Positions 1-64,000 of a stretch of 64,000 bases of DNA are shown here, piece by piece. The stretch spans positions 62,001 through 126,000 of the forward strand of contig JAKRSH010000040.1 in NCBI GenBank assembly GCA_022402465.1, read 5' to 3'. Both the position numbers and the translations under genes were made by a program. This DNA is from Leptospiraceae bacterium. GTDB taxonomy: Bacteria > Spirochaetota > Leptospiria > Leptospirales > Leptospiraceae. Under the pieces are notes generated by a model that was not told the DNA's origin, did not search any database, and saw only the letters and a program-made list of their open reading frames with translations. Position 1 is the first letter of the stretch. Every line of letters starts with the position of its first letter.

Positions 1-3000
1 GATAAGAAAAACTTTTTCTTTCCAAAGGCAGTTCTTCCAAAACAAAATTAACGACAGGCAGTATCAGTTTCTGAACGGAGGGATTCAATACCTCGTAAAT
101 TCCTCTTGGATCTAAACTGAGTGGGTTATCCACTGAATTGTCTAATACTTCTAGAGAATACACTAGATCATCATTGATTCCATTGCTTGTGCGGATTAAA
201 TCGCAATCAAAGCTAGAAGGACTGGAAATATTGTCATCACATACATTCAATTGAATGGATGTTACATTTTGAAAATTATTCGCCCCAGAAGATACTGGAC
301 TTGAGAAATTATGAATATTTATTCCTGCACGAGATTTGAAATTCACCTTTAGTGTTGTAATAAGATATTCTGTATTATTGGACCTTTTTCCAAAAACCTT
401 GATACGTAAATCATTCCATTCTATCTCAGCTAGAGGAAATTTTCTCCCTCCTGATTCCAATTTTGAATAAACCAATGAAGAAGTATTTAAATTAGGAGGA
501 GTCATAGGGAGAAGACGAAAGATGATATCATCACTTGCTTGGATTACATCACTGGGATCTTGTCCATAGAATACTTCAGTCTGACCCGGAGCGAGTACCT
601 TGAGTATAGAATCAGCTTTTAAGAGAATTTGAAAAATTTGAAATAATCTATCCCCACTTCCTCTGTAGGCTTGCACTTTGTCCGCAAAATCTTGGTTTAA
701 GGAAAGTTCAAATACACCTCGCTTCCACAAGCTATAAAGAACTTGGTTGATTACATCCATTTTTACTCCAAGAAGAACCCCAGGGTGAGTTGAAATTAAA
801 CCCGTGCCGTTGTTACCATTGACGGTTCCATTAGAAAGCTGGGATTTAGGTAATCCTGAAGGGCTTGTTAAAAGAAAACTATCTTGAAAACCAGTTCCAG
901 AATGCAAGGCAGGTAAGGCGGAAATACCAGCTGAGGCAGGTAAGCAGGTATCCACAGTAGAGTTTGGATTAATGCAGGATAAGATTCCTATATCAGCGCC
1001 TAAATCCAATCCGTCTAATCCTGTACGATTTGTACTATTTTGCCTTAAATTTGCTCCAACAAATAGTTTAGTTCTATCGAAAGGTGGCGGAAGATACTCT
1101 GGTAATTTAACACCAATTCCATTATTTTGAGCATCCAACCTGAGTTGAGAGAAAAGTCCGTTCAAAATGTTCGGAGTAATGGTCTGAATTACATCTCTAA
1201 TGATACCTTGGACAATTCTCCATTTAATGTTCGGAATGACCGATCCTAAAATCGCTGTAACTAAATCATTCAACCATCCCCCTCGAATCGTTATTACATT
1301 ATGCGCACAAATGGCAGAATCCCATTCTGCAACATTAAAATCCGAATTGGAAGGTGAATTCCATGGTGGATTTTGAATGGCAAGATCTATCAATCCATTG
1401 CTAGAGGGAATGTTAATATTTGATCTTGCTAAAGTATTTCTAAAAGGCTTGGATGCAGAATAATTGTATAATACTGTACCATCTGCACAAGATGATCCAT
1501 CAAAATTCATAATAAAATCTATTTCATAGATACTATTCCCTGCTCCCGCCAAACTTGCTATAAAGTTCACACTATGGATATGAGCTCTAAGAGTCCCCTT
1601 CAATCTCTTTCCCTGAACACTGATACCCAAGTAATTAGAGTTTGGACTTAGCTGAGGAATTAAATTTCTAGAATTAGGATCACCTGGGGCAGTCCTCTCT
1701 ATGGAAATGTTCGTGACATATACATCTGTCCTACCACTAGCGATTCCTCCTCCCCAAGTCCATGAAATATCACAGAAAGGCCCATAATTAGGCATCCAAC
1801 TGAATTGGAAGAAATCACCAGTATTATTCAAGCAATTCCCATCAGAGATAGGAAGACTAGTTCGTCGGAGACCTTGCAAGAAAGCTGGGGAAACATTTAC
1901 AGTAGAAGAAGATATATTGGCTGTTAAATTATTATTCAAAGTCCAAGTTGTCCCGGATATAAAATTTAAGAGCTTAGATCCTTCAGGTATGCCTGCCCCT
2001 GAGATAAATACTCCAGCGCTAAGCTCCGTATTATCTGAAAAAGAAATAGAAGAACTGCCTGACGAACCGGTCGCCAATTTGATTGTATCTGGCCCAAAAG
2101 TAAATTTGATATCATTTCCAGGATCACCATGACTGCTTGTGGCATTTTGACTTAACTGAACTCTATTTCCTGAATTGTAAGCGGAAGAACAACTTCCCGT
2201 TGAAGACCAAGAACCACTATTGGATACTGCAGTTACGAAGGTATTTGGAGGAATAGATTTGCCCCGAACTACCATTCCAATCTTAATTCCTGCAATGGAA
2301 GCAAGTTCTTTAATTCTAGGACAGTTTGAGGAAGTATCCGCTACATGCTCTATGATGCCTTCACTGAAAATTTTATTGTCCAATCTCCACATCCCAGAAT
2401 TGGTAGCCATACTTCCGTTAGATAAGAAAAATTTTTCCAAAAGTAAACCGATCTGTCCAAGTCCTAAAGTTCCTGAACCAATGGTAAGCCTTCCACCCTC
2501 AGCAACCGTGCTTGCCATAGGATTGCTTTGTGTATTTCCATAGCTAAAAGAAAAATTGCGGTAGTACAATTTACCGCCGTAGGAGATCTCTAAAAAATAT
2601 CCATTTGAACCATCCCTTACTCTTAAATCCGAAGGGCTAATACTTGTTAAGTTTATGGATGGTGACCAATTTGCAAAGGAAGTATCCAAAGCACCAACTT
2701 TGCGCAAACGGATATAAGCTGCCACTGCCGAATTCGAAATAGAGCTTGTCATGCTTACTGTGGGATGATTGGCTTTCTCAAGAATCAGTCCAGCTTCACC
2801 AAGACCTACTATCTTCTTGGTGTTGATTGATATTTCAGCATTGAATTTTGGTTCGGTGAGAAAGGCGGCTATTTTTGTTGTGTTGCAGGTTGAATTGGCA
2901 AGACCAAGACAATATAATTTGCCGTCAGCTGTAATTCCACTAATACTAGGATGCAATCTTGCATCCGCCAAACTTACATAGTAGGTTGATAATTCATCTA

Positions 3001-3949
3001 AGGCTTGGTAAGGTTGGAGTTCAAGTTGACGAAAGCCTGTCCACCTACATCTACCGCCTTCGACACTAGGATTCAAAGGACTGGCTAAGTCCTTTGCGAT
3101 TCGAATCTTTGCTTCTGAATAGCTATTCGATCCAGGATAGACCAAATCCGTATTCGGACAGATACTTCCCCTATCCATTTCATGGGAAAATTCCAAAACG
3201 ATTTTCTGGTGTCGACTCACAGCCGTTGCAGGCTTTAAAATTGCAGCAGAAGGAGTTGAAGTTCCCGAGCCAAGCAATTCCATTTCTACCAAAGATAGAT
3301 TAGGATCATTGCTTTGAATAGCCATGGTTCCTTTTCGCAATCCCCCTGCATTCGGGAGGAAACGAATTGTAAAACTTCTACTAGCATTAGGACTCAGCAC
3401 TACTTCATTTCCCGTAAAAGCATGAGTATTTTGGAATGTAAATTGAGATCCAGCAGATGAAATCTGAACAAAACTTACCGTTAAATTTTCATCACCTATA
3501 TTTTTTATACTTGCTACTTTGCTCTCTTGGGTATTGATCTGTTTGGCAAAAAAGTTAAAATTACTGGCTAAGGTATAGTCTAGATTATCAATCTTGATTT
3601 CTAGCTTAGGTCCAATCGCATGCAAAACAGGACCTCCTCCTGGACTTGGCTTAGCAACAAGATCACCTGATTGAGGAGGAGGTGGATTCGTTACTAGAAC
3701 TTCATCCGGTGGATTTATAACATTTGGGCTATTGGGTGAGGTTCCCGCCAAAGGTGAGCTAGCTGAGGTAGATGGATTCGAAGAACTTGCACCGCCTAAA
3801 ATCGCTAAAATAGATTCTTCTAGTCCACCACCAGAGCCTGAATTTCCAATTCCACAACTTAATACAAAACTCAGAAACACTAACTTAGTCCATATGACTA
3901 CAGGTTTGAGATGGTATTTTCTTGAAATCATGGATCTATAATTTTTCAT
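1..3949 (-). CDS. Giant exported lipoprotein, copy 2 of a tandem pair (C-terminus outside window)
   Basis: The reading frame starts at 3949 and stays open to the window edge in the parts I translated, about 1,316 codons. The N-terminus has a basic stretch, a hydrophobic core and the lipobox VLSC (Cys about 32), so the product is probably a lipoprotein. A Ser/Gly/Pro-rich linker follows. Around residues 115-215 there is a choice-of-anchor-D/ASH-like beta domain (NIGDENLTVSF). The remainder matches the upstream gene block by block: VQGIIRDV against VQGVVRDI, LKADSILKVLAPGQ against LKADPILTVLAPGQ, INQVLYSLWKRG against INQAFYWLWRSG. From that match only some 40-50 residues should lie beyond the edge. 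Its ATG overlaps the TGA of the upstream gene (ATGA), so the two are translationally coupled. Function unknown; surface or periplasmic location is inferred. Confidence 0.8.
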   Translation of the reverse strand, partial: MKNYRSMISRKYHLKPVVIWTKLVFLSFVLSCGIGNSGSGGGLEESILAILGGASSSNPSTSASSPLAGTSPNSPNVINPPDEVLVTNPPPPQSGDLVAKPSPGGGPVLHAIGPKLEIKIDNLDYTLASNFNFFAKQINTQESKVASIKNIGDENLTVSFVQISSAGSQFTFQNTHAFTGNEVVLSPNASRSFTIRFLPNAGGLRKGTMAIQSNDPNLSLVEMELLGSGTSTPSAAILKPATAVSRHQKIVLEFSHEMDRGSICPNTDLVYPGSNSYSEAKIRIAKDLASPLNPSVEGGRCRWTGFRQLELQPYQALDELSTYYVSLADARLHPSISGITADGKLYCLGLANSTCNTTKIAAFLTEPKFNAEISINTKKIVGLGEAGLILEKANHPTVSMTSSISNSAVAAYIRLRKVGALDTSFANWSPSINLTSISPSDLRVRDGSNGYFLEISYGGKLYYRNFSFSYGNTQSNPMASTVAEGGRLTIGSGTLGLGQIGLLLEKFFLSNGSMATNSGMWRLDNKIFSEGIIEHVADTSSNCPRIKELASIAGIKIGMVVRGKSIPPNTFVTAVSNSGSWSSTGSCSSAYNSGNRVQLSQNATSSHGDPGNDIKFTFGPDTIKLATGSSGSSSISFSDNTELSAGVFISGAGIPEGSKLLNFISGTTWTLNNNLTANISSSTVNVSPAFLQGLRRTSLPISDGNCLNNTGDFFQFSWMPNYGPFCDISWTWGGGIASGRTDVYVTNISIERTAPGDPNSRNLIPQLSPNSNYLGISVQGKRLKGTLRAHIHSVNFIASLAGAGNSIYEIDFIMNFDGSSCADGTVLYNYSASKPFRNTLARSNINIPSSNGLIDLAIQNPPWNSPSNSDFNVAEWDSAICAHNVITIRGGWLNDLVTAILGSVIPNIKWRIVQGIIRDVIQTITPNILNGLFSQLRLDAQNNGIGVKLPEYLPPPFDRTKLFVGANLRQNSTNRTGLDGLDLGADIGILSCINPNSTVDTCLPASAGISALPALHSGTGFQDSFLLTSPSGLPKSQLSNGTVNGNNGTGLISTHPGVLLGVKMDVINQVLYSLWKRGVFELSLNQDFADKVQAYRGSGDRLFQIFQILLKADSILKVLAPGQTEVFYGQDPSDVIQASDDIIFRLLPMTPPNLNTSSLVYSKLESGGRKFPLAEIEWNDLRIKVFGKRSNNTEYLITTLKVNFKSRAGINIHNFSSPVSSGANNFQNVTSIQLNVCDDNISSPSSFDCDLIRTSNGINDDLVYSLEVLDNSVDNPLSLDPRGIYEVLNPSVQKLILPVVNFVLEELPLERKSFSY

Positions 3950-6900
3950 AACTCACAATTTCCTGTAAACGAATAATTTCCTGCATTCGCACCTAAGAGC
4001 AGATAAGGATGAGAGGTATTTCCTGCGATAGGTTTTGTGGAAACTGCTGTAAGGTTAAGACCACAGGCTCTTAGCCTTGGAATGGGAATATCCCTGACCA
4101 CATTGTTGAGCAAGGGAATAATCAAATCTCTTACTAGAGGTTGAATCACCTGGAAGATTGCATCTGGCTTAAGATTCAAAGGATTTTCTGCACCTTCCAA
4201 AACTTCTAAAACAAAGAAAAGCTCCCCCACTTGATCCGAAATGGCAATCTTGATAGATGGATTGCCCACAGAAGCTAAAATCACGGGAGAAAAATTGCAA
4301 GGTGGTATAGAACATGTAGGTAGAGCAAAGGTTCCGAGATTTAAACTAGCTAAGGATTGAATAGAAATTCGAACCGCTCCTATCGTATACGCAGTACTAG
4401 GTGAAGGTGCAGGTCTTGAGGGATCAGACTGGTAGCCACGTATTGTAATTTTTAGATCAGAAAGAAATATCTTCAATCTTGGCGATTCCAAGCTAGCATT
4501 TCCAGATAATTTTTCATACTCCAAATAGGGAGCTACAATAGGATTTACTATAAGTCGCACTTCGTCATTTTTATAAATTCCTGAAAAATTGTTCTGACCT
4601 GGAGCAAGAACAGTTAGTATAGGATCCGCTTTTAACAATGACTTCGTTAGACGAAGCAAACTAGAGCCACCTGAGTAATTATTGATACTATCAATAAATG
4701 CCTCATCTATGGTAAGATTCAAACCACCTGATCTCCAAAGCCAATAGAAGGCTTGGTTGATTGCATCTGTGTGAATTTGCAATAATAAACCTGGGTTGCT
4801 AGCCCAGCGAGATTGTAAGGAAGGAAGTAGAGTGGCGGTAGGTTTATTTAAAACGAATGAATTGCTTCCTGTAGGCGGTGGAGGAAGTGGTGATCTGCTA
4901 TATCCAAGTTGCCATGGACAACGGTTCATTCCATCTTTAATGCAAATCAAAAGAGATGCATCCGCTGCTGCTTCCAAACCAAAATTGCTACCATCATTTC
5001 GTGTTTGTGTGTTCGTGGATAGCTGAGCTTGGATCGTTAAATCTATATCTGACAAGGGTGCTGGAAGGTAATCCGGTAAGCCGATTGTAACTCCAGATTT
5101 TACCTGACCTAAGATATTATTTAAAATATCTGGTGCGATCTTTGTTGCAATATCTCTCACAACACCTTGAACAACTTTTGGTTTAATCTCGGGAAGTTTT
5201 TGTTGGATGATGTCTCCTACGATAGCAGCAACCGCACCAGACCCAACTATGGAGGAAGTAGTAATATTATCGCTCCAGATAGTAGTGAAAGGATTGCAGA
5301 ACAAAGTGTACGGAAAAGGGACTGGATTTGGTAGACTTAAACAATCTGTCGAAGAATTATAAGGACTTGGAAATGCACTTGGATTCATAGTGATCACAGC
5401 ATCTCCCGATGAGTTTGCAGTGAGAATGGTTCGTGCAAAAGTCCTTCTCTCAGTAATTGATGGAGGCGATTCATTTAGAGAAAATCGGATTCCATCCCCA
5501 TCAACTCCAGAAACCAATGATCCAAAGTATACTAAGGAGTCACCTATCAAATAATCAAAGAACTCTATATCCGTTACCTTAGCGATAATTGCCAGTCGCC
5601 CTTTAGCCTTTCTACCATAAAGAGTTAAGTCTAAATACCCGTTTTCTGGTTTGATTTCAATACGTATATTATCTATCCATGTCCCACCATCCAGAATTGA
5701 TTCATCTAATTCAAGTTCCGTGATATAAACATCTGCAAGAGCAGAATAATTTACATCAGGATAGCTTGAACTTTCAAAAATTACCCCAGACACACTAAAA
5801 CCACAAAAGGGACCAATTCGATTGAAATAGGTTAAAACTCCACCAGGCAATTTGGCTACAGGCCATGGACTGCAAGTATTTCCAGAAGAATCTGTTCCTG
5901 GATGGGTACTCGAAGTATTCGCCAAATATTGGTTTAATGATTTATTCGAAGCATCTAAAGGATCCTTTAAAGTAAACTCTCCTCTTGCAAAGGATTGGAT
6001 GATACCCGAAATAGCGTTAACACCTTCTGCTTGCATGATAGCAAGATTTACAGAGTTGGAAATTTTCTGCACTGGGTCAGAAGCTAAATTTCCATAAGTA
6101 AAATTCAAGGTTCTGTAGTAGTATTTCCCTGAATAGGATTCGATTCTATAGAAATAATTATTGATTCCATCTCTAGCACGAAGGTCCAAAGGTAATATAG
6201 AAAGATCAGAAGTAATTGAGGCAGGACACAGACCATTGCTACACAATTCAAGACCACTCGCAACACCTGAGGTGCAAGGAATGATACCAGAAGCATTTGA
6301 AACAATTCCTAGTTTACAGAGAGATAATGATTTAATTGCGGGTAGAGAGCTACTATCCAGATTTATTTGAAGACTTAAAGTTGGATGAGATAACTTACTC
6401 AAAACCAAAGCACTGTTATTGGAAAAAGTAAATTCAGAACTTCCAATTACCTTTAAAGAAGTGGGAAAAGTCGGCTCAGAAAAAAACTCCTCTACAAAAG
6501 AAATTAGATTCAAAGAAGTAGTCGTCAATGCAGAGCTTGTGATAGTTAATCTATAGGTTTTGTTCTGACCCAAAAGTGAAACTGGTTTAATCGACAGATT
6601 CAAAGGACTAGTCCATTCGAAATTTGCTCCCACTAAACTAACATTAGATGAATCTGTTACGTTCCAAAGTTGAACTGTAGAAGAGTTCAAGGTTCCTGAA
6701 TTCATAGAATGACTAAATAAAATTGTAATATTAGAATATCGATCAAAAGCAAGAGCATTAAAATCCAATCTTGCCTCTGGTCCTGTAGATCCAAATCCAG
6801 TTGGAAGGGGTACGGTTTGTACTGGGTTCGGATTTTCTTGTTCTAAGGTAGAAGGATTACTATTACTTGATGAGGAACCGCTACTAGTACCTAAAAAACT

Positions 6901-7083
6901 CACAAGGTCTTGCATCATGCTATCTTGCTTGGGAGAACAAGAACTCAAAATTAGAATATATATATAAACGAATTTTTTCAAAATGCTTAACGATAGCCTC
7001 TTCAAGAAATCTTGAGGTTCATTCTCCTTATTTTCATACTTATTGTAGAACATTTGTTCGATAAAAAACTTAAAAAGAATCAA
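3946..7083 (-). CDS. Giant exported lipoprotein, copy 1 of a tandem pair
   Basis: This encodes a 1,045-residue protein if the ATG at 7083 is used. The hydrophobic segment and lipobox LSSC (Cys about 49) sit unusually far from that ATG, so translation may begin at an internal TTG (7005 or 6981), which would give a normal-length lipoprotein signal. After the lipid cysteine comes a Ser/Asn/Pro-rich linker, then long stretches of predicted beta structure and short helical blocks that repeat in the downstream paralogue. It lacks the ASH-like domain seen near the N-terminus of that paralogue. I recognise no catalytic motif. The family looks like a spirochaete-specific outer-membrane-associated lipoprotein; function unknown. 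The stop codon overlaps the next start by four bases. Confidence 0.8.
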   Translation of the reverse strand: MILFKFFIEQMFYNKYENKENEPQDFLKRLSLSILKKFVYIYILILSSCSPKQDSMMQDLVSFLGTSSGSSSSNSNPSTLEQENPNPVQTVPLPTGFGSTGPEARLDFNALAFDRYSNITILFSHSMNSGTLNSSTVQLWNVTDSSNVSLVGANFEWTSPLNLSIKPVSLLGQNKTYRLTITSSALTTTSLNLISFVEEFFSEPTFPTSLKVIGSSEFTFSNNSALVLSKLSHPTLSLQINLDSSSLPAIKSLSLCKLGIVSNASGIIPCTSGVASGLELCSNGLCPASITSDLSILPLDLRARDGINNYFYRIESYSGKYYYRTLNFTYGNLASDPVQKISNSVNLAIMQAEGVNAISGIIQSFARGEFTLKDPLDASNKSLNQYLANTSSTHPGTDSSGNTCSPWPVAKLPGGVLTYFNRIGPFCGFSVSGVIFESSSYPDVNYSALADVYITELELDESILDGGTWIDNIRIEIKPENGYLDLTLYGRKAKGRLAIIAKVTDIEFFDYLIGDSLVYFGSLVSGVDGDGIRFSLNESPPSITERRTFARTILTANSSGDAVITMNPSAFPSPYNSSTDCLSLPNPVPFPYTLFCNPFTTIWSDNITTSSIVGSGAVAAIVGDIIQQKLPEIKPKVVQGVVRDIATKIAPDILNNILGQVKSGVTIGLPDYLPAPLSDIDLTIQAQLSTNTQTRNDGSNFGLEAAADASLLICIKDGMNRCPWQLGYSRSPLPPPPTGSNSFVLNKPTATLLPSLQSRWASNPGLLLQIHTDAINQAFYWLWRSGGLNLTIDEAFIDSINNYSGGSSLLRLTKSLLKADPILTVLAPGQNNFSGIYKNDEVRLIVNPIVAPYLEYEKLSGNASLESPRLKIFLSDLKITIRGYQSDPSRPAPSPSTAYTIGAVRISIQSLASLNLGTFALPTCSIPPCNFSPVILASVGNPSIKIAISDQVGELFFVLEVLEGAENPLNLKPDAIFQVIQPLVRDLIIPLLNNVVRDIPIPRLRACGLNLTAVSTKPIAGNTSHPYLLLGANAGNYSFTGNCEL

Positions 7084-7291
7084 ATTTCGAGATTTTCTTC
7101 AAAAAAAAGAATGAATGAAGCAGAAAACACTCGAAACAACCATTATTCTTGCGTCTTTGTCGAACTTGATGTTAAAAGTTACTCATATGACACATTTTGT
7201 CAACATTAGTTTCCTATTTTGTAAAAAAAATCGTCGGAAACAAAAATCAATTTTCCTGTTTGGATCGTCGATAATCTTTATAGTAAACAAT

Positions 7292-8095
7292 ATGAGAAAA
7301 ATAGTTTTTCTTAGTCTTCTATTCCTCTGTCTAGCTCCTGGACATTCTAACGCTGATCACGGCCAAGGTTTGAGCTACGGCATCTGGATTGAAGACTCCT
7401 TGGGCCTACAATTCCAATACCCTAGGGCTTGGATCAAGAAGGTCGAAAGAACTCCTTATAATTTGATACTCCAATTAGAGAAAAATAATGCAGCCGTTCT
7501 CAGACTAGATACCCAAACAAGAGAAGTAAATTGGGATTTGGATCGATTCATAGAGGAAAATGTTGATCTCTTACTTCGAAGACATCCAGATATGCAGATC
7601 ATGCAAGAACGGATACTGGAAGAAGGTTACAATGGTTTTGATTCGGCTCACTTTGTTTTAATCCATTACAAAGAAGATGGAGAGCTTATTTCAAATCGAT
7701 TTGTTTTTGCACGCAAATCCAATTCTTATTTTGTAATTCAATCGAAAATCATTCGGAAAGAATTTAGCAAATACAAACGTGAAGCTGATCTGTTTATGAA
7801 ATCTATCCTAAGCGAAAGACCAGCTATCAATCGCTGGAGAAATGACTCTGTTTCCTACCTTAACCCAGCTTATGATGAAGGAACCATTCGCTTTATCCAA
7901 GATTCGCTCAAACAAACTCAATCCAATTCACTTAGCCAAGGAAATCGCCTGCAAGGTGTAGAACCGAAGTTAGGAAAAGAAGAAAATAAGGGTGAAGATA
8001 AAAGACCGATTAAGGATATGGAGCCAGGTACAAACCCACCCAAGGGATCCGTTGAACCCATACCTGTCGAAATTGAATCCCCTGGACCAATTTAG
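7292..8095 (+). CDS. Secreted protein of unknown function, Pro/Glu-rich tail
   Basis: The likely start is the ATG at 7292, because the protein then begins directly with a typical signal peptide (MRKIVFLSLLFLCLAPGHSNA, cleavage near residue 20). The frame is open further upstream to 7115, but that extension is atypical. The 267-residue product has a compact alpha/beta region (YGIWIEDSLGLQFQYPRAW onward, about residues 30-190) resembling PsbP-like or DUF1795-like stress-protein folds, in which a surfactant-like domain begins with a short beta hairpin. This is a weak impression only. The last 60 residues are Lys/Glu/Pro-rich and probably disordered. It is a single transcription unit ending in a hairpin terminator. 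Confidence 0.75.
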   Translation: MRKIVFLSLLFLCLAPGHSNADHGQGLSYGIWIEDSLGLQFQYPRAWIKKVERTPYNLILQLEKNNAAVLRLDTQTREVNWDLDRFIEENVDLLLRRHPDMQIMQERILEEGYNGFDSAHFVLIHYKEDGELISNRFVFARKSNSYFVIQSKIIRKEFSKYKREADLFMKSILSERPAINRWRNDSVSYLNPAYDEGTIRFIQDSLKQTQSNSLSQGNRLQGVEPKLGKEENKGEDKRPIKDMEPGTNPPKGSVEPIPVEIESPGPI

Positions 8096-8146
8096 TTTAA
8101 AATTTAATAGACCTTTAATAATAACTACTTTTTAAAAAAACAAATT

Positions 8147-8177
8147 TCCATTCAATTTTTCTGAATGGGTATTTTTT
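8147..8177 (+). terminator. Rho-independent terminator after the 7292-8095 gene
   Basis: A 7-bp stem (CCATTCA/TGAATGG) with a T-rich loop is followed by GTATTTTTTA, about 50 bases after the stop codon. Confidence 0.6.
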
Positions 8178-8211
8178 ATGCTTGGATCTGTGGATTTGGG
8201 AAATTAATCCC

Positions 8212-8237
8212 TAGCCACCGCCTTAAGGGGGTGGCTA
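8212..8237 (+). repeat. Left REP-like hairpin
   Basis: The arms TAGCCACC and GGTGGCTA surround GCCTTAAGGG. The ribosome binding site of the transposase (TATAGGAG) starts at the foot of this hairpin, so the structure could hide it in RNA. Confidence 0.7.
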
Positions 8238-8253
8238 TAGGAGAAAACCCACA

Positions 8254-8727
8254 ATGAAAATCTTTCAAATTGAAAAACTGGATCAAAAGCGAATTGGCTC
8301 GCACACAACTTTTGAGAATACGTTTCACCTTGTCTTTTCTACCAAACATAGATCACGGATTCTTGATGTTAAAACTAAAATTAAGATTCGAAATTTTATC
8401 AGAGAAAAAGAGCGAGAACTTAACTTACGAATATTTATCATGAATGGCTACTTAGACCACTTACATATTCTTGTATCAATTCCAACGACATTATCTCTTT
8501 CCAGAGTATTGAATCATTTCAAGGGATATTCAGCATTTCGTTTGCAGCGGGGAGTCTTTTGGCAGAAGGGCTATTATGCAAAGGTTATTCAGGCTTCTGA
8601 AATTAGATACGTCTATCAATACATACGAAACCAATTTCACCACCATACCTGTAACCAAGGTATCATTACTGAATTGGAAGCTGAAATTTTTCAGAAAAAT
8701 AACTATCAACTTAAAAAAGCAAGTTGA
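8254..8727 (+). CDS. IS200/IS605-family Y1 (HUH) transposase, RAYT-like
   Basis: This 157-residue protein has the small Y1 HUH fold. FHLVFSTKHR (about residues 24-33) is the first strand motif. DHLHILVSIP (68-77) carries the metal-binding His-x-His pair. FWQKGYYAKV (102-111) follows, and YQYIRNQ (121-127) contains the candidate catalytic tyrosine Y123. These enzymes cut and rejoin single-stranded DNA at sites recognised through subterminal hairpins, and hairpins of the right sort lie on both sides. An AGGAG ribosome binding site lies 10 bases before the ATG. The gene looks intact. RAYT versus IS200 cannot be settled from one copy. Confidence 0.85.
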   Translation: MKIFQIEKLDQKRIGSHTTFENTFHLVFSTKHRSRILDVKTKIKIRNFIREKERELNLRIFIMNGYLDHLHILVSIPTTLSLSRVLNHFKGYSAFRLQRGVFWQKGYYAKVIQASEIRYVYQYIRNQFHHHTCNQGIITELEAEIFQKNNYQLKKAS

Positions 8728-8862
8728 TCTAAATTATTATAATCTATAATTGGAATTTTTGCACTCAAATGTTCTGTTTTTAAAACCATAAATGCACTTA
8801 GAAAGAAAATCATTTAACAATTGGATCTTGCTGGATATTTGATTGAAAGAAGATTGGTTTCA

Positions 8863-8892
8863 TTCAGCCACCTCCTTAAGGGGGTGGCTGAA
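8863..8892 (+). repeat. Right REP-like hairpin
   Basis: Ten-base perfect arms (TTCAGCCACC / GGTGGCTGAA) surround TCCTTAAGGG. The core GCCACC-N-CCTTAAGGGGGTGGC is the same as in the left hairpin except for one base, and it has the same orientation. Confidence 0.7.
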
Positions 8893-8894
8893 AT

Positions 8895-8928
8895 AAAAAA
8901 AACCCGCCCTGATTTCTCAGAACGGGCT
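8895..8928 (-). terminator. Strong terminator of the ompL1-lipoprotein operon
   Basis: On the minus strand a 12-bp stem with G-T wobbles and a GAAA loop is followed by eight T residues. It lies 60 bases past the stop of the lipoprotein gene and abuts the right REP-like hairpin. Confidence 0.85.
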
Positions 8929-8987
8929 CTCTTTTATCCAACCTGGATGTGATTTAAAGCACACCCAAGGAGGAAAATAACTAAATC

Positions 8988-10439
8988 TTAGTCATTTGGA
9001 AAGTTAGCAAGATTAGTTAAACCAGTGTCACCAAATTTCGCAGCAGCAGCTGCAGCTTCCGCTGGGCAAGCTGCGATTCCGTTCAATGTTCCATTCAATC
9101 CAGTATCATCAGCAGCACCAAGAATAGTTGCCAATGTGCCTCTTGAAGTTGCGTTTCCACCATAAATGCAAGTAGTTAGAAGACGAGTGTTAAACCCATC
9201 ACCACTCACGGCATTGATCTCATCCAATTTCCCACCACCAACAGCAACAGGAATAGCAACTCTAGCTCTCATAGCAGAATTACAAGCATATGCGTCTTGA
9301 ACTGCCTGAGTTAGGGTTGGTTTACCTAATCCAGAAACAGGTCGATTTCCAGCTGCTCCTAAATCACTAGTCAGTGCAGTTGCATTTACAACATTTGCAT
9401 AAATGGATGCTGCTGTATTTTGAGAAGAAAGTGCATAGATCACTTCCTTAACAGGAGTCAAAGCATTGGTTCCAGTTGCAACAAATCCATTACCAGGAAG
9501 ACCTATCGATTCACAAGAGTCTACGTTAGTTGCTGAAATATTCGCGCCTCTTGTATACTCAGTAGCACTTACTGCCCATGGTGTAGCCCCAGTTCGAGCT
9601 GGCATGATGTTACCAAATCCTAGGGATACTAAAGCTCCTACTTTTGGATAAGCTCTCTCACCGAGAACAGAATTTCCCTCAAGGTGAATATAACCAGCCG
9701 CTCCACCAGATCCAGAGAATCCGTTTGCATCAACTGCAGAGAAACTTTGGTTAGAACCAAAAGTGTTAGCATTTGGTGTGAAGGTTCCATTTTGCAATGC
9801 TACAGGAGAAGAAATCCCTCTAAGTGCCGCATTCATTAATTGGTTTTCAACTAATGCAGTAGACTTTCTACAAGCTGGAGTATTTAGCAATAGATTCGCA
9901 ACATTCACAGCATTGTTGATATCTGTAGCTCTATCTGCAGTACTTAAGGCAGCAACAGAACAAGAGGATCTTGGAATTCGTCCACAAGCAAGAATTGCAG
10001 TACCTTGAGTTGCTTTTACTGTATTAAATGCAGCGTTCACATAAGCACTGTTAATAATGGTTGCTCTAGTAGTTGAATTCCAACTACCTGCGTCTGTATA
10101 AAATGTATCATACTTTTTATTATAGGGCTCAGCTATGTAAGTAGCACCAGCTGATACATTTGTACCATTAACCGAATTATAATGTGCTATTAAAGCTGTA
10201 TAGCTTATACCTAAACCAGCTCCGTTACCGTTTATGACAGTTTGCTCAACTGTACCATATGATATTGCTGTTGCATTTACACTAATCGCGCAGTTTCCTC
10301 TTCCCAAATTGGATACAGTGGAAAAAGCAAGAGCAGCTAGTAACGCGTCCTGTTCGATTTTGTCAGGTTGACAATTCACAGCTAAAGAAGCAATGGCTCC
10401 AATAGCGATGGTATTTTTAAGTATTGATTTTAATTTCAT
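8988..10439 (-). CDS. Ala/Asn/Thr-rich lipoprotein, operon partner of OmpL1
   Basis: This is a 483-residue exported protein. A short basic start and hydrophobic core end in SLAVNC (Cys 23), a relaxed spirochaetal lipobox. The mature chain is rich in Ala, Asn, Gly, Thr and Ser, with several scattered cysteines (for example ACGRIPRSSC) and a poly-Ala run (AAAAAAAKFGD) near the C-terminus. I recognise no enzymatic motif. The gene begins 20 bases after ompL1 with a very good ribosome binding site (AGGAGG), and the terminator at 8895-8928 follows it, so the two form one operon. It could sit in the outer membrane beside the porin. The family is unknown to me. Confidence 0.8.
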   Translation of the reverse strand: MKLKSILKNTIAIGAIASLAVNCQPDKIEQDALLAALAFSTVSNLGRGNCAISVNATAISYGTVEQTVINGNGAGLGISYTALIAHYNSVNGTNVSAGATYIAEPYNKKYDTFYTDAGSWNSTTRATIINSAYVNAAFNTVKATQGTAILACGRIPRSSCSVAALSTADRATDINNAVNVANLLLNTPACRKSTALVENQLMNAALRGISSPVALQNGTFTPNANTFGSNQSFSAVDANGFSGSGGAAGYIHLEGNSVLGERAYPKVGALVSLGFGNIMPARTGATPWAVSATEYTRGANISATNVDSCESIGLPGNGFVATGTNALTPVKEVIYALSSQNTAASIYANVVNATALTSDLGAAGNRPVSGLGKPTLTQAVQDAYACNSAMRARVAIPVAVGGGKLDEINAVSGDGFNTRLLTTCIYGGNATSRGTLATILGAADDTGLNGTLNGIAACPAEAAAAAAKFGDTGLTNLANFPND

Positions 10440-10459
10440 CTGTTTGTAAACCTCCTAGA

Positions 10460-11368
10460 TTAAAGTTCGATCTTGTAGCCGACTCTGTAAGTCTGACCAC
10501 CGATCACGATTGGGTATGCAGGGTAAGGAGAAAGAGCAGAAGCTCCACCAGCAGATTTCACACCAGCTTCACCCATTTTTGCAGAAAGAATGGTTTCCAA
10601 TTCAAAGAAAAGGTGTCCAGTGTCAGTAACTTGAGTCTGAGCTCCTACGATCCAGTTCAAACCAAATCCACTTACATTGAATTTTGTATTTTCTTTGTAG
10701 ATTCCTGGGTTAGTTGGGGCATCAGATAAGAAAGCTCCACCTTGACCAACTACACCTGGTAGACCAGCACGTAAAGCATCACCATCTATGGTTCCTGCGA
10801 TAGACCAACCACCTTTGAAGTAGTGAACTCCAGCACCTAAATAAAGGCCTGTAGATCTCTTTTCATTCATTAGCTTGATACCTATGTATGTAGGAATTGT
10901 TACAGCTCTATAATCCCACTCTTGTTCTAACCATTTGTAACCAGCAACTGTAGACTCAGTGTAACCACCAGATACTTTGCGAGTATAGTTACCATTGATT
11001 CTCCAGAAAAGGTTTTCGTTGCCGAAGATCCCTTCTTTTTCGTAACCAACATTTAAGTTCAAACCAACCATAGCTCCATTAGCCTTAACACCTATTAAAC
11101 CTTGAGAGGTGTTATTAAGTGCAATAAGAGTATTTTCCGCATAAATTGCTTTCTGAACTCCAGCGCCTGTTGGCTCACCCGCAGCATTAAGTTGAGGTCT
11201 AGTTCCGTTTAAACCGTCTTTTGTAATGGTTCCACCAAGACCACCAAGGTCGAATTGTGTTCCCACACCAAACATGAGGTACGAGCGAGGGCCCGTTGAT
11301 TGAGCGGACAGTCCAGTTGCAACAACCAGAGAAAGTCCTAAAAAGATTCGAGAGATCTTTTTAAACAT
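10460..11368 (-). CDS. ompL1: OmpL1 outer-membrane porin
   Basis: This 302-residue protein has a signal peptide (cleavage after LSA, about residue 22) and alternating beta-strand character to the end. It matches leptospiral OmpL1 as I remember it: a glycine-rich GTQFDLGGLGGTITKDGL block near the mature N-terminus, YTRKVSGG and LYLGAGVHYF in the middle, and the C-terminal SPYPAYPIVIGGQTYRVGY followed by a charged-aliphatic end. OmpL1 is a transmembrane beta-barrel porin of the leptospiral outer membrane with roughly this length. A strong AAGGAG lies before the ATG, and a promoter-like pair lies about 80-105 bases upstream. It heads a two-gene operon with the lipoprotein at 8988-10439. Confidence 0.93.
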   Translation of the reverse strand: MFKKISRIFLGLSLVVATGLSAQSTGPRSYLMFGVGTQFDLGGLGGTITKDGLNGTRPQLNAAGEPTGAGVQKAIYAENTLIALNNTSQGLIGVKANGAMVGLNLNVGYEKEGIFGNENLFWRINGNYTRKVSGGYTESTVAGYKWLEQEWDYRAVTIPTYIGIKLMNEKRSTGLYLGAGVHYFKGGWSIAGTIDGDALRAGLPGVVGQGGAFLSDAPTNPGIYKENTKFNVSGFGLNWIVGAQTQVTDTGHLFFELETILSAKMGEAGVKSAGGASALSPYPAYPIVIGGQTYRVGYKIEL

Positions 11369-11446
11369 CCATTTAACTCCTTAAGAGATATATTCTTTAT
11401 TTGAAATTTAAGAGATCGCATGAGGACAAATCTCCCAGAATGACAA

Positions 11447-11475
11447 GGATAATCGAAAGAATAAATTCATGTCAA
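11447..11475 (-). promoter_or_regulatory. Candidate ompL1 promoter
   Basis: A perfect TTGACA (11475-11470) is followed 17 bases later by TTATCC (11452-11447). The second hexamer is weak. It would give a 5' leader of about 70 bases before the ribosome binding site. Confidence 0.4.
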
Positions 11476-11758
11476 ATAAAAAACATTTATAGCCTAAAAA
11501 ATGTTAAATATGTGATTTTTGTGCGATGTGCAATTTTTTAGAACTATTTTAATTGCCTTAATGCGAAGGTAAGAAGGATCATGATTGCCTCTTTTTCTTT
11601 TTATTAATTATTTCTGTGAGTGAATAATTTTCCATTTGTTTGTCCTAGCTCAAGCAGATTGCAAACGCATAGCTCAATGATTGAAAGCTTTTCCATAAGT
11701 TCTCTTTTTCAAACTTCCTTTTTAAATTTTACAAAAGTTGTAAAATAAGGGAACCAAA

Positions 11759-11792
11759 CAAAAAAACCACTGAAATCCCGAAGGACCAGTGG
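11759..11792 (-). terminator. Terminator of the acyl-CoA dehydrogenase gene
   Basis: On the minus strand the stem CCACTG/CAGTGG, with an inner CC/GG pair and a TTCG loop, is followed by a run of seven or more T. Confidence 0.8.
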
Positions 11793-11874
11793 CTTTTATT
11801 GAGTTTCAGTTGGTTTAGAAGATGTAAATTTACATCCTAGTTCGCCAACTCAATGTTAGCTTGAAAATCTGGAT

Positions 11875-13038
11875 TTATTTTCCAGAAGCTGCTTCTTTGA
11901 TCACATAAGCTGCAATCTCATTCTTTTGGATTTGAGTTGTTCCTTCAAAAATACAAAGAATCTTAGCATCTCGCATCAATTTCTCAACAGGGTATTCTTT
12001 CGTATAACCGTATCCGCCAAAGATTTGAACTGCATCCAAAGAGTTTTGCATAGCCATTTCTGAGCAGTATGCTTTTGCAATAGCAGAGTATTTTGGAAGG
12101 TTGGGATCATTTGCATCCGAAAGTCTAGCTGCCTTGTAAGCGATCTCACGAGATGTTTCAAGTTTGATAGACATATCAGCAAGCATATGTTGAACAGCTT
12201 GGAAAGTAGAAATCTTTTGACCGAACTGCTCTCTTTCTCTTGCATATCTTCCTGAATAGTCTAGACAAGCTTGAGAAACACCCACTCCCATCACCGCAAC
12301 GAATGGACGAGATGCATTCAAAGTATGAAGTGCGTAAACGAATCCTAGATTTTCCTTTCCTACAAGTGCATCTTCTCCCACTTCGCAGTCTTCGAAAATG
12401 ATTTGTCGAGTATCAGAAGATCGAATTCCTAATTTGTCTTCTTTCTTTCCAACGGTAAGACCAGGTGCGTCTTTTGGAACATAGAAACAAGAAACCCCAC
12501 GAGTTCCTCGATTTTTGTCAGTATAAGCAAATACAGTAAAATAATCAGCTAAACCACCACCAGTAATCCATTGTTTAGCTCCGTTGATGATCCACTTGTC
12601 ACCCTTTTTCTCAGCGCGAGTTGACATTCCAGGAACGTCGGAACCTGCACCAGGCTCAGATAGACAGAAAGATACACCATGTTCTCCAGATGCAATGGCA
12701 GGAAGCCATTTCAACTTTTGTTCGTGGGTTGCACCCTTGAGTAAAGGTAGCATTCCAAGACCAGTGTAAGCAAATCCTAGGGCTATCCCAAGACATCCTC
12801 TAGAAAGCTCTTCAATTGCTAGACACTGCTCCACAGCACCCATGCCCAAACCGCCGTATTCCTCGGGAATAACTAGTCCGCTGATTCCCAACTCATTTCT
12901 CATCTTCGCAAGAAGTTCGACAGGAGCCTTATTTTCTTCATCCCAGTGGATTGCTACTTCGTGAGTAATTTCTTTTTTAACAAAATTCCGAACTAAATCT
13001 CGGATTTCCAGTTGCTGTTCAGTAAATGGTTGGTACAT
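11875..13038 (-). CDS. Acyl-CoA dehydrogenase
   Basis: At 387 residues this is the standard length for the family. It oxidises acyl-CoA to trans-2-enoyl-CoA using FAD and passes electrons to electron-transferring flavoprotein. FCLSEPGAGSD (about 124-134) and WITGGGLADYFTVFAY contact FAD and substrate. REQFGQKISTFQAVQ and DAVQIFGGYGYTKEYPVEKLMRD are signature segments. IFEGTTQIQ carries the catalytic base Glu365, aligned with Glu376 of medium-chain acyl-CoA dehydrogenase. Chain-length preference cannot be read. It stands alone with its own terminator. A role in beta-oxidation fits leptospires, which use long-chain fatty acids as carbon source. Confidence 0.93.
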   Translation of the reverse strand: MYQPFTEQQLEIRDLVRNFVKKEITHEVAIHWDEENKAPVELLAKMRNELGISGLVIPEEYGGLGMGAVEQCLAIEELSRGCLGIALGFAYTGLGMLPLLKGATHEQKLKWLPAIASGEHGVSFCLSEPGAGSDVPGMSTRAEKKGDKWIINGAKQWITGGGLADYFTVFAYTDKNRGTRGVSCFYVPKDAPGLTVGKKEDKLGIRSSDTRQIIFEDCEVGEDALVGKENLGFVYALHTLNASRPFVAVMGVGVSQACLDYSGRYAREREQFGQKISTFQAVQHMLADMSIKLETSREIAYKAARLSDANDPNLPKYSAIAKAYCSEMAMQNSLDAVQIFGGYGYTKEYPVEKLMRDAKILCIFEGTTQIQKNEIAAYVIKEAASGK

Positions 13039-13216
13039 GAATGGATCACCTTTATAAATGAGTCTTTATCTTCCACGTTCCGAAGTCGGGAATATTAGGC
13101 AAATCAAATAATTTTGCATTATCTGGGAGAAATGACTAGACAAGGATTCTCAAATGACATAGATTTGTCCATTAGTCAATAAGATATTTCTAATGTTTCG
13201 GAAAGGAGTTAAAATT

Positions 13217-14485
13217 ATGGCAAAATTATTGCAGAGTCTTATCCTAGGCTCCCTATTTCTGCTAGCTTTAGGCTTAAATGCCCAATCCCAAGCGGATATG
13301 TTTCGAAGACCTGGTGTAATTGGAGATTCTCTCAGCCAAGGTTTTTTTGGAGCAACTGTCGAGAAAAAAACACAAAACTGGGCTTACCCAGTTCTCGTTA
13401 GTAAACAAGCTGGTTCCAGTGTCACCTACAATGAATTAAAGGGACCCTATATCAATTTAGAAGATGTTCTGAAAGGAGACTGCGGTCCAATTTGTTTAGG
13501 ACTTTCTATCATTGGAGGGAATGAGAAAACCTATTCCCTTCCTACGCACGCAGGAATAACAGGAGCGGAATACACTACAGTGCTCAGAACCTCGGGCAAA
13601 TGCGAAGACATAACAGCTAAGAAATGGGACAAGGATTGGTACTGGAAGAAATGGTATTGGTATACCTACCGCTGGGTGGAAGTAGCAGATTGTAAGGAAC
13701 CAGATAAATTCCATAGGTTTGGTCTTCGTGAGGCGGGAACCCAAATGGAAGTTATGGAAAAGGTAAAACCTAGCTTTGTCTTTGGAACTGCTGGCGCCAA
13801 CCATGTGTTATGTACTGCCTTAAGCACTTCACTTACATGCCTTGATGAAGCAAGATACAAAAGAGACATTCGTGAAGTTTTCCGACGTATGGCGAACATT
13901 GGCTCGGTTCGCGGTGGCGTGCTCTTCACAATTCCCAATGTTACAGCAATTGCCTTTTTGGAACCTTATAAGGATCCATCTAATAGGGCTAATTATACTG
14001 GACTCAAGGCATTTTTCAGAAATTCTGTATCAAGTCCTGATCAGATTCTGGATGCAAATGAAGTAAATACTATCAATACATTTCTAACCATGTTGAATAA
14101 TGAAATCAAAGCACAAGCAGCTGCCAATCGTTATGCGGTAGCTGATCTTAAGGTACTTTTTGATGACATCAAACAAAATGGCCGACCTTTAAAATCCACA
14201 AGTGGATGGAGTCCGGGAAATGCCCAAGCCAATTGGCCTCTTCCAGGAAAGCCTGGTATGTTTGGACTAGACGGAGTTCACCCGAACATGTATGGTCATG
14301 CAGTTTTTGCTAATGAATTGATAGATTCTATTAATTCTACTTATGGATACAATATTCCAAAAGTGAGCGAATACACTGCTTGGTTTTATGATAGTTTAAA
14401 TAGAAATCCAGTTGATCTTAAGAAATTCTTAACAGAAAATATTTTAGGCCAATTTATATCTTGGATCGTAGGAATTTTTACCTAA
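13217..14485 (+). CDS. Secreted SGNH/GDSL-type hydrolase with Trp/Tyr-rich insert
   Basis: The start is taken at 13217 because AAAGGAG lies just before it and the protein then opens with a clean signal peptide (cleavage after LNA, about residue 21). Block I is VIGDSLSQG with catalytic Ser38. Block III is GTAGANHV. The Asp-His pair lies in [11 protein letters not shown]. This supports a secreted esterase or lipase acting in the periplasm or outside. An unusual segment at 13625-13675 ([17 protein letters not shown]) is framed by two cysteines (GKCED, VADCKEP) and looks like an exposed aromatic loop or binding patch. It is first in a three-gene operon, 10 bases before the next gene. Substrate unknown. 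Confidence 0.8.
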
Positions 14486-14495
14486 GGAGCTAACA

Positions 14496-15176
14496 ATGGA
14501 TAAGAACAAATGGATGCTTCTCATTGGAGCAACAATAGCAATACTACTTGCGATAATCATTTTCAAGAATAAAGATGAGATCAAAGAAAGTGTATCTTCT
14601 GTTACAGAGGAAAGTGAGGAAGCAAAGAAGTCTCACTCTGGATTTGATTCTGGATTTATGAATTTTCCAGAAGCACCCAAACCGGATGAAGATGTATTGG
14701 TTTCTCAGGCAGAGAAATTGTGGCCCCATGCACTTGAGCCAAGAGATCCAAATCGAAGAGAAAGAGTTCGCAAGGAATGGCAAGATTTTGCAAAGGTCTA
14801 CCCTAAGAACATCTACATTCCGAACGAGATAAAAGGAGCTCTTACTCCTGCTGAGGAAAAGTCAGCTATTGAAACCTTGGATGCATACACGAGTATAGAT
14901 GCAAAATTTGCAAGTATGAATGCTGCTAGCAAATATGCAAATCCAGGAACTGAACCCACCGCTCCCAATCAAAAGGATGTATCAGCCAAAGAAATGACTC
15001 AGTATTTCGATTATAAGATCCAAGAAATTGAATCAAGAATCGAGCTGCTTGAGTATACCATGGAAAAGGCAAGACTTTCTTCTATTGATGAGTCCACAGC
15101 AAAAAATGATATTGCTTCTCTAAAGAAAGAGTTAGCAAACCTAAAAGATGTGAAGGCTCAAGTTCCGAATAGCTAA
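14496..15176 (+). CDS. Membrane-anchored coiled-coil protein, unknown function
   Basis: This is a 226-residue protein with one N-terminal transmembrane helix (WMLLIGATIAILLAIIIF, residues 6-23) and no cleavage site, so the rest faces the periplasm. The charged region after the helix is followed by a mainly helical part. The C-terminal 60 residues (YKIQEIESRIELLEYTMEKA onward) have heptad character. An AAGGAG precedes the ATG. It shares an operon with the SGNH hydrolase upstream and the HEAT lipoprotein downstream; its stop and the next start overlap (TAATG). I do not recognise the family. It may scaffold its two neighbours. Confidence 0.75.
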   Translation: MDKNKWMLLIGATIAILLAIIIFKNKDEIKESVSSVTEESEEAKKSHSGFDSGFMNFPEAPKPDEDVLVSQAEKLWPHALEPRDPNRRERVRKEWQDFAKVYPKNIYIPNEIKGALTPAEEKSAIETLDAYTSIDAKFASMNAASKYANPGTEPTAPNQKDVSAKEMTQYFDYKIQEIESRIELLEYTMEKARLSSIDESTAKNDIASLKKELANLKDVKAQVPNS

Positions 15177-16723
15177 TGAAAAAACTAAGTGAGGATCTAA
15201 GAGGATCCTCTTTTTTTTCTAGTTTGCTTCTAATCTCTGTTTGCTTATATGGTTCACAATGTTTGGGCCCTCCAATGCCAGATCAAAATCCTGAGCCCAG
15301 TGAATTGAATCCTATGCGAACGAAGCAAGAAATTATCCTTGATCTGAATCATTCTAATTCAGTTCTGAGACGGCAAGCTGTCCTGGATTGTATGGAAGAA
15401 GTCATGCCAGAATGCCTTTCGGAACTTCGTAAGCTAATCACCAAGGATTCCGATCCTGGCGTACGATCTGTAGCAGCAGTAGCCTTGGGAGAATATAAGG
15501 ATACTAGCTCCTTAGGTAAAATCATTGCCCTCAAACAAGATTCTTCCATTTATCCCGAGACTATACTGGATGCACTCACTCGATTGGGTGAGAAGGAAGC
15601 TGGATCATCCATACTTGAATATTTAGATTCTCCTAACCATACCATTCGACTCTTGGCAGTAGAAGCATTTAGAGTTCTTCAAGCTAAAGAAATGGCTACT
15701 TCTATTCTTAAACTAGCTCTTAAGAATGAAGATTCCGACAAACACAAAACCTATGCTATGGCATTAGGAGTCTTAGAATACAAGCCTAGTGAAGATTATC
15801 TCATACATCTCCTTGAAACCGAAGAAAATGGTCCCACTAAGGCAGCAGCGATTCTTGCTTTGGGAAAAATCAAATCAATCAAATCAAGTTCTTTACTCTT
15901 AGAATATTTAAAATCGGACTATCCCAAAGGAAGAGAGAATGCATATTTTTCCTTAAAAAACATCCTAGATCCTAAAATCATGAATCCTTTGCTATCGATA
16001 TGGGAGAACAATGATAGAGAACTTAGATATCTTTCAGCAAGTATAGTGGCTTCTTATCCTGCCAAGAATCATCTAACGAGAATTAGAAGTATTTTGAAAG
16101 AAAGAAATCCCAATACCCTGGGACCTGCGTCCCTAGTTCTAGGAGAATGGAAAGATCTTCAATCAAGAAAGTACATAGAAACTTATCTATTAGATACTAA
16201 ATCACCTGATAGAGAAGAGCTGGCACGAGCACTAGGATGGATAGGAAGCAAGGAGTCAGAACCAAGTTTATGGAAGGTTCTAGAGGAAACGGAGGGTAAT
16301 GCACGGTATGGGGCGGCATGGGCCTTGGGATTTGCAGGAAGCGAACAATCTGTACCGTACTTGATTGAAGCATCTAAATCCAAGGACAAAAGGCTAGCTT
16401 CTCTTGCTATTGAATCTCTAGGTTCACTCAAAAGTCCTAGCTCAATGGAGGCTCTTATTGAAGCGAGTAAAGATGAGAACCTAGCACCTTATGCAATCAC
16501 TGCTCTTGCTCAAATTCCCAATGATGCATCCAGGCTAGCCATAGAAAAGATGGCGACCTCAGGTCAAACCATTCAATCCAAACTTGCAATAGAGGCATTG
16601 GGGCAAAGAGGCGACAAGCAGTCCATTCCGACACTTAAGGAATTATCTACTACTAAGCAAGCAGAGATTCGTAAAATGGCAAAATTTGCATTGAAAACTA
16701 TTGATAAATCCATGGACAAATAA
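15176..16723 (+). CDS. HEAT-repeat lipoprotein
   Basis: This 515-residue protein has an N-terminal hydrophobic segment ending near SQC (Cys 29), a possible lipobox although Gln at -1 is unusual. The mature protein is a solenoid of helical HEAT/PBS-lyase-type repeats from about residue 50 to the end. Recognisable units include SVAAVALGEYKD, TKAAAILALGKIKS, ARYGAAWALGFAGS, SLAIESLGSLKS and KLAIEALGQRGD. Such proteins are protein-protein interaction platforms. Start and stop overlap by one base with the preceding gene, so it is translated together with it. Partner unknown. Confidence 0.85.
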   Translation: MKKLSEDLRGSSFFSSLLLISVCLYGSQCLGPPMPDQNPEPSELNPMRTKQEIILDLNHSNSVLRRQAVLDCMEEVMPECLSELRKLITKDSDPGVRSVAAVALGEYKDTSSLGKIIALKQDSSIYPETILDALTRLGEKEAGSSILEYLDSPNHTIRLLAVEAFRVLQAKEMATSILKLALKNEDSDKHKTYAMALGVLEYKPSEDYLIHLLETEENGPTKAAAILALGKIKSIKSSSLLLEYLKSDYPKGRENAYFSLKNILDPKIMNPLLSIWENNDRELRYLSASIVASYPAKNHLTRIRSILKERNPNTLGPASLVLGEWKDLQSRKYIETYLLDTKSPDREELARALGWIGSKESEPSLWKVLEETEGNARYGAAWALGFAGSEQSVPYLIEASKSKDKRLASLAIESLGSLKSPSSMEALIEASKDENLAPYAITALAQIPNDASRLAIEKMATSGQTIQSKLAIEALGQRGDKQSIPTLKELSTTKQAEIRKMAKFALKTIDKSMDK

Positions 16724-16748
16724 GCTTTCTCTTTCTACCTAAGTCCGA

Positions 16749-18806
16749 TCAGGTAATATCAAACCAACCTATAGACTCTGTTAAACTACCACTAACACGA
16801 TCTAGTTTAGCAGAAATTTCTGACAAAGCACCTGCATTATCGGCTATGTGTTGGGTAGATTGAGCAATCAATTGTAGGCTATGTGTGACTTGGTCTATAG
16901 CGACTTTTTCTTCTTTGGCTCCGTTATCTATTTCGTCTGACAGCTTTTGCAATTCAATATAACTTCTGCTAATAAAATCTACATTGGTGGATTGTTGTTT
17001 CACTGATTCAACTACCGTATTCGAGTTTTGGTGGATCTTAGAGATATTCTCAAGAATATTGGAAATTGCTCCAACCGAACTTTCTACACTTTGCACTCCT
17101 TGTTCTACTGTTTTATCAGAGAGTGAAATTAATTTCTTAATCTCCTTCACACTTTCTTGCGTCTTTTCACTTAATTTAGAAACTTCGCTCGCTACTACAG
17201 CAAAGCCCTTTCCCATATCACCTGCCCTAGCTGCTTCAATGGATGCATTCAAAGAGAGTAAGTTAGTTTGTTCTGAAATATCTGTAATTATTGAAATAAT
17301 GCCCCTGATTTTGCCAGAAACATCTTTCATATACGTCATAGAATTTGTAGTACTCATCACAGTGGATTCGCCTGACTTGGCTTGCTCCATTAAGACATCT
17401 GCTACCGTTTTCAAAGAACTCATCTGCTTATTTACATTTAAAATAGAATCCGCTATATTATTTGTTATGTGACCTATTTCTTGGATATCATTGGATTCCC
17501 AAGCTATCAGTTTGGCTATCTTATCAAAACTAGCACTTATCTCTTCTAAGGCGGCAGATGATTCTTCCGTTTGAGAAGCTTGGTTCTGAGATGTTTCAGA
17601 AAGCATTTCAGCCATTAAAGAAGTTTGTTCTGAATATCGTTTTACCTTGCTAACGAGATTATTGATATTTGTTAGAACCTTTTTCAATTCATTGACAAAG
17701 TGATAAGAGGATTTATACAATTTACCGATTTCATCTGTATAAGGATAATCAAAATTTTGTACAACTTTTCCCTCTGCAAGGCTTTCAAACTTTGAAACTG
17801 CCGATAGAATAGGAATTGAAATCGTAGAGTTAATATACAATTGAAAAATTAAAACGAATAAACAAATCAACACTGAAAAAACGATAGAATAGATCATCTC
17901 TGTTCTTAAACTAGCGATTCTAAGCTTAAGCAAACGATTCAACTCTTCCGTTACACTTGCATATAATTCTTGTTCCTTTACAAAAAATACCTTATACAAA
18001 CTAAGAGTATCCTTTAATTTGACAGCATCTAATCTGCCAGTATCCAATCCAGTATTGAATGAATCAGCCGACTTGAAAAATGAATCGAATGCACTGTTGA
18101 GTTCAATTTGTTTGTAGGAAACTAAATTCATCCAATTCGGATTATAATTGTATTCCTTCTCAAAGGAGACTTTTAAGTTTTCAAAATTCTTCCTGCAATC
18201 AATTAGCCTAGATTTTGCAAGAAAATTTAACTCAGAGTTACGAAGGTTTTCCAATTGATTTGCATTTTTTACAATTGTTAAGTATTCCATACAACTAGAG
18301 CTAACTTCAATTAAACCAAGCATAGAAAGGTCCATAAGATAAAAGGTATCCAAATCGGGATCTAGAATGAGGTTGGACTGGTCTGTAATTAAGGAATATA
18401 TACTTTTGATTTTTGTATGCAGCTCCATCCAATCTTGTGAGTTGATTTTATTAAGCTCCGTTTTATTAGCAAATTTATCTTGGTAGATTTTTTTTAAATT
18501 TAAGAATTCTGCACTCTCATTCACAAACCTAGCTTCTTCTAAGTGAAGTACAAGCTTCTCAAATTGAGTATTAAGAATGGAAAGATCAGAGCTATCTTTT
18601 GAGCTAAGTGCAAGATCCTGAACATTTACGATAAGAGACCAAACTTCTTGATTGAGATAAAGACCTTCAAGCTCCTTCTCACTAAATGAAATTGATTTGT
18701 AATAAACTTTAGTCGAAATAAATAAAAGCACAGATATAGGGATTAAAATTGCTACCAAGGATATAAATAGGCGTCGGTTGATTGTTAAATTTCTTATTAT
18801 TTTCAT
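16749..18806 (-). CDS. Methyl-accepting chemotaxis protein
   Basis: This 685-residue protein has the standard layout: a first membrane helix (residues 13-32), a periplasmic all-helical sensor region (about 35-300), a second membrane helix (304-326), a HAMP linker (about 325-378) and a long cytoplasmic signalling coiled coil. The hairpin tip is present in near-consensus form ([18 protein letters not shown], then [18 protein letters not shown]), which binds CheA and CheW. I see no CheR/CheB docking pentapeptide at the C-terminus. The ligand is unknown; the sensor domain is of the helical-bundle kind. It is a lone gene, convergent with the HEAT operon. It will feed the flagellar chemotaxis system. 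Confidence 0.93.
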
Positions 18807-19193
18807 TTGTTTTGTTTAGATTTACATCTTTCCCAATAATTTAATCCAAAATAATTCTATCTTGCCTTTCGTCAACCACCACCTAATTTAAGAAAGAGTA
18901 TTTTAAGGAATTTTTCCTTGTCCTTAGCCTTAGAACTTGTGTACAGTTTGTTTTACTAATTTGTCAAAAAATACCTTCAAACGTTTTAAAGATTTTACTA
19001 AAGCTAAATTTTTTAATGAAATTAGAATACATTCCACGGACTTTTCAATGCTAGGGTATAATTTTAATTTCTCTAATACTTTCCTGCTTCTAATAGTTGA
19101 GAGAAAGATTTCCTTTTGAATTTGGAACAATTCTCTTCGAGAATTTTTTTTACTTGCTCTTGCCTAGTCCAAGATTCATTAAGAAAAATTACT
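18807..19193. other. 387-base intergenic region
   Basis: This is a divergent region between the chemotaxis receptor and the Crp/Fnr gene and must contain both promoters. Short open frames occur on both strands (for example a 66-codon Lys/Leu-rich frame at 18930-19130 minus), but none has a ribosome binding site or a recognisable motif. I call no gene here. Confidence 0.5.
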
Positions 19194-19763
19194 ATGAATA
19201 ATCTAATTAATTTCCTTAGCAACTTTCAAGATTTGGGCGAATCTGAGATACAAGAATTTGCATCTCTAACTTCCTTAGTCAGGTATAAAAAAAATGAAAT
19301 TATTATTAAGAGCGGGGAGATTGTAAGTAAAATAGGATTCGTTGAATCGGGAATTTTAAGATCTTTTTTTATCAAAGATGGCTCTGAAATTACCCAAGAC
19401 TTCTTCACCGAAAAAGATATACTAGCCTTGATGCGAAGCTTTTTGCACCAACAACCTTCTGTTATGAGTTACCAGGCTTTACAAGAAAGTACAATTTATT
19501 ACATAAGCTATGAATCTCTGCAAATGATGTATACAAAATCTGAAAAATTTCTCAATCTAGGACGCAAAATTCTAGAACATCTATTGATTCTTTATGAAGA
19601 TAGAGTCTCAAGAATGTTGACTATGAATCCTGAAGAAAGATTCTTAAATCTTGTTCAAACGATGCCAACTATAGTGAACTCAGCTAACCAAAAATACATA
19701 GCATCTTTCCTTGGAATAACACCTGAATCATTAAGTAGAATTAAAGCAAGAGGCTTTAAATGA
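19194..19763 (+). CDS. Crp/Fnr-family transcriptional regulator
   Basis: The start at 19194 gives 189 residues, and the upstream extension is not protein-like. The N-terminal half is a cyclic-nucleotide-binding-type beta roll (YKKNEIIIKSGEIVSKIGFVE, ILRSFF). A long dimer helix follows, then a short winged-helix recognition segment (YIASFLGITPESLSRIKAR). It lacks Fnr cysteines and a clear cAMP phosphate cassette, as in Bacteroidetes-style Crp-like regulators. The stop codon overlaps the ATG of a degraded lipoprotein hydrolase gene, which was probably its operon partner. Confidence 0.85.
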   Translation: MNNLINFLSNFQDLGESEIQEFASLTSLVRYKKNEIIIKSGEIVSKIGFVESGILRSFFIKDGSEITQDFFTEKDILALMRSFLHQQPSVMSYQALQESTIYYISYESLQMMYTKSEKFLNLGRKILEHLLILYEDRVSRMLTMNPEERFLNLVQTMPTIVNSANQKYIASFLGITPESLSRIKARGFK

Positions 19764-20024
19764 AACAAATATTTAAACTTTTTTTATTAAGTGCAATAAT
19801 TAGTTGCTCTTCGGTAGCAATCAACAAAACCTCTTTTGTTTATTGCAGCTGAACATGATAGGATAACTCCAGCATCTTTAAATTATGATAATTTTAAAAA
19901 ATATAAAATTTCCCAAGCTCCTACAAAATACAGTTTAACCTTGGGAAGCAGCCATCTTCCAAATGATAGATTTTGGAAAACGGAAGCTGAAGTGATTCTC
20001 AATTGGTTAAAATCTATAGATTAA
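19760..20024 (+). pseudogene. Remnant of an alpha/beta-hydrolase lipoprotein gene
   Basis: The first frame (19760-19852) starts with an ATGA overlap and encodes a lipoprotein signal (MKQIFKLFLLSAIISCSS) but stops after 30 codons. From about 19820 another frame reads TKPLLFIAAEHDRITP and ends GSSHLPNDRFWKTEAEVILNWL. That is the strand carrying the catalytic Asp and the helix with the catalytic His of an alpha/beta hydrolase. The central 200 or so residues, with the nucleophile serine, are missing and the frame has shifted. An internal deletion is the simplest reading. Confidence 0.7.
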
Positions 20025-20034
20025 ATTCATTTAA

Positions 20035-21885
20035 TCACCAAATATCTTCTTGGTCTTTTGTTTCTCCTGTATCATCAAAGGTCATGAGACGCTTTAATTC
20101 AGCTGTTCTTTGTTTGGCGAGAGAAACATAAGTTTTCCTATCTTTTCTATGCTCATAGAGTTCTTGGAAGGTATCCTCATCATGCTTGAGAAATATTTGA
20201 GCTGCTTTATGAGCTTGGTAAGGGAAGTATCCAAGATTCTCTAAAGTGCTTTTCCCTAGTTCAATGGCGGTATCTCTAGTCTCACGGTAGATTTGATCCG
20301 CGGAAAGATCTTTAAGATCGTATGCTTCTTCTCTGTCTCCCGCACGTGCAAGAATCTTAAGATGAGGAAAATGTTTCCTTGCACATGAAATTAATTCTTT
20401 CTGTTTCTCAAATGAATCCAAACTAGCAATTAAAATCTTAGCTTTCTTTGCACCTGCAGATTCTAATAAGTCTTCTCTAGTAGCATCCCCAAAGTACACT
20501 TTGAAACCAAATGCACGGAGTAATTCTACTCTATCAACATCATAGTCGAGTACCGTACAATGAATATCATTCGACCTAAGAAATCGTCCGACCATGTTTC
20601 CAAATTTTCCAAATCCTGCTATAATTACAGGGTTATCTTCATTTTCTATCTTGTCTTGCTCCCTTTGATTCATAGAAGTTTTTTGTGAGAATCTTGGAAG
20701 AACCAACTTCTCATATATGAGAAGCAGTAAGGGAGTCAATGCCATACTGATAGCAACAGAAGCAACCATAGTGCTTACTAAGTCTTTTGTAAAAATACCA
20801 CTGCTTGCTGAGAAATTAAAAAGCACAAAAGAAAACTCACCAACTTGTGATAAAGAAAGTGCAAAATATAAATTCTGATCTATGGGCAACTTAAATATCT
20901 TACCTAAGATTAACAATAAGAGAGTCTTACCAAACATAATTCCCGCGACTATTGCAAAAATTCTAATGGGACTATTAAGTACAATTTGTACATCTAAAGT
21001 TGATCCAACACTTAAGAAGAAAAGTCCAAGTAGTAATCCTTTAAATGGTGCTAAATTACTTTCTAATTCATGACGAAATTCACTCGATGCAAGTACTACA
21101 CCAGCAAGAAAGGTTCCCAAGGCTGCTGAGAGTCCAACAAGACCCATAAGAAGTGAAATCCCTATAACTAAGAGTAAAGATGCTGCGGTAAATACTTCTC
21201 TAAGTTCTGTGGAGGCTATGAATCGAAACAATGGATTTAGAACGTATCTTCCCATTAAAATAATTCCTATAATAACCGCAAAAACTATAAATGTCTGAAC
21301 ATAGGCTGGAAAATCTGCAATCAAAGAACTCCCATGATCATCAGAAGATGAAGAGCTTTGGGAAGAAGAAACTAACAATGGAAAGATTGCTAAAATGGGA
21401 ATCACAGCCATATCTTGAAAAAGCAAAACAGAAAAAGCACCTTGCCCCGATGGTGTTTTCATAAGACCTTTTTCTTGAAGAGTCTGGAGAACTATGGCGG
21501 TTGAGGAGAGAGAGAGAATGAGTCCCATGGCTATAGCTGGCTTCACTTCTAGGCCTATAAATTTGGCTAAAATGAAAAAGAACAAACTTGTTCCGACCAC
21601 TTGCAAGCCACCCAAACCGAGCAACCAGTTCTTGAGTTTCCAAAGCAGGGGAAGTTCTAGCTCTAAACCTATTACAAAAAGCATCATCACTACACCAAAC
21701 TCAGCGAAGTGAAGCATATCGGCGCTTTCCGTTCCCACCAAACCTAAAAATGCTGGTCCTATACCTATGCCAGCAAGTAAATAACCCAAGACAGAACCAA
21801 GTCCTAGTCTATGAGCAATAGGTACCATAATGATAGCTGCGCCTAAATAAATAATTGCTTGAATAAAAATACTGTTACTTTCCAT
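20035..21885 (-). CDS. KefC-type K+/H+ antiporter with TrkA-N domain
   Basis: This 616-residue CPA2 protein has about 12 membrane helices (residues 5-392), then a cytoplasmic Rossmann domain (GFGKFGNMVGRF, about 424-435, for NAD(H)). The membrane part carries LFVIGLELE and LLFQD with the likely ion-binding Asp158. HELESNLAPFKGL (272-284) matches the regulatory HALE-type loop of E. coli KefC. KefB/KefC release K+ and acidify the cytoplasm when electrophile-glutathione adducts form. The gene overlaps by 11 bases with an upstream flavodoxin-fold gene, as kefF-kefC do. Whether glutathione is the real effector here is not shown by the sequence. Confidence 0.88.
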   Translation of the reverse strand: MESNSIFIQAIIYLGAAIIMVPIAHRLGLGSVLGYLLAGIGIGPAFLGLVGTESADMLHFAEFGVVMMLFVIGLELELPLLWKLKNWLLGLGGLQVVGTSLFFFILAKFIGLEVKPAIAMGLILSLSSTAIVLQTLQEKGLMKTPSGQGAFSVLLFQDMAVIPILAIFPLLVSSSQSSSSSDDHGSSLIADFPAYVQTFIVFAVIIGIILMGRYVLNPLFRFIASTELREVFTAASLLLVIGISLLMGLVGLSAALGTFLAGVVLASSEFRHELESNLAPFKGLLLGLFFLSVGSTLDVQIVLNSPIRIFAIVAGIMFGKTLLLLILGKIFKLPIDQNLYFALSLSQVGEFSFVLFNFSASSGIFTKDLVSTMVASVAISMALTPLLLLIYEKLVLPRFSQKTSMNQREQDKIENEDNPVIIAGFGKFGNMVGRFLRSNDIHCTVLDYDVDRVELLRAFGFKVYFGDATREDLLESAGAKKAKILIASLDSFEKQKELISCARKHFPHLKILARAGDREEAYDLKDLSADQIYRETRDTAIELGKSTLENLGYFPYQAHKAAQIFLKHDEDTFQELYEHRKDRKTYVSLAKQRTAELKRLMTFDDTGETKDQEDIW

Positions 21886-22423
21886 TTTGGTCTACCACTT
21901 GATTGCAATATTCAAGAATCATTTTATTGTAATTAAGTTTCAATTCTTCTAATTCTTCTTGCGCAAGCCCACCTGCTTGGATTAGAAATGGCTCCTGGTA
22001 ACGCATGTTACAAAGTTCTGCTGTGCGTTGGAATGGAAGAAGAAAATCTTTCATCGTATGTTTATGAAAACCTTCCGTTGTATAAGCATGCTTGCCGCCT
22101 CCTGATGAAATTATTTGTTTCCAAACTTTACCTTCTAAGGCTGTTCCACCTTTTCCATAAGCCCATCCTAATTCAAGAACCCAGTCTATCCACTGCTTCA
22201 TCAATGGAGGACAGGAATACCAATAAAAGGGATGTTGGAAAAAGATTGCATCATGCTCTATCAGCATTTTCTTTTCATAATTTACATCAATAAATCCATT
22301 TGGATATTCATTATAAAGGGAACGAAAACTGAGATTCTCATGTTTAGGTAAAAAATTAACAAAGGCACGATTGATCTTTGAAGTCTCCATCGTAGGATGG
22401 AAAAAGAGAATTTGAACTTTCAT
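21875..22423 (-). CDS. KefF/KefG-like NAD(P)H oxidoreductase
   Basis: This is a 182-residue flavodoxin-2 fold protein. It begins VQILFFHPTMETSKINRA (phosphate-binding start of the FMN site) and contains IFFQHPFYWYSCPPLMKQW and YGKGGTALEGKVW, hallmark segments of the MdaB/KefF/KefG quinone reductases. Its position 11 bases into the antiporter start indicates a cytoplasmic ancillary subunit that activates the transporter and reduces quinones. An independent NAD(P)H:quinone reductase role cannot be excluded. Confidence 0.88.
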   Translation of the reverse strand: MKVQILFFHPTMETSKINRAFVNFLPKHENLSFRSLYNEYPNGFIDVNYEKKMLIEHDAIFFQHPFYWYSCPPLMKQWIDWVLELGWAYGKGGTALEGKVWKQIISSGGGKHAYTTEGFHKHTMKDFLLPFQRTAELCNMRYQEPFLIQAGGLAQEELEELKLNYNKMILEYCNQVVDQNGK

Positions 22424-22525
22424 TTATAAGGAACAGTGCAAAGGAAAATCGTAGATTTGTCGAGTGTGTTTTCAATAATATCCACTCGACAAAGTTACAG
22501 GGAATTGCGATCTAAGCTTCTTTGT

Positions 22526-23689
22526 TTAAGCTCTTGCTAAACCTCTAGCTTGTGGAATCGGCCCAGGAAATGTCATTCTAAGAATTCTAAGCACAGTAGT
22601 TCCAAATTGTCGACTCAGTCTACCGGTGTTGTAGGGCAGATTGTATCTTGCACACAAGGCTTGGATTCTTGGAGCAACTTCAGGGTAACGGTTGCTTGGC
22701 ATATCTGGAAACATATGATGCTCTATCTGATGGCTAAGATTTCCACTCATGATATGGAAGAGTTTACCGCCTTTGATATTACAAGAACCAAGAAGCTGTC
22801 TAACATACCAATGCGACCTTGATTCATTCTCCACTTGCTTACGTGAAAAAACATGAACTCCTTCAGAAAAATGCCCACAGAAGATAATCATATAGGTCCA
22901 AAGATTTCTTAGGATACAAGCTGTTCCATTGGCTGCTGCAACATACAGGAAGAAAGGACCAGCTAACAATGGAAATAAAACATAATCTTTTAGTATTTGA
23001 CGAAGTATCTTCATTCCAGTTTTGCGAAGCATGGGTTTCATTTTAGAAAGCTTTCTCTTACCAGTGAGCACCAATCCCAATTCCAACTCTTGGATGGCTA
23101 CACCCCACTCAAAGAAAATGGCAAGTAACAACGCATAAATGGGATTGCCAAGATTGAACTTTTTCCATTTCTGCTCTGGAAATATTCTAAGCAGTCCATA
23201 TCCAGCAACATCTGCATCCTTACCGAAGACATTCGTCCAAGTATGGTGTCTTACATTATGAGAATGCTTCCACTGATCAGAAGGACATACATGATCCCAT
23301 TCCCAACTACCTGACTGAATATTCGGATCACGCATCCAATCCCATTGTGCATGAGATACATTGTGTCCGATTTCCATGTTCTCTAGAATTTTTGCAGAGG
23401 CGAGCATAATGATACCAATACTTATTATAGGGAAAAAGTAAAGATAGGAAGCAAAAGCATGGTTCCACTCAGGCAGAAAGCCAAGACTTGCAAAAATCAC
23501 AACTCTTCCAAGTAAAGCCATATATCTTTGGACTTTAATAAGTCGTCGAATGTAGCGCGCATCTCTTTCGCCGCGAGTATCCATTACTTCATTGCGAATC
23601 TCTTCAACTTCCCTACCAAACTCTTCTATTTCCGCCTCGTTTAGAGGAACTTGAAATCCGATTTCTTGCTTTAACAGTGTTTTGTTCAT
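22526..23689 (-). CDS. Fatty-acid (acyl-CoA) desaturase
   Basis: This 387-residue membrane di-iron desaturase has three histidine clusters: HNVSH (109-113), HSHNVRHH (142-149) and HQIEHH (320-325), with HMFPDMPSNRY after the last. Hydrophobic segments lie at about 60-105 and 235-275. The QIEHH form is usual for front-end or DesA3/linoleoyl-CoA-type enzymes. It would insert a double bond into membrane acyl chains using O2 and reduced ferredoxin domain. The start overlaps the stop of the ferredoxin reductase gene (ATGA), matching the DesA3-oxidoreductase pairing known from mycobacteria. Regiospecificity cannot be deduced. Confidence 0.9.
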   Translation of the reverse strand: MNKTLLKQEIGFQVPLNEAEIEEFGREVEEIRNEVMDTRGERDARYIRRLIKVQRYMALLGRVVIFASLGFLPEWNHAFASYLYFFPIISIGIIMLASAKILENMEIGHNVSHAQWDWMRDPNIQSGSWEWDHVCPSDQWKHSHNVRHHTWTNVFGKDADVAGYGLLRIFPEQKWKKFNLGNPIYALLLAIFFEWGVAIQELELGLVLTGKRKLSKMKPMLRKTGMKILRQILKDYVLFPLLAGPFFLYVAAANGTACILRNLWTYMIIFCGHFSEGVHVFSRKQVENESRSHWYVRQLLGSCNIKGGKLFHIMSGNLSHQIEHHMFPDMPSNRYPEVAPRIQALCARYNLPYNTGRLSRQFGTTVLRILRMTFPGPIPQARGLARA

Positions 23690-24801
23690 AATTCTACCTC
23701 AATATCTCCAACCGATGCGGAGACGCATATTTGTATTTTTTCTCCAGACTCAGAAGTCACAGCTCCTGTTCTTAAATCTCGCACCGAACCAGAGACTAGG
23801 GTGCAATCACAACCATGACAGATTCCCATACGACAACCATGAGCGGGGTTAAGCCCAGCATCTTCTGCTACTCGCAAAAGATTTGTTACACCATCGGTAT
23901 CATATTCCAATTCACTTTTGGTGAATTTAATTTTCCCAGAAGTAATCTCAGTTGGAACTTCGGCAAATTTTGCACGAAAACGCTCCAAGTGAAGATTCCG
24001 AGAAAGTCCTTCCTTCTTCCAATGTTCTTCCAGAGAATCAAGTAAGCTTGCAGGGCCACAAGCCCAAACTTCTCTTTCTCGCCAATCAGGCGCTAGTTTA
24101 TCCAACTGATCTGCGTTGAAATGGAGTTTTGCAGAAACACTATCCCCCAATTCTCTTGTAAAGATCCTATGAAGTTTGTAATGCTTTTGTGATTTGGATA
24201 AATGTTCTAGCTCTTTGCCAAAGATTACATCATACGCATGGGGTGCATAATGGATATGAGTTAAATCAGGTAGTCCCCTATACTCTCGCATATAATTCCT
24301 TAACATACTCATAACTGGCGTTATGCCACTTCCTGCCGTGATAAATAGTGGATGAACAGGCATAGCATCTGGTAGGACAAACTCTCCTTGGGGATCTCCT
24401 ATAGGAAGGTAGCAACCAACTTTCAGATCCCTAACCAAATGGTGAGAGACTCTACCTCCCTTAATTGCCTTAACAGTGATAGAAATACATCCGTCTCTGT
24501 TAGAGGGAGCAGATGAGATAGAGTAAGTTCTTGTATGTCTCATACCGCCAATAGGAACACCAACTCGGATGTATTGACCCGCACGGTGGTCTCGCCAACC
24601 CTTGCCTGGGCGTAGTGTGATGGTTCGAGAATCCTTGGTCTCATCCCAAACTTTCACAACCTTGGCTTGCAGGGAATGCTTGGTCCAAAGTGGGTTGATA
24701 AGTTCCAGATAGTGAGAGAGACGAAGTGGATAGGCAAACATATCCACAAATTGGGAGAATTTTCGCATAGATTTTTGGTAAACGGTGTTAGTTATAGCCA
24801 T
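23686..24801 (-). CDS. Ferredoxin reductase with fused 2Fe-2S domain, desaturase partner
   Basis: This 371-residue protein has an FAD-binding barrel (RTYSIS, about residues 89-95), an NAD(P)-binding domain (FITAGSGITPVMSML, WACGPASLLDSL) and a C-terminal plant-type 2Fe-2S ferredoxin domain (C-x4-C-x2-C in CRMGICHGCDC, then a fourth Cys near the end). It should pass electrons from NAD(P)H to the di-iron desaturase encoded next. The ATG at 24801 lies almost on top of the predicted transcription start, so the real start may be Met12 (24768) or the message may be leaderless. It is the first gene of a two-gene operon. Confidence 0.9.
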   Translation of the reverse strand: MAITNTVYQKSMRKFSQFVDMFAYPLRLSHYLELINPLWTKHSLQAKVVKVWDETKDSRTITLRPGKGWRDHRAGQYIRVGVPIGGMRHTRTYSISSAPSNRDGCISITVKAIKGGRVSHHLVRDLKVGCYLPIGDPQGEFVLPDAMPVHPLFITAGSGITPVMSMLRNYMREYRGLPDLTHIHYAPHAYDVIFGKELEHLSKSQKHYKLHRIFTRELGDSVSAKLHFNADQLDKLAPDWREREVWACGPASLLDSLEEHWKKEGLSRNLHLERFRAKFAEVPTEITSGKIKFTKSELEYDTDGVTNLLRVAEDAGLNPAHGCRMGICHGCDCTLVSGSVRDLRTGAVTSESGEKIQICVSASVGDIEVEL

Positions 24802-24834
24802 AGCTAATAGTGTTAGTTATGGGATTTCTGTCAA
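24801..24834 (-). promoter_or_regulatory. Promoter with overlapping operator-like dyad (desaturase operon)
   Basis: A perfect TTGACA (24834-24829) and a -10-like TATTAG/CTATTA about 18 bases on lead straight into the first codon. The -10 lies inside an imperfect dyad (TAGCTAA-N5-TTAGTTA, 24801-24819), and ATAACTAACAC is repeated directly on both sides of the start codon. This is where a TetR-type repressor of membrane-lipid genes would bind; no regulator gene is adjacent. Confidence 0.5.
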
Positions 24835-25032
24835 GATTTTTTTAATCCTGGAAGAGAAATTTTTCAAATTTTTATTGGTTAGGGATTTTGATGCGATTGA
24901 ATGAGATTTTAGAAGAATTGAAACAGATTTTCACAGAATGCATCTAGGATTCAAGCGAATCTAAGCTTGTCTTAAGCCTAGGAATGAGCGAAAAACCCAA
25001 TCCTAGCTTAAATTTGTTTTAGAATTTCTCTT

Positions 25033-25383
25033 TTAAACGGTTTTCCAGATTCTGTTGTGCAATATATACAAACTAAGAGTTAAGATAAGGAAAAGCAAAG
25101 CAGGAAAAACTGAGGAGAAAATATCTCCATGCCCCAAATGCGACCCTATCGCGCCCGAAAAAATCCCAAAAAGAAGAAAGACTGCCTCATTTCGGAATTT
25201 TGGAACCCAAAGCAAGAGACCAAGTAGGATCTCACCGAGTCCTAAAAGTCGCGTAAACCACTCTGGGTAGTTTAAATTTCCCATGTTTTTCAACATTTCT
25301 TCCGCACCTACAAGCTTCATACCACCAAAAAGCAGACAGCCCAGAGTTACCAGACCCAAAAGACCATTCATTGCATATTTCAT
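25033..25383 (-). CDS. DoxX-like four-helix membrane protein
   Basis: This 116-residue protein has four predicted membrane helices and the DoxX-type core (GMKLVGAEEMLKNM, LGLGEILLGLLLWV). DoxX family members are often linked to thiol or oxidative stress and to quinone chemistry, but a reaction is not established. An AGGAG ribosome binding site precedes the ATG. It is divergent from the Rrf2 regulator at 25525, with dyads in the shared promoter region, so it is probably the target of that regulator. Confidence 0.75.
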   Translation of the reverse strand: MKYAMNGLLGLVTLGCLLFGGMKLVGAEEMLKNMGNLNYPEWFTRLLGLGEILLGLLLWVPKFRNEAVFLLFGIFSGAIGSHLGHGDIFSSVFPALLFLILTLSLYILHNRIWKTV

Positions 25384-25423
25384 TTGATTCTCCTTTCAGT
25401 TTATATCCTTCTTTTGAATAAAC

Positions 25424-25479
25424 TGTATTTTACATAGATACATTAAGTGATTTAAATGCAATAATAATAAATACATTTA
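25424..25479. promoter_or_regulatory. Candidate operators in the DoxX/Rrf2 divergent region
   Basis: Two dyads lie between the divergent genes: TGTAT-N9-ATACA (25424-25442) and the perfect TAAAT-AC-ATTTA (25468-25479). Rrf2 proteins bind AT-rich dyads of about this size. Assignment is by position only. Confidence 0.35.
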
Positions 25480-25524
25480 GAAAAAATTATTTTCAAAACT
25501 TTCCCTCTTGCACAGAATAACACC

Positions 25525-25944
25525 ATGATTGAAACCAAGTTTGCAGTTACGACCCACCTCATGACTGCTTTAGCTTACAATTCAGATAAGTGGATGAGCT
25601 CGGAGGAGCTTTCCAAAAGCTTGCGGACTAACCCTAGTTTTATACGAAAACTAATCGGATCCCTAGTTAAAGCAGGCTTGGTCAGGTCACAAAGAGGGAA
25701 GACAGGTGGAGTCCAACTGAATTTGGCAGCAACAGAAATTAGGCTCTCGCAAATATACGAAGCTATATCTGAAAAGAATCTTATACTTCTCCCGCAAAAA
25801 GAACCTTTCTATGAATGTCCAGTGAGCAGATCCATGTCTCAGATTATGGGAAGAATTTCTCAGAATATGGAAGAAGCTGTTTTAGAAAGCTTGCAATCTA
25901 TCCATTTGAGCGATGTCTTAAAACAAGTAAGCCCCTCTTCCTAG
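25525..25944 (+). CDS. Rrf2-family transcriptional regulator
   Basis: This 139-residue winged-helix protein shows the family pattern: KFAVTTHLMTALAY at the start, LRTNPSFIRKLIGSLVKAGLV as the recognition region, QRGKTGG in the wing, and LSQIYEAI, CPV in the effector segment. The three clustered cysteines that ligate Fe-S in IscR/NsrR are absent (only one Cys is near CPVSRS), so it is of the redox-independent or single-Cys YwnA/Rrf2 type. Probable target: the divergent DoxX-like gene. Confidence 0.85.
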   Translation: MIETKFAVTTHLMTALAYNSDKWMSSEELSKSLRTNPSFIRKLIGSLVKAGLVRSQRGKTGGVQLNLAATEIRLSQIYEAISEKNLILLPQKEPFYECPVSRSMSQIMGRISQNMEEAVLESLQSIHLSDVLKQVSPSS

Positions 25945-25986
25945 GATTGCATGCATACTTGCAAAACTAGGAAGGATTGTAACTTT

Positions 25987-26853
25987 TCATTCTATTTCAT
26001 CTTTTATATACAATACTAATGTCTTTAGAACATAATAAACCCATAAAATTAATCCTACATGAAGAACGTCGTTTTCAGTAAACCAAATACCTTGGGTCCA
26101 AAGCATGGAAGTAAGATCAATCTCCAAAGAAACAGCATAAGCAAACATAACAAATACTAATAGTATCCAAGTGATAAGAAGGTGGAAGTTCATTTTGTCT
26201 TTTTTAGTGAAATATCCATAGGCAGAGCTTGCAAGGAAGAAAACTACTGCTGGCAGACAAGACAATTCCAAGAACTCAAAGGAAATTAAAAATTGAATCG
26301 GAATTATTGCTCCATAAATAACCAAACTAGAATACACGAATGTATTGAGAATTGCATAGCCTAGTACAATTTTGCGAAATACACCTTTGGCATTTGTATA
26401 AGCTGCTGCGGCAAGAAATCCATTCATTCCAGCATTTTGTAGGATTTCATAATTTATTTCCCACCACGTAGTCCAACGACAGTATTCTCGACCAGAGCAT
26501 TTCAATTCATAGCCTAAGGCTTGGTAGCTGGTTCCGGCTAGGATAGCTGCAATTCCAGTTAAGAAAAATCCAATCGCCCAAAAGTAGCGAGACTTCTGGG
26601 ATCGAATGCTTACCCAAAATTTATAACCAACATAGAGGTACAAGAAACTTAAGAAATAGACAAAAAAGCTGGAACTTGGTTGGCTAAGAACAAAACCATT
26701 TTCACCAAGAGGAATTTGAATAGAGTGTTGCTTGGAGAGAAATTCGGTAGGTGTAAGCTTGGGGGTGTTCTGGATGGTATCCAATTGTTTGCAATTGGCT
26801 GTTAAATGAATAGACAAAAGTAAGAGTGGTAAAATAAGAAATTTCCTAGTCAT
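25987..26853 (-). CDS. Seven-helix membrane protein, unknown
   Basis: This 288-residue protein has an N-terminal hydrophobic segment that ends in LTANC, so it may be lipidated or simply use the helix as an anchor. A polar loop of about 35 residues follows, then roughly seven membrane helices. Conserved-looking polar spots lie in loops or helix ends (GREYCRWTTWWEINYE, ENDVLHVGLILW). The His/Asp/Glu content in the last two helices resembles 7TM ceramidase or progestin-receptor-like proteins, but the match is too weak to name. Single gene; SD-like sequence AAGGAAGTG before the ATG. Confidence 0.65.
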   Translation of the reverse strand: MTRKFLILPLLLLSIHLTANCKQLDTIQNTPKLTPTEFLSKQHSIQIPLGENGFVLSQPSSSFFVYFLSFLYLYVGYKFWVSIRSQKSRYFWAIGFFLTGIAAILAGTSYQALGYELKCSGREYCRWTTWWEINYEILQNAGMNGFLAAAAYTNAKGVFRKIVLGYAILNTFVYSSLVIYGAIIPIQFLISFEFLELSCLPAVVFFLASSAYGYFTKKDKMNFHLLITWILLVFVMFAYAVSLEIDLTSMLWTQGIWFTENDVLHVGLILWVYYVLKTLVLYIKDEIE

Positions 26854-26928
26854 AAAAATTTCACTTCCTTAAAAAGTTAAAGAAATACAACTAGAACTAC
26901 TTTCCTTAATGGAGTATACTATTTTTTC

Positions 26929-26950
26929 AGAAGGATTGATGAATCCTTCT
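26929..26950. repeat. Perfect 9-bp hairpin
   Basis: The sequence AGAAGGATT-gatg-AATCCTTCT forms a strong stem-loop. Neither strand has a T run after it, so it is not a normal terminator. It lies just behind the F420-reductase-like pseudogene, upstream of the membrane protein gene. Confidence 0.6.
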
Positions 26951-26959
26951 AATCTAAAT

Positions 26960-27121
26960 TCAACTAGAGCTGTATACAATAGTATTTTTATTCTTCAGCA
27001 ATTCCTTTCCTTTGAAAGAGAGTTTATCTCTTACTCCCAAGAAGATTGTATGTCCCACTCTTGACCAAGCGCTTGCCAAAGCAGAACCTACATTTCCCGT
27101 TCCTATAATTGCAATATTCAT
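26960..27121 (-). pseudogene. Truncated NAD(P)-binding F420-reductase-like gene
   Basis: The gene begins normally: AAAGGAG before the ATG and a Rossmann start MNIAIIGTGNVGSALASAWS, then HTIFLGVRD. It stops after 53 codons, whereas NADPH-dependent F420 reductase-type and related oxidoreductases are about 200 residues long. Only the dinucleotide-binding beta-alpha-beta unit remains, so no active enzyme is expected. Confidence 0.75.
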
Positions 27122-27177
27122 AAGCTTCTCCTTTTATTATGGATATTTCAGAAATTAATAAATAGTTACCAATACGT

Positions 27178-27315
27178 TTATCTTTTAGGTAATGCAATCC
27201 CACATTTTTCGCAAGATCTTGGATCATGACTAAGATCATTTGCATGGGCATATTTCGTACATATTGTCCTAATTCTGTAACAATAATGATAAAACCTTTT
27301 GTGTGTTTGGATTCT
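27178..27315 (-). pseudogene. Possible zinc-ribbon remnant without start codon
   Basis: A 45-codon stretch open on the minus strand ends in CTKYAHANDLSH followed by DPRSCEKCGIALPKR and a stop. The paired C-x2-C and KR end look like the tail of a small zinc-ribbon protein, but there is no ATG, GTG or TTG in frame. It lies between two decayed genes. It may be coincidental. Confidence 0.3.
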
Positions 27316-27367
27316 TTAATACTTTATCTTGCTTGATAAAATAAATATCCTTCCTGAGTTGGTATGC

Positions 27368-27755
27368 TTATACACCTAAGGCTTCAACAACTAACTCAGC
27401 CGCTTTGGCTCCCGAAAATTGCTGTTGACCCGTAATTAGATGACCATCCCTCACTGCGAAAGCCTTGAACATTCCACCATTGATATAATTGGTTCCTGGA
27501 ATTTTTTTTGCTTCTGATTCTATCCAAAAAGGCTGGATCTTCTGTCCTCCTGTGAGAAAGATAGCATAATAATCATTTAACTTCAATTTATCCAAAGGGG
27601 TCGTGGAATCCAAAAGTACGGAATGTTCAATATGGGTGTGTTACTTCTGCCCACCAAAATCCAATCGGCCAACCAGTCTGCTTGGATGTAGATGGATTGG
27701 CAACAAGCATTGCAATTCTTTTCTCGTGAGGTGTTTTATTGATAGAACTACTCAT
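27368..27755 (-). pseudogene. DJ-1/PfpI-family gene with two internal deletions
   Basis: The ATG at 27755 has an AGGAAAA ribosome site and opens 43 codons ending GWPIGFWWAEVTHPY, then a stop. A second frame resumes with LDSTTPLDKLKLNDYYAIF and jumps from FLTGGQ directly to KIQPFWIESEAKKIPGTNY, finishing with ITGQQQFSGAKAAELVVEAL. The family normally has about 70 residues between HPY and the TTPL segment. It also has a stretch with the nucleophile Cys between GGQ and KIQPFW. Both are missing here, so the enzyme cannot be active. Confidence 0.8.
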
Positions 27756-27959
27756 AATTTTTTCCTTTTCCTAAAAGATTTACCTTCCATAGGAATTCAT
27801 TTATCAATGGTGATCAATTTTAATTTAGAAATATTATAACTAATTTAGCTATATAATAGATGTTTGTAATATACTTACTTAAAAGTAATAAAAGTGCTTC
27901 TTTTAGTCAAAAATAAGATTATTCTTGCCAATGCCTACTTCTTGCCAAATTCTAAAACT

Positions 27960-28358
27960 ATGCCAGATTTTGAATACAAAGGAAAAGTTTATTATAACCC
28001 AGTCGAATTTGCATTAGATTGGATTGGAGGTGCATGGAAGATGCCAGTGCTATGGAGGCTCAGAGAGAAGACCCTGCGCTACTCAGAGATCAAGAAAACA
28101 CTTCCTCATATCTCAGACAAGATGCTATCGCAAACACTCAGAGAACTTGAAGAAAACCATTTAGTAAATCGGGAAATTTTTCCAGTTATACCACCTAAGA
28201 CAGAATATACGTTAACATCCAGAGGAAGAAAGGTGATTCCCATTATAGAAAATCTGAGGCAGTTCGGATTGGACTGTATGAAAGATGTGGGAATAGATAC
28301 TAGCAAAGAAAAGCTAAAACTTACTGTACCAAAACGAAAGAAGAAGCTTAAGCTATAA
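27960..28358 (+). CDS. HxlR-family transcriptional regulator
   Basis: Start at 27960 gives 132 residues beginning MPDFEYKGKVYYNP; a longer frame begins upstream with GTG but is poorly supported. The winged helix is typical of HxlR/DUF24 proteins: GGAWKMPVLWRLREKTLRYSEI, then ISDKMLSQTLRELEENHLV and a wing EYTLTSRG. There is no Cys, so a direct redox switch is unlikely. The C-terminus is strongly basic (KRKKKLKL). It faces the decayed DJ-1 and F420-reductase-like genes and was probably their regulator. Confidence 0.87.
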   Translation: MPDFEYKGKVYYNPVEFALDWIGGAWKMPVLWRLREKTLRYSEIKKTLPHISDKMLSQTLRELEENHLVNREIFPVIPPKTEYTLTSRGRKVIPIIENLRQFGLDCMKDVGIDTSKEKLKLTVPKRKKKLKL

Positions 28359-28390
28359 ATCTAAATCCAAAATGCTTGAATCAATTTACA

Positions 28391-28423
28391 ATTCTGGTAA
28401 AGAGAAAATTTCTTTACCAGAAT
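28391..28423. terminator. Bidirectional hairpin between convergent genes
   Basis: A perfect 12-bp stem (ATTCTGGTAAAG / CTTTACCAGAAT) with a 9-base loop lies between the HxlR gene and the convergent lipoprotein gene. The T tracts on either side are poor. Confidence 0.5.
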
Positions 28424-28450
28424 ATTTGAATGCTTTAAATTAAAACTTTA

Positions 28451-29041
28451 TTATTTCTCTAACAAAGCCTTGATGCCATTTCTAGCGGCATTTGAAATTG
28501 CAGCAAGCTTAGCCTTGTCTGCCTCTGGCAAACCGGCTGGAGCTTCAGTTACACCAGGAGTTGATGCTTGGGAAATAAATGTTTTTGTGGAAGCATCGTA
28601 CAATTTCGCATTCACAGTAACTCCACCCTGGGATGAAATAGGAAAGCCCATGATTGTTGCTGATACTTGTGTCTGCTCTGAAGTCACTAGTAGTAGATAA
28701 TCAAATTTACCTAGCTTGTTCAAAGTTGTGATTATAACCTCTACTGTTGCATTCGATTCCATTAAAGTTGAGTTTACAACTTCTTTGGTCTTGGTCTTAA
28801 TATCTTCTGGAACGGTTGGAAGAGTCTTAAGAGATCCAGTTACTGCAGTGATTCCGCTTGTAAATGCACTAATTTCTTTAGCATCTGAATAATGTGGAAC
28901 TGCTATAGTAATGATTGCCTTTCCTTCTAAAGATATAAGATCAACCTTTGATTCTCTCACAGCAGCTGGCGAAGTAGAGCAAGCAATAGCAAATCCATTA
29001 ATAGCAACAAACAAAATTGCAGAAATAAATATTTTTTTCAT
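28451..29041 (-). CDS. Lipoprotein of unknown function
   Basis: This is a 196-residue exported protein with lipobox FAIAC (Cys 21). The mature part has alternating strands and helices, including LISLEGKAIITIAVPHYS, FDYLLLVTSEQTQVSA and VTVNAKLYDASTKTFI, and an Ala/Lys-rich last helix. The pattern resembles LPP20/FlgT-like or curli-CsgG-like accessory folds, but no signature is convincing. Single gene, starting with AGGAGTTTC just before the ATG. Confidence 0.75.
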   Translation of the reverse strand: MKKIFISAILFVAINGFAIACSTSPAAVRESKVDLISLEGKAIITIAVPHYSDAKEISAFTSGITAVTGSLKTLPTVPEDIKTKTKEVVNSTLMESNATVEVIITTLNKLGKFDYLLLVTSEQTQVSATIMGFPISSQGGVTVNAKLYDASTKTFISQASTPGVTEAPAGLPEADKAKLAAISNAARNGIKALLEK

Positions 29042-29228
29042 TCATGAAACTCCTTGAAATGATAAGTATTTATATTAGCTCATTATTTTTCTATTTCAAT
29101 TTTACCCATTTTAGAGTTTTATTAAGATGTAAGTCTTAGCTTTTGAACCTTGAGAACATTTTGTAACAGACACAATAAAGATTGAATTTTTATTTATTTC
29201 TTCTTTTGTTCTGAAAATAAACTTTAAA

Positions 29229-29996
29229 TTAACTTAAATTTCGAATCCAGTAAAAACCCATCATTTCCATAGTCAAAGCTATTCCTATATGAAGAAAAAC
29301 TCCTCCTCGGATATTCCCAGTATAATAAGAGAGAATCCCAAGAACAAATCCACCAAACATGGAACTGATTGTTTCTAAAAAAGGTTTACCGAAATGGATA
29401 GAAACATAAAGAGGCACCATTAATAAAATAGATTCTTTACCTATGAATGATTCGAATTCTCTAATTATAAATCCTCGGAAAAACCATTCTGTAGCTATAA
29501 ATGCAAGAACATAAAATATTTCAAAGGCGAGAACCCATTTTAAAGTTGCCACATAACCGATTTCAGGTTTATCTAAGGGCACAATCGGATAATAGGTTCG
29601 GAAATCATCCTGAAAGGACATTAGAATAGTAACTAAGATCATAGGAATAAAGCTTCTTGCAATCCAAATTGAAATTTTCATCTCATCATTTGCAATCAGT
29701 ATAAGAAGGATCAAAAAGGATAAAATCCAAAAAAACTTTGATTTAACAAATTCATAATTTTTCTTATGTTTAGCTAGCAAAAAAACAATAACTAAAAATG
29801 GAATTAGAAAGATAGAAATTACTCCGACAATTCCAAAGTCTTTGTTTAAATTAAAAATATATTCAAAAATAGAAAAAAGAAATAAAAAAATGAAGATTGA
29901 AGCAAGTAATTTCGGTTTAAAATCAGAGTTAAAATAAACTTTGAAAGGTAAAATTATACTATAAAAAGAGTTAGTGAATATTCTAAAATTTTTCAT
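29229..29996 (-). CDS. CPBP-family membrane protein (Rce1-like) with altered motif
   Basis: This 255-residue protein has seven or eight hydrophobic helices. The three CPBP/Abi motifs are recognisable: ATEWFFRGF (motif 1), VPLYVSIHFGKP (motif 2, His) and FLHIGIALTMEM (motif 3, His). Motif 1 is normally EExxxR, but here the first Glu is Thr, which may affect the metal-bound water or activity. The paralogue at 42431-43270 keeps both Glu residues. Families of this sort cut prenylated or small membrane proteins. No functional neighbour is obvious. Confidence 0.75.
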   Translation of the reverse strand: MKNFRIFTNSFYSIILPFKVYFNSDFKPKLLASIFIFLFLFSIFEYIFNLNKDFGIVGVISIFLIPFLVIVFLLAKHKKNYEFVKSKFFWILSFLILLILIANDEMKISIWIARSFIPMILVTILMSFQDDFRTYYPIVPLDKPEIGYVATLKWVLAFEIFYVLAFIATEWFFRGFIIREFESFIGKESILLMVPLYVSIHFGKPFLETISSMFGGFVLGILSYYTGNIRGGVFLHIGIALTMEMMGFYWIRNLS

Positions 29997-30203
29997 ATAA
30001 TAAAATTTGATTCCAGATCTTTAGCCAAAAATATTTTTCTTCGATATATAGAAACAGTAATTTGTATCACTTAATATTTCTTGTGGAATAAAATCTCAAT
30101 TCTTTCCTTTCGAATCATTATTTATAAAAAATGAATAGCTATAATAGTTTCGAGATGGATGATTGCCATGAATCCCTTTTACAAAATCGGAGGAAGAGTA
30201 AAT

Positions 30204-30794
30204 ATGGCTGATACGAAAAATATAGACAAACTAGACAACAAGTTAATCGAAACTGGACTAATTGAACCAAATTTACATGATGATTATAAGAAGGTTCATA
30301 CTTTCTTAAATAGTCATGTCAGAAAGAATGGTAAGATTCTAACTGAAGAAACTTTTTCAAAAGGGGATGATGAATTACGCAATTGGCTTATGGTGCTTTA
30401 CAAAAAAGGAGCAAGCCAAGAAAAGTTAACAAGCTATTTGCGAGTTGGTCTTGCTCATCTTTGTTATAATTTTGTAGAATCAAGCTACAAACAAATATCC
30501 CTGGATGATTTAGTAACTCGAGCACTACTCTCTTTCAAAAATAGAAAATTTCATAAAACATTCTTCAAACTTTCTGTTTCAGAAGCCAAAACTTCTGTAC
30601 GAGGAAAGAAAGAATTACGATCCAAAAATAAACCAATTAAAAAGAAGAAAACAATATCTAATAAAAAAAATAAGAAGGCATCTCCCAAAAAGAAAGCTGA
30701 TAAGAAAAAATTGATAAAACCTAGTAAAACGAAGAAAAAAATCAGCTCTAAAAAGAAAGCCTCTAAAGGTTTTTTTGCAAGGTTATTTTCTTAA
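30204..30794 (+). CDS. Protein with small helical domain and long lysine-rich tail
   Basis: GGAGGAAG eight bases upstream fixes the start at 30204 (196 residues); an earlier ATG at 30159 lacks such support. The first 120 residues are helical and acidic to neutral (NLHDDYKKVHTFLNSHVRKN, EKLTSYLRVGLAHLCYN). From about residue 130 to 185 the chain is nearly half lysine with Ser, Pro and Thr (KKKTISNKKNKKASPKKK), like bacterial histone-H1-like or nucleoid proteins, and it ends KGFFARLFS. Nucleic-acid binding or chromosome compaction is the likeliest role but is inferred. Convergent with egtD, only 5 bases apart. Confidence 0.7.
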   Translation: MADTKNIDKLDNKLIETGLIEPNLHDDYKKVHTFLNSHVRKNGKILTEETFSKGDDELRNWLMVLYKKGASQEKLTSYLRVGLAHLCYNFVESSYKQISLDDLVTRALLSFKNRKFHKTFFKLSVSEAKTSVRGKKELRSKNKPIKKKKTISNKKNKKASPKKKADKKKLIKPSKTKKKISSKKKASKGFFARLFS

Positions 30795-30799
30795 ATGAG

Positions 30800-31777
30800 T
30801 TATTTCCTTATCCACAAAGAATTGCAGAAGTATTGATTGCGATCAAAGTAATTTTCTAGAACTTGGAAACCATGATCTGAAGCAACTTTTTCCATATCGG
30901 AAATAGAATATTTTCTTGAGCACTCCATGTAAATAGAATCCCATTTATTGAAATTGAAAACCTTATCTATGCTCCCTATTACAACTGTACTATTTGTGTT
31001 AGCTAGAAGATAACTCTTGACCTCACCTGAAAGTGGATCATAAGAAACATGATGATCGAATTTATTTATATCAAAATTTCCATTTAACTCTCGATTGATC
31101 CTAAGTAAATGATTGAAATTAAATCTTCGTGTAATTCCTCTAGGGTCATCATAAGCAGGTAAAATGACGCTGGGTGACTTCTTCAAATCAAAACCTATGA
31201 GGAAAAAATCCTTAGGATCCAAAATATTTTTCAGATGCTCAATAAATTGATTCGTTTCTTGGTTTGAAAAATTTCCAACATTAGAACCTAAAAACAAAAC
31301 TAGTTTAGGAACGTTCTTGTACTCCGACTCCTGTTTCAAGGATTCTAATACTTGGAAATAATCGCCTACTCTTGCATCAATTTCTATTTCAGGATGATTG
31401 ATTTTGAATTTTGCCTTTAGCTCATCCAGAATATCACTGCTGATGTCTATAGGTATGTATTTCAATTGCAGTTGTGATTCTATGCAAGATTTAATAAAAA
31501 TCTCTGTTTTTATCCCATCGCCCGATCCAAGTTCTAATAATAAAATTTCATCGTATGTTAGCGAAATATGCTCTATTATTTTCTTAGAGTTTAATTCAAA
31601 AATTTCAATTTCTGCATCTGTTAGATAGTATTCAGGCATATTCATAATCTCTTGAAAGATTTTACTTCCCTCTTCATCATAAAAATACTTAGGTCTGAGG
31701 TAAGCAGGACTTGAACTTAAGCCTAAATCAGTATCAATCTGGAATTGTTCAATTGCAGTGAGAATTTGGGATTTCAT
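30800..31777 (-). CDS. egtD: L-histidine N-alpha-methyltransferase EgtD
   Basis: At 325 residues this is the length of EgtD. It trimethylates histidine to hercynine with S-adenosylmethionine, the first step in ergothioneine synthesis. Diagnostic segments: LRPKYFYDEEGSKIFQEI (EgtD signature near residue 25), PEYYLTDAE, LLELGSGDGIKTEIF (SAM site), LVLFLGSNVGNF and GFDLKKSP. The gene lies 35 bases after egtB on the same strand, so both steps are encoded together. No egtA, egtC or egtE is next to them. Confidence 0.93.
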   Translation of the reverse strand: MKSQILTAIEQFQIDTDLGLSSSPAYLRPKYFYDEEGSKIFQEIMNMPEYYLTDAEIEIFELNSKKIIEHISLTYDEILLLELGSGDGIKTEIFIKSCIESQLQLKYIPIDISSDILDELKAKFKINHPEIEIDARVGDYFQVLESLKQESEYKNVPKLVLFLGSNVGNFSNQETNQFIEHLKNILDPKDFFLIGFDLKKSPSVILPAYDDPRGITRRFNFNHLLRINRELNGNFDINKFDHHVSYDPLSGEVKSYLLANTNSTVVIGSIDKVFNFNKWDSIYMECSRKYSISDMEKVASDHGFQVLENYFDRNQYFCNSLWIRK

Positions 31778-31812
31778 TAATAATTTATTTCCTAAATTGA
31801 TTTTAAAATTCC

Positions 31813-32976
31813 TTAGTCCTTAACCAATCGGATACCATTGTATTGGTAAGCAATTTGCGGATGAAAGAAGTTTCTGTATGTACTTCGAGAATGTTCTTTA
31901 GGAGTTACAATGGATGAACCTCGCAAGACCATTTGATTGACCATAAATTTTCCATTGTATTCTCCCACTGAGCCTGCTCGTTTTTGAAATTTTGGATATG
32001 GAAGATAGGCTGACGAAGTCCATTCCCAACGCTTACCCCAAGCAAAATTCTCAGATGCCACTTCCCATTCAAACTCAGTAGGTAGCCTCAAATTTTTCCA
32101 AGATGCAAATGCTTGAGCTTCAAAATAATTGATATGCGTCAATATATCCTCACTTCGAATCTTTCGAAGTCCAGCTAGAGTATATTGGTAGTAATTAGAA
32201 TCCTTCTTCTGCCAATACATAGGCAATCCAATCTGAAGATTCTGAACAATGGACCATCCTTCATCTAACCAAAGTTCATGTCTTTTATATCCTCCATCCT
32301 CTATAAAATCTATAAACTCTTGGTTACTTACCAATTCATTGAGAATAGAAAATTCTTGCAAATAAACTTGGTGAGGTCCAAGTTCATTGTCAAAACAAAA
32401 TCCTCTTCCCTTATAACCAACATCATAATTTCCTTTGGGAATTGGAATCCAAGCCTTTGCTTGATTAGATCCATCCTCAACATAACAATCTTTCGAGTAA
32501 ATTGGTTCTAATGGATTTAGATGAAAGTTATATTTCAAATCTGTGAAAAATAATTCTTGGTGCTGCATCTCATGATGTATTCCAAGCTCTAGCAATGTTT
32601 CGATTTCTTGAAACTCTATTGGTTCAATCTTATCTTGGTTATGAAATAATTCCACTATTTGCTCATCAATAGAATTTCGATATTTATATACCTCGTCTAC
32701 GGTCGGTCTGGTCATAAGACCTCTCATTCCACGTTTCGTTCTTGCTCCAATAGAATTGTAATAACTATTGAATAAAAATCCAAATTTAGGATGAAAACTG
32801 GAATAATTTTTTATAAATTTACTTAGGATAAATTCTTCAAAGAACCAAGTTGTATGACCTAGGTGCCATTTGGGAGGACTTACAAAATCTGCTGCTTGTG
32901 GAATATAATCTTCTATAAGAAGGGGCTGCATGATTTGTTTGGTTTTATTGCGTGTTAATAGGAATTTTTCCAGCAT
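31813..32976 (-). CDS. egtB: Sulfoxide synthase EgtB (ergothioneine biosynthesis)
   Basis: The ATG at 32976 is preferred to the TTG at 33045, whose extension is not family-like. The product has an N-terminal DinB-like four-helix domain with the iron-binding WHLGHTTWFFEEF (first His) and HHEMQHQEL (next two His). A C-terminal FGE-sulfatase fold follows (KGNYDVGYKGRGFCFDNELG, LRLPTEFEWEVA, WGKRWEWTSSAY, VLRGSS). EgtB joins a thiol to hercynine with O2. Two-gene egtB/egtD sets without egtA are known and use cysteine or glutamylcysteine. Operon with egtD. Confidence 0.92.
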   Translation of the reverse strand: MLEKFLLTRNKTKQIMQPLLIEDYIPQAADFVSPPKWHLGHTTWFFEEFILSKFIKNYSSFHPKFGFLFNSYYNSIGARTKRGMRGLMTRPTVDEVYKYRNSIDEQIVELFHNQDKIEPIEFQEIETLLELGIHHEMQHQELFFTDLKYNFHLNPLEPIYSKDCYVEDGSNQAKAWIPIPKGNYDVGYKGRGFCFDNELGPHQVYLQEFSILNELVSNQEFIDFIEDGGYKRHELWLDEGWSIVQNLQIGLPMYWQKKDSNYYQYTLAGLRKIRSEDILTHINYFEAQAFASWKNLRLPTEFEWEVASENFAWGKRWEWTSSAYLPYPKFQKRAGSVGEYNGKFMVNQMVLRGSSIVTPKEHSRSTYRNFFHPQIAYQYNGIRLVKD

Positions 32977-33182
32977 AATTAAAGTCGAAAGTAAGCTCAG
33001 ATTTAGTTTCGATTTAAGAATTTTAAGATTATGATTATGATGCAATAAAATTTTATCTTTTCAATTATTTGCATGGCTTTCCTATTGATTTCATAGAGTA
33101 AAGATTAAGCATAAAATGATTTTTTTGAATTGAAATCTGTCTAAACATAGTATACTTATAAATAACTTTTTCGAGGAAATGA

Positions 33183-33467
33183 ATGAAAGCAATTTGGAAT
33201 GGTGAAATCATAGCAGAAAGCGAAGATACTATTGTAGTTGACGGAGCACATTATTTTCCAATTAACAAAGTAAAGATGAATTTTCTCAAATCATCCACCC
33301 ACAATACTACCTGTCCATATAAGGGTAAGGCATCGTATTATGATGTGGAAGTCAATGGACAAACCAATAAGAATTCCGCTTGGTATTATCCTAGCATTAA
33401 GTCTGAATCTATTAAAGAAATTGCAGGAAGAATTGCATTTTGGAATGGAGTTAAAGTAGAAAAGTAA
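33183..33467 (+). CDS. DUF427 protein
   Basis: This 94-residue single-domain protein has the complete DUF427 pattern: KAIWNGEIIAESEDTIVVDG, YFP, TTCPYKGKASYYDV, NKNSAWYYPSI, KEIAGRIAFWNGVKVE. It is a small soluble beta fold with no settled biochemical function. GAGGAA precedes the ATG. The DUF2282 bufferin gene begins 43 bases further on in the same direction, so the two may be co-transcribed, although an internal promoter is possible. Confidence 0.85.
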   Translation: MKAIWNGEIIAESEDTIVVDGAHYFPINKVKMNFLKSSTHNTTCPYKGKASYYDVEVNGQTNKNSAWYYPSIKSESIKEIAGRIAFWNGVKVEK

Positions 33468-33510
33468 ACCTTGTTTAGATAAATTGAATATATATAAGTA
33501 AGAGGAACAA

Positions 33511-33804
33511 ATGGATAAAAAGAATTTACTCGTAATGGGAACTCTGCTCGCAATGACCCAGCTAGCAAGCTACTCATCTGTTCAAGCAGCAGAACCAAAG
33601 AATGCTCAAGGAAAATGCTATGGTGTTGCAGGACCCAAGCAAGGTGACTGCAGTGGCAAAGATCCAGCTACTGGCAAGACTTGGACATGCGGTGGACAGA
33701 ATCCAACGTCTGACCTCGGCTGGAAGAAAATGACAAAAGAAGAATGCGATGCTGCTGCAAAACATAAAACAGCTAAAGCAAAAACTTTTGTAGCTAACAA
33801 CTAA
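33511..33804 (+). CDS. bufA: Bufferin-type RiPP precursor, DUF2282 (BufA)
   Basis: This 97-residue protein has a signal peptide (cleavage near VQA, residue 26). A mature part has four cysteines at 36, 47, 60 and 79 (KCYG, DCSG, TCGG, ECDA) spaced as in DUF2282 proteins. DUF2282 proteins encoded beside DUF692 enzymes are now recognised as bufferins: their Cys residues are post-translationally modified by the MNIO enzyme, and the product binds copper in the periplasm. The core cysteine spacing and the next gene fit that class. AGAGGAAC precedes the ATG. Confidence 0.85.
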   Translation: MDKKNLLVMGTLLAMTQLASYSSVQAAEPKNAQGKCYGVAGPKQGDCSGKDPATGKTWTCGGQNPTSDLGWKKMTKEECDAAAKHKTAKAKTFVANN

Positions 33805-33816
33805 TACATACAATCT

Positions 33817-34671
33817 TTGCAAACACCACGGTCTACTTTTGATTCTCAACTCATTGGCTTGTCTCTTCGAGCTGCCAATGAAAATTCTATCTTTTTAAAA
33901 GAAGTAGATTTCAGGATTATAGAAGTAATTAGTGAAAACTATAGCTACTCTAGAGGAGTAGACCGTGAAAAGTTAGTTGATCTAAGTCATGATTACCAAT
34001 TGCACCTACATGGCGTTAGTCTAAATATTGCTGGAATGGACGATTTGGATAAGAGAACTCTAAATGAGTTAAAATCTCTCCAATCAGAAACCAAGGCTTC
34101 TTACATCTCTGACCACCTTTGCTGGACTAGGCACAACCAAAGAAGCAGCTTTGACCTTTTGCCTTTTCCCTATACAAGAAAAATGATCCACCATCTCAAA
34201 GATAGAATCCACCAAGTGCAAGATGTATTAGGTTATAATTTCCTTTTAGAAAATATTTCTACTTACTTTAGATTTAAACTCGATGAAATGGATGAGATTG
34301 ATTTTCTCATTGAATTGCATGAATCCACGGGAGTAAATTTTCTTCTGGATCTCAATAATCTCTATGTTAATCAATTCAATCATGGGATTGATCCATACAA
34401 ACTTATCAACAGCCTTCCTTCATCTGCAGTAGAATTCTATCATCTGGCTGGATATTCTAACCAAGGAGATTTCTATTTCGATGCTCATGATTCTAAGGTT
34501 CCTAAGTCTGTTTGGGATCTATACCGTCTTGCCATTCAGAAATTTGGTATGCATCCAACAATTATAGAACGCGATGAAAATATTCCAAGCATACAAGAAC
34601 AAATCTCTGAAATACATTTTGCCAAGAGCCTGATTCAAGAAATAGAAAATACTACTGAGGCAATTCCTTGA
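33817..34671 (+). CDS. bufB: DUF692 multinuclear iron oxidase (BufB)
   Basis: This 284-residue TIM-barrel enzyme carries all hallmarks of the DUF692/MNIO family: IISENYS-like start (EVISENYS), LHLHGVSLNI, SDHLCWT, LLENIST, LLDLNNLYVN, VEFYHLAGY, DAHDSKVP and IIERDENIP, whose His, Asp, Asn and Glu bind two or three iron ions. It modifies cysteines of the precursor, probably to thiooxazole-like groups. The start is a TTG without a good ribosome site, 12 bases behind bufA, so translation may rely on re-initiation. The stop overlaps the next start (TTGA). Confidence 0.92.
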   Translation: MQTPRSTFDSQLIGLSLRAANENSIFLKEVDFRIIEVISENYSYSRGVDREKLVDLSHDYQLHLHGVSLNIAGMDDLDKRTLNELKSLQSETKASYISDHLCWTRHNQRSSFDLLPFPYTRKMIHHLKDRIHQVQDVLGYNFLLENISTYFRFKLDEMDEIDFLIELHESTGVNFLLDLNNLYVNQFNHGIDPYKLINSLPSSAVEFYHLAGYSNQGDFYFDAHDSKVPKSVWDLYRLAIQKFGMHPTIIERDENIPSIQEQISEIHFAKSLIQEIENTTEAIP

Positions 34672-35447
34672 TCCAAAAAGAGGATTTTGAATTTAAGGCG
34701 ATAGAAGAATTACAGAATATTTTGTATTCAGATAAATCTTCAATTGAGTATCTTCAATTCATATCTCATCCTCATCTAGATGCCATTGATGCAGTATCCT
34801 GGAAACAAGATGAAAAACTTTCCAAGAGACTCTCTTTTCTCCAATACGGCTATGGTGCTAGAACCAAAATGACATTAGAACAGTTCTTCCCTCAAACCAA
34901 AACAAGTCTTCCAGAAAAAGATTGGAACATGCTAGGATTAGAATATTCGGAATCAATTGCATCCAAATTTTCCAATATAAATGAACTCGGTTTAGATTTT
35001 CCTGAGTTCCTAGAAAATAAAAAGGTTAATTCATTAAGTATAGAATGCTCTCTAATCGAAAGATTGTGCTTTTACTCTGGAATTTCAGCTCGTGAAACTC
35101 CTATAAGTCTAGAAACCTTCAGCATGCTTGATGATGAAAGTCAATTTAAATTAAGAAATGATCTTCAAGTATACAAAGGTAAACTAGATATAGACCTTGA
35201 TGTATGGCAGTTAAGAAATTCAATACATTACTATTTAATCTATAGAGATATTTTTTCCTATCCCCAAGCACCAATCTTTATCAAAAAATTAGAAACTAAA
35301 ATCTTTGAGATACTACATTTCATTTCAACAAAAACAAACCAATCTGCGAATCTTTTATTACTCCAAGAAAATTTTGAACAAGAAGAAATTTCACAAGCTT
35401 TGTATTTTTGCTTACAGAATCATTTCTTGGTGGCTAAACAAAATTAA
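34668..35447 (+). CDS. bufC: Partner protein of the bufferin cluster (BufC-like, divergent DUF2063)
   Basis: This 259-residue mainly helical soluble protein starts at a TTG that overlaps the bufB stop. Its position as third gene, its size and its helical DUF2063-like N-terminal half (LSFLQYGYGARTKMTLEQFF and onward) point to the recognition partner that delivers the precursor to the MNIO. The sequence is more diverged than the first two genes. The C-terminal part (DLDVWQLRNSIHYYLIYRDI) resembles a PqqD/winged-helix-like region and is not clear. No DoxX-like fourth gene follows; the only one in the window is at 25033. Confidence 0.6.
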   Translation: MIQKEDFEFKAIEELQNILYSDKSSIEYLQFISHPHLDAIDAVSWKQDEKLSKRLSFLQYGYGARTKMTLEQFFPQTKTSLPEKDWNMLGLEYSESIASKFSNINELGLDFPEFLENKKVNSLSIECSLIERLCFYSGISARETPISLETFSMLDDESQFKLRNDLQVYKGKLDIDLDVWQLRNSIHYYLIYRDIFSYPQAPIFIKKLETKIFEILHFISTKTNQSANLLLLQENFEQEEISQALYFCLQNHFLVAKQN

Positions 35448-35460
35448 GAATTTGAACAAA

Positions 35461-35489
35461 GAAATCCTAGAGCTTCGTTCTAAGATTTC
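35461..35489. terminator. Hairpin terminator between convergent genes
   Basis: The stem GAAATC-c-TAGA / TCTA-a-GATTTC with a 7-base loop lies 14 bases after the bufferin cluster and before the convergent gene ending at 35515. CTTTC and TTTGTTC follow on the two strands. Confidence 0.45.
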
Positions 35490-35514
35490 CTTTCATCAGC
35501 TAAAATTCAGATCC

Positions 35515-35934
35515 TTAAATAGTTAAGCCTTCTTTTTCTCGCATTTCCTTAATGAAATCAAGAGGGAAGGACAACTTTTTTGCAATGCTAGATTTCAAAT
35601 CGATAGCTCTCCAAAAAGGTGCTATCTCACTTATAGGTGTCCCATTTTGAAATTTCTCATAATTAGCTTCTGCAACTATCCTTAGAAATAAGCCAGTAGT
35701 CACAGGGCAGGTATGATCTGCTTTAAATTTTTTTGCTAGATCCTGTCTTACCTTTTTGATTGTTACCTCCTTACCAGGCTTAATCTTTCTTAGATATTCT
35801 TCGAAAATCTTAGGAGTAGCCACCAGCATATCACTGTTATCTGGAATGTCTACAAATCTCTTTTCGATATGCTTCACTTTGGGAGATGCCTCTTTTTCTA
35901 GCTTTTGATTCCAAGTCTGCTTCTTAGTTGCCAT
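35515..35934 (-). CDS. MGMT/ATL-like small DNA-binding protein
   Basis: This 139-residue basic protein contains GKEVTIKKVRQDLAKKFKADHTCPVTTGLFLRI. That arrangement recalls the winged-helix DNA-binding half of alkylguanine-DNA alkyltransferase and ATL proteins (a helix, then a Cys-Pro turn in place of PCHRV). It resembles a group annotated as MGMT-family proteins. The cysteine could be the residual active-site position, but alkyl transfer is not established. It forms an operon with the SRPBCC-like gene directly upstream (3-base gap). Confidence 0.6.
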   Translation of the reverse strand: MATKKQTWNQKLEKEASPKVKHIEKRFVDIPDNSDMLVATPKIFEEYLRKIKPGKEVTIKKVRQDLAKKFKADHTCPVTTGLFLRIVAEANYEKFQNGTPISEIAPFWRAIDLKSSIAKKLSFPLDFIKEMREKEGLTI

Positions 35935-35937
35935 CTT

Positions 35938-36453
35938 TTACTCCTTCATAGTATCTTTATCCAATTCTGATTTAAGTTCCAATGCATAGGATTGAATCAT
36001 ACTTTCCAAATTTAAAAAACTTAAGGAAAGTATACGAAAATATGGATTTGTGACCGTACTTTCATAAGAAAATTTTACTAAGGTTTCTTTCTGATTCAAT
36101 GCCTGCAATTCTCCAAGCCATTTAACCTGGAAAGGGCTATCATAGGTCTCCATTCCCCATTGATTCTTTTCTTTGAATGAGGTTGTTCTTAGTTTAATAC
36201 TCGCTCCAGATTTTGAATTTTCTATCCAAGTCTCCTTACCCAAGGAATTATCCATAATTGTGATGGAGTCAAGTTGCTGCCTCCATGATTTTTGTCCTTC
36301 GATATCTCTCATTTTTAACCATATCACTTCACTGTTGTGCTTAAAAGTAAATTCTGCATTTGCGGTTTTCTTTTCTGGAATCAAAAAACCAATAAGCCCC
36401 ACAACACCAAACACTGAAACTAAAACCAGAGTTCCTACTAAAACATACTTCAT
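35938..36453 (-). CDS. Membrane-anchored SRPBCC-like protein
   Basis: This 171-residue protein has a single N-terminal membrane helix (LVGTLVLVSVFGVVGLIGFLI). It then has a helix-grip fold pattern typical of START/SRPBCC proteins: VIWLKMRDIEGQKSWRQQLDSITI, the strands GKETWIE and ASIKLRTTSF, and a long C-terminal helix (SMIQSYALELKSELDK). Such domains bind hydrophobic ligands. It stands 3 bases before the MGMT-like gene. Ligand unknown. Confidence 0.7.
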   Translation of the reverse strand: MKYVLVGTLVLVSVFGVVGLIGFLIPEKKTANAEFTFKHNSEVIWLKMRDIEGQKSWRQQLDSITIMDNSLGKETWIENSKSGASIKLRTTSFKEKNQWGMETYDSPFQVKWLGELQALNQKETLVKFSYESTVTNPYFRILSLSFLNLESMIQSYALELKSELDKDTMKE

Positions 36454-36531
36454 ACTTTCCTCTCCTTTTCTATACTTTTAGATTAGCAGAATTCAAAGAA
36501 TTCCATCTGACAAATCTTGCTTTTTTTAATC

Positions 36532-37422
36532 TTAAGATTGAATCGGAATGAGAATATCCATCTCAGAATCTTTTGGCGAGTAAAAAGGTGGAAATTTCTT
36601 ATAGATTTCAATGCTAGGTTTGTTTGCAATTTTAAGTTTCGTATTTTCAGCTAACCATTTATATAACTCAAGATAGGCTATTTCCAAGTTAGAAAAGTCA
36701 CCAGAGTAAGAATAAGATATATAATTTCCGTTTAAATTAGTAAATTGAAAACCAAATTTTTCTTTCAAAAGATTCTTATCAAATTTGGCTTCAGTAAGAA
36801 AGATTCCTAAATCATATCTCTGATTTTCCTTACCAACTAACATGGGGTCATCATACCAAATCCCGAATAGTTCTGAATGTTCATGAAAAACTCCTATTTG
36901 CAGACAAGAATCGATGAGTTTTCTCCATATTTTATGTGATTTTTCCCAAGGTCCCACATACCTATAGTACATAGCTATTTTTTTGCTTAGAATTTTGGGC
37001 TTAATTTTAAGAGAAATACTATTCTTAGAATACTTTCTTATTAATTTATTATCTGGAGTTATTGTTTCTTCTTTTTGAATTCTAGAATTTTGTTTCCTGA
37101 ATTGTGATGGTGTCTTTTGAAACATTTTCTTAAATGATCTAGCATAGGATTCTGGATTTTCATAAGAAAGCTCCCAGGCTATATCAGCAATACTGAGATT
37201 GGTTACTGTTAGCAAGAAAGCACTTCGCTCAAGCTTTAACTTTTCAAAGTAAGCTCTAGGAGTCATACCGACTAATGAGTGAAACATTCTATGAAAGTGG
37301 TAAGTAGAAAGAAAAGATGCCTGAGCTATTTTTTTAAGATCTAGAGATTGATCTAAATTTTTTTCTAAGAGATTTTTGGATAAGTGAATCTTTTCGATAT
37401 TAGATAAATTATGCTTCTTCAT
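36532..37422 (-). CDS. AraC-family regulator with GyrI-like effector domain
   Basis: The ATG at 37422 is taken; a TTG three codons earlier overlaps the previous stop. An AraC double helix-turn-helix occupies residues 5-105 (LDLKKIAQASFLSTYHFHRMFHS, PRAYFEKLKLERSAFLL, SIADIAWELSYENPESYARSFKKMFQKTPSQFR). A GyrI-like/effector-binding domain occupies the rest (MYYRYVGPWEKSHKIWRKL, YDLGIFLTEA). This is the Rob/SoxS-with-GyrI layout that responds to small drugs or lipids. It lies directly downstream of the porin gene and may control it. Confidence 0.88.
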   Translation of the reverse strand: MKKHNLSNIEKIHLSKNLLEKNLDQSLDLKKIAQASFLSTYHFHRMFHSLVGMTPRAYFEKLKLERSAFLLTVTNLSIADIAWELSYENPESYARSFKKMFQKTPSQFRKQNSRIQKEETITPDNKLIRKYSKNSISLKIKPKILSKKIAMYYRYVGPWEKSHKIWRKLIDSCLQIGVFHEHSELFGIWYDDPMLVGKENQRYDLGIFLTEAKFDKNLLKEKFGFQFTNLNGNYISYSYSGDFSNLEIAYLELYKWLAENTKLKIANKPSIEIYKKFPPFYSPKDSEMDILIPIQS

Positions 37423-37427
37423 AGAGT

Positions 37428-39050
37428 TCAAAGGAAAATGGTTGATATCTCCAGATATACAAAATGAGAAGGATCAACTCTGGAAGTTTGGTTGATGGTA
37501 AATTCTCCTGGCTTAAAATAAGCATAACCTAAATTAATAGTGAATCGATTTTGTACTTTGGTTATACAACGAAAATTCCATTCATCTCCAATATGAGTCC
37601 CACTCGATCCTTCCATATCACGCTTGCTCGCTCTTTCCCAACGATCCCTAGGACTTTGCAAAAGGTATCTATTGAATGCAGTGTCTATTTTAGAATTTTT
37701 AAATGGAATAAATTCTAAAACCAATTTACTAGCTCGAACATTTTCCATAGTTATATAATCACTGGTAGACCATGGTCTTGCAAAACCATACAATCTGTCA
37801 AATCTTTGGTTAATTTGGTCATTAGGATTTTCATCTCCTGACACTTGAGCATGCAATATTCCTAATCTTGGCTTAGAACTGTGTTGCCAAGTATATCCAG
37901 CATCAAGTATGATACTCCTGGCTTTATGGTCTATGCCTTTGGCGATATCATTCGTACCAGATTGTTCAACCCAATTTATGTCATAGTCAAATCCAGTATC
38001 ACCAATCAATCCAAAGAATCTCAATCCTGAAGTGTGAATTCTTTTGCCTGGTCTACTAGTTCTAATTCTCAATCGATTGTTCCTGTCGAACTCAGTTTCA
38101 GATAATTCAGAAACCATCAAGCCAAGGTAATAAGCTTGCACTTGGATATACTTCTCCAAAAAATTCATAGTAAAAACGGAACCCGTAAATTCAGTCTTCT
38201 TTTCAACTTCGTCTATTTTTGTTAGGTTTCTTTGTAAAGGGATCAAATAAAAAAGATCCAAATTCCATAGATTGGACTCCTGCCCCCAGGTGGCTCTTGT
38301 TCCTTGGAAGGTATTGGTAGTATTTCTCCATTCATTTACAGCAACCAATCTTCTATCCACCAATTCAAATGCCATTCTACCAGCTTTCAAAGAGAGAGGT
38401 TGTGTCTTTAAAAATCTCCATTGATTCCAATACAATTCTAAATAGGCTTGGATAGGTTCAGCACGATTCACCTCACGGTTGTCAGCTTCATATAGAGACT
38501 GAAGAATCTGAGCATCTTCCATTTCAATGGTGAATCGGAAAGGATCCATTTTTTCTTTAAGGGATACAAAGGCTCTTGTTCGCAGAAGAAAAGGTCGGTC
38601 AATTCTATCATCATTTCTTCGAAAATCATTTTCTCTATATTCATAACGAACGCGGTTATCCAATCCTACAAGCATCCAATCGAAGTCTTTGAATAGATCT
38701 TGATTCACATCCGAAAGCTTCTTAGCATATTCGGGTGGAGTCTTTAGACGTTTTGTTCCATAACTTCTAGGTTGGAATTGGGAATCTTCGTTTGATTTCG
38801 TATCTTTGGTAAGCTGAGGCTCAGAGGCTTTCTCTAATGGCTTAGAGTCCACCTCTTCCTTAGGTAAAGAATTTTCCTCTGCAAAGACAGCAATTTGCCA
38901 TCCAAAACAAATCAAAAATATCGTAAAAACTATACTATTGATTTTTATTTGGATGAGGTTACGTATAATCTTTTGCGTGAAAAAATGCCCTAGCATTTGC
39001 AATCCAACCTTTTTGGTCGCAGTCCCTGCGTCCCATTTATTGAACAACAA
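37428..39050 (-). CDS. Alginate-export-type outer-membrane porin
   Basis: The long frame has 540 codons; the true start may be Met19 (38996) or later, since the hydrophobic signal segment (SIVFTIFLICFGWQIAVFA) lies at about residues 40-58. A disordered Lys/Glu/Ser segment follows. The remainder is a beta barrel with Alginate_exp features (LRTRAFVSLKEKM, PIQAYLELYWNQW, LSLKAGRMAFELVDRRLVAV, FQGTRATW, SGDENPNDQ, YGFARPWS). These proteins form AlgE-type channels, yet many in spirochaetes transport unknown anions. The stop lies next to the AraC gene. Confidence 0.85.
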   Translation of the reverse strand: MLFNKWDAGTATKKVGLQMLGHFFTQKIIRNLIQIKINSIVFTIFLICFGWQIAVFAEENSLPKEEVDSKPLEKASEPQLTKDTKSNEDSQFQPRSYGTKRLKTPPEYAKKLSDVNQDLFKDFDWMLVGLDNRVRYEYRENDFRRNDDRIDRPFLLRTRAFVSLKEKMDPFRFTIEMEDAQILQSLYEADNREVNRAEPIQAYLELYWNQWRFLKTQPLSLKAGRMAFELVDRRLVAVNEWRNTTNTFQGTRATWGQESNLWNLDLFYLIPLQRNLTKIDEVEKKTEFTGSVFTMNFLEKYIQVQAYYLGLMVSELSETEFDRNNRLRIRTSRPGKRIHTSGLRFFGLIGDTGFDYDINWVEQSGTNDIAKGIDHKARSIILDAGYTWQHSSKPRLGILHAQVSGDENPNDQINQRFDRLYGFARPWSTSDYITMENVRASKLVLEFIPFKNSKIDTAFNRYLLQSPRDRWERASKRDMEGSSGTHIGDEWNFRCITKVQNRFTINLGYAYFKPGEFTINQTSRVDPSHFVYLEISTIFL

Positions 39051-39160
39051 TTCTGTTATAACAGATTTTTGTCAAGAAAAGTTGGAGGATTTTAGCATCA
39101 TTTTTACTTCATACGATTGTTCATCCGATAAAGTTGATAAGGAAGATCAAGTTGATGAAA

Positions 39161-39823
39161 TTATAAAGCTGCCCCATTTTCCTTTTCAGAGATTTCTATA
39201 AGAATATTCTTCATCACCTCAGGAGGCTGTGCCCCACTAAATGCATACTTATCATTGATAATAAAAAATGGAACACCCGTTACACCTAAACTTCGCATAC
39301 GATCTTCTTCTTCCACTGTTTCATCTAGGTACTGATTTGTGTCCCAGAAATTTTGTAAAACTGTAGCATCCAGACCAATACTGATTGCAATAGAATCTAA
39401 AATTTCTACTTTCGTTAAATCTTTATTATGTGTAAAATATGCAGAAAACAATGCCACAGCCATCTCAACTTGTAAGTTATAATCTTTGGCAAGGCGAATC
39501 AATCGATGAGAGTGCAAAGTGTTCGGTTGCTGGATACCCTTATTAAATTCCATACGAATTCCAGCTGTCTCTGCGGCATTTTTGGTTCTTGCAAAAATGG
39601 TTTCCATTTTATCGGAGCCACCAAATTTTGTAGCCAAAACCTCATCACGAGGCTTACCTTCCATAGGAAGAGTCGGATCTAAGCGAAAAGGTTTCATCTC
39701 GACTTCCATTTCTACACCAGGTATTGTTTGTAAAAATTCTTTGCTACCTTGATCCCAATTTGCCTTACCAATATAACACCACGGACACACAACATCAGAC
39801 AAAATTTGCACTTGCAATTTCAT
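39161..39823 (-). CDS. DsbA-family oxidoreductase, FrnE-like
   Basis: This 220-residue cytoplasmic thioredoxin-fold protein has a CPWC active site (VVCPWCYIGKANW) near residue 13 and FrnE/HCCA-isomerase segments (FRLDPTLPMEGKPRDEV, NTLHSHRLIRLA, GVTGVPFFIINDKYAFSGAQPPEV). The cis-Pro loop GVPFF is intact. It has no signal peptide, so the work is probably cytoplasmic disulfide chemistry in stress resistance, as for FrnE. A Cys-only partner is not adjacent. Confidence 0.9.
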   Translation of the reverse strand: MKLQVQILSDVVCPWCYIGKANWDQGSKEFLQTIPGVEMEVEMKPFRLDPTLPMEGKPRDEVLATKFGGSDKMETIFARTKNAAETAGIRMEFNKGIQQPNTLHSHRLIRLAKDYNLQVEMAVALFSAYFTHNKDLTKVEILDSIAISIGLDATVLQNFWDTNQYLDETVEEEDRMRSLGVTGVPFFIINDKYAFSGAQPPEVMKNILIEISEKENGAAL

Positions 39824-39942
39824 ATCTTTTAGACTAAGCTAAATAATGAAGTACACTAATTTATTGAATCCAGTCTTTCTTCATTCTCCCAAGTATAGTT
39901 GTTTAGGGAGAAAACATACAATTTTGAAAGAACTATAAATAC

Positions 39943-40779
39943 ATGATGCTTGATTTATCAAAAATACTAATCCTCAATGAAAAAAAGATAGCTGAGTCCC
40001 TGTTCTCTATTTATCTTTGGAAAATTCAAAGTGAATTGCTTCCTCAATATGTCATAGCGAAACAAATTCCAAAAAAAAATATGGCAGAGCTTGAGTACGA
40101 AAGCCTTTTGCAACTTTATGAACATAATGTATCCTGTCCTAAACCTTATGGTATTTTATATAAGGATTCCAAATATTTTCTGGTAATGGAATCCATACTT
40201 GAATCTAAAACCGCAACAGATAGAGATCAGCAACTCAAATTGAGTCTCTTGAAACTATACCAAGTAGGAAAATATTGGGGATACACTAAAGATAACTTTA
40301 TAGGTTCACTTCCTCAACCTAATTCTATTTACAATACATTTTCTGAGTATTGGATAGAATCAAGAATTAAACCAATGTTAAATATTATTCGAGAGAATGG
40401 AATAAACATCAATCAGAACCAACTGCTATCAGTAATAGAAAATGCAATAGAAAGATGGAACCTAAATACTTCCAAACCCTATCTCATCCATGGTGATCTA
40501 TGGAGTGGAAATATAATCTATTCCAACTCTAAGGCCTTCCTGATTGACCCCTCCTTATCCTACGGTCACCCAGAACAAGACCTTGCTATGCTCGAACTTT
40601 TTGGATCTAGCCTCAGTGCTAATTCTCAGTTTGAAATTTTACATCACCTTAAACTCAATGCAGATACATTCAAAGATCGAATTCCTTTCTGGCAGATTTA
40701 CCCACTCTTAGTTCATGTTGCAATCTTTGGAAGAAACTACCTTCCATCCTTGACTAAGGCTTGGAAGGGGATAATTTGA
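39943..40779 (+). CDS. Fructosamine-3-kinase-like phosphotransferase
   Basis: This 278-residue protein has an aminoglycoside/APH fold with the F3K signature: YVIAKQIPKKNMAELEYESLLQL (Lys and Glu of the N-lobe), FLVMESI hinge, LIHGDLWSGNIIY (catalytic Asp, Asn) and FLIDPSLSYGHPEQDLAML (DPS...GHPEQD in place of DFG). It should phosphorylate fructosamine or a related ketosamine and so start deglycation of proteins. It is divergent from the FrnE-like gene, so both are protein-repair-type functions. It may begin one codon later (two ATG in a row). Confidence 0.87.
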   Translation: MMLDLSKILILNEKKIAESLFSIYLWKIQSELLPQYVIAKQIPKKNMAELEYESLLQLYEHNVSCPKPYGILYKDSKYFLVMESILESKTATDRDQQLKLSLLKLYQVGKYWGYTKDNFIGSLPQPNSIYNTFSEYWIESRIKPMLNIIRENGININQNQLLSVIENAIERWNLNTSKPYLIHGDLWSGNIIYSNSKAFLIDPSLSYGHPEQDLAMLELFGSSLSANSQFEILHHLKLNADTFKDRIPFWQIYPLLVHVAIFGRNYLPSLTKAWKGII

Positions 40780-40836
40780 AAACCTTTGGATTGCATTTTA
40801 ATTTTATCAAAATCTTATACTTTATCTAATAAAACA

Positions 40837-41823
40837 TTATTTAGATTCACTTAAAGACTCATTGTATAGATCAATAAATTCTTTTCCTGAGAATGGATTC
40901 TGACTTGATACAAGATTTCGATCTTTTACAGCATGGGGTCTACCTGGAAGAAGACTTTTTTCATAATTCAATCCTGACTCTTCTAAGAGAGATGCGATTT
41001 TTCGCACAGAAGGAGTGCCCTTCATTACAAAAGTCTCGATGAACCATTCTTCGATTCCAGTCACAGAGTTCACTCTGTATCCATTGAAAGGGTTCGATTC
41101 TTTGGGATAAGTCGTTAAGATGGCAGGAGCATGGCAGATGAGACCAATAGATTTATTCTTAGTATGAAACTTAGAGATCAGATCCAAGACTTTATCATTT
41201 CCTAAGAGGTCTACCATCAAGCCTTGCCCACCTGGTATTATTATTCCTGAATATTCTAATTCTGGTTTCACCAAACTATCAATCGATTTAGGGTTTAAGT
41301 ATTTTATATTCAATTTAGTAAAATCAATAGCCTCTTGTTGAATCTTTTCATTATCCCAATATTTTGATTTCAAACTCTCAGGATCTATTGGTGCAGACTT
41401 TCCATCCAATGTTGCAAAATCTATTTCATAGCCTTGTTCCTTTAGATTTTTATAGGGAATGTAAAATTCATTCAAGAAAATGCCCGTAGGATATTTTCTT
41501 TCCCCACCGAGAATAAGAGTATCGGCAGAGCTCATAAAAATAAGAATCTTTCTTGGGGAAGCATCAATTCCTAAAACAGAAAAATAAATTAGAACTGTGA
41601 TTATTGAAAAACTAAAATTTATTCTGGATCTTATTTTAATATTTTTAATTTTTTTAATATTTTTCATTAATTTATTGATATTTATTTTAATAATATTCAT
41701 TATTTTATTGATTTTTGTTTTATTAATATTCAATAATTTATTTCTTAGCAATTTATTTTTAAAATCATAGAAATTTATTCTTTGATTTATTTTTCCGAAA
41801 AGAGTGATTTTGTTAAGCTCCAT
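40837..41823 (-). CDS. Membrane-anchored or exported DJ-1/PfpI protein with Asn/Ile/Lys N-terminus
   Basis: The core (about residues 90-320) is a DJ-1/PfpI domain: KILIFMSS, FYIPYKNLKEQGYEIDFATLDG, GIIIPGGQG, and the nucleophile elbow IGLICHAPA with Cys. A hydrophobic helix (FSFSIITVLIYFSVLG, about residues 70-85) precedes it, as signal or anchor. The first 67 residues are a low-complexity run of Asn, Ile, Lys from AT-repeat DNA (41640-41760) and may not be translated: Met53 at 41667 would give a normal signal peptide. It lies last in a run with Crp/Fnr and CPBP genes. Confidence 0.8.
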   Translation of the reverse strand: MELNKITLFGKINQRINFYDFKNKLLRNKLLNINKTKINKIMNIIKININKLMKNIKKIKNIKIRSRINFSFSIITVLIYFSVLGIDASPRKILIFMSSADTLILGGERKYPTGIFLNEFYIPYKNLKEQGYEIDFATLDGKSAPIDPESLKSKYWDNEKIQQEAIDFTKLNIKYLNPKSIDSLVKPELEYSGIIIPGGQGLMVDLLGNDKVLDLISKFHTKNKSIGLICHAPAILTTYPKESNPFNGYRVNSVTGIEEWFIETFVMKGTPSVRKIASLLEESGLNYEKSLLPGRPHAVKDRNLVSSQNPFSGKEFIDLYNESLSESK

Positions 41824-41875
41824 TTTTATACCTCAATATTCTTATATATTAGTTTAGATTTGAGGATAAAAGTTT

Positions 41876-42415
41876 TTAACCTAGGTTAAAAATTCGAGAA
41901 TGTATTCTACTTAATGCTACATTTGTGATACCTAAGTAGGAAGCTATATGATTTTGCTTCAATCGTTTCGCATTGGAACCACATTGATCCAGAAATTTTT
42001 TATATCTTTCCTCAGCAGAGAGACTCAAGAAATCAAATTCACGTTCTTCCTTTTTCAAATATAAATCAATAGCAAAGGGCAAGAGCAATTCAGTCCTAAG
42101 GTAAGTTGAATCGACATTAGTAACTAAATTTGAATAAGAAATAGATAAAATTTTTGAATTTTCTAAAGCAATACTGGAATATAGATTTGCTTGTTTCGAC
42201 ACCAAACTTCGTAAGGATCCTAACCAATCGGATTCAAAAGAGAATCCCTTGGTCCATTGTTTCCCCTTATTCGTGTAAGTTAGCTGAAATGCTCCTTTTT
42301 CAATAAATGCTATCTCATCACTCCATTGACCTTGCTTCAGGAAATATTTACCTTTGGGAATATCTTTGGGTCTTAAGAATTCTAAGATTTTTGAGTAGTC
42401 TTTTTGATTTTTCAT
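41876..42415 (-). CDS. Crp/Fnr-family regulator
   Basis: This 179-residue protein has a cupin-like sensor half (GKYFLKQGQWSDEIAFIEKGAFQLTY), a dimer helix, and a short HTH at the end (HIASYLGITNVALSRIHSRI). It is the same subfamily as the gene at 19194-19763 and also lacks Fnr-type cysteines, apart from one Cys (QCGSN). It lies 15 bases after the CPBP gene and 52 bases before the DJ-1-like gene on the same strand and probably regulates that operon. Confidence 0.85.
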   Translation of the reverse strand: MKNQKDYSKILEFLRPKDIPKGKYFLKQGQWSDEIAFIEKGAFQLTYTNKGKQWTKGFSFESDWLGSLRSLVSKQANLYSSIALENSKILSISYSNLVTNVDSTYLRTELLLPFAIDLYLKKEEREFDFLSLSAEERYKKFLDQCGSNAKRLKQNHIASYLGITNVALSRIHSRIFNLG

Positions 42416-42430
42416 TGAATTTCATTTTTA

Positions 42431-43270
42431 TTATTTAAGCTTTCTCAAGGAGAAAACTTGGATAATTTGCTTCAAAAAGTAAAGAATTAGTAAAATCAAT
42501 ATCCATGAGGTAATTCTACTTAAGAGTTTCTCCCCGCCAAAAACTTTTTGTAGTGTAAGGTCGAAATGGTTAATAAAATATTTATCCAATTTCACAATGT
42601 AAACCCAGCCTGCGTGTATACCAATGGAAAAATACAATGATCTAGTATAGACTACTGCATTAGCTAGGATAATTCCAATTAAAAATAAACCAAAGAACTC
42701 TGGAATTAATAGATACCAATTGGAAACAGGTCGAATAAAATGTGTTGCTGCAAAGAATAAACTAGATACCACAACAGATTTTAAAATACTTAAATCTTCC
42801 ATTAATGTCTGTAAGACAAATCCACGAAAAAACCATTCTTCAAAAAATCCAATTATGAAAACTATAAGCAATTGAAAAAAAAGATCCCCATAAAACTTCT
42901 TAGGCAAGTGATCAATAGAAAAGATAGAATGATTGAAGTAAAGATTTATAGAAATCAAAACCATCATAGAAAATACGCCGAAGAGAAATCCACCAAACAA
43001 GAGTCGCGTATTGAGTGGATTATTTATCAATCCATATGAAAGTATACTTCTTTTCTCATACTTATAACAATATAAAATCAGTACAAAGAATAGAGAGATC
43101 GTTAAACATCTTGATGCTATTTTCAAAAAATGAAAAGGCTTAGCCTCTTCTATTCCATCTAGGATAAGCCCCTGAATTAAATAGAGGAAAGTGGAAAGTA
43201 GCATGCCTAGAACGATAGTTATAGCTAGAACACTTAGTATTTTATAAATGGATTTCAAGTTAAAATTCAC
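42431..43270 (-). CDS. CPBP intramembrane metalloprotease
   Basis: This 279-residue protein has about eight membrane helices. The motifs are complete: GFFEEWFFRGF (EExxxR), FFAATHFIRP (FxxxH) and FSIGIHAGWVYIVK (H-x-x-x-D/N-type third motif). These proteases cut within or near the membrane and include CAAX endopeptidase-like and bacteriocin-immunity proteins. In the order of transcription it precedes the Crp/Fnr and DJ-1-like genes and follows a catalase-like gene. Substrate unknown. Confidence 0.82.
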   Translation of the reverse strand: MNFNLKSIYKILSVLAITIVLGMLLSTFLYLIQGLILDGIEEAKPFHFLKIASRCLTISLFFVLILYCYKYEKRSILSYGLINNPLNTRLLFGGFLFGVFSMMVLISINLYFNHSIFSIDHLPKKFYGDLFFQLLIVFIIGFFEEWFFRGFVLQTLMEDLSILKSVVVSSLFFAATHFIRPVSNWYLLIPEFFGLFLIGIILANAVVYTRSLYFSIGIHAGWVYIVKLDKYFINHFDLTLQKVFGGEKLLSRITSWILILLILYFLKQIIQVFSLRKLK

Positions 43271-43361
43271 GATAAAAAATTGATAAACTTAATGCAATAA
43301 TAATCTCAAAACGATGAGATGCTTAAGTATATTTTATGAATCTAGCTAGGAATTTTTTGAA

Positions 43362-44477
43362 TTATTTTGCTTTTGACCGTTCTTGTTGACTTGCAAAATA
43401 AATGACCTTTCTTGCACGCATAACTTCTCCAAGAGGTCTGTGCTCTTGCAAAGCATTCCAAGGATCAAATTTATCTTTTTCAATTAATTGACTAAATTCG
43501 GGATTTTCTAAAGGCGAATTCATCGCTTGGGGAATGGTCAATTCTGCAAGAGTAATATAAGGAGCAAGGGATTCATCCCAATTTACAGTGGGATCTTCAA
43601 TGGGTGTCTTATGCTCAGAGTGATAAAATTGTATCTGGAATTCAAACTTCACATCAGCTATCTTGATTGCTTGCTTAAATTGCTCCGAAAAATCTCCATT
43701 AAAGGAAATAGGTCTTCTAATTATGCTTTTCCCAGAAGAATCAATCACACTCAAAATAGGTTTCAATCTTACCCTACACGCATAATCACCAAATTTTATA
43801 GGAGCTGCTGAGAAAAAATTTTCCATTTCAAATCCGTGAAATTTTTTAGAAAAGTTAATAAGAAATTGACCAAATTTGATGGCTCCCCCTATCATCCCGT
43901 GTTTCTTTGTGAAAAATTTTAAAATTCCTATCGGTCCATTCATAGCATATCCAATAAATTCAATAAAATCATCGCTTGTAGTCATACTAAATGTTTGGTG
44001 TTGAATTAAGGTAAAATCTTGCTCCTGAGTTCTACCACCCAAAGCACTTTCCCCATCTAAGCCCTTGACCTTAATCGCAAGACCTCGCACATCAGGAATA
44101 CGATCTGATTGGATTCTCAGGCTACCATTCGATAAACGAATCCATGCTTGGTATGTTTTAGCATTTTTAAATAAACCTAGCTTCGCAAAATCAGGAATAG
44201 TATCCAAAACCTTAAACTCAGCATGGAGTGCCAGAAGTTGTTTTCTGTGAAGACCTCTACCTACTCCAAATTCCTTGGACATTTTCTTCTGAAAAATCGT
44301 TATTAACTTAGCATGTTTGTTATGTTTGATTGCTTCTTCTGGAGAAATAATTTCGGACCACTCTTTACTCGGTGTATTCATTAGATTAAGAAATAATCTT
44401 TCATATCTTAAGGCAAGTCGAATTTTATAAGGTAAAGTATCGAAACTTACTGAAAAATGATGGTAAATCTTGGCCAA
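43362..44477 (-). CDS. Catalase-like heme protein
   Basis: This 371-residue protein has a catalase core shorter than true catalases (about 480-700). FGVGRGLHRKQLLALHAEF carries the distal His. WIRLSNGSLRIQSDRIPDVRGLAIKVKG matches the family's Ser-Asn-Gly and heme pocket residues. QDFTLIQHQTFS and RARKVIYFASQQERSK at the end contain R-x-x-x-Y, where the proximal Tyr ligand lies. This small catalase-like group includes allene-oxide-synthase-like heme proteins acting on peroxides or lipid hydroperoxides. H2O2 dismutation is not guaranteed. 91 bases before the CPBP gene. Confidence 0.85.
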   Translation of the reverse strand: MAKIYHHFSVSFDTLPYKIRLALRYERLFLNLMNTPSKEWSEIISPEEAIKHNKHAKLITIFQKKMSKEFGVGRGLHRKQLLALHAEFKVLDTIPDFAKLGLFKNAKTYQAWIRLSNGSLRIQSDRIPDVRGLAIKVKGLDGESALGGRTQEQDFTLIQHQTFSMTTSDDFIEFIGYAMNGPIGILKFFTKKHGMIGGAIKFGQFLINFSKKFHGFEMENFFSAAPIKFGDYACRVRLKPILSVIDSSGKSIIRRPISFNGDFSEQFKQAIKIADVKFEFQIQFYHSEHKTPIEDPTVNWDESLAPYITLAELTIPQAMNSPLENPEFSQLIEKDKFDPWNALQEHRPLGEVMRARKVIYFASQQERSKAK

Positions 44478-44717
44478 GACCGGGTTTAAATTTCAAGTTA
44501 CATAAGAATTTTACCACTTATAAAAACTCGAAGCTAAATTTGTAAAGAATCTAGAATAATAAACTAAAAGTAATGAGCTTGGAGAATCATTTTTCTTAAT
44601 TAAGTAAATTAGATTATTCTGATTTTTAATGTACATTTCATTTTATTATTTAACAATGATTTTTTCTTTTGACAAAACGATTCTTTTATTTTAAATAGAA
44701 TTATAAAAGGAAACTAT

Positions 44718-45275
44718 ATGAATAATAAATTACAATCTCTTTTTAAATCCCTCCTATTACTTTTTTGGATTTTAAATTGTTCTACTTTAAGTATAATCGA
44801 TCCCAAAAAACCTCTAGATGCACAAGTTCCCAAGGAAAAGGCAGTGTATTTTATCCAGACTAATTTTAGCATTGAAAATCAAAAAATAAAATCTGTAACA
44901 TTGGAATTTTTCGATATTTTAAAAAGCACAACAAATGGCAATGTTTTGAAATTATCTGCTTCTAAAGACATTGCAAATAATAGCCTAACTGAGTGTTATC
45001 TTTTTTCTGGTGATAAAACAGTTTATGCCTTATATACGGCTGAAATAGCAACAGATAAGGGTCTTATTCAAACTCAATTACCCAAAGAAAATAAATGGTT
45101 TATTGAATACAAAGGTTCCAAAAGCCCACTATATGCTGGGTCTTTAAGTTATCTTAATAATTCGTTAAATATATCAGACTCTGGTTTTAAAGAGTGCAAA
45201 GCAGATTTAGCAGCTAAATATCCTAACTTAGATTTCTCAAATTCGGAAGAACTTCTAAAGAAAAAATCAAAGTAA
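44718..45275 (+). CDS. Lipoprotein of unknown function
   Basis: This 185-residue exported protein has a hydrophobic N-terminus ending LLFWILNC (Cys 21). The mature region is mixed alpha/beta (VYFIQTNFSIENQKIKSV, ALYTAEIATDKGLI, WFIEYKGSKSPLYAG) with no motif I know. AAAGGAAAC lies ahead of the ATG. The stop codon is 17 bases before an inverted repeat that leads to the Cys-repeat protein gene. Confidence 0.7.
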   Translation: MNNKLQSLFKSLLLLFWILNCSTLSIIDPKKPLDAQVPKEKAVYFIQTNFSIENQKIKSVTLEFFDILKSTTNGNVLKLSASKDIANNSLTECYLFSGDKTVYALYTAEIATDKGLIQTQLPKENKWFIEYKGSKSPLYAGSLSYLNNSLNISDSGFKECKADLAAKYPNLDFSNSEELLKKKSK

Positions 45276-45292
45276 TTGAAATCTGACTCTGA

Positions 45293-45361
45293 TATTTTCC
45301 AGAAAGACGAATAATTTGGGCCTAAACAAAGGTTTCATACCATACTTTATTCTGGAAAATA
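45293..45361 (+). repeat. 12-bp perfect inverted repeat with 45-base loop
   Basis: TATTTTCCAGAA (45293-45304) and TTCTGGAAAATA (45350-45361) are exact complements. The loop itself contains short pairings (GGT-TTCAT-ACC, CCT-AAACAA-AGG). It sits between a lipoprotein gene and the Cys-repeat gene, whose start is 71 bases further. It may be a leader RNA structure or an operator. Confidence 0.6.
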
Positions 45362-45432
45362 GACAGGTTTCTAACCAAAATTTTCTTGCAACAAAATCAG
45401 ATTCGTGCAGTCTAAACAACAGAGGAATCTTT

Positions 45433-45654
45433 ATGAAAAAATCTTTTGCAATTTTATCATTAACTACAGCAATCTTATTCACTGCAGGACTATCTGCTTC
45501 AAGCTGTCCAGGTAAAGAGAAGCGATCAGGAATTTGCCCAGGCAAAGAAAATAGAACTCTTACTTGTCCAGGAAAAGAAAATTTAAGTGGAACATTTTGT
45601 CCTGGTAAAGAAAACCTATCAGGTTCACTGCTCTGCCCAGGAAGCAAAGAATAG
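45433..45654 (+). CDS. 73-residue exported protein with five Cys-Pro-Gly repeats
   Basis: An AGAGGAA lies 9 bases before the ATG at 45433; a longer frame from 45316 is not protein-like. The first 24 residues form a signal peptide (MKKSFAILSLTTAILFTAGL...). The mature part is five units beginning CPGK(E): CPGKEKRSGI, CPGKENRTLT, CPGKENLSGTF, CPGKENLSGSLL, CPGSKE. Cys lie at 25, 35, 45, 56 and 68, with spacings 10, 10, 11 and 12. The first Cys could also be a lipidation site (SASSC). Repeats suggest metal or thiol chemistry, a modified peptide or a surface ligand; none is shown. Codon choice differs among units, so this is not a recent duplication. A strong terminator follows. Confidence 0.8.
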   Translation: MKKSFAILSLTTAILFTAGLSASSCPGKEKRSGICPGKENRTLTCPGKENLSGTFCPGKENLSGSLLCPGSKE

Positions 45655-45685
45655 ACTTATTTTAGTCATTAGAATTCTTATTGAG

Positions 45686-45714
45686 AAACCCCAAGCCTCC
45701 CTTGGGGTTTTTTT
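45686..45714 (+). terminator. Strong terminator after the Cys-repeat gene
   Basis: The stem AAACCCCAAG/CTTGGGGTTT with a CCTCC loop runs into a T tract. It also serves the convergent gene on the other strand. Confidence 0.85.
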
Positions 45715-45747
45715 ATATCTAATATGATTTTACCTAACTATAAAATC

Positions 45748-46743
45748 TTATTTCTTTGTTGTTTCTCTTTGTAAATTATCAATAAACTCTACAACTTCAT
45801 TCTCAATTTTTTCCTTATCAGACTTTACAAACTCACTCATGAGAACATGGGCTCCATATTCAATTTTAGTTAGCTTAGATTTAGGGTTAGGTTGAAATTG
45901 AGAAAATACATCTAACATAGCAGGGACACTAGCCGTTGGATCTCGCTCTTCTTCACTTTTCTGGTAGTACAATAAATGAATAGGAGATCTTACCATTGAA
46001 TAGGTCTTTGGCTTAGCAATGAAATTTCGAAGATCTATTACATTGTAAACAGCCGATAGATATTGCTCTGTGTACCAATATTTTTCATAATCATCTGAGA
46101 TCATTGCTTGTCGAACAGGATCTTTAGTAGAAAGCTTTCCTGAGTTCCTCACTTTCCCATTGATCAATAATCCTAGATAATAGCCTCCTGGATATTCCAA
46201 GATCTTTGCCTTAGAATTTGCAAATTCATAAAAAGGTGAAACCAAAATCATTGCATGGATCATTTCTGGATTCTCAGCAGCAAGGTAGGTCGCAATTAAA
46301 CCACCCATACTCGTTCCAATTACAATTACTTTTTCACCCAAGGCTTGAACTTCTCTGAGTGCTATTTGGTTTTCTTGAAGATATTCTTCATACTTCGTAT
46401 CTCGGTGCTCTTCCTTATTCGTTCCATGACCTGGTTGACGAATATAGTACGTATTGTACTTATATTTTTTACCAATTTTATCAACAACAAACTCGCCTTC
46501 CTTTCGGCAGGCACCAAAACCATGAATATAAATGAGTGCATATTTTGTTTTGCCAGGAGAGTAACGAGTTAGCTTTTCTTCACAACCTGGTCGAACATTC
46601 TTCCGTTTACTTTCTTGCAATTTACTTTGGTAGTATTCGTCAAAGGAAGCTTTGGAAGTGTAGGTCTCCTTTGGAAATCGATAGTCCAAAGAAGAACATG
46701 CTAGTACAAAAAGTAATACCAAGAAGGCAGTGTATTTTTTCAT
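45748..46743 (-). CDS. Alpha/beta-hydrolase lipoprotein
   Basis: This 331-residue exported protein has lipobox VLAC (Cys 16). The hydrolase core shows an oxyanion strand YIHGFGACRKEG, the nucleophile elbow IGTSMGGLIA (GxSxG), and near the C-terminus GAHVLMSEFVKSD with the catalytic His. The Asp is probably in the ERDPTASVP loop. It should be a membrane-attached esterase, lipase or acylglycerol hydrolase. The pseudogene at 19760-20024 was of a similar kind (signal plus hydrolase tail). Substrate unknown. Confidence 0.85.
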   Translation of the reverse strand: MKKYTAFLVLLFVLACSSLDYRFPKETYTSKASFDEYYQSKLQESKRKNVRPGCEEKLTRYSPGKTKYALIYIHGFGACRKEGEFVVDKIGKKYKYNTYYIRQPGHGTNKEEHRDTKYEEYLQENQIALREVQALGEKVIVIGTSMGGLIATYLAAENPEMIHAMILVSPFYEFANSKAKILEYPGGYYLGLLINGKVRNSGKLSTKDPVRQAMISDDYEKYWYTEQYLSAVYNVIDLRNFIAKPKTYSMVRSPIHLLYYQKSEEERDPTASVPAMLDVFSQFQPNPKSKLTKIEYGAHVLMSEFVKSDKEKIENEVVEFIDNLQRETTKK

Positions 46744-46926
46744 AACACTATCTCTGCTTCAAATGGAAAATCAGTAAACAGCAAATTTAGCAGAATAAGA
46801 AATTTCTTTTCAAATGCTAATCCTTTGCTTCTTTTTTGGTCTTAGATTACCTGGGATAACAAGTTTTTAAAAGAATTTCTCAATCTAAAAATAGTTTCTA
46901 ATATTCAAGATGACAGATTGAAATCC

Positions 46927-46940
46927 TCTAGCAAGCTAGA
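46927..46940 (+). repeat. Short perfect palindrome at the start of the 46947 gene
   Basis: TCTAGC-AA-GCTAGA ends 6 bases before the ATG, where the ribosome binding site should be. It could be an RNA hairpin or operator. Confidence 0.5.
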
Positions 46941-46946
46941 CAGAGC

Positions 46947-47864
46947 ATGTCTTTTTTATCTAAACTTTTTCGAAGAAAGAAACCTTCTCTTGATGGAAAG
47001 ATTCAAAAATTTCTCTCTCAGCCAAGCTATCTAGAACCTACTTTAACTAGACAAATCAATCTTCTATTTGAAACAAAGATGGAAGCAATACTTCCAGAGA
47101 CAAGTCCTTCCTGGAATGCTTACTACGACTCTTTAGCGACGGTGCAATTTTCCGATCTTCCTATTTCTTCTTGGGATCTTGTCAAAGATTTGAGTCTTGG
47201 TCAATTTCTTTCAGAGGATGCAGCTAAAGTATTGATAGAAGCAATGGTTCAACCTTCCATAATTCCAAATCAGGATTTGATACGAAGGCTTTTTAAGCAA
47301 CCAGAGATTGGTGAGATGATTAGCTCTGGACTTCAGAAAATTATAACCGAAATCAACCAAAAACTAAATCCTCTTTCCTCTGTATTTAAAAGCTCAGGAT
47401 TCGAATCTCAAATGTTCAAAATCATAGATGGTTTCATTCCAGGAATCCAAGAATCCATAGTAAATAAAATTATGCACATGGCTTCAGATTCCCAGGCTTC
47501 AGAAATCTTTAAGAATACGATGAAGATAGTACTAGATGTAAAGCCATCTGATTTTACCTTACCCTCAGAGCTTATTCTTAAGAATACCCAAGAAAAATGG
47601 ATTCAATTTCTCAATAAACTAAATAATGACCAAAAGTTTAAAGACGAATTCTCAAAAATAGCGGACAAATTGTACGGTCAATTTCGAACCACATCATCAA
47701 ATCGGATGTTGAAAGAATTTATGTTTTTAACAGAAGACGATTATATTAAATTTCGTAAAATCGTGACTAAGCAAATCGCAATTAGTATGGTGAATTGGGA
47801 CAAGGAAACAGGAATCATATCTAAAGAGTTACACTTATTCTTTAATGACATACAGAATATATAA
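46947..47864 (+). CDS. Predicted cytosolic helical protein, unknown
   Basis: This 305-residue protein begins MSFLSKLFRRKKPSLDGKIQ, a short amphipathic basic helix that may bind membranes. The rest is all helical, with DLSLGQFLSEDAAKVLIEAM and LKEFMFLTEDDYIKFRKIVTK among the better-ordered segments. No signal peptide and no motif that I know. No Shine-Dalgarno sequence is clear; instead a palindrome occupies that place. Divergent from the alpha/beta-hydrolase lipoprotein gene. Confidence 0.7.
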   Translation: MSFLSKLFRRKKPSLDGKIQKFLSQPSYLEPTLTRQINLLFETKMEAILPETSPSWNAYYDSLATVQFSDLPISSWDLVKDLSLGQFLSEDAAKVLIEAMVQPSIIPNQDLIRRLFKQPEIGEMISSGLQKIITEINQKLNPLSSVFKSSGFESQMFKIIDGFIPGIQESIVNKIMHMASDSQASEIFKNTMKIVLDVKPSDFTLPSELILKNTQEKWIQFLNKLNNDQKFKDEFSKIADKLYGQFRTTSSNRMLKEFMFLTEDDYIKFRKIVTKQIAISMVNWDKETGIISKELHLFFNDIQNI

Positions 47865-47909
47865 ATATATCTTTATTCAATTTTAGAATTAGATTGCAAG
47901 TAAGATGAA

Positions 47910-49106
47910 TCAACGTAAGCAATCATAGACTGCCTTACAAAGATTCAAAGTCTTTGTTGGTCTATTTCGATAATCTAGTTTATTACAGATATATCCGAAA
48001 GATATTTTTGCTTGGGGATCAACAAAAGCTAGGCTTCCTCCCATTCCATTGTGTCCAAATGATTCATAATTAGGTGAGAAAATTCCTTCTTCTTCCTTCT
48101 GAAATCCCAGATTCCATCCTTGTTTTTTATGAATAACCTTATCATAACGAAGTTTATTACGTTCTTTTAATACACTCATCAGTTTAGAGTTGGCAATCTT
48201 AACACCTTTAGATTTGCCATCTAAGATAAAAACATTGTAAAGCTCGGCTAGACTTCTCGCATCACCCATAGCTGAACACCACAGAAGTTCACTTTCTTGC
48301 AATCTACGATCATTAAAAACTTCTATCCCTTTCAGACCAGACCAAGGATTCAAATACGCTCTAAGCGTTTCTTGGTCTCCTGTAAGTATAGAACGAATTG
48401 TACGTCCTTCAGAACTTTCTTGCTTCCATAAATGAGGAAACAAAGAAGTAATTCTGTCAAAGTTAGATATAGGATATACCTTAGCTATAGACCTAGTATT
48501 ATCTTTTGGTAAACCAATGTAAAGATTGAGTTTCAATTTACTTGTAATTTCTCTGTAAAAAAATTTCCCCAAAGATTCTCCTTGGATTCGTCGGAATAGT
48601 TCCGCTGCATAAATTCCCCAAGCCTGCGCTCCATAAGCTTGCATGTCAGTTGAATTCCACCTAACTTTTTGATTGATTAATGCCTGGTAGATTTTAGGTG
48701 AATCTTTATAAAAATCTTCTAAGCTGAGAGATTGATCTAGAACATGCAGACCAGCTCTGTGCTCTAGGAGCTCGCGGACAGTTATATGCGCTTTTCCATT
48801 TCTACCAAATTCCTTCCAATAGTAGGTGACTGGAAGATTGTAATCTAGCTTTTTCTGAACAGCTAACATTAAAAAGCAAATAGAGGTAAGACCCTTTGTT
48901 ACAGAGAATAATGGAACTATTGTATCCTGCTCCCATAGCAATTTTGCATCCTGGTTCCTGTAGCCGCCCCAGAGATCGACTACCTTTATTCCTTTATGAA
49001 AAACACAAACTGAAGCACCAATATCGTCCTTACCAAGAAAGTTATTCTGAAATACAGATTTCAATTCACTAAACTTCTTTGAACATTTTCCATGAATTTC
49101 TGTCAC
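47910..49106 (-). CDS. Serine hydrolase of the beta-lactamase/EstB family
   Basis: The start is a GTG with AAGGAG nine bases ahead. This 398-residue protein has the class C-type catalytic signature: FSVTKGLTS (SxxK, Ser nucleophile), the Tyr of a YxN-like segment (MQAYGAQAWG) and FGHNGMGGSLAFVDP near the end (the HxG-type third motif). VDLWGGYRN matches the EstB-like group of cytoplasmic esterases. There is no signal peptide, so penicillin resistance is unlikely. Esterase function on small acyl esters is probable. Confidence 0.88.
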   Translation of the reverse strand: MTEIHGKCSKKFSELKSVFQNNFLGKDDIGASVCVFHKGIKVVDLWGGYRNQDAKLLWEQDTIVPLFSVTKGLTSICFLMLAVQKKLDYNLPVTYYWKEFGRNGKAHITVRELLEHRAGLHVLDQSLSLEDFYKDSPKIYQALINQKVRWNSTDMQAYGAQAWGIYAAELFRRIQGESLGKFFYREITSKLKLNLYIGLPKDNTRSIAKVYPISNFDRITSLFPHLWKQESSEGRTIRSILTGDQETLRAYLNPWSGLKGIEVFNDRRLQESELLWCSAMGDARSLAELYNVFILDGKSKGVKIANSKLMSVLKERNKLRYDKVIHKKQGWNLGFQKEEEGIFSPNYESFGHNGMGGSLAFVDPQAKISFGYICNKLDYRNRPTKTLNLCKAVYDCLR

Positions 49107-49269
49107 TAGAAAGGTCTCCTTATGTAATTCTGTATTCTTGAATACTTTATGTTAAATATAGATTCGTAGTTCTTTTTGTCTTTAGGATTTTACAAGGATA
49201 GTATGGAATTTTTCTAAAGTAAAAAGAATAATTCTAGTCAATGGATTTCCTGAATGCTACTCTGTCCAA

Positions 49270-50004
49270 ATGCTACCAGCTAGTCCGATTAAAAGAACTC
49301 TATATCGTGCATCTACTAGCCTACTCTCAACCTTCTCCGCAATTTTACTTACTATTTACCAATCTACTTTAGTCTTTATCATTGAAGGGGAAGACCATCT
49401 CCGAATTCTTAGAACTCAAAAGAAAAATCACATCCTAGCAATTTGGCATACTTTTGTAGACGCTGCCGTCTTTTGTCTCCACCATAGAAACCTTTGCATA
49501 TATTCCGATCATCCAAGGACTAAGGAATATGAAGAAAGTCTAACGCATTTTATGCGAGAAGTTGGACTCAAGACTCTGAGAGCTTTAGGCTTTGATGTTC
49601 TGGACGCATCTTTAGGCAAACAGTCAGCGGGCATAATGAACTTTATCAAGAAAATACAAAACGGTGTACCCAGCCTTGTAGCACCTGATGGTCCAAGCGG
49701 GCCTATCTACGAGGCAAAACCTGGAGTAATATATATGGCTGCCAAGGCAAATAGCTATATAGTACCTGTTGGAGTTGGTTTCTCTAGAAGAATCATTGGA
49801 AACAATTGGGATGATCTAAGCTTTCCCCTTCCTTTTTCTAGAGTTGCCCTTGTTATTGGGGAACCTATACTACCCAGCTCTGATACGAGTGAAGAATCTC
49901 TCGCCAAACAAGCGCTTATACTTGAAAAGAAAATAGATGAACTCTGCTTTCGAGCCAATGATATTTTATATGGAAATTTGGAGAACGGGAAGAATCCTAG
50001 TTAA
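49270..50004 (+). CDS. DUF374/LPLAT-like acyltransferase
   Basis: This 244-residue protein has a hydrophobic N-terminus and the DUF374 pattern: ILAIWHTFVDAAVFCLHHRN (H-x4-D catalytic pair of acyltransferases), APDGPSGPIYEAKPGVIYMAAKAN and PVGVGFSRR. Such proteins transfer acyl chains to glycolipids (lipid A-type secondary acyltransferases are relatives). Leptospiral lipid A is unusual, but a specific substrate cannot be stated. Confidence 0.82.
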   Translation: MLPASPIKRTLYRASTSLLSTFSAILLTIYQSTLVFIIEGEDHLRILRTQKKNHILAIWHTFVDAAVFCLHHRNLCIYSDHPRTKEYEESLTHFMREVGLKTLRALGFDVLDASLGKQSAGIMNFIKKIQNGVPSLVAPDGPSGPIYEAKPGVIYMAAKANSYIVPVGVGFSRRIIGNNWDDLSFPLPFSRVALVIGEPILPSSDTSEESLAKQALILEKKIDELCFRANDILYGNLENGKNPS

Positions 50005-50036
50005 AGTTAAAACATCATTGAACTAAGTATTCAATG

Positions 50037-50402
50037 TCAAAGGGGACGAACCAATAAAATTGTAACCATGATTAGGGATCCTAGAAAAAGGGTTAATACA
50101 ATTGGTATAAACAATAGCCAAATAAAATTACTGCTCAGGCAGATTGAAATAAAGGCGATAATCTGAGTAATACAAAACAAGATTGTAGCTATTAAATGGC
50201 TTTTCTTGAAAGGTCTTGCTGGTCTACCTCGGTTAAACAAACCTCTTTTACCCTGGCGGGAACCTGCTCTTCGGTTGGAGGCAGTGGATTCAGATTTTGC
50301 ATGCTTGCTATCCTCTGGTTGCAGAAAATCAAAATTGATATTACCCTTTCGTAATGTTCTCTCTATACTGGATGGAATCTTTTCTTCTAAGGATTCATCC
50401 AT
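50037..50402 (-). CDS. Small two-helix membrane protein
   Basis: Starting at the ATG at 50402 (Met8 of a longer frame that overlaps the previous stop) this is a 121-residue protein. A soluble part with an Arg/Gly-rich stretch (NRRAGSRQGKRGLFNRGRPA, positively charged) precedes two adjacent membrane helices (IATILFCITQIIAFISICL and WLLFIPIVLTLFLGSLIMVT). It follows the five-helix membrane gene with only 4 bases between. Function unknown. Confidence 0.6.
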   Translation of the reverse strand: MDESLEEKIPSSIERTLRKGNINFDFLQPEDSKHAKSESTASNRRAGSRQGKRGLFNRGRPARPFKKSHLIATILFCITQIIAFISICLSSNFIWLLFIPIVLTLFLGSLIMVTILLVRPL

Positions 50403-50406
50403 AATT

Positions 50407-51027
50407 TTAAGCCTTTGCTTCAAGTGCCTTGGCTAGTAGCTTCTGGTAGTGCTCAACCTCTCCACGGAGAGTTTCGAAGCGTAATGCAAGGTAACCTGTA
50501 TAGATTCCAACTAACCAAAATCCACCTAACTTTAATATTTCTTTCTGAATTCCGACTATCTGTTGGTTTGGATAGTATTGGTAAGCGATAACTCCAATAT
50601 AAAATAAATTCATCACTAAGGTGCCAGCAAGAGAAATTCGAATACCATATCGCAGACCATTAGATACTATTACTACAAAGTTCAAGACAAAAAACATACT
50701 CTCACTGCCACCAGTTGGAATCATAACAAGAGCAACCGCAAGAAAATCAGAAAACATGGTAAGATACTTGATTGATGGATGAATAGAATTCTGAACCAAA
50801 GCTCTTCTAAGAATAAGCATAACAATAGAATTCACCATAGTCACGAAAAGCGCAAGACTTCCGATGTAATACCAATTGAAAATATGTTCTTGCCCTATTT
50901 CAATCGAGCGTCCCGTTAATAATAGATAACTTAAATAGGGAACCAATATGAAAAGAATCAACCATCTCACACCAGCCTTATTCTTTTCGTTTCGGATCTC
51001 CCAGATCATTTTCTCAATAGATTGCAT
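50407..51027 (-). CDS. Five- or six-helix membrane protein with C-terminal coiled coil
   Basis: This 206-residue protein resembles the sensory membrane part of histidine kinases or cyclases: helices at about residues 20-40, 50-75, 90-135, 140-160 and 170-185, then a short coiled coil (LRFETLRGEVEHYQKLLAKA) that stops where an output domain would begin. No kinase or GGDEF domain follows. It lies 60 bases after a histidine kinase gene on the same strand, so it might be a signalling accessory. Unknown family. Confidence 0.65.
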   Translation of the reverse strand: MQSIEKMIWEIRNEKNKAGVRWLILFILVPYLSYLLLTGRSIEIGQEHIFNWYYIGSLALFVTMVNSIVMLILRRALVQNSIHPSIKYLTMFSDFLAVALVMIPTGGSESMFFVLNFVVIVSNGLRYGIRISLAGTLVMNLFYIGVIAYQYYPNQQIVGIQKEILKLGGFWLVGIYTGYLALRFETLRGEVEHYQKLLAKALEAKA

Positions 51028-51087
51028 AATGGTTTGACTAGGGTAACAGAATGGTACCCACCTGGTCTACAATTTTTTCTCAATAGA

Positions 51088-52980
51088 TTATGGTACCTGG
51101 ATCTCAAATTCTAAGATCAATTTATAAAACCCATCTATAAAGCTTTCCTGGATTGAACCATTGAGTTGGGAAACTCTCATTTGAAGGCTTTCCCTTCCAC
51201 GACTATTTCTTTGCTCAGAAGGATCATTGATGGAAAAATTAGAGGTAGAACTAAGCTCTAAGTACAATTTTGAAAACTTGGAGGAGATTCTCAGATGAGT
51301 TTCTTTGTTTTGTGAACCATATCTCAAGTCATTGTTAGTTATTTCTTTAATTATTTGCATAAATTGTGTTTGGAAAATTTTATTCTTTGCAATGCTCTCT
51401 AAAGCGGTTTCTTCAAAGTCAAGAATAATTTGTCGATTGTGCAATTCGTATCTATGAAATAAAAAAGTTCTAATTCCTAAAGAAAAATTTTCCTCTAATA
51501 AATGGTGATCGTCACTAGCTTGAACTTTAGTACGAAGACCCGTAAGAATAGATTTAGTAGATTGAAGAAATATTTCCGACTTAGAATGATCAGGTGGTAA
51601 GTCTTCTCGAATTCTTTCTGCCAAAATATTTAAATCGAAAACTCTTTGTCCCAAATCATCATGAAGGTCACTTAGTATGGTTTCCCTTTCTTTTTTTGCA
51701 GCTAAATTCCTTTCAAGCTTGATCAGTTCTTTCTGTTGTAAGATCATTTTTCGAGACTGCTCTTCAACTTGCTTCTCTAGTTCTTTCTTAGCATTAACCA
51801 TAATTGTATAAAGAATATAGATTCTTCGAAATAGAATGACTGCTAAGGCTATGATAAAACCAATTAAACTCCAATGAAAATACCATTTCGGATAATAATT
51901 AGTGATTCTAAATTCCCAAAGGATTTGAGGTAAGGTTCCAAACATCAAAGATGCAAGACCAAGCAAGAACACGATTACATCTGGTTTTTTATAATTTTCA
52001 TTTTTTGAAAAAACATAAAATAGAATCATAAAATTCAAACTCATAAAAAACCAACCGACCTTTCCTACATACACATCAAAATTTTTATCTATATGAAAAA
52101 AAGCTGAATACACAATTGAATACACTATATAAATAATATAAATTTTAAGATAAAAATCTAAGATTCTCCTTTCTGAGTCCTCTAAAAATTCCAAAAAAAA
52201 TTCCATTAAGAAATAGGGAGAAATTACAATACAGGCATGAAGAATTATCGTTTGAAGAAGAGGATAATTCCATAGTGCACTCGTTAAATGACTTTCCATT
52301 AAGCAGACGAGCCCTAGACAAATTTGAAAACCGCCTAATTGGAGTAATTGCTTTTCTTTCAGAAGAATTGCAAATGCAAGCGAAAAAACTCCGAGAAGAA
52401 AAGTTAAGGCAAACATTATTAAAACTATAAACTCAAAAACTCGAAAATTATATAAAAGTAAGTCTGATTCTCTTCCCAATAAAATGTTAATGGAAAAACC
52501 TAAGTTTACCCAATTGGAATATACTCTTAAATACAGAGTTTTACCTGAATCAGTTTCCTGTAATGGGATGCGAATCAGTCGAAAAAAACCTTCAAAATCA
52601 CCTTCTTGCATTGGAATTTTTCCTGAAGAATCTCGAAGCTTTCCATCTATGTACATTTGGTAACTATGGTCTAATCCAAAAGTTGATATAGCAGGATGAA
52701 TGGGCAAAACGTCCGGTAACTTAACCCTAAACCAAGCACAGTTCAAATCTCCCCTATCTTGGATATTCCTACCAATGGAATATTCTGACCATTTCAGTGT
52801 GGATGGATTATGTAAAATTTCCTCTACAGTAAGATTCGTATCTTCCCAGGCAAACTCCCATCCTTTTTCAAAAGATTGAACTTGGTTCGCCAAAGACGGA
52901 GAAGGCTTTCGATTTAAAGCAAAGGGAAGACAAAGAAAAAATACAGTAAAAATAACTAATATTTTGCGATCTATCTTCAT
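51088..52980 (-). CDS. 7TM-DISM sensor histidine kinase with degenerate ATP lid
   Basis: The start at 52980 gives a signal peptide (MKIDRKILVIFTVFFLCLPFALN). A periplasmic 7TMR-DISMED2-type beta domain (about residues 25-160) and seven helices (about 180-395) follow, then a coiled coil and HisKA_3-type phosphoacceptor LSDLHDDLGQRVFDLN near residue 440. The ATPase domain keeps an N-box-like KEITNNDLRYG but the D-x-G-x-G box reads STSNFS and the G2 box is SRGRESLQMRVSQL. ATP binding may thus be altered. The response regulator gene begins 123 bases away on the other strand. Ligand unknown. Confidence 0.85.
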   Translation of the reverse strand: MKIDRKILVIFTVFFLCLPFALNRKPSPSLANQVQSFEKGWEFAWEDTNLTVEEILHNPSTLKWSEYSIGRNIQDRGDLNCAWFRVKLPDVLPIHPAISTFGLDHSYQMYIDGKLRDSSGKIPMQEGDFEGFFRLIRIPLQETDSGKTLYLRVYSNWVNLGFSINILLGRESDLLLYNFRVFEFIVLIMFALTFLLGVFSLAFAILLKEKQLLQLGGFQICLGLVCLMESHLTSALWNYPLLQTIILHACIVISPYFLMEFFLEFLEDSERRILDFYLKIYIIYIVYSIVYSAFFHIDKNFDVYVGKVGWFFMSLNFMILFYVFSKNENYKKPDVIVFLLGLASLMFGTLPQILWEFRITNYYPKWYFHWSLIGFIIALAVILFRRIYILYTIMVNAKKELEKQVEEQSRKMILQQKELIKLERNLAAKKERETILSDLHDDLGQRVFDLNILAERIREDLPPDHSKSEIFLQSTKSILTGLRTKVQASDDHHLLEENFSLGIRTFLFHRYELHNRQIILDFEETALESIAKNKIFQTQFMQIIKEITNNDLRYGSQNKETHLRISSKFSKLYLELSSTSNFSINDPSEQRNSRGRESLQMRVSQLNGSIQESFIDGFYKLILEFEIQVP

Positions 52981-53069
52981 TATAGATTTGATACTTAATA
53001 AGTGAAAATAAATTATCAACTAGAAATTTATTTAATTTTAAAAAAGTCAGAAATAAGCAGTTTGAGGTA

Positions 53070-53097
53070 TTTACATTTTGTTTAGTTTGGATACAAT
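53070..53097 (+). promoter_or_regulatory. Promoter of the response regulator gene
   Basis: TTTACA (53070-53075), 16 bases, TACAAT (53092-53097). Initiation seven bases on would fall on the A of the ATG at 53104, so the message may be leaderless. No Shine-Dalgarno sequence is visible. Confidence 0.45.
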
Positions 53098-53103
53098 TAG
53101 CCT

Positions 53104-53724
53104 ATGCAAGAGTTGATTCACATCGCAATCGTAGAAGATCAGGAAGTTTATAGAAATTTTGCCAAAGATCAATTATCTGGACAGCCTGAAAATTTCCAAT
53201 TGCACTTTTTCACTAGCCCAGAAGCCTTTCTGGCATCGGAAGACCACGAGGACTATCAGTTACTTTACGTTGATCTAAAGATGCGCGATATGAATGGCAT
53301 AGAATTGATCCAGCAGCTAAGCATTAAAAGACCAGATTGGAAATGCGTAGTTTTCTCAAGTCTTATGAGCGATGACCAAATCTTTGAGTCACTGAAATCT
53401 GGGGCAATTGGATATTTATTCAAATCTGAAATTCAAAATTTAGCAGATATTACACGAGTATTTTTATCAGGAGGATCTATCATTTCTCCTTCTATTGCTA
53501 TCCGAGTATTAAAAAATTTCCAAGCAGCTCCACCAATTGAGTTGTCATCCTTATCCAAAAGAGAAAAACAAATTCTAGATGAATTAGTAAAGGGAAGAAA
53601 TGCAGAACAAATATCGGATACCTTTGATGTATCCGTTCATACAGTTCGAACTCAGATTCGCTCCATCTATCGTAAGATGCAAGTATCAACTCGGGTAGAA
53701 TTAATCCGCAAGATGAATGGATGA
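53104..53724 (+). CDS. NarL/LuxR-type response regulator
   Basis: This 206-residue protein has a receiver domain with acidic pocket ED (residues 11-12), phosphoacceptor Asp57 (LLYVDLKMRD) and Lys in YLFKSE (about 105). A LuxR HTH occupies about residues 142-204 (LSKREKQILDELVKGRNAEQISDTFDVSVHTVRTQIRSIYRKM). It is divergent from the 7TM-DISM kinase and should be its partner. Targets unknown, but the region between both genes contains a single promoter-like block for autoregulation. Confidence 0.92.
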   Translation: MQELIHIAIVEDQEVYRNFAKDQLSGQPENFQLHFFTSPEAFLASEDHEDYQLLYVDLKMRDMNGIELIQQLSIKRPDWKCVVFSSLMSDDQIFESLKSGAIGYLFKSEIQNLADITRVFLSGGSIISPSIAIRVLKNFQAAPPIELSSLSKREKQILDELVKGRNAEQISDTFDVSVHTVRTQIRSIYRKMQVSTRVELIRKMNG

Positions 53725-53783
53725 AATTAGGCTCTAATTCAATTTATTAAATTGTATAGAATATTCTAAAATATTAATTCTAA

Positions 53784-54010
53784 TTATAATTCTACTGGCA
53801 ATACAAGATGAATATTAAACAAAGAATTGTTATATTCTTTATTAATTTCTCCTCCTAACTCACTAACGGATATGAAAATATGGTTCCAACCAAATCCACT
53901 TGAACTTCTATCTACTAGGTATTTGGAATTCGTTAGGAAATGTATTAGAAATTTGGAACCAAAAAATATAATCCTTCGTTTAAAATTAATGAATACCTGT
54001 ATTCTGTAAG
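53784..54010 (-). pseudogene. Probable remnant of a second histidine kinase C-terminus
   Basis: The region between the response regulator and the next gene has on the minus strand an open stretch without a start codon. It ends SSGFGWNHIFI, then SVSELGGEINKEYNNSLFNI and HLVLPVEL, then a stop. The segment from the Gly-x-Gly to ELGGEI and the LPV end resembles the last part of a HATPase_c domain, and the 643-codon kinase gene nearby ends similarly (MRVSQLNGSI). Upstream sequence is not kinase-like. Confidence 0.4.
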
Positions 54011-54043
54011 CAAGCTTACATTAATTGCTGTTCCTTACAATGA

Positions 54044-55237
54044 CTAGGGTGTAAATTCAGCCCATTCAGTGAAGTTGCTGGATTTAAAATACTTTTGAGA
54101 AAATGTTCCTGAATTTGTCTGAGCATAGAGAAAAACTGTATTATTGATAGCTCCGGATGTTCCTGATATAGATAATCCGCTAGGAATACTAATTGTATTT
54201 TGGCGAGACCAATTGACCCCATTGTTGGTTGAATTAAAATAATAAGAAGTAGAAGTTCCTGAAACAAAATCAGATCCTATTGCAGAAAGATTACCTGCAA
54301 CATCACCTAAAATTGTATACTGTCCACTTGAGATAGGACTACTTACTACGGAATTTGTTGTAGGAACAGGATTCGTCCAAGCGCCAGGATCAGTGTCTGT
54401 ATAACTCAATTGATTTCCAGAAGCAAAATGAGTTCGAGCACTTCGAAAGACAATTGAATTTCTCGCTCCTTGATTAGTTGTCGTAACAGCTGTAAAACTT
54501 CCATTCCATCGAAAATAAACATCCACGGTAAGTGTACCATTTAATATTTCAATACCTGGAGGTAAGCTTGAACCAGAGGTAGGAAGAGAACTGCATACCC
54601 AGGAGCTTCCGTTATTTAATGTCGCACAAACTTTAGTAGAACTTGAAGAATCTGGAAATGAAAACACAAATCCATTTGCTGATGCGGCAGACGGAAGAAT
54701 AAAATTGATTTCGTTGGTTGAAGTAGAGCTGATATTGCCATCTGTGATTTCATTGAATTGGATTGCATCTAATGAATTTCCCGATCCAAAGTAATACTTG
54801 CGTTCGCTGATAGTAGAAGGTGAACCAGAGTTTCTCGTTCCCACTTGCTTTAGAGCAATGGCATAGTAGTTAGAACCTGATTTTGCAATAGAAAAAACTC
54901 CACAAATTGTAAATGAATTTCCAGAGAAATTTGATATACAATTAGGAAGGGAAAATGATTTACGTGAAAAAGAATTCCCGTCTGTAGTTTCAAATACTGA
55001 ATTTGAATATCCTACTGCAAAAAGTGAACCACCACTCAACCTAAACCCTCGAGGTAATTCATTTCCTGCTCCTCCAAAACTTCTACCAACAAGACCTAAT
55101 AGAAGAGAAACTGGATTTCGTAGTACATCTGACGCTCCACCTGCATCCAGTTCACTGCTTCGACACTGCATCATAGTGAAAATTAAAATTAAAATTGTTG
55201 TTAGTTGTAGGTGTTTTTTATTTTTCATATTATTCAT
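54044..55237 (-). CDS. Lipoprotein with BNR/sialidase-like repeats
   Basis: This 397-residue exported protein has lipobox TMMQC (Cys 25). The mature chain is Ser/Asn/Gly-rich and shows beta-propeller-like units with NGxxW or DGxxF turns (TTDGNSFSRKSF, LNNGSSWVCSS, STNNGVNWSRQ, KSSNFTEWAEF). This fits an Asp-box type propeller, usually surface proteins or glycan-binding proteins. A ribosome site AAGGAAA lies before the ATG. It is downstream of the DUF5683 gene with 22 bases between them, probably in one operon. Confidence 0.75.
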   Translation of the reverse strand: MNNMKNKKHLQLTTILILIFTMMQCRSSELDAGGASDVLRNPVSLLLGLVGRSFGGAGNELPRGFRLSGGSLFAVGYSNSVFETTDGNSFSRKSFSLPNCISNFSGNSFTICGVFSIAKSGSNYYAIALKQVGTRNSGSPSTISERKYYFGSGNSLDAIQFNEITDGNISSTSTNEINFILPSAASANGFVFSFPDSSSSTKVCATLNNGSSWVCSSLPTSGSSLPPGIEILNGTLTVDVYFRWNGSFTAVTTTNQGARNSIVFRSARTHFASGNQLSYTDTDPGAWTNPVPTTNSVVSSPISSGQYTILGDVAGNLSAIGSDFVSGTSTSYYFNSTNNGVNWSRQNTISIPSGLSISGTSGAINNTVFLYAQTNSGTFSQKYFKSSNFTEWAEFTP

Positions 55238-55259
55238 GTTAGTTTCCTTTATTGTAATT

Positions 55260-56591
55260 TCAGAATAAAATTTTGCACTGGATTTCTAAATACTGTTCCC
55301 AAGTTATTGCATTGCCTACTTGGGCAACTGGTTGGTAATCGAACTTGGGGAGTATGGTAACTTTTTGCTCCGAAGCTTCTTTGCCACTGAAGAAATAAGC
55401 ATCGACTAAATTGATTGCCCAGAATGCCCCATACAAACTCCAAGCTAGATTCCTTTGTTGAACAGCTGATCGTAATTTTGCATAAGCTGGTTCTGAAAAG
55501 GAATAGGCTAAAAAGACATTAGTATTAGGTGTTGCAGTTGCAAGTAGTCCTCCTATACTTGGATTCTTTTGGTAGGCAGTACGTGCTCCTGTAACGGCTG
55601 CTTCCTTGACTCCCACATTTCCAAGTAAGGCGATTCCTCCGACCATCCATGAGTAGCCCTTCCATTTGTCTCCACCGTATATCTGTCCCCAGCCAGGAAG
55701 AAATGTAGATCGTAGAGTTCGCGACCAAGCAGTAGTAGGTCGAACAAAATCGGGAGAAGATTCTCCAGCAAAAGTCCCCTCATTCCAAGAGTCCGCAGAG
55801 AAATAGGACATGATTCCATCCGTTAGCAATAGAAATCCTAAAATTCCGTAGGCTGTATTTCTCTGAGTTGCTAAAGATTTTTCTGATGAGCTTGGTTGTG
55901 CTGGGCTAACAAGATTTCTTCCACTTAAACCTCCCTCAAAACCTACGTATGTTTCCGCATTGTAGATACCAAAAGCTGTAACAACAGTTCCTGTAGCTCC
56001 TTGGTTTGAGGGAATCAGTGAACCAGCTACAACTGCTCCACCTGATTCTAATCCACTGTATCCGAAGTTCACTTTCTTTGCAGAATACAAATCATAAGCA
56101 TAAAGCAATGCTATTGTTTCTAGTACAGTGAATGTGATAGCTGTTTTTGTTTCTTCAGTTCTATAAAGTCCACTGTATCCAGGAATTAATCCTAAGCCGA
56201 AATTTCCCCAAGGATTGATTTCATCTTCCTCAGGTCGTGGAGTAAATTCACTTCCTTTAGCTGATGCTTCTGCAACTCTTTCTGCCTCTTCTTCTGCTTC
56301 TTTGGATAGTTCCTCAACAGATGGACCTTGGGTTCCTGGCTTAGTTGGGGCTACTGGCTTCCATTGGACAGCTAATACCCTTAGAGATTTTATATCTGAT
56401 TTAAGGATATTTTCAATCTTACCAGATTCATATTTTACTTTGACACTTGATTTTTCAATTGTTGATTTTACATTATTTATGACTTTTCCGTTTTTTAAAC
56501 TGATTGTGTCTGAGTGTATAGATACACTTATTACTAAAAGTAAAATAATTCCAACAAATGCTTTATTAGGAATCAATTTGATTCTTTTCAT
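55260..56591 (-). CDS. Exported DUF5683-type protein with N-terminal SH3-like module
   Basis: Start at 56591 (AGAGGAAG ahead). A signal segment (AFVGIILLLVISVSIHS) is followed by a 40-residue beta module (TISLKNGKVINNVKSTIEKS, VKYESGKIENILKSDIKS) and a Glu-rich helix. The C-terminal half has small hydrophobic segments with SRTLRSTFLPGWGQIYGGDKWKGYSW, the DUF5683 signature. The protein probably sits in the inner membrane or periplasm. The module is also found at the C-terminus of the FecR lipoprotein (56770) and the N-terminus of the gene at 63409. Confidence 0.75.
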   Translation of the reverse strand: MKRIKLIPNKAFVGIILLLVISVSIHSDTISLKNGKVINNVKSTIEKSSVKVKYESGKIENILKSDIKSLRVLAVQWKPVAPTKPGTQGPSVEELSKEAEEEAERVAEASAKGSEFTPRPEEDEINPWGNFGLGLIPGYSGLYRTEETKTAITFTVLETIALLYAYDLYSAKKVNFGYSGLESGGAVVAGSLIPSNQGATGTVVTAFGIYNAETYVGFEGGLSGRNLVSPAQPSSSEKSLATQRNTAYGILGFLLLTDGIMSYFSADSWNEGTFAGESSPDFVRPTTAWSRTLRSTFLPGWGQIYGGDKWKGYSWMVGGIALLGNVGVKEAAVTGARTAYQKNPSIGGLLATATPNTNVFLAYSFSEPAYAKLRSAVQQRNLAWSLYGAFWAINLVDAYFFSGKEASEQKVTILPKFDYQPVAQVGNAITWEQYLEIQCKILF

Positions 56592-56769
56592 TCCAACTTC
56601 CTCTAACAAAAATATAATTTCTTTACGTTAAGTTGGAATAAATATATCAATTTTTTATTAACTTGTAAATACCTCAAATTGATTAGAATAGTTAGTATGT
56701 AATTTACTTGGCAAATAATTTCCAAAACACATAGGTTGTCATAATCTAATAGGAAATAAGAATTTAACC

Positions 56770-57930
56770 ATGAAAAAAACTAAAATCTCTACAATTTTCA
56801 TCTTATCGATGCAAATCCTTCTTTTTACTTGGTCTTGTAATAAAGATAGTAATGCGATAGAAAGTGACACAAGTTCACACAATCAACAAGAAGCTATAAA
56901 GCAGAATACAGCAGTAGTTATTTTTGTAGTTGGTGATGTTAGAACACAAGATCGTAAGCTAGCATTCGGTGAAACTATAACAATCACAGATGTGGTAAAG
57001 ACTGGGAAGAAATCACTTTGTGACCTCCAACTTATAGAATCAAACTCTGGAACTGTTATACGCCTTAAACCCGAAACAGAATTTAAGATAGATCCATCAA
57101 CAAATCCTAGTCAGACAGATGTTAACTTAACATTGAAGAGTGGATCAAGTTTATTTAAAATTAGCAATAAATTATCTAAAAATGAATCCATAAGAGTAAC
57201 TACGCCTACAATGGTGGCAGGTGTGAGAGGGACTAGTTTCTCGATTGACATATCTAAAAAAGGTGATTCATCTATTCAAGTCGTTGAAGGTTCCGTAGTA
57301 ACTAGACCCAATATTCCTGAATTAGAATCAATACCCGATGATGTGAGAATAAATTCACAAACGATTCAAATGATTGAAGCCTCACTTGAAAAAAACGAAG
57401 TTACATTAGAAGCAGGACAGAAAATAAATATATCTAAAAATTATACAGATAGAATATTAAATGATACAGGTTTAAAAGAAGCTATTCCAAGGGCATTAGA
57501 TTCAATACAAAAAGGAGACTCTGGATCGGCTTCTCAAATCTTTGATTCTATTTCAGGAACAAAGGAAGCAACAGCTTCCAAAGTGGAAGCGAAGATTGCA
57601 CTTATTCCTAGTATTAAGGTAGAAAAATCCAAGGATAAAGATCTCAGTGCCCAGTACAAAGAATTCGAAGAGTTGATCGCTCTAGAAAAAGCTAAGTTAG
57701 AAAATGAATCAACACGTAAAACAGAAATTACTGCAAGAAGTAAAAAGAAAGAAGAAGCACTGATTAAAAGAATTGAACAAATAACAGGAAAATCAAGTGA
57801 AACCTTAGTGTTAAAAAATGGATCTAGAATCCAAGGGGTAATTTATCAAGAAGGAGAAACCTACCATGTGCTTTCTACAGAAGGAAAACAAAGCTTTCAA
57901 GAATCGGAAGTAGAAGGAACAGAATTTTAA
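56770..57930 (+). CDS. FecR-domain lipoprotein
   Basis: This 386-residue exported protein has lipobox TWSC (Cys 23). Its FecR domain follows (about residues 45-150): VGDVRTQDRKLAFGETITITDVVKTGKKSLCDLQL, then SGSSLFKISN, TPTMVAGVRGTSFSIDI and IQVVEGSVVTRP. A long helical region with Lys/Glu pairs (AQYKEFEELIALEKAKLENE) leads to a C-terminal LVLKNGSRIQGVIYQEGETY module. In leptospires such proteins are not linked to iron citrate uptake; the FecR fold is probably a peptidoglycan or protein-binding unit. Divergent from the DUF5683 operon. Confidence 0.88.
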   Translation: MKKTKISTIFILSMQILLFTWSCNKDSNAIESDTSSHNQQEAIKQNTAVVIFVVGDVRTQDRKLAFGETITITDVVKTGKKSLCDLQLIESNSGTVIRLKPETEFKIDPSTNPSQTDVNLTLKSGSSLFKISNKLSKNESIRVTTPTMVAGVRGTSFSIDISKKGDSSIQVVEGSVVTRPNIPELESIPDDVRINSQTIQMIEASLEKNEVTLEAGQKINISKNYTDRILNDTGLKEAIPRALDSIQKGDSGSASQIFDSISGTKEATASKVEAKIALIPSIKVEKSKDKDLSAQYKEFEELIALEKAKLENESTRKTEITARSKKKEEALIKRIEQITGKSSETLVLKNGSRIQGVIYQEGETYHVLSTEGKQSFQESEVEGTEF

Positions 57931-58180
57931 GGCTTGGAAAAAATATAAGCTATCAGAGATTCCATTTGAATTAAAATTTTGAAGACTGCAATTACTCAAG
58001 CTACTCAAGTTTAATTTAGATGGATCTTAGGTTTTTGAGAAATTTCTATTACTATTAATCTTGTAAAAAATTAAGATAAACCACAAATAGATTTAAGGAT
58101 TTCTGCTAGCTGCTTGGATCCACTATTTAATTTGTGATACATGCTTTGGACATTATTTTTCCGAAAAGAATATTAAGAAA

Positions 58181-58612
58181 ATGCATAAATCTGGTTATTG
58201 GGAACTTTTAATTTCCAAATCCACAGAGCTAAAGAATAAAAGACAAATTCCCTTTATAAATTGCCAACAAACTATGTCTCTAGTTGAAATCAATCATAAG
58301 GAACAATCTGTACAAATTGATCTTTGTAAAAAATGTAGACTTCTTTGGTTGGATAAAAATGAAATTGAAGAACTTCAACCAATAAGTTGTGATTTAGAAT
58401 CAGCATTGAATAAAGAAATTATTCTAAAAGAAATTGATCATTTAAATATGGAAAAGATATCTAAGGCAATTCTCGCTGAAGTAACTCTAGATGAGGCAAT
58501 GAAAAGTGTAAGATTGAGGAAAAAAGATCTGATCTCACGTGAAGCAGTAAATCAACAAAAATCAAAGTACCGAACTATAGATCCTATGGACTTTTTTGAT
58601 GTTTTCTTTTAA
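58181..58612 (+). CDS. Degenerate zf-TFIIB-like protein
   Basis: This is a 143-residue protein. FINCQQTMSLVEINHKEQ and IDLCKKCRLLWLDKNEIEEL follow the zf-TFIIB layout (C-x2-C, then C-x2-C, then WLD/E). The first pair has lost its second Cys (CQQT), so zinc binding may be partial. The helical tail ends DPMDFFDVFF. The following 33-codon frame starts inside its last codons. Function unknown; related ribbons occur at 58599 and 58788. Confidence 0.6.
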   Translation: MHKSGYWELLISKSTELKNKRQIPFINCQQTMSLVEINHKEQSVQIDLCKKCRLLWLDKNEIEELQPISCDLESALNKEIILKEIDHLNMEKISKAILAEVTLDEAMKSVRLRKKDLISREAVNQQKSKYRTIDPMDFFDVFF

Positions 58613-58700
58613 TAATTATTGTCCAAGATGTGAAATACAACTTACATATACCAATTCAAAGTTTGGTAGAATCTTAAAGTGTAAGAATTGTTTAGGATAA
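58599..58700 (+). CDS. 33-residue zinc-ribbon micro-ORF
   Basis: An ATG that overlaps the end of the upstream gene opens MFSFNNYCPRCEIQLTYT, then SKFGRILKCKNCLG and a stop. The two C-x2-C pairs are spaced as in zf-TFIIB ribbons. It could be a real microprotein or the broken start of a longer zinc-ribbon gene. No Shine-Dalgarno sequence; coupling to the previous gene is possible. Confidence 0.4.
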   Translation: MFSFNNYCPRCEIQLTYTNSKFGRILKCKNCLG

Positions 58701-58787
58701 TTTTACCAAAGGTCACACATTTTCCAAAAAAACAATTCAAAGTTAATTGCTCTAATCCATTCAAACCTTGAAGAAATTAATAATCCT

Positions 58788-59279
58788 TTGAATATCAAAT
58801 GTCCTAAGTGTGCAATAAATATGGTTCAAATAATCTACCCTTCTAAAGCAGAATCAACTGTTTTGGATGTTTGCCCTACTTGCAAAGGCATATGGTTTGA
58901 TGAAAAAGAAACTAAGGTACTTAATGTTCAACCCATCACGGACACCTCTCTTAAAGAAAAGGTAAAGATTTCTAAACAATTTACCAAAATTCCAAGAGAC
59001 CTTCATGATAGAGATTTGGAAAACATCATTGATGAAATAAGAAACAATAGAAATAAAATAGAAAAACATTCACATAACAAAAATTCTTCGAATTCTATCA
59101 ATAAATCCACTTTGGATATTTATAGCTTGTTCATAATCCATTTATCTATAATCATGCTCGGATTGAATCTTTATATTGATATGAATTTACAAAAGCAAGT
59201 TATGGGAATTATGGTTAGTTTTGTTGCTTCCATTATAGTCAGATTTATTTTCCAAAAAATCAAAGACATTATTCCCTAA
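58788..59279 (+). CDS. zf-TFIIB zinc-ribbon membrane protein
   Basis: This 163-residue protein starts at a TTG (MNIKCPKCAINMVQI). Residues 5-45 hold the complete ribbon: CPKC, then VCPTCKGIWFDEKETKVL. A charged linker (HSHNKNSSNSINKS) leads to two membrane helices (YSLFIIHLSIIMLGLNLYI, MGIMVSFVASIIVRFIF). In other leptospiral genes this ribbon is joined to a rhomboid protease; here the membrane part is too short for that. Confidence 0.7.
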   Translation: MNIKCPKCAINMVQIIYPSKAESTVLDVCPTCKGIWFDEKETKVLNVQPITDTSLKEKVKISKQFTKIPRDLHDRDLENIIDEIRNNRNKIEKHSHNKNSSNSINKSTLDIYSLFIIHLSIIMLGLNLYIDMNLQKQVMGIMVSFVASIIVRFIFQKIKDIIP

Positions 59280-59294
59280 TCTTAAAATATCTTA

Positions 59295-60494
59295 CTAAAG
59301 AATGAACTCTTTCAATTCCCTTCTTGGACTTACGAAAGAGGGTTCCGCATAACCCATACGACCTGCCAATTGGATTCTTGCATCCTTAGGAAGATTTAGA
59401 CTTTTCTTGAATTGATCATGGGTTTCGTTGCTTTCTTTCGTATCAACAAAGGCTTGGTTCATAGTATGAAAGGCAATTCCTAATTTTGCACAAGCAAGCG
59501 TTAGTCTTCCAAATTCTCTTCCAGCTTGAACCCAAGATTTTGCATCATCCAAGCCACGACTCACCAAGAAAACGAAGCCCTTACTAGTTTCCAAGCTTTT
59601 CGCAAAGGATTCATTTGCTTGCTTAACGGAATCCTCAGAATTCCAACCCTCTTCACTCATATCCATAAAAAATGTTTTGGCCATCCAAAGGATAGGTTGT
59701 TTCAGACCATTTCCTTCTAAGGTTATTCCATCTCTTTTGGTATAGATATCTTCTTTGCTAATTCTAAACCATTCTCGACTTACATTGTTTTGTATTGGAT
59801 TTGAAATTTCTCTTTCAAAAGACTTTTGGAACATTGGAATGATTTCTTGAATCCGATTCTGTCCGAATACAAAAACAAGAGAAGCAAAGTTAGGTTTAAC
59901 TAAGGAAAGAATTTCTTGACCAAGTTCTTCGCCTAGATAATCTCCCGAATATTGACCTCTATTCATCTGACGATTATTAATTGCCTCATAGAATCCACTA
60001 GAATTCAGCTTGTTTAGCCTCTTATCGGAGAGTGTAAATTTTGCTATTGGGAGAGTCCCTATTGTTTGAGCTTTATCAATTCCTTGGGGAAAAAGTTGAA
60101 CCTTCAAATCATAACCCAATTGTTCCGAAGCGATACTAGCAAATTCTATAAATGTACCTTGGGTGTGGTAGAGCTGACGATTTACTGGATCAATTGGGAG
60201 CAATTGCCTATTGCCATCTGCATACAATTCAAATTGTTTATCAGAAAGTATTTTTATCTTCCATGGTTGCGAATTGTGTGAGTTAGGTGCAACAATTCCA
60301 GTAAGGATAATTTTATGAATAGGATTTACTATACCATTTCTTTCTGCAAATTTTAAAGGATCCCTCTTAGCGAATTCTATCTCCTCCATAGAACTTGCTT
60401 TCAATGATTTAAATATATCGGGGGCGAGCAGAAAACCTGAAGCTACTAGGCTACCTGAAAGAAAACTTCTCCGAGAAAATTTAAACCTATTCAT
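59295..60494 (-). CDS. Tat-exported nitroreductase-family (Acg-like) protein
   Basis: This 399-residue protein starts MNRFKFSRRSFLSGSLVASG, a twin-arginine signal. Nitroreductase segments follow: APNSHNSQPWKIKI (FMN phosphate site), INNRQMNRGQYSGDYLG, and AGREFGRLTLACAKLGIAFHTMNQ near the end. It belongs to the Acg/periplasmic FMN-nitroreductase group whose members often bind FMN but lack clear activity. Export by the Tat route implies cofactor loading in the cytoplasm. Next on the strand is the amidohydrolase gene, 40 bases upstream. Confidence 0.87.
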   Translation of the reverse strand: MNRFKFSRRSFLSGSLVASGFLLAPDIFKSLKASSMEEIEFAKRDPLKFAERNGIVNPIHKIILTGIVAPNSHNSQPWKIKILSDKQFELYADGNRQLLPIDPVNRQLYHTQGTFIEFASIASEQLGYDLKVQLFPQGIDKAQTIGTLPIAKFTLSDKRLNKLNSSGFYEAINNRQMNRGQYSGDYLGEELGQEILSLVKPNFASLVFVFGQNRIQEIIPMFQKSFEREISNPIQNNVSREWFRISKEDIYTKRDGITLEGNGLKQPILWMAKTFFMDMSEEGWNSEDSVKQANESFAKSLETSKGFVFLVSRGLDDAKSWVQAGREFGRLTLACAKLGIAFHTMNQAFVDTKESNETHDQFKKSLNLPKDARIQLAGRMGYAEPSFVSPRRELKEFIL

Positions 60495-60534
60495 AACTAA
60501 CCTCCATTAAATCCTTGATTCAATTCTTCGTTCA

Positions 60535-61590
60535 TTAAATCACAATTCCAAACAAATTGCAAGCATTTTTAAAAAGGATGTTTTGTTTTGCCTCTATAGA
60601 TAGGGAAAAGTTCAAAATCTTCGAGATAGGATGACTTAAATTATATGGGATATTCGGAAAATCCGATCCAAAGAAAATTCTATCAGAATATTTTTCTAAA
60701 TTACTTATGTATTTTTCTGGATTCTTACCAGTTGCAAGATAGTCCACAAAAACCATGGTTGTATCCAAAGCTAACTTCGGATAGACCTCCATTAATGATG
60801 CATATTCTTCTAACTCGTAAGCACCCATATGTGCAACTATTACTTTAAGATTTGGATAGGATTCCATAAACGGTTTGAAATATTTATAGCCAGTGTATTC
60901 ACCAGGCAATGGTGCCGTTCCTGTATGAATCAGAATAGGGATTTGTTTTTCTTCTAGATATTGAAAGGTTGATTTCAATTCAGGAAGATTTAGATTCAAT
61001 TTAGAAACCTCGCAGTGCAATTTGAAGCCCTGGAATCCAAACTCTTCCACTGCCTTCTTCACATAGACTTCTACGCCCTCTTCAGGGTAAAATGTACCAA
61101 AATGAATCATATTCTTAGTATCTTTATGAGTGTCATATACCCATTGGTTCAATCCTTCCGCCATGTGAAGCTTATGAGCATAATTTAAGCTTGTAAAATA
61201 TTGTATCTTATTTCGTGCAAGGGCATCCAAACGATACTGCTCATTTCCTCTATAGGTGATTCCCCAATCGAAACCATCAAACCATTTCCAGATAGCACGC
61301 ATTACAGATGCAGGAAAGAAATGAGTATGTATATCAAAAATAAAAGGAATATTGTACTTAGCCATCAAATCAAGATGAGTAACCTCATCCTTAGCAGATG
61401 GTGGATTATGAGGATCTCTCCATGCAAGAATAGGTCGACTCGATGAATCAATGTTATTGGATGATTTAATATTCAATTTGGAAGTATTTGATTGTAAATT
61501 AGAAACAATGTCGACAGAGAATGCATTCGCATCATTGCCCAAAGTTTGTTGGTGAAAGCAAGCATAGCAGGGAAGGATTTGTTGATTCAT
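60535..61590 (-). CDS. Amidohydrolase-2 family protein
   Basis: This 351-residue protein has the metal-dependent TIM-barrel motif set: FDIHTHFFPASV (HxH), FKLHCEVSKL, ILIHTGTAPLPG, VIVAHMGAYELEEYAS and RIFFGSDFPNIPYN (Asp ligand). This matches the amidohydrolase_2 class (decarboxylases, lactonases, hydrolases). The first 70 residues (LPCYACFHQQTLGNDAN) contain two Cys and no secretion signal. Substrate unknown. The next gene downstream is the Tat nitroreductase, so an aromatic-compound pathway is thinkable. Confidence 0.85.
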   Translation of the reverse strand: MNQQILPCYACFHQQTLGNDANAFSVDIVSNLQSNTSKLNIKSSNNIDSSSRPILAWRDPHNPPSAKDEVTHLDLMAKYNIPFIFDIHTHFFPASVMRAIWKWFDGFDWGITYRGNEQYRLDALARNKIQYFTSLNYAHKLHMAEGLNQWVYDTHKDTKNMIHFGTFYPEEGVEVYVKKAVEEFGFQGFKLHCEVSKLNLNLPELKSTFQYLEEKQIPILIHTGTAPLPGEYTGYKYFKPFMESYPNLKVIVAHMGAYELEEYASLMEVYPKLALDTTMVFVDYLATGKNPEKYISNLEKYSDRIFFGSDFPNIPYNLSHPISKILNFSLSIEAKQNILFKNACNLFGIVI

Positions 61591-61812
61591 AGTAACAGAT
61601 TAAATAGCGTAGATCGCTTTACTAAGGTTTTCCCTTTAGGTAAATTTCACAACATAAAAGATTCTTTTCTGGAATTTTTTAAAAAAATTTAGGATTCATA
61701 TTTCAATCAAAATCAATTTTTCAAATTTTATTGATTTAGTTTTTTTAAAATATTTATATTTTGAATAGAACAAAAATGGTTCTATGGAATTGCAATTTCA
61801 CACTACATGCAA

Positions 61813-62400
61813 TCACCATAAATAGAACTTTGCTAGAATTTGACTGACCTGCCAAAAAATAGCTAACTCGAAGTAACTCTTTGACAAATTAATATTAATA
61901 TTTTTATAAATATTAGCGAGCGTTAAGTTATATTGATAATTATTTTTATCAATTATATCATTATTTAATTCTTGTATTGCTTCGTCGGATCGACCGCATC
62001 TATACAATACATATGCTCGATTTATAATTACTATAGGATTTAATTTTATCGATAACAATTTATTATATAACTCTAACATTCTATCCCATTTATCACTTGA
62101 ATCTTCTAAGGTATGATTCCACACTATCAATGCTTGGATTTGGAACTCTCCCATTTCGAATTCACCAATCGTTTTACTTAAAAAGTAATTACCTTTTGAA
62201 ATCAATTCACTTGACCAAGAATTTCTATCTTGGTCTTCAAGACTCGAGATATCTCCTTATTCTTAAATTCTACTTTCCAACCTTGAGCTATGATAGTAAA
62301 TTAATGCCATCCAAGCGTTCATTTTGTAATGCATACTAATGCGAAAATAATCTCATTTGTTTGGAATACAAAGTCGCATAATTCTAAAGAATCCATAGCT
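61813..62400 (-). pseudogene. Decayed ECF sigma-factor gene (DUF6596/SigJ-like C-terminus)
   Basis: The open part 61813-62205 reads MISKGNYFLSKTIGEFEMGE, then FQIQALIVWNHTL, LYNKLLSIKLNPIVIINRAY and CGRSDEAIQEL. Immediately upstream, with two stop codons between, is LIYYHSSRLESRI and SSLEDQDRNSWSSEL. This order (ALxxLHxSR, LLEDQDRxxW, IxxG, GxxQxQAAI, L.P.V..NRA) is that of the C-terminal half of ECF sigma factors with a DUF6596 tail. The sigma2 and sigma4 domains are absent and the end is short, so it is a remnant. Confidence 0.6.
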
Positions 62401-62617
62401 CATGCTTGGACAGAAAGAATTCCCCAGCCCCATGCTATCTTTTCACGATAATCTATCAGCAGATTTCCTGGTAAAAAAAAATGCGTTTGTATCGAAAAGT
62501 ATAGAACGAAATTCCTGGTTCCATGAAAGGATTCTTTTTGCCCTTATTCTAGGAATTGAATTACTTAAAAAAATTCTTGCCTTTCCTTTAACTTGGTTTA
62601 TACAAGAGAATACAATT

Positions 62618-63412
62618 ATGGACAATGCAAAATATTCGACTTTCCACAAAGGAAATTTCATACATTTATCCTACACAATGATATGGCTGTTGATTTTTAT
62701 TTGTAATTCTTGTTCGCCATTGTACTATTACATTTTTCAATCGCAAAATCCTGAAAAAGATTCGATGGGGCTCACTTCATTGCTCTTACCCCTACTCACC
62801 TTACAACTGTCTGCTCAGTCAATTCAATCCGTCACGTATCCTTGGGGAACTTTTACAGACAACCAAGATGGAACCATCCGATTCTTAGGGACTGCTGGAA
62901 CCTTTGGTGGACAATTGTATTCAGAATCAACCCTCACCTATGCAAAATGTTCGATAGGTCAAACTTGGATCCGTGAAGGCAATTCCTGTTCTCCAGAGAT
63001 TCCTGGTACTGGCTTATATTGCCCTACAAATAATAATGATTGTAATGATATAGGTACTTCTTTATTGAATAATCCACTCAGTACCGCTTATGCTTATTGT
63101 GATTCACTAGACTTAGGTGGAAGAAGCAACTGGCGGGTAGCGACAAAAAATGAATTGAAGCTTACAATTGCCTGTTCAGACAATCCAACAGAGATACCCA
63201 TAGATAATGATCTTGCTGGCTGCGGAAGTATAAAACGATACTTTCTCAATACGAATATATTTCAGCTGTCCGGTACTGGCTCTATAGGTACTTATTGGAC
63301 TGCAACTTCACAATCTTCTGGCATAGCCTTGTATGTAGATTATACTACGGGTAGAACGACAGGAGCAGGTAAAGCCATTGCCAGACAAGTTAGGTGTGTG
63401 TCTGAGCCTTAA
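62618..63412 (+). CDS. Lcl/DUF1566-domain lipoprotein
   Basis: The frame is open from 62402, but the hydrophobic signal (MIWLLIFICNSC) starts at the Met at 62678; 62618 is a compromise start. After the cysteines comes a 40-residue linker, then a DUF1566/Lcl C-terminal-type domain (TFTDNQDGTIRFLG, TWIREGNSC, AYCDSLDLGGRSNWRVATKNELKLTIAC, TYWTATSQ, ARQVRCVSEP). In leptospires this domain occurs in many surface lipoproteins and may bind collagen or glycans. It ends with a 4-base overlap on the convergent gene. Confidence 0.75.
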   Translation: MDNAKYSTFHKGNFIHLSYTMIWLLIFICNSCSPLYYYIFQSQNPEKDSMGLTSLLLPLLTLQLSAQSIQSVTYPWGTFTDNQDGTIRFLGTAGTFGGQLYSESTLTYAKCSIGQTWIREGNSCSPEIPGTGLYCPTNNNDCNDIGTSLLNNPLSTAYAYCDSLDLGGRSNWRVATKNELKLTIACSDNPTEIPIDNDLAGCGSIKRYFLNTNIFQLSGTGSIGTYWTATSQSSGIALYVDYTTGRTTGAGKAIARQVRCVSEP

Positions 63413-63972
63413 TATTCACAAACTTCAATCACTCTTGTTTTACGACTAATGCTTGTAAGTGATCCTATCAATAAAGTTAAAGAAGTGTCAATCCAAGATG
63501 ATTTGAATATTACATGAATCGGTCTAGCATCATCTGGTAGCATATGCTGCCATTCATTTTCATTTGTAATAGAATAGTTTCCATAAAACCAAAACCATTC
63601 CGGATTGGAAGCATGAAAGAAACATTCTCCTTCCTTTGGTGAAAGAATCCATTGTCTAGAATTCATAGAAGCAGTGGTTTGGGTCTCCTTTTGATTTGGA
63701 GATTTTTTTTGTAAAGCCTTGGCTAGCTTACGTTCTTCTTCCTTTTTAATGGCAAGTAACTCTTGATCATTGGATTCCTTATAGACGGTCTTTAAGATAG
63801 AAGACTTGGGAATGGTTTTGTTGTTTCCTTCTTGGTCTATAATAAGGATTCTTTCACCATCTTGGGAAATAATTTTTCCTTTAATGATGCCACCAGATTT
63901 GAGAATGATACTTGTTGCATTCATTGTCTGACAATAAAAAAATAAAATAATGCATAGGCTCTTTTTTAACAT
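63409..63972 (-). CDS. Exported protein with LKxG SH3-like module
   Basis: ATG at 63972 with AGGAC ahead; a TTG two codons earlier is possible. A signal peptide (SLCIILFFYCQTMNA) is followed by TSIILKSGGIIKGKIISQDG and a 20-residue Lys/Glu linker (EEERKLAKALQKKSPNQKE). The C-terminal region has WFWFYGNYSI and ends VIEVCEY. It shares its N-terminal module with the proteins at 55260 and 56770. Role unknown. Confidence 0.7.
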   Translation of the reverse strand: MLKKSLCIILFFYCQTMNATSIILKSGGIIKGKIISQDGERILIIDQEGNNKTIPKSSILKTVYKESNDQELLAIKKEEERKLAKALQKKSPNQKETQTTASMNSRQWILSPKEGECFFHASNPEWFWFYGNYSITNENEWQHMLPDDARPIHVIFKSSWIDTSLTLLIGSLTSISRKTRVIEVCEY

Positions 63973-64000
63973 AGGCAAGTCCTGTTTCAGAATTACTCAA

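Follow-up and report, generated by a model that had tools for sequence, protein, structure and literature searches.

Our analysis of the window (the whole 64,000-nucleotide stretch of leptospiral DNA analysed here) points to a bufferin-type RiPP operon whose precursor belongs to the Buf2 (Cys-Lys) branch and is reduced to the four cysteines that Buf1 and Buf2 have in common; its product would carry thiooxazoles at the central cysteines and would sequester copper. We give this reading as a whole a probability of about 0.64. The gene order, the homologies, the conserved residues of the enzyme, the loss of two cysteines, the presence of a paralogue and the decay of a second locus are all evident from the sequence itself.

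The four plus-strand open reading frames that the earlier note had described are indeed present: a DUF427 (PF04248) gene of 94 amino acids at 33183-33467, the bufA-like precursor gene of 97 amino acids at 33511-33804 (preceded, on direct reading, by a Shine-Dalgarno-like AAGAGGA at 33500-33506 of the same strand), bufB, which encodes an MNIO (DUF692, MbnB_TglH_ChrH; PF05114) of 284 amino acids, at 33817-34671, and bufC, which encodes a diverged PME1 partner with a DUF2063 part and a putative RRE part, at 34668-35447. The DUF427 and precursor genes are separated by 43 bases and bufC is coupled to bufB by a TTGA overlap, both as claimed, and the order bufA-bufB-bufC together with the MNIO and PME1 homologies supports the proposed bufferin-type MNIO cluster; the marks of the MNIO-PME1 class of RiPP clusters (bufferins and captophorins), namely an MNIO with its active-site residues conserved, a DUF2063 partner after it and a cysteine-containing precursor with a Sec signal peptide (here putative) directly before it, are all present. 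The DUF427 gene is the first of this putative transcription unit, and its accessory role is uncertain. No terminator is predicted between it and bufA, and the intergenic region 33046-33182, which separates it from a divergent egtB-like gene (31813-33045, minus strand), is presumed from its position only to hold the promoter; a promoter scan of this region returned sites no more numerous than in shuffled sequences. The bufA and bufB genes lie in one reading frame with a single TAA between them (33802-33817; the second locus differs), and since bufB starts with TTG and has no clear Shine-Dalgarno sequence, it is plausible that its translation is coupled to the termination of bufA. A DoxX gene is frequent in bufferin clusters, though not obligatory. 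None adjoins this one, as the earlier note had observed (the DoxX matches of the genome are on other contigs only), and no copper gene is adjacent to the cluster in the window, a point against the copper reading. Divergent from the DUF427-buf operon, and upstream of it, are ergothioneine egtD- and egtB-like genes (30800-33045, minus strand), with an EgtB match of 484 bits (cut-off 360) and an EgtD match of 272.7 bits, just below its cut-off of 290.9.

The profile search upholds the DUF692 assignment of BufB, which matches PF05114 at 2.5e-85 (286 bits, cut-off 25); the NCBIfam BufB model gives 276.6 bits, below its cut-off of 310. Comparison with 24 other leptospiral MNIOs yielded 41 near-invariant columns, 40 of which are kept in the window enzyme (the sole departure is S16 for G), in agreement with the earlier claim that its metal-binding motifs are kept. 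The Asp of ERD, which corresponds to FonB-Asp249, the proposed catalytic base (PMC13097082), is kept, and Glu254 (ERDE) is found where, in a published model of other Buf2 systems (PMC13097082), an Asp faces the Lys that follows the modified Cys. The same Glu is present in two leptospiral enzymes encoded beside ordinary Buf2 genes (L044 and L046), so that a Glu at this site is by itself no sign of changed specificity. The best MNIO matches in the named plasmids are 36–44% identical, and many of them lie in Buf2 clusters, one of which adjoins a multicopper oxidase gene. The window enzyme occupies a very long branch (3.0, against a median of 0.37). The larger of two trees separates it from the oxazolin-type enzymes with support of 100/100, though an AU test does not reject a joint clade with them (p 0.376), and across both trees and the AU tests no single grouping with Buf1, leptospiral Buf2 or oxazolin-type enzymes is favoured.

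The third gene had been described as diverged, and this is correct: PF09836 (DUF2063) does match its product, at 9.3e-5, but the 23.1 bits are just under the cut-off of 27.2, and yet a custom profile identifies it as a true PME1 relative. This profile of leptospiral PME1 proteins matches residues 61-241 of BufC with 32.7 bits (E 2.3e-9), whereas neither 200 shuffles nor the remaining open reading frames of the window score above 3.6 bits, and it also matches the solved PME1 protein 3dee. The match, which runs to residue 241, extends into the region that holds the RRE in PME1 proteins, and the RRE is putative here. The AlphaFold models made from the single sequences of BufC and BufA (pLDDT 41 and 46, respectively) are of too low confidence for a fold search. 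In 11 leptospiral genomes (L047, L051-L054, L059-L061, L063, L064 and L066) the MNIO and DUF2063/PME1 proteins are fused in one open reading frame of 530–656 amino acids, whose C-terminal half matches the PME1 profile at 4e-7 to 9e-67. These are natural counterparts of the engineered HvfBC fusion (PMC13419390); where PMC12452194 and PMC13419390 discuss fusions, they mention no natural MNIO-PME1 fusion of this kind.

The precursor has the signal-peptide-like N-terminus (about residues 1-26, with cleavage between VQA and AEP, judged by eye) and the four cysteines (Cys36, Cys47, Cys60 and Cys79) that had been ascribed to it. Its placement in DUF2282 (Buf1), on the other hand, did not stand: PF10048 scores it at 11.5 bits (E 0.3; cut-off 22.4), and with a Buf1 profile the window core reaches 8.8 bits, below the best shuffle at 13.8. 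The Buf2 profile (both profiles were built from cores of the class and of the named plasmids) gives 29.3 bits and 4.2e-8 with the same core, the best of 300 shuffles reaching 6.0, and hhalign aligns residues 1-82 of the precursor with leptospiral Buf2 (99%, 4.2e-19). The likeness is strongest in GGQN....GWKKMT..EC. NCBIfam BufA2 (NF050166) matches at 7.3e-7 with 29.3 bits, far below its curated cut-off of 60; in the 48 genomes of the class that were compared, which include no other genome of the window's own genus, this model gave 21 matches above the cut-off, and the two copies in the window's genome scored 28.7 and 28.3 bits. By sequence comparison, then, the precursor is a diverged relative of Buf2 and not a DUF2282 protein. 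It has in common with the Buf2/BufA2 precursors ('Cys-Lys' captophorins) the signal peptide, the bufABC order, the C-terminal half of the core and the MNIO and PME1 partner, but it is without Cys2, Cys5 and Cys-Lys, is below the curated cut-off and, by alignment, has a six-residue insertion in the Cys47-Cys60 stretch relative to other Buf2. That the cluster is an ordinary Buf1 bufferin cluster, merely diverged, we regard as very improbable; the four cysteines at matching columns, the KCYGVA start and the spacing of ten residues from the first cysteine to the second are as in Buf1, but 12 residues separate the second and third cysteines (6–7 in Buf1), neither PF10048 nor the Buf1 profile matches significantly, and the C-terminal half of the precursor is that of leptospiral Buf2. 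The oxazolin or EGKCG-type captophorins (HvfABC, fontiphorin) likewise have an MNIO, a PME1 partner and a Sec signal peptide, but the window precursor has no EGKCG repeats and its enzyme is outside their group in the larger tree. A tblastn search of the plasmids with the precursor gave no match, and no close relatives of the cluster were found in the named genome contigs and viral contigs. The curated DUF2282, BufA2, BufB and DUF2063 models all remain below threshold for this cluster, and the general MNIO model alone exceeds its cut-off; annotation can therefore easily overlook clusters of this kind.

Buf2 cores were collected by a profile search over all fetched loci with no cysteine requirement. 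All 35 distinct full-length cores from other genomes and plasmids have six cysteines; Lys directly follows Cys5 in every one of them and Cys2 in 34, and each core contains one to five Cys-Lys motifs. The window precursor and its paralogue contain none, and in both of them Cys2 and Cys5 are gone. According to the alignment, Cys2 is replaced by Pro in the window precursor (GPK-QGDC in place of GCKGQGDC) and NPTSDLG stands where Cys5 is otherwise embedded in NACKGQG, and the four cysteines that remain occupy the four columns that are invariant in a joint Buf1/Buf2 alignment. Buf2 has been described with six (or twelve) conserved cysteines, its modifications not being identified (PMC12452194), and the Buf2/Cys-Lys captophorins are defined by multiple Cys-Lys motifs, whose Lys is modelled as facing an Asp in the enzyme (PMC13097082). 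The window precursor by its cysteine number, and both paralogues by their motifs, fall outside these descriptions. The earlier suggestion that the cluster could be a subtype is supported by the loss of both Cys-Lys cysteines and not by the missing DoxX gene, because there are other Buf2 clusters, too, with no DoxX beside them. As a natural Buf2 relative without exactly these two cysteines, the precursor lends itself directly to asking which of the cysteines are important, and it may link the Buf1 and Buf2 families. This genome is not alone in having a reduced Buf2-like peptide: a different reduction is seen, in another genome of the class, in the peptide RGKCFDLKTCKDTNACGGQGWLYMSMDACMKAGG (L106; G022 contig 17, minus strand), which has a His- and Gly-rich tail, keeps the outer part of the core without the middle and matches the Buf2 profile partially; no MNIO was seen in its genome, which is 78% complete.

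The paralogue is encoded at a second locus (L003) on another contig of the same genome, and it is 71% identical to the window precursor over 96 residues. It is followed by the first half only of an MNIO gene, with in-frame TGA codons, and then by what is left of the partner, 43 residues. The genes upstream of it on that strand encode a YceI protein and a protein with a weak carboxymuconolactone-decarboxylase match, and a second, divergent DUF427 gene at this locus is 60% identical to that of the window. The precursor cores of the two paralogues differ by 7.5 nonsynonymous changes in 116 sites while their synonymous differences are near saturation; the cores are thus under strong purifying selection, and the two peptides have been kept for a long time although one enzyme is dead. 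What survives of the dead MNIO, its first half, has identities of 0.55, 0.70 and 0.41 with the window gene at codon positions 1, 2 and 3, respectively, a bias that argues for long selection on the MNIO enzymes. Since MAGC stands in the second precursor where the window precursor has LASY, the former may be a lipoprotein, possibly lipid-anchored, and the latter soluble. The simplest reading of these sequences is that the second precursor is probably modified in trans by the window BufBC. That an MNIO may act on a precursor whose gene lies elsewhere has been proposed as a general possibility (PMC12452194), and a live precursor beside a dead enzyme is a natural case for it.

By analogy with known systems, the window enzyme most likely converts the two central cysteines of one precursor, or of both, to 5-thiooxazoles, for the sequestration of copper in the periplasm. 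The scheme that we infer takes in the thiooxazole chemistry, the choice of cysteines, the disulphide, the copper role, the modification in trans and any role of DUF427. In the cytoplasm, a complex of BufB (an iron- and oxygen-dependent MNIO) and BufC (its DUF2063/RRE partner) would recognise the precursor, probably by its signal peptide, and would oxidise Cys47 and Cys60 to 5-thiooxazoles; Sec would export the product, the signal peptide would be removed, a disulphide between Cys36 and Cys79 would form, and the mature peptide would sequester excess copper in the periplasm. The window BufBC would also serve the second precursor, whose own enzyme is dead. Oxidation of Cys to 5-thiooxazole by BufBC-type enzymes entails a loss of 4 Da each (PMC13419390, PMC13097082), and installation of this group is broadly the activity of the MNIO-PME1 type (PMC13097082). 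Buf1 carries its modifications on the central pair of cysteines, and its outer two are joined in a disulphide (PMC12452194); because the window peptide keeps the four-cysteine set of Buf1, Cys47 (33649-33651) and Cys60 (33688-33690), which by the alignment bound the plus-strand segment 33649-33690, are predicted as the modified residues. This choice is uncertain, since the precursor has no Cys-Lys and yet the enzyme keeps the acidic Glu254 at the Lys-facing site.

Three other readings bear on this scheme. It is unlikely, in our estimate, that the system is decaying, with the cysteine loss, the dead second MNIO and the long branch as stages of loss and a precursor that is poorly modified or not modified at all. 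The in-frame stops and lost second half of the second MNIO, the remnant of its partner and the length of the window enzyme's branch would fit such a course, as would the lack of an MNIO in all seven other compared members of the same family, but all three window genes are intact, the enzyme retains its near-invariant residues, and the tight constraint on the precursor cores at near-saturated synonymous sites and the codon-position bias in the dead copy both speak of long selection. Quite improbable, we think, is a different modification, or the modification of other cysteines, or a response to another metal or stress (for example gold, mercury or oxidative stress), DUF427 being perhaps a part of the pathway; the lost Cys-Lys motifs, the unsettled position of the MNIO in the trees, the DUF427 genes beside both precursor genes and the links of the family to gold, mercury or oxidative stress (PMC13097082, PMC12452194) would agree with it, but the enzyme clearly belongs to the MNIO-PME1 type, with the broad thiooxazole-installing activity noted above. 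A further bufferin architecture, with a Buf2 scaffold free of the Cys-Lys cysteines, an enzyme acting on the central cysteines, two precursors (one soluble and one lipid-anchored) served in trans and DUF427 as a lineage-specific accessory, is possible, and we put it forward tentatively.

The DUF427 protein of the window matches PF04248 at 1.2e-29 and the solved DUF427 protein 3djm at 5.7e-9. The genome holds exactly two DUF427 and two bufA genes, which are paired at the two loci, which lends circumstantial support to the proposal that DUF427 is an extra member of the cluster; the linkage is seen in this genome only, as in no other genome of the class that carries an MNIO was a DUF427 gene found near it, and a literature search returned no paper linking DUF427 with these families. 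With a neighbourhood of about 4 kb per bufA gene in a genome of 4 Mb, independent placement of the two pairs would be very unlikely, but if both loci descend by duplication from a single cluster, only one coincidence is required, with a chance of some one to two in a thousand by our estimate. We treat DUF427 as a lead only.

Downstream of the second precursor locus, on the opposite strand, is an ECF sigma factor gene (PF04542, PF08281), beside which a small Cys-containing protein with no Pfam match, which may be an anti-sigma factor, is encoded. Relatives of this sigma factor (36–38% identity) adjoin bufA in four Turneriella-like genomes, in one of which the gene overlaps the bufA stop. In L070 (1498-2559), L061, L063 and L064 a Turneriella-like six-cysteine bufA, or its MNIO fusion, precedes an ECF sigma gene and the gene of a small protein with cysteines. 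No convincing promoter motif is common to the two loci and the ECF gene. Sigma factors have not been reported near Buf2 (PMC12452194); the idea that they are special to leptospires was dropped, because on Asticcacaulis and sphingomonad plasmids sigma and DUF1109/NrsF-type genes also adjoin Buf2 clusters (L087, L092, L094 and L100). Several leptospiral Buf2 precursors (L044, L046, L047 and L029-L032) have a Cys after a hydrophobic stretch (for example LAASC or LMSC), which suggests that lipidated bufferins may be common in the class. In L044 and L046 two bufA genes flank one PME1 gene downstream of the MNIO gene, and one bufA of each pair has extra N-terminal cysteines (CTPGADK.CGEC).

Follow-up and report, generated by a model that had tools for sequence, protein, structure and literature searches.

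Several described groups of small cysteine-containing peptides can be set beside the locus analyzed here. Metallothioneins are cytosolic and carry CxC/CxxC clusters. MNIO precursors are typically Sec-exported peptides with Cys motifs, one class of which is built from the 5-mer repeat EGKCG; sizeable shares of the Buf1 and Buf2 precursors are encoded apart from MNIO genes, and about 16% of Buf2 precursors bear lipoprotein signals (PMC12452194). The MNIO system FonBC tolerates Pro at no site and requires a small residue after Cys (PMC13097082). Regarding exported proteins of leptospires, the lipobox is unusually permissive (PMC4758666), and Ser is the commonest residue at position -1 of their lipoproteins (PMC2063517).

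The 64,000-nucleotide stretch of Leptospiraceae DNA analyzed here (the window) contains, at positions 45433 to 45654 of the + strand, a frame of 73 residues with the translation MKKSFAILSLTTAILFTAGLSASSCPGKEKRSGICPGKENRTLTCPGKENLSGTFCPGKENLSGSLLCPGSKE. It starts with MKKSFAILSLTTAILFTAGLSASS, followed by CPGKE-KRSGI, CPGKE-NRTLT, CPGKE-NLSGTF, CPGKE-NLSGSLL, and CPGSKE. The sequence-only reading had described five CPGKE repeats after a signal peptide; four exact copies are indeed present (45505 to 45519, 45535 to 45549, 45565 to 45579, and 45598 to 45612; frame translation and repeat alignment), and the fifth (45634 to 45651; frame translation) is a degenerate CPGSKE with an inserted Ser. The Cys residues occupy positions 25, 35, 45, 56, and 68, i.e., the spacings of 10, 10, 11, and 12 reported earlier recur in the translated frame. 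A DNA pattern covering two repeats occurs twice in the window and in none of 100 dinucleotide shuffles, and a pattern search for CPG...CPG...CP in the 3.99-Mb genome returned no second occurrence. Among the four CPGKE copies, 4 of 15 nucleotide columns vary, all of them third positions (in the Cys, Pro, Gly, and Glu codons), whereas the linkers have diverged; under random placement, four variable columns would all fall on the five third positions with a chance of about 0.4% (C(5,4)/C(15,4), calculated by hand). Because the variable codon columns are exclusively third positions, the pentapeptide looks selected. The gene would have been built through tandem duplication of a unit of approximately 30 nucleotides, and the resemblance of linkers 3 and 4 looks like drift after duplication. 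This resemblance also bears on the very improbable case of a multi-core precursor, in which CPGKE would serve as recognition or cleavage site and the linkers KRSGI, NRTLT, NLSGTF, and NLSGSLL would be the released products: the alternation of a conserved pentapeptide with variable linkers would fit, but two linkers are alike in the manner expected from drift, and no processing enzyme adjoins the gene. Elsewhere in the window, an AT-rich tandem array with a 33-bp unit (41631 to 41742) lies in the 5' end of a DJ-1/PfpI gene and gives rise to a KIN-rich N-terminal extension, and a single REP/IS200-type Y1 transposase-like open reading frame was recognized by eye at 8254 to 8727.

The frame is credible as a genuine, if unusual, small gene, judging from its sequence features. 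Its own ribosome site, proposed previously, was borne out: the Shine-Dalgarno sequence AGAGGA (45421 to 45426, + strand), identified from the sequence and the anti-SD duplex energy, lies 6 nucleotides 5' of the ATG and forms an anti-SD duplex of -5.9 kcal/mol, matching in strength that of the bufferin-type precursor gene described below and surpassing most of the 29 other window genes. The same holds for the strong terminator, which extends from 45683 to 45714 on the + strand and consists of the hairpin AAACCCCAAG-CCTCC-CTTGGGGTTT and a T-run; it starts 28 nucleotides 3' of the stop codon, and none of 200 shuffles was equally stable (z = -4.33). The codon score of 0.237 corresponds to the median of the real genes in the window (0.248 ± 0.078). 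As the antisense frame shares the third positions, their variability alone cannot fix the strand. A gene on the - strand at 45267 to 45647, encoding SLPGQ repeats, was therefore weighed as well; it is open over 126 codons, and its codon score over the repeats (0.41) is higher than that of the peptide frame and than those of all 150 antisense controls. Nevertheless, this frame starts with TTG and has no ribosome site (duplex energy of 0.1 versus -5.9 kcal/mol), its coding score drops to 0.11 over the remaining length outside the repeats, and the terminator T-run is on the + strand, opposite to it; for these reasons it was rejected as an extremely remote case. It also has neither an NCBIfam domain nor a signal peptide, and a nonsynonymous change (SFPGQ) is found within its repeat. 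The leader of the peptide gene had been described as structured, which holds for one element only, TATTTTCCAGAA ... TTCTGGAAAATA (45293 to 45361), a perfect inverted repeat of 12 bp; the entire leader folds only slightly more stably than shuffled sequences (z = -1.32). The arms of the repeat (45293 to 45304 and 45350 to 45361) enclose a 45-nucleotide loop and lie 70 to 140 nucleotides 5' of the ATG; an inverted repeat of this length was reached in 0.05% of mononucleotide shuffles, making chance unlikely. It may represent an operator pair or a hairpin, or it may belong to the terminal part of the lipoprotein gene upstream. No second copy was found in the genome, leaving a shared regulatory repeat unsupported. 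Two TTCNNGAA dyads are included in the repeat.

The N-terminal segment MKKSFAILSLTTAILFTAGLSASS (45433 to 45504) was read by eye from the translation as a Sec signal peptide, and the peptide is predicted to be Sec-exported. Cleavage could occur after A22 (A22/S23, signal peptidase I) or before C25 (ASS-C, signal peptidase II); ASS-C obeys the -1 rule, and the signal peptidase I site appears equally good by eye. The peptide might accordingly be a small lipoprotein in which signal peptidase II cuts before C25 and the lipidated cysteine anchors the chain, with four free Cys residues at the membrane. The match of ASS-C to a loose lipobox, the permissiveness of the leptospiral lipobox with its frequent Ser at -1, and the share of Buf2 precursors with lipoprotein signals speak in favor of this reading, which we nonetheless regard as unlikely. 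Specifically, the four small or polar residues SASS separate the hydrophobic core from C25 and resemble the c-region of a signal peptidase I substrate, TAGLSA|SS is similar by eye to ATGLSA|QS of the protein encoded at 10460 to 11368, and C25 is a member of a full CPGKE repeat, so that lipidation is not needed to explain its sequence. With the small lipoproteins of leptospires the peptide thus shares a signal peptide, a Cys, and Ser at -1, but it differs in the extended SASS before the Cys and in the placement of this Cys inside a repeat. A structure model of the peptide showed nothing confident past the signal helix (mean pLDDT of 46, a weak result since it is based on a single sequence), in line with a mature part that probably lacks a fixed fold.

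Among the described families, the precursors of the Buf_EGKCG/oxazolin type (HvfA, FonA; captophorins) are similar in being small and of simple sequence, with a Sec signal and with repeated Cys pentapeptides of high Gly, Lys, and Glu content. The peptide has, like them, several Cys motifs in a short chain behind a Sec signal peptide (judged by eye). Unlike in captophorins, however, the motif is CPGKE, with Pro after Cys, instead of EGKCG with its Lys-Cys-Gly, the repeats are 10 to 12 residues apart, and no sequence relationship is apparent. Adjacent MNIO and DUF2063 genes, as in captophorin loci, were not found; the closest MNIO operon lies upstream, its end 10 kb away, and includes a precursor of its own. 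The bufferins BufA1 and BufA2 are likewise exported Cys peptides, and a BufA2-like protein together with a BufB-like MNIO is encoded in the same genome, 12 kb away, but the peptide has no sequence similarity to them, no common leader, and another Cys pattern; profile searches gave no match to DUF2282 (PF10048) or the BufA2 model NF050166. Metallothioneins are also short, Cys-containing, and expected to have little structure, whereas the CPGKE-repeat peptide is predicted to be exported and has isolated Cys residues; neither a metallothionein profile match nor CxC/CxxC clusters were found in it. With the EGKCG motif, adjacency to an MNIO gene, and bufferin profile matches all lacking, the peptide was assigned to no family; at most it works like captophorins or bufferins.

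The bufferin-type operon, absent from the sequence-only reading although relevant to the modified precursor proposed there, comprises three genes on the + strand. A BufA2-like precursor of 97 residues with four Cys, starting with CYGVAGPKQGDC, is encoded at 33511 to 33804 (BufA2 model, E of 7e-7, 29 bits versus a cut-off of 60), a BufB-like MNIO at 33817 to 34671 (PF05114, E of 2.5e-85; BufB model, 277 bits versus a cut-off of 310), and a weakly DUF2063-like partner protein at 34668 to 35447 (23 bits versus a cut-off of 27); across the operon (33511 to 35447), PF05114 alone passes the NCBIfam and Pfam cut-offs. The precursor is a candidate related system for the CPGKE-repeat peptide. At a second bufferin-type locus on contig C28 (stretch L061, C28:78000-88000; positions 4541 to 5500 of it), the precursor is intact and the MNIO and partner genes are broken by stops; this precursor may be a substrate, in trans, of the window MNIO. 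Similar proteins of 93 to 94 residues starting with MKAIWNG (DUF427-like by eye) are encoded near both loci (window, 33183 to 33467; L061, 2911 to 3192). Adjoining the operon of the window, a histidine methyltransferase (PF10017) and an FGE-sulfatase/DinB protein (30800 to 33045) form an ergothioneine-type pair (EgtD, EgtB). Owing to the operon 12 kb upstream, MNIO modification of the peptide in trans becomes possible: the peptide would be a second substrate of the MNIO and partner encoded 10 to 12 kb upstream, and the conversion of each of its Cys residues to 5-thiooxazole or a similar group, ahead of Sec transport, would yield a captophorin-like copper chelator. The intact precursor-MNIO-DUF2063-like operon, the same design in the EGKCG-repeat precursors, the frequent remoteness of Buf1 and Buf2 precursors from MNIO genes, and the closeness in composition (C, G, K, E) of CPGKE to EGKCG would agree with this. 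Within the family, an MNIO was found in none of the other genomes compared, and its co-occurrence with the peptide is confined to this single genome. We consider such a modification improbable, as each Cys of the peptide precedes Pro, a residue to which the characterized FonBC is intolerant. Moreover, the gene is not adjacent to the operon, comparison by eye revealed no leader element common to it and bufA, the MGxLLAMTQxA leader of the two BufA paralogues is absent from the peptide, and none of the MNIO genes detected in the order has a CPGKE peptide next to it (1.5-kb flanks, upstream side on the + strand). The idea was retained because specificity differs among other MNIOs. Slightly more doubtful is the wider proposal of a new class of exported Cys-repeat RiPP or metallophore with the core CPGKE, matured in trans by the bufferin-type MNIO or by another enzyme accepting Pro after Cys.

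Searches for relatives agreed with the earlier statement that no family of this description is known, as there was no significant match in Pfam, NCBIfam, PHROGs, or PDB; a defensin match in Pfam (0.011) was below the Pfam cut-off, covered only 13 residues, and was dismissed as chance level. Rfam gave only sub-threshold chance matches. No relatives were found in phages, plasmids, or viral contigs, and of two weak tblastn matches in Aeromonas plasmids, the one examined is located within a 1.1-kb hypothetical gene with no apparent relation. A pattern search of 393 genomes of the phylum likewise found none, the lone other match (G201) being out of frame. Matches in genomes of the order at E < 1, the first few of which were inspected as genes, look compositional and in many cases contain stops; the best of them lies within an array of CPGQSRR-like repeats. 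In genome_contigs, searched by peptide words and by a repeat pattern (two CPGK words, the first TGT-coded and followed by Lys, Asn, Asp, Glu, or a similar residue), no exported CPGKE-repeat protein was present among the 24 stretches matched by the pattern. Two further CPGKE-coding 15-mers of the genome itself belong to an unrelated 440-residue protein and to a chance frame, respectively. Neither the peptide nor the synteny was found in the seven other genomes of the family, the collections containing only one genome of the genus. The CPGKE-repeat peptide is thus an orphan within the collections searched, and as there is no homologue, there is no cross-species conservation to draw on. The lack of relatives would also suit a young or decaying orphan gene under no selected function, with the repeats as a by-product of minisatellite growth. 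Such an origin seems improbable to us given that codon variation within CPGKE is entirely synonymous, in contrast to the diverged linkers, and that the ribosome site and terminator are intact.

The sequence-only reading had offered a metal-binding peptide, a modified peptide precursor, and a surface lipopeptide as alternatives, all of which are weighed here as candidates. The reading that we prefer, with a probability of roughly 0.4, is that the gene encodes a thiol peptide that is disordered, leaves the cytoplasm by the Sec route, and serves as a soft-metal or thiol buffer. The frame, the repeats, the synonymous bias, the ribosome site, and the terminator are seen directly; export is deduced here from the sequence and the absence of a fold from the model, while metal binding is a guess, as is the assumption that the Cys residues remain unmodified. 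The mature product would be a Sec-exported chain of about 50 residues without a fixed fold, carrying five Cys, one in each CPGKE or CPGSKE unit. Outside the inner membrane, this flexible chain would use its thiols as ligands to capture and buffer soft metal ions, Cu(I) in the first place and perhaps Zn, Cd, or Hg, with the charged, Gly- and Pro-containing linkers keeping it soluble and extended. A buffer of this kind is the simplest reading of a predicted product that is short, soluble, and exported and has five thiols, and it is favored because the genome invests in exported peptides of the copper-buffering type, as seen from the intact bufferin-type operon and the second precursor in the decayed one. 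Among the neighbors of the peptide gene, the ergothioneine-type pair and an oxidoreductase judged DsbA-like by eye were counted in its favor. Counted against it were the isolation of the Cys residues, which are 10 to 12 residues apart without metallothionein-type CxC/CxxC clusters, the lack of a metal-regulated neighbor in the same operon, and the missing homologues, which leave no conservation between species. The immediate neighbors are a lipoprotein-like gene upstream (44718 to 45275, + strand) and a convergent alpha/beta hydrolase gene (45748 to 46743, - strand); relatives of the hydrolase occur in two other genera, and the genome itself has a paralogue, but none of these loci contains any other neighbor from the window or a CPGKE-type peptide.

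If the peptide neither binds metal nor is modified by an MNIO, it would be a small orphan whose interest is limited. Modification by the MNIO would demonstrate wider substrate rules for these enzymes, with Pro after Cys, and repeat precursors encoded in trans. If it binds metal, it would represent a minimal, repeat-built, easily synthesized periplasmic thiol buffer in a spirochete that also has bufferin-type genes.
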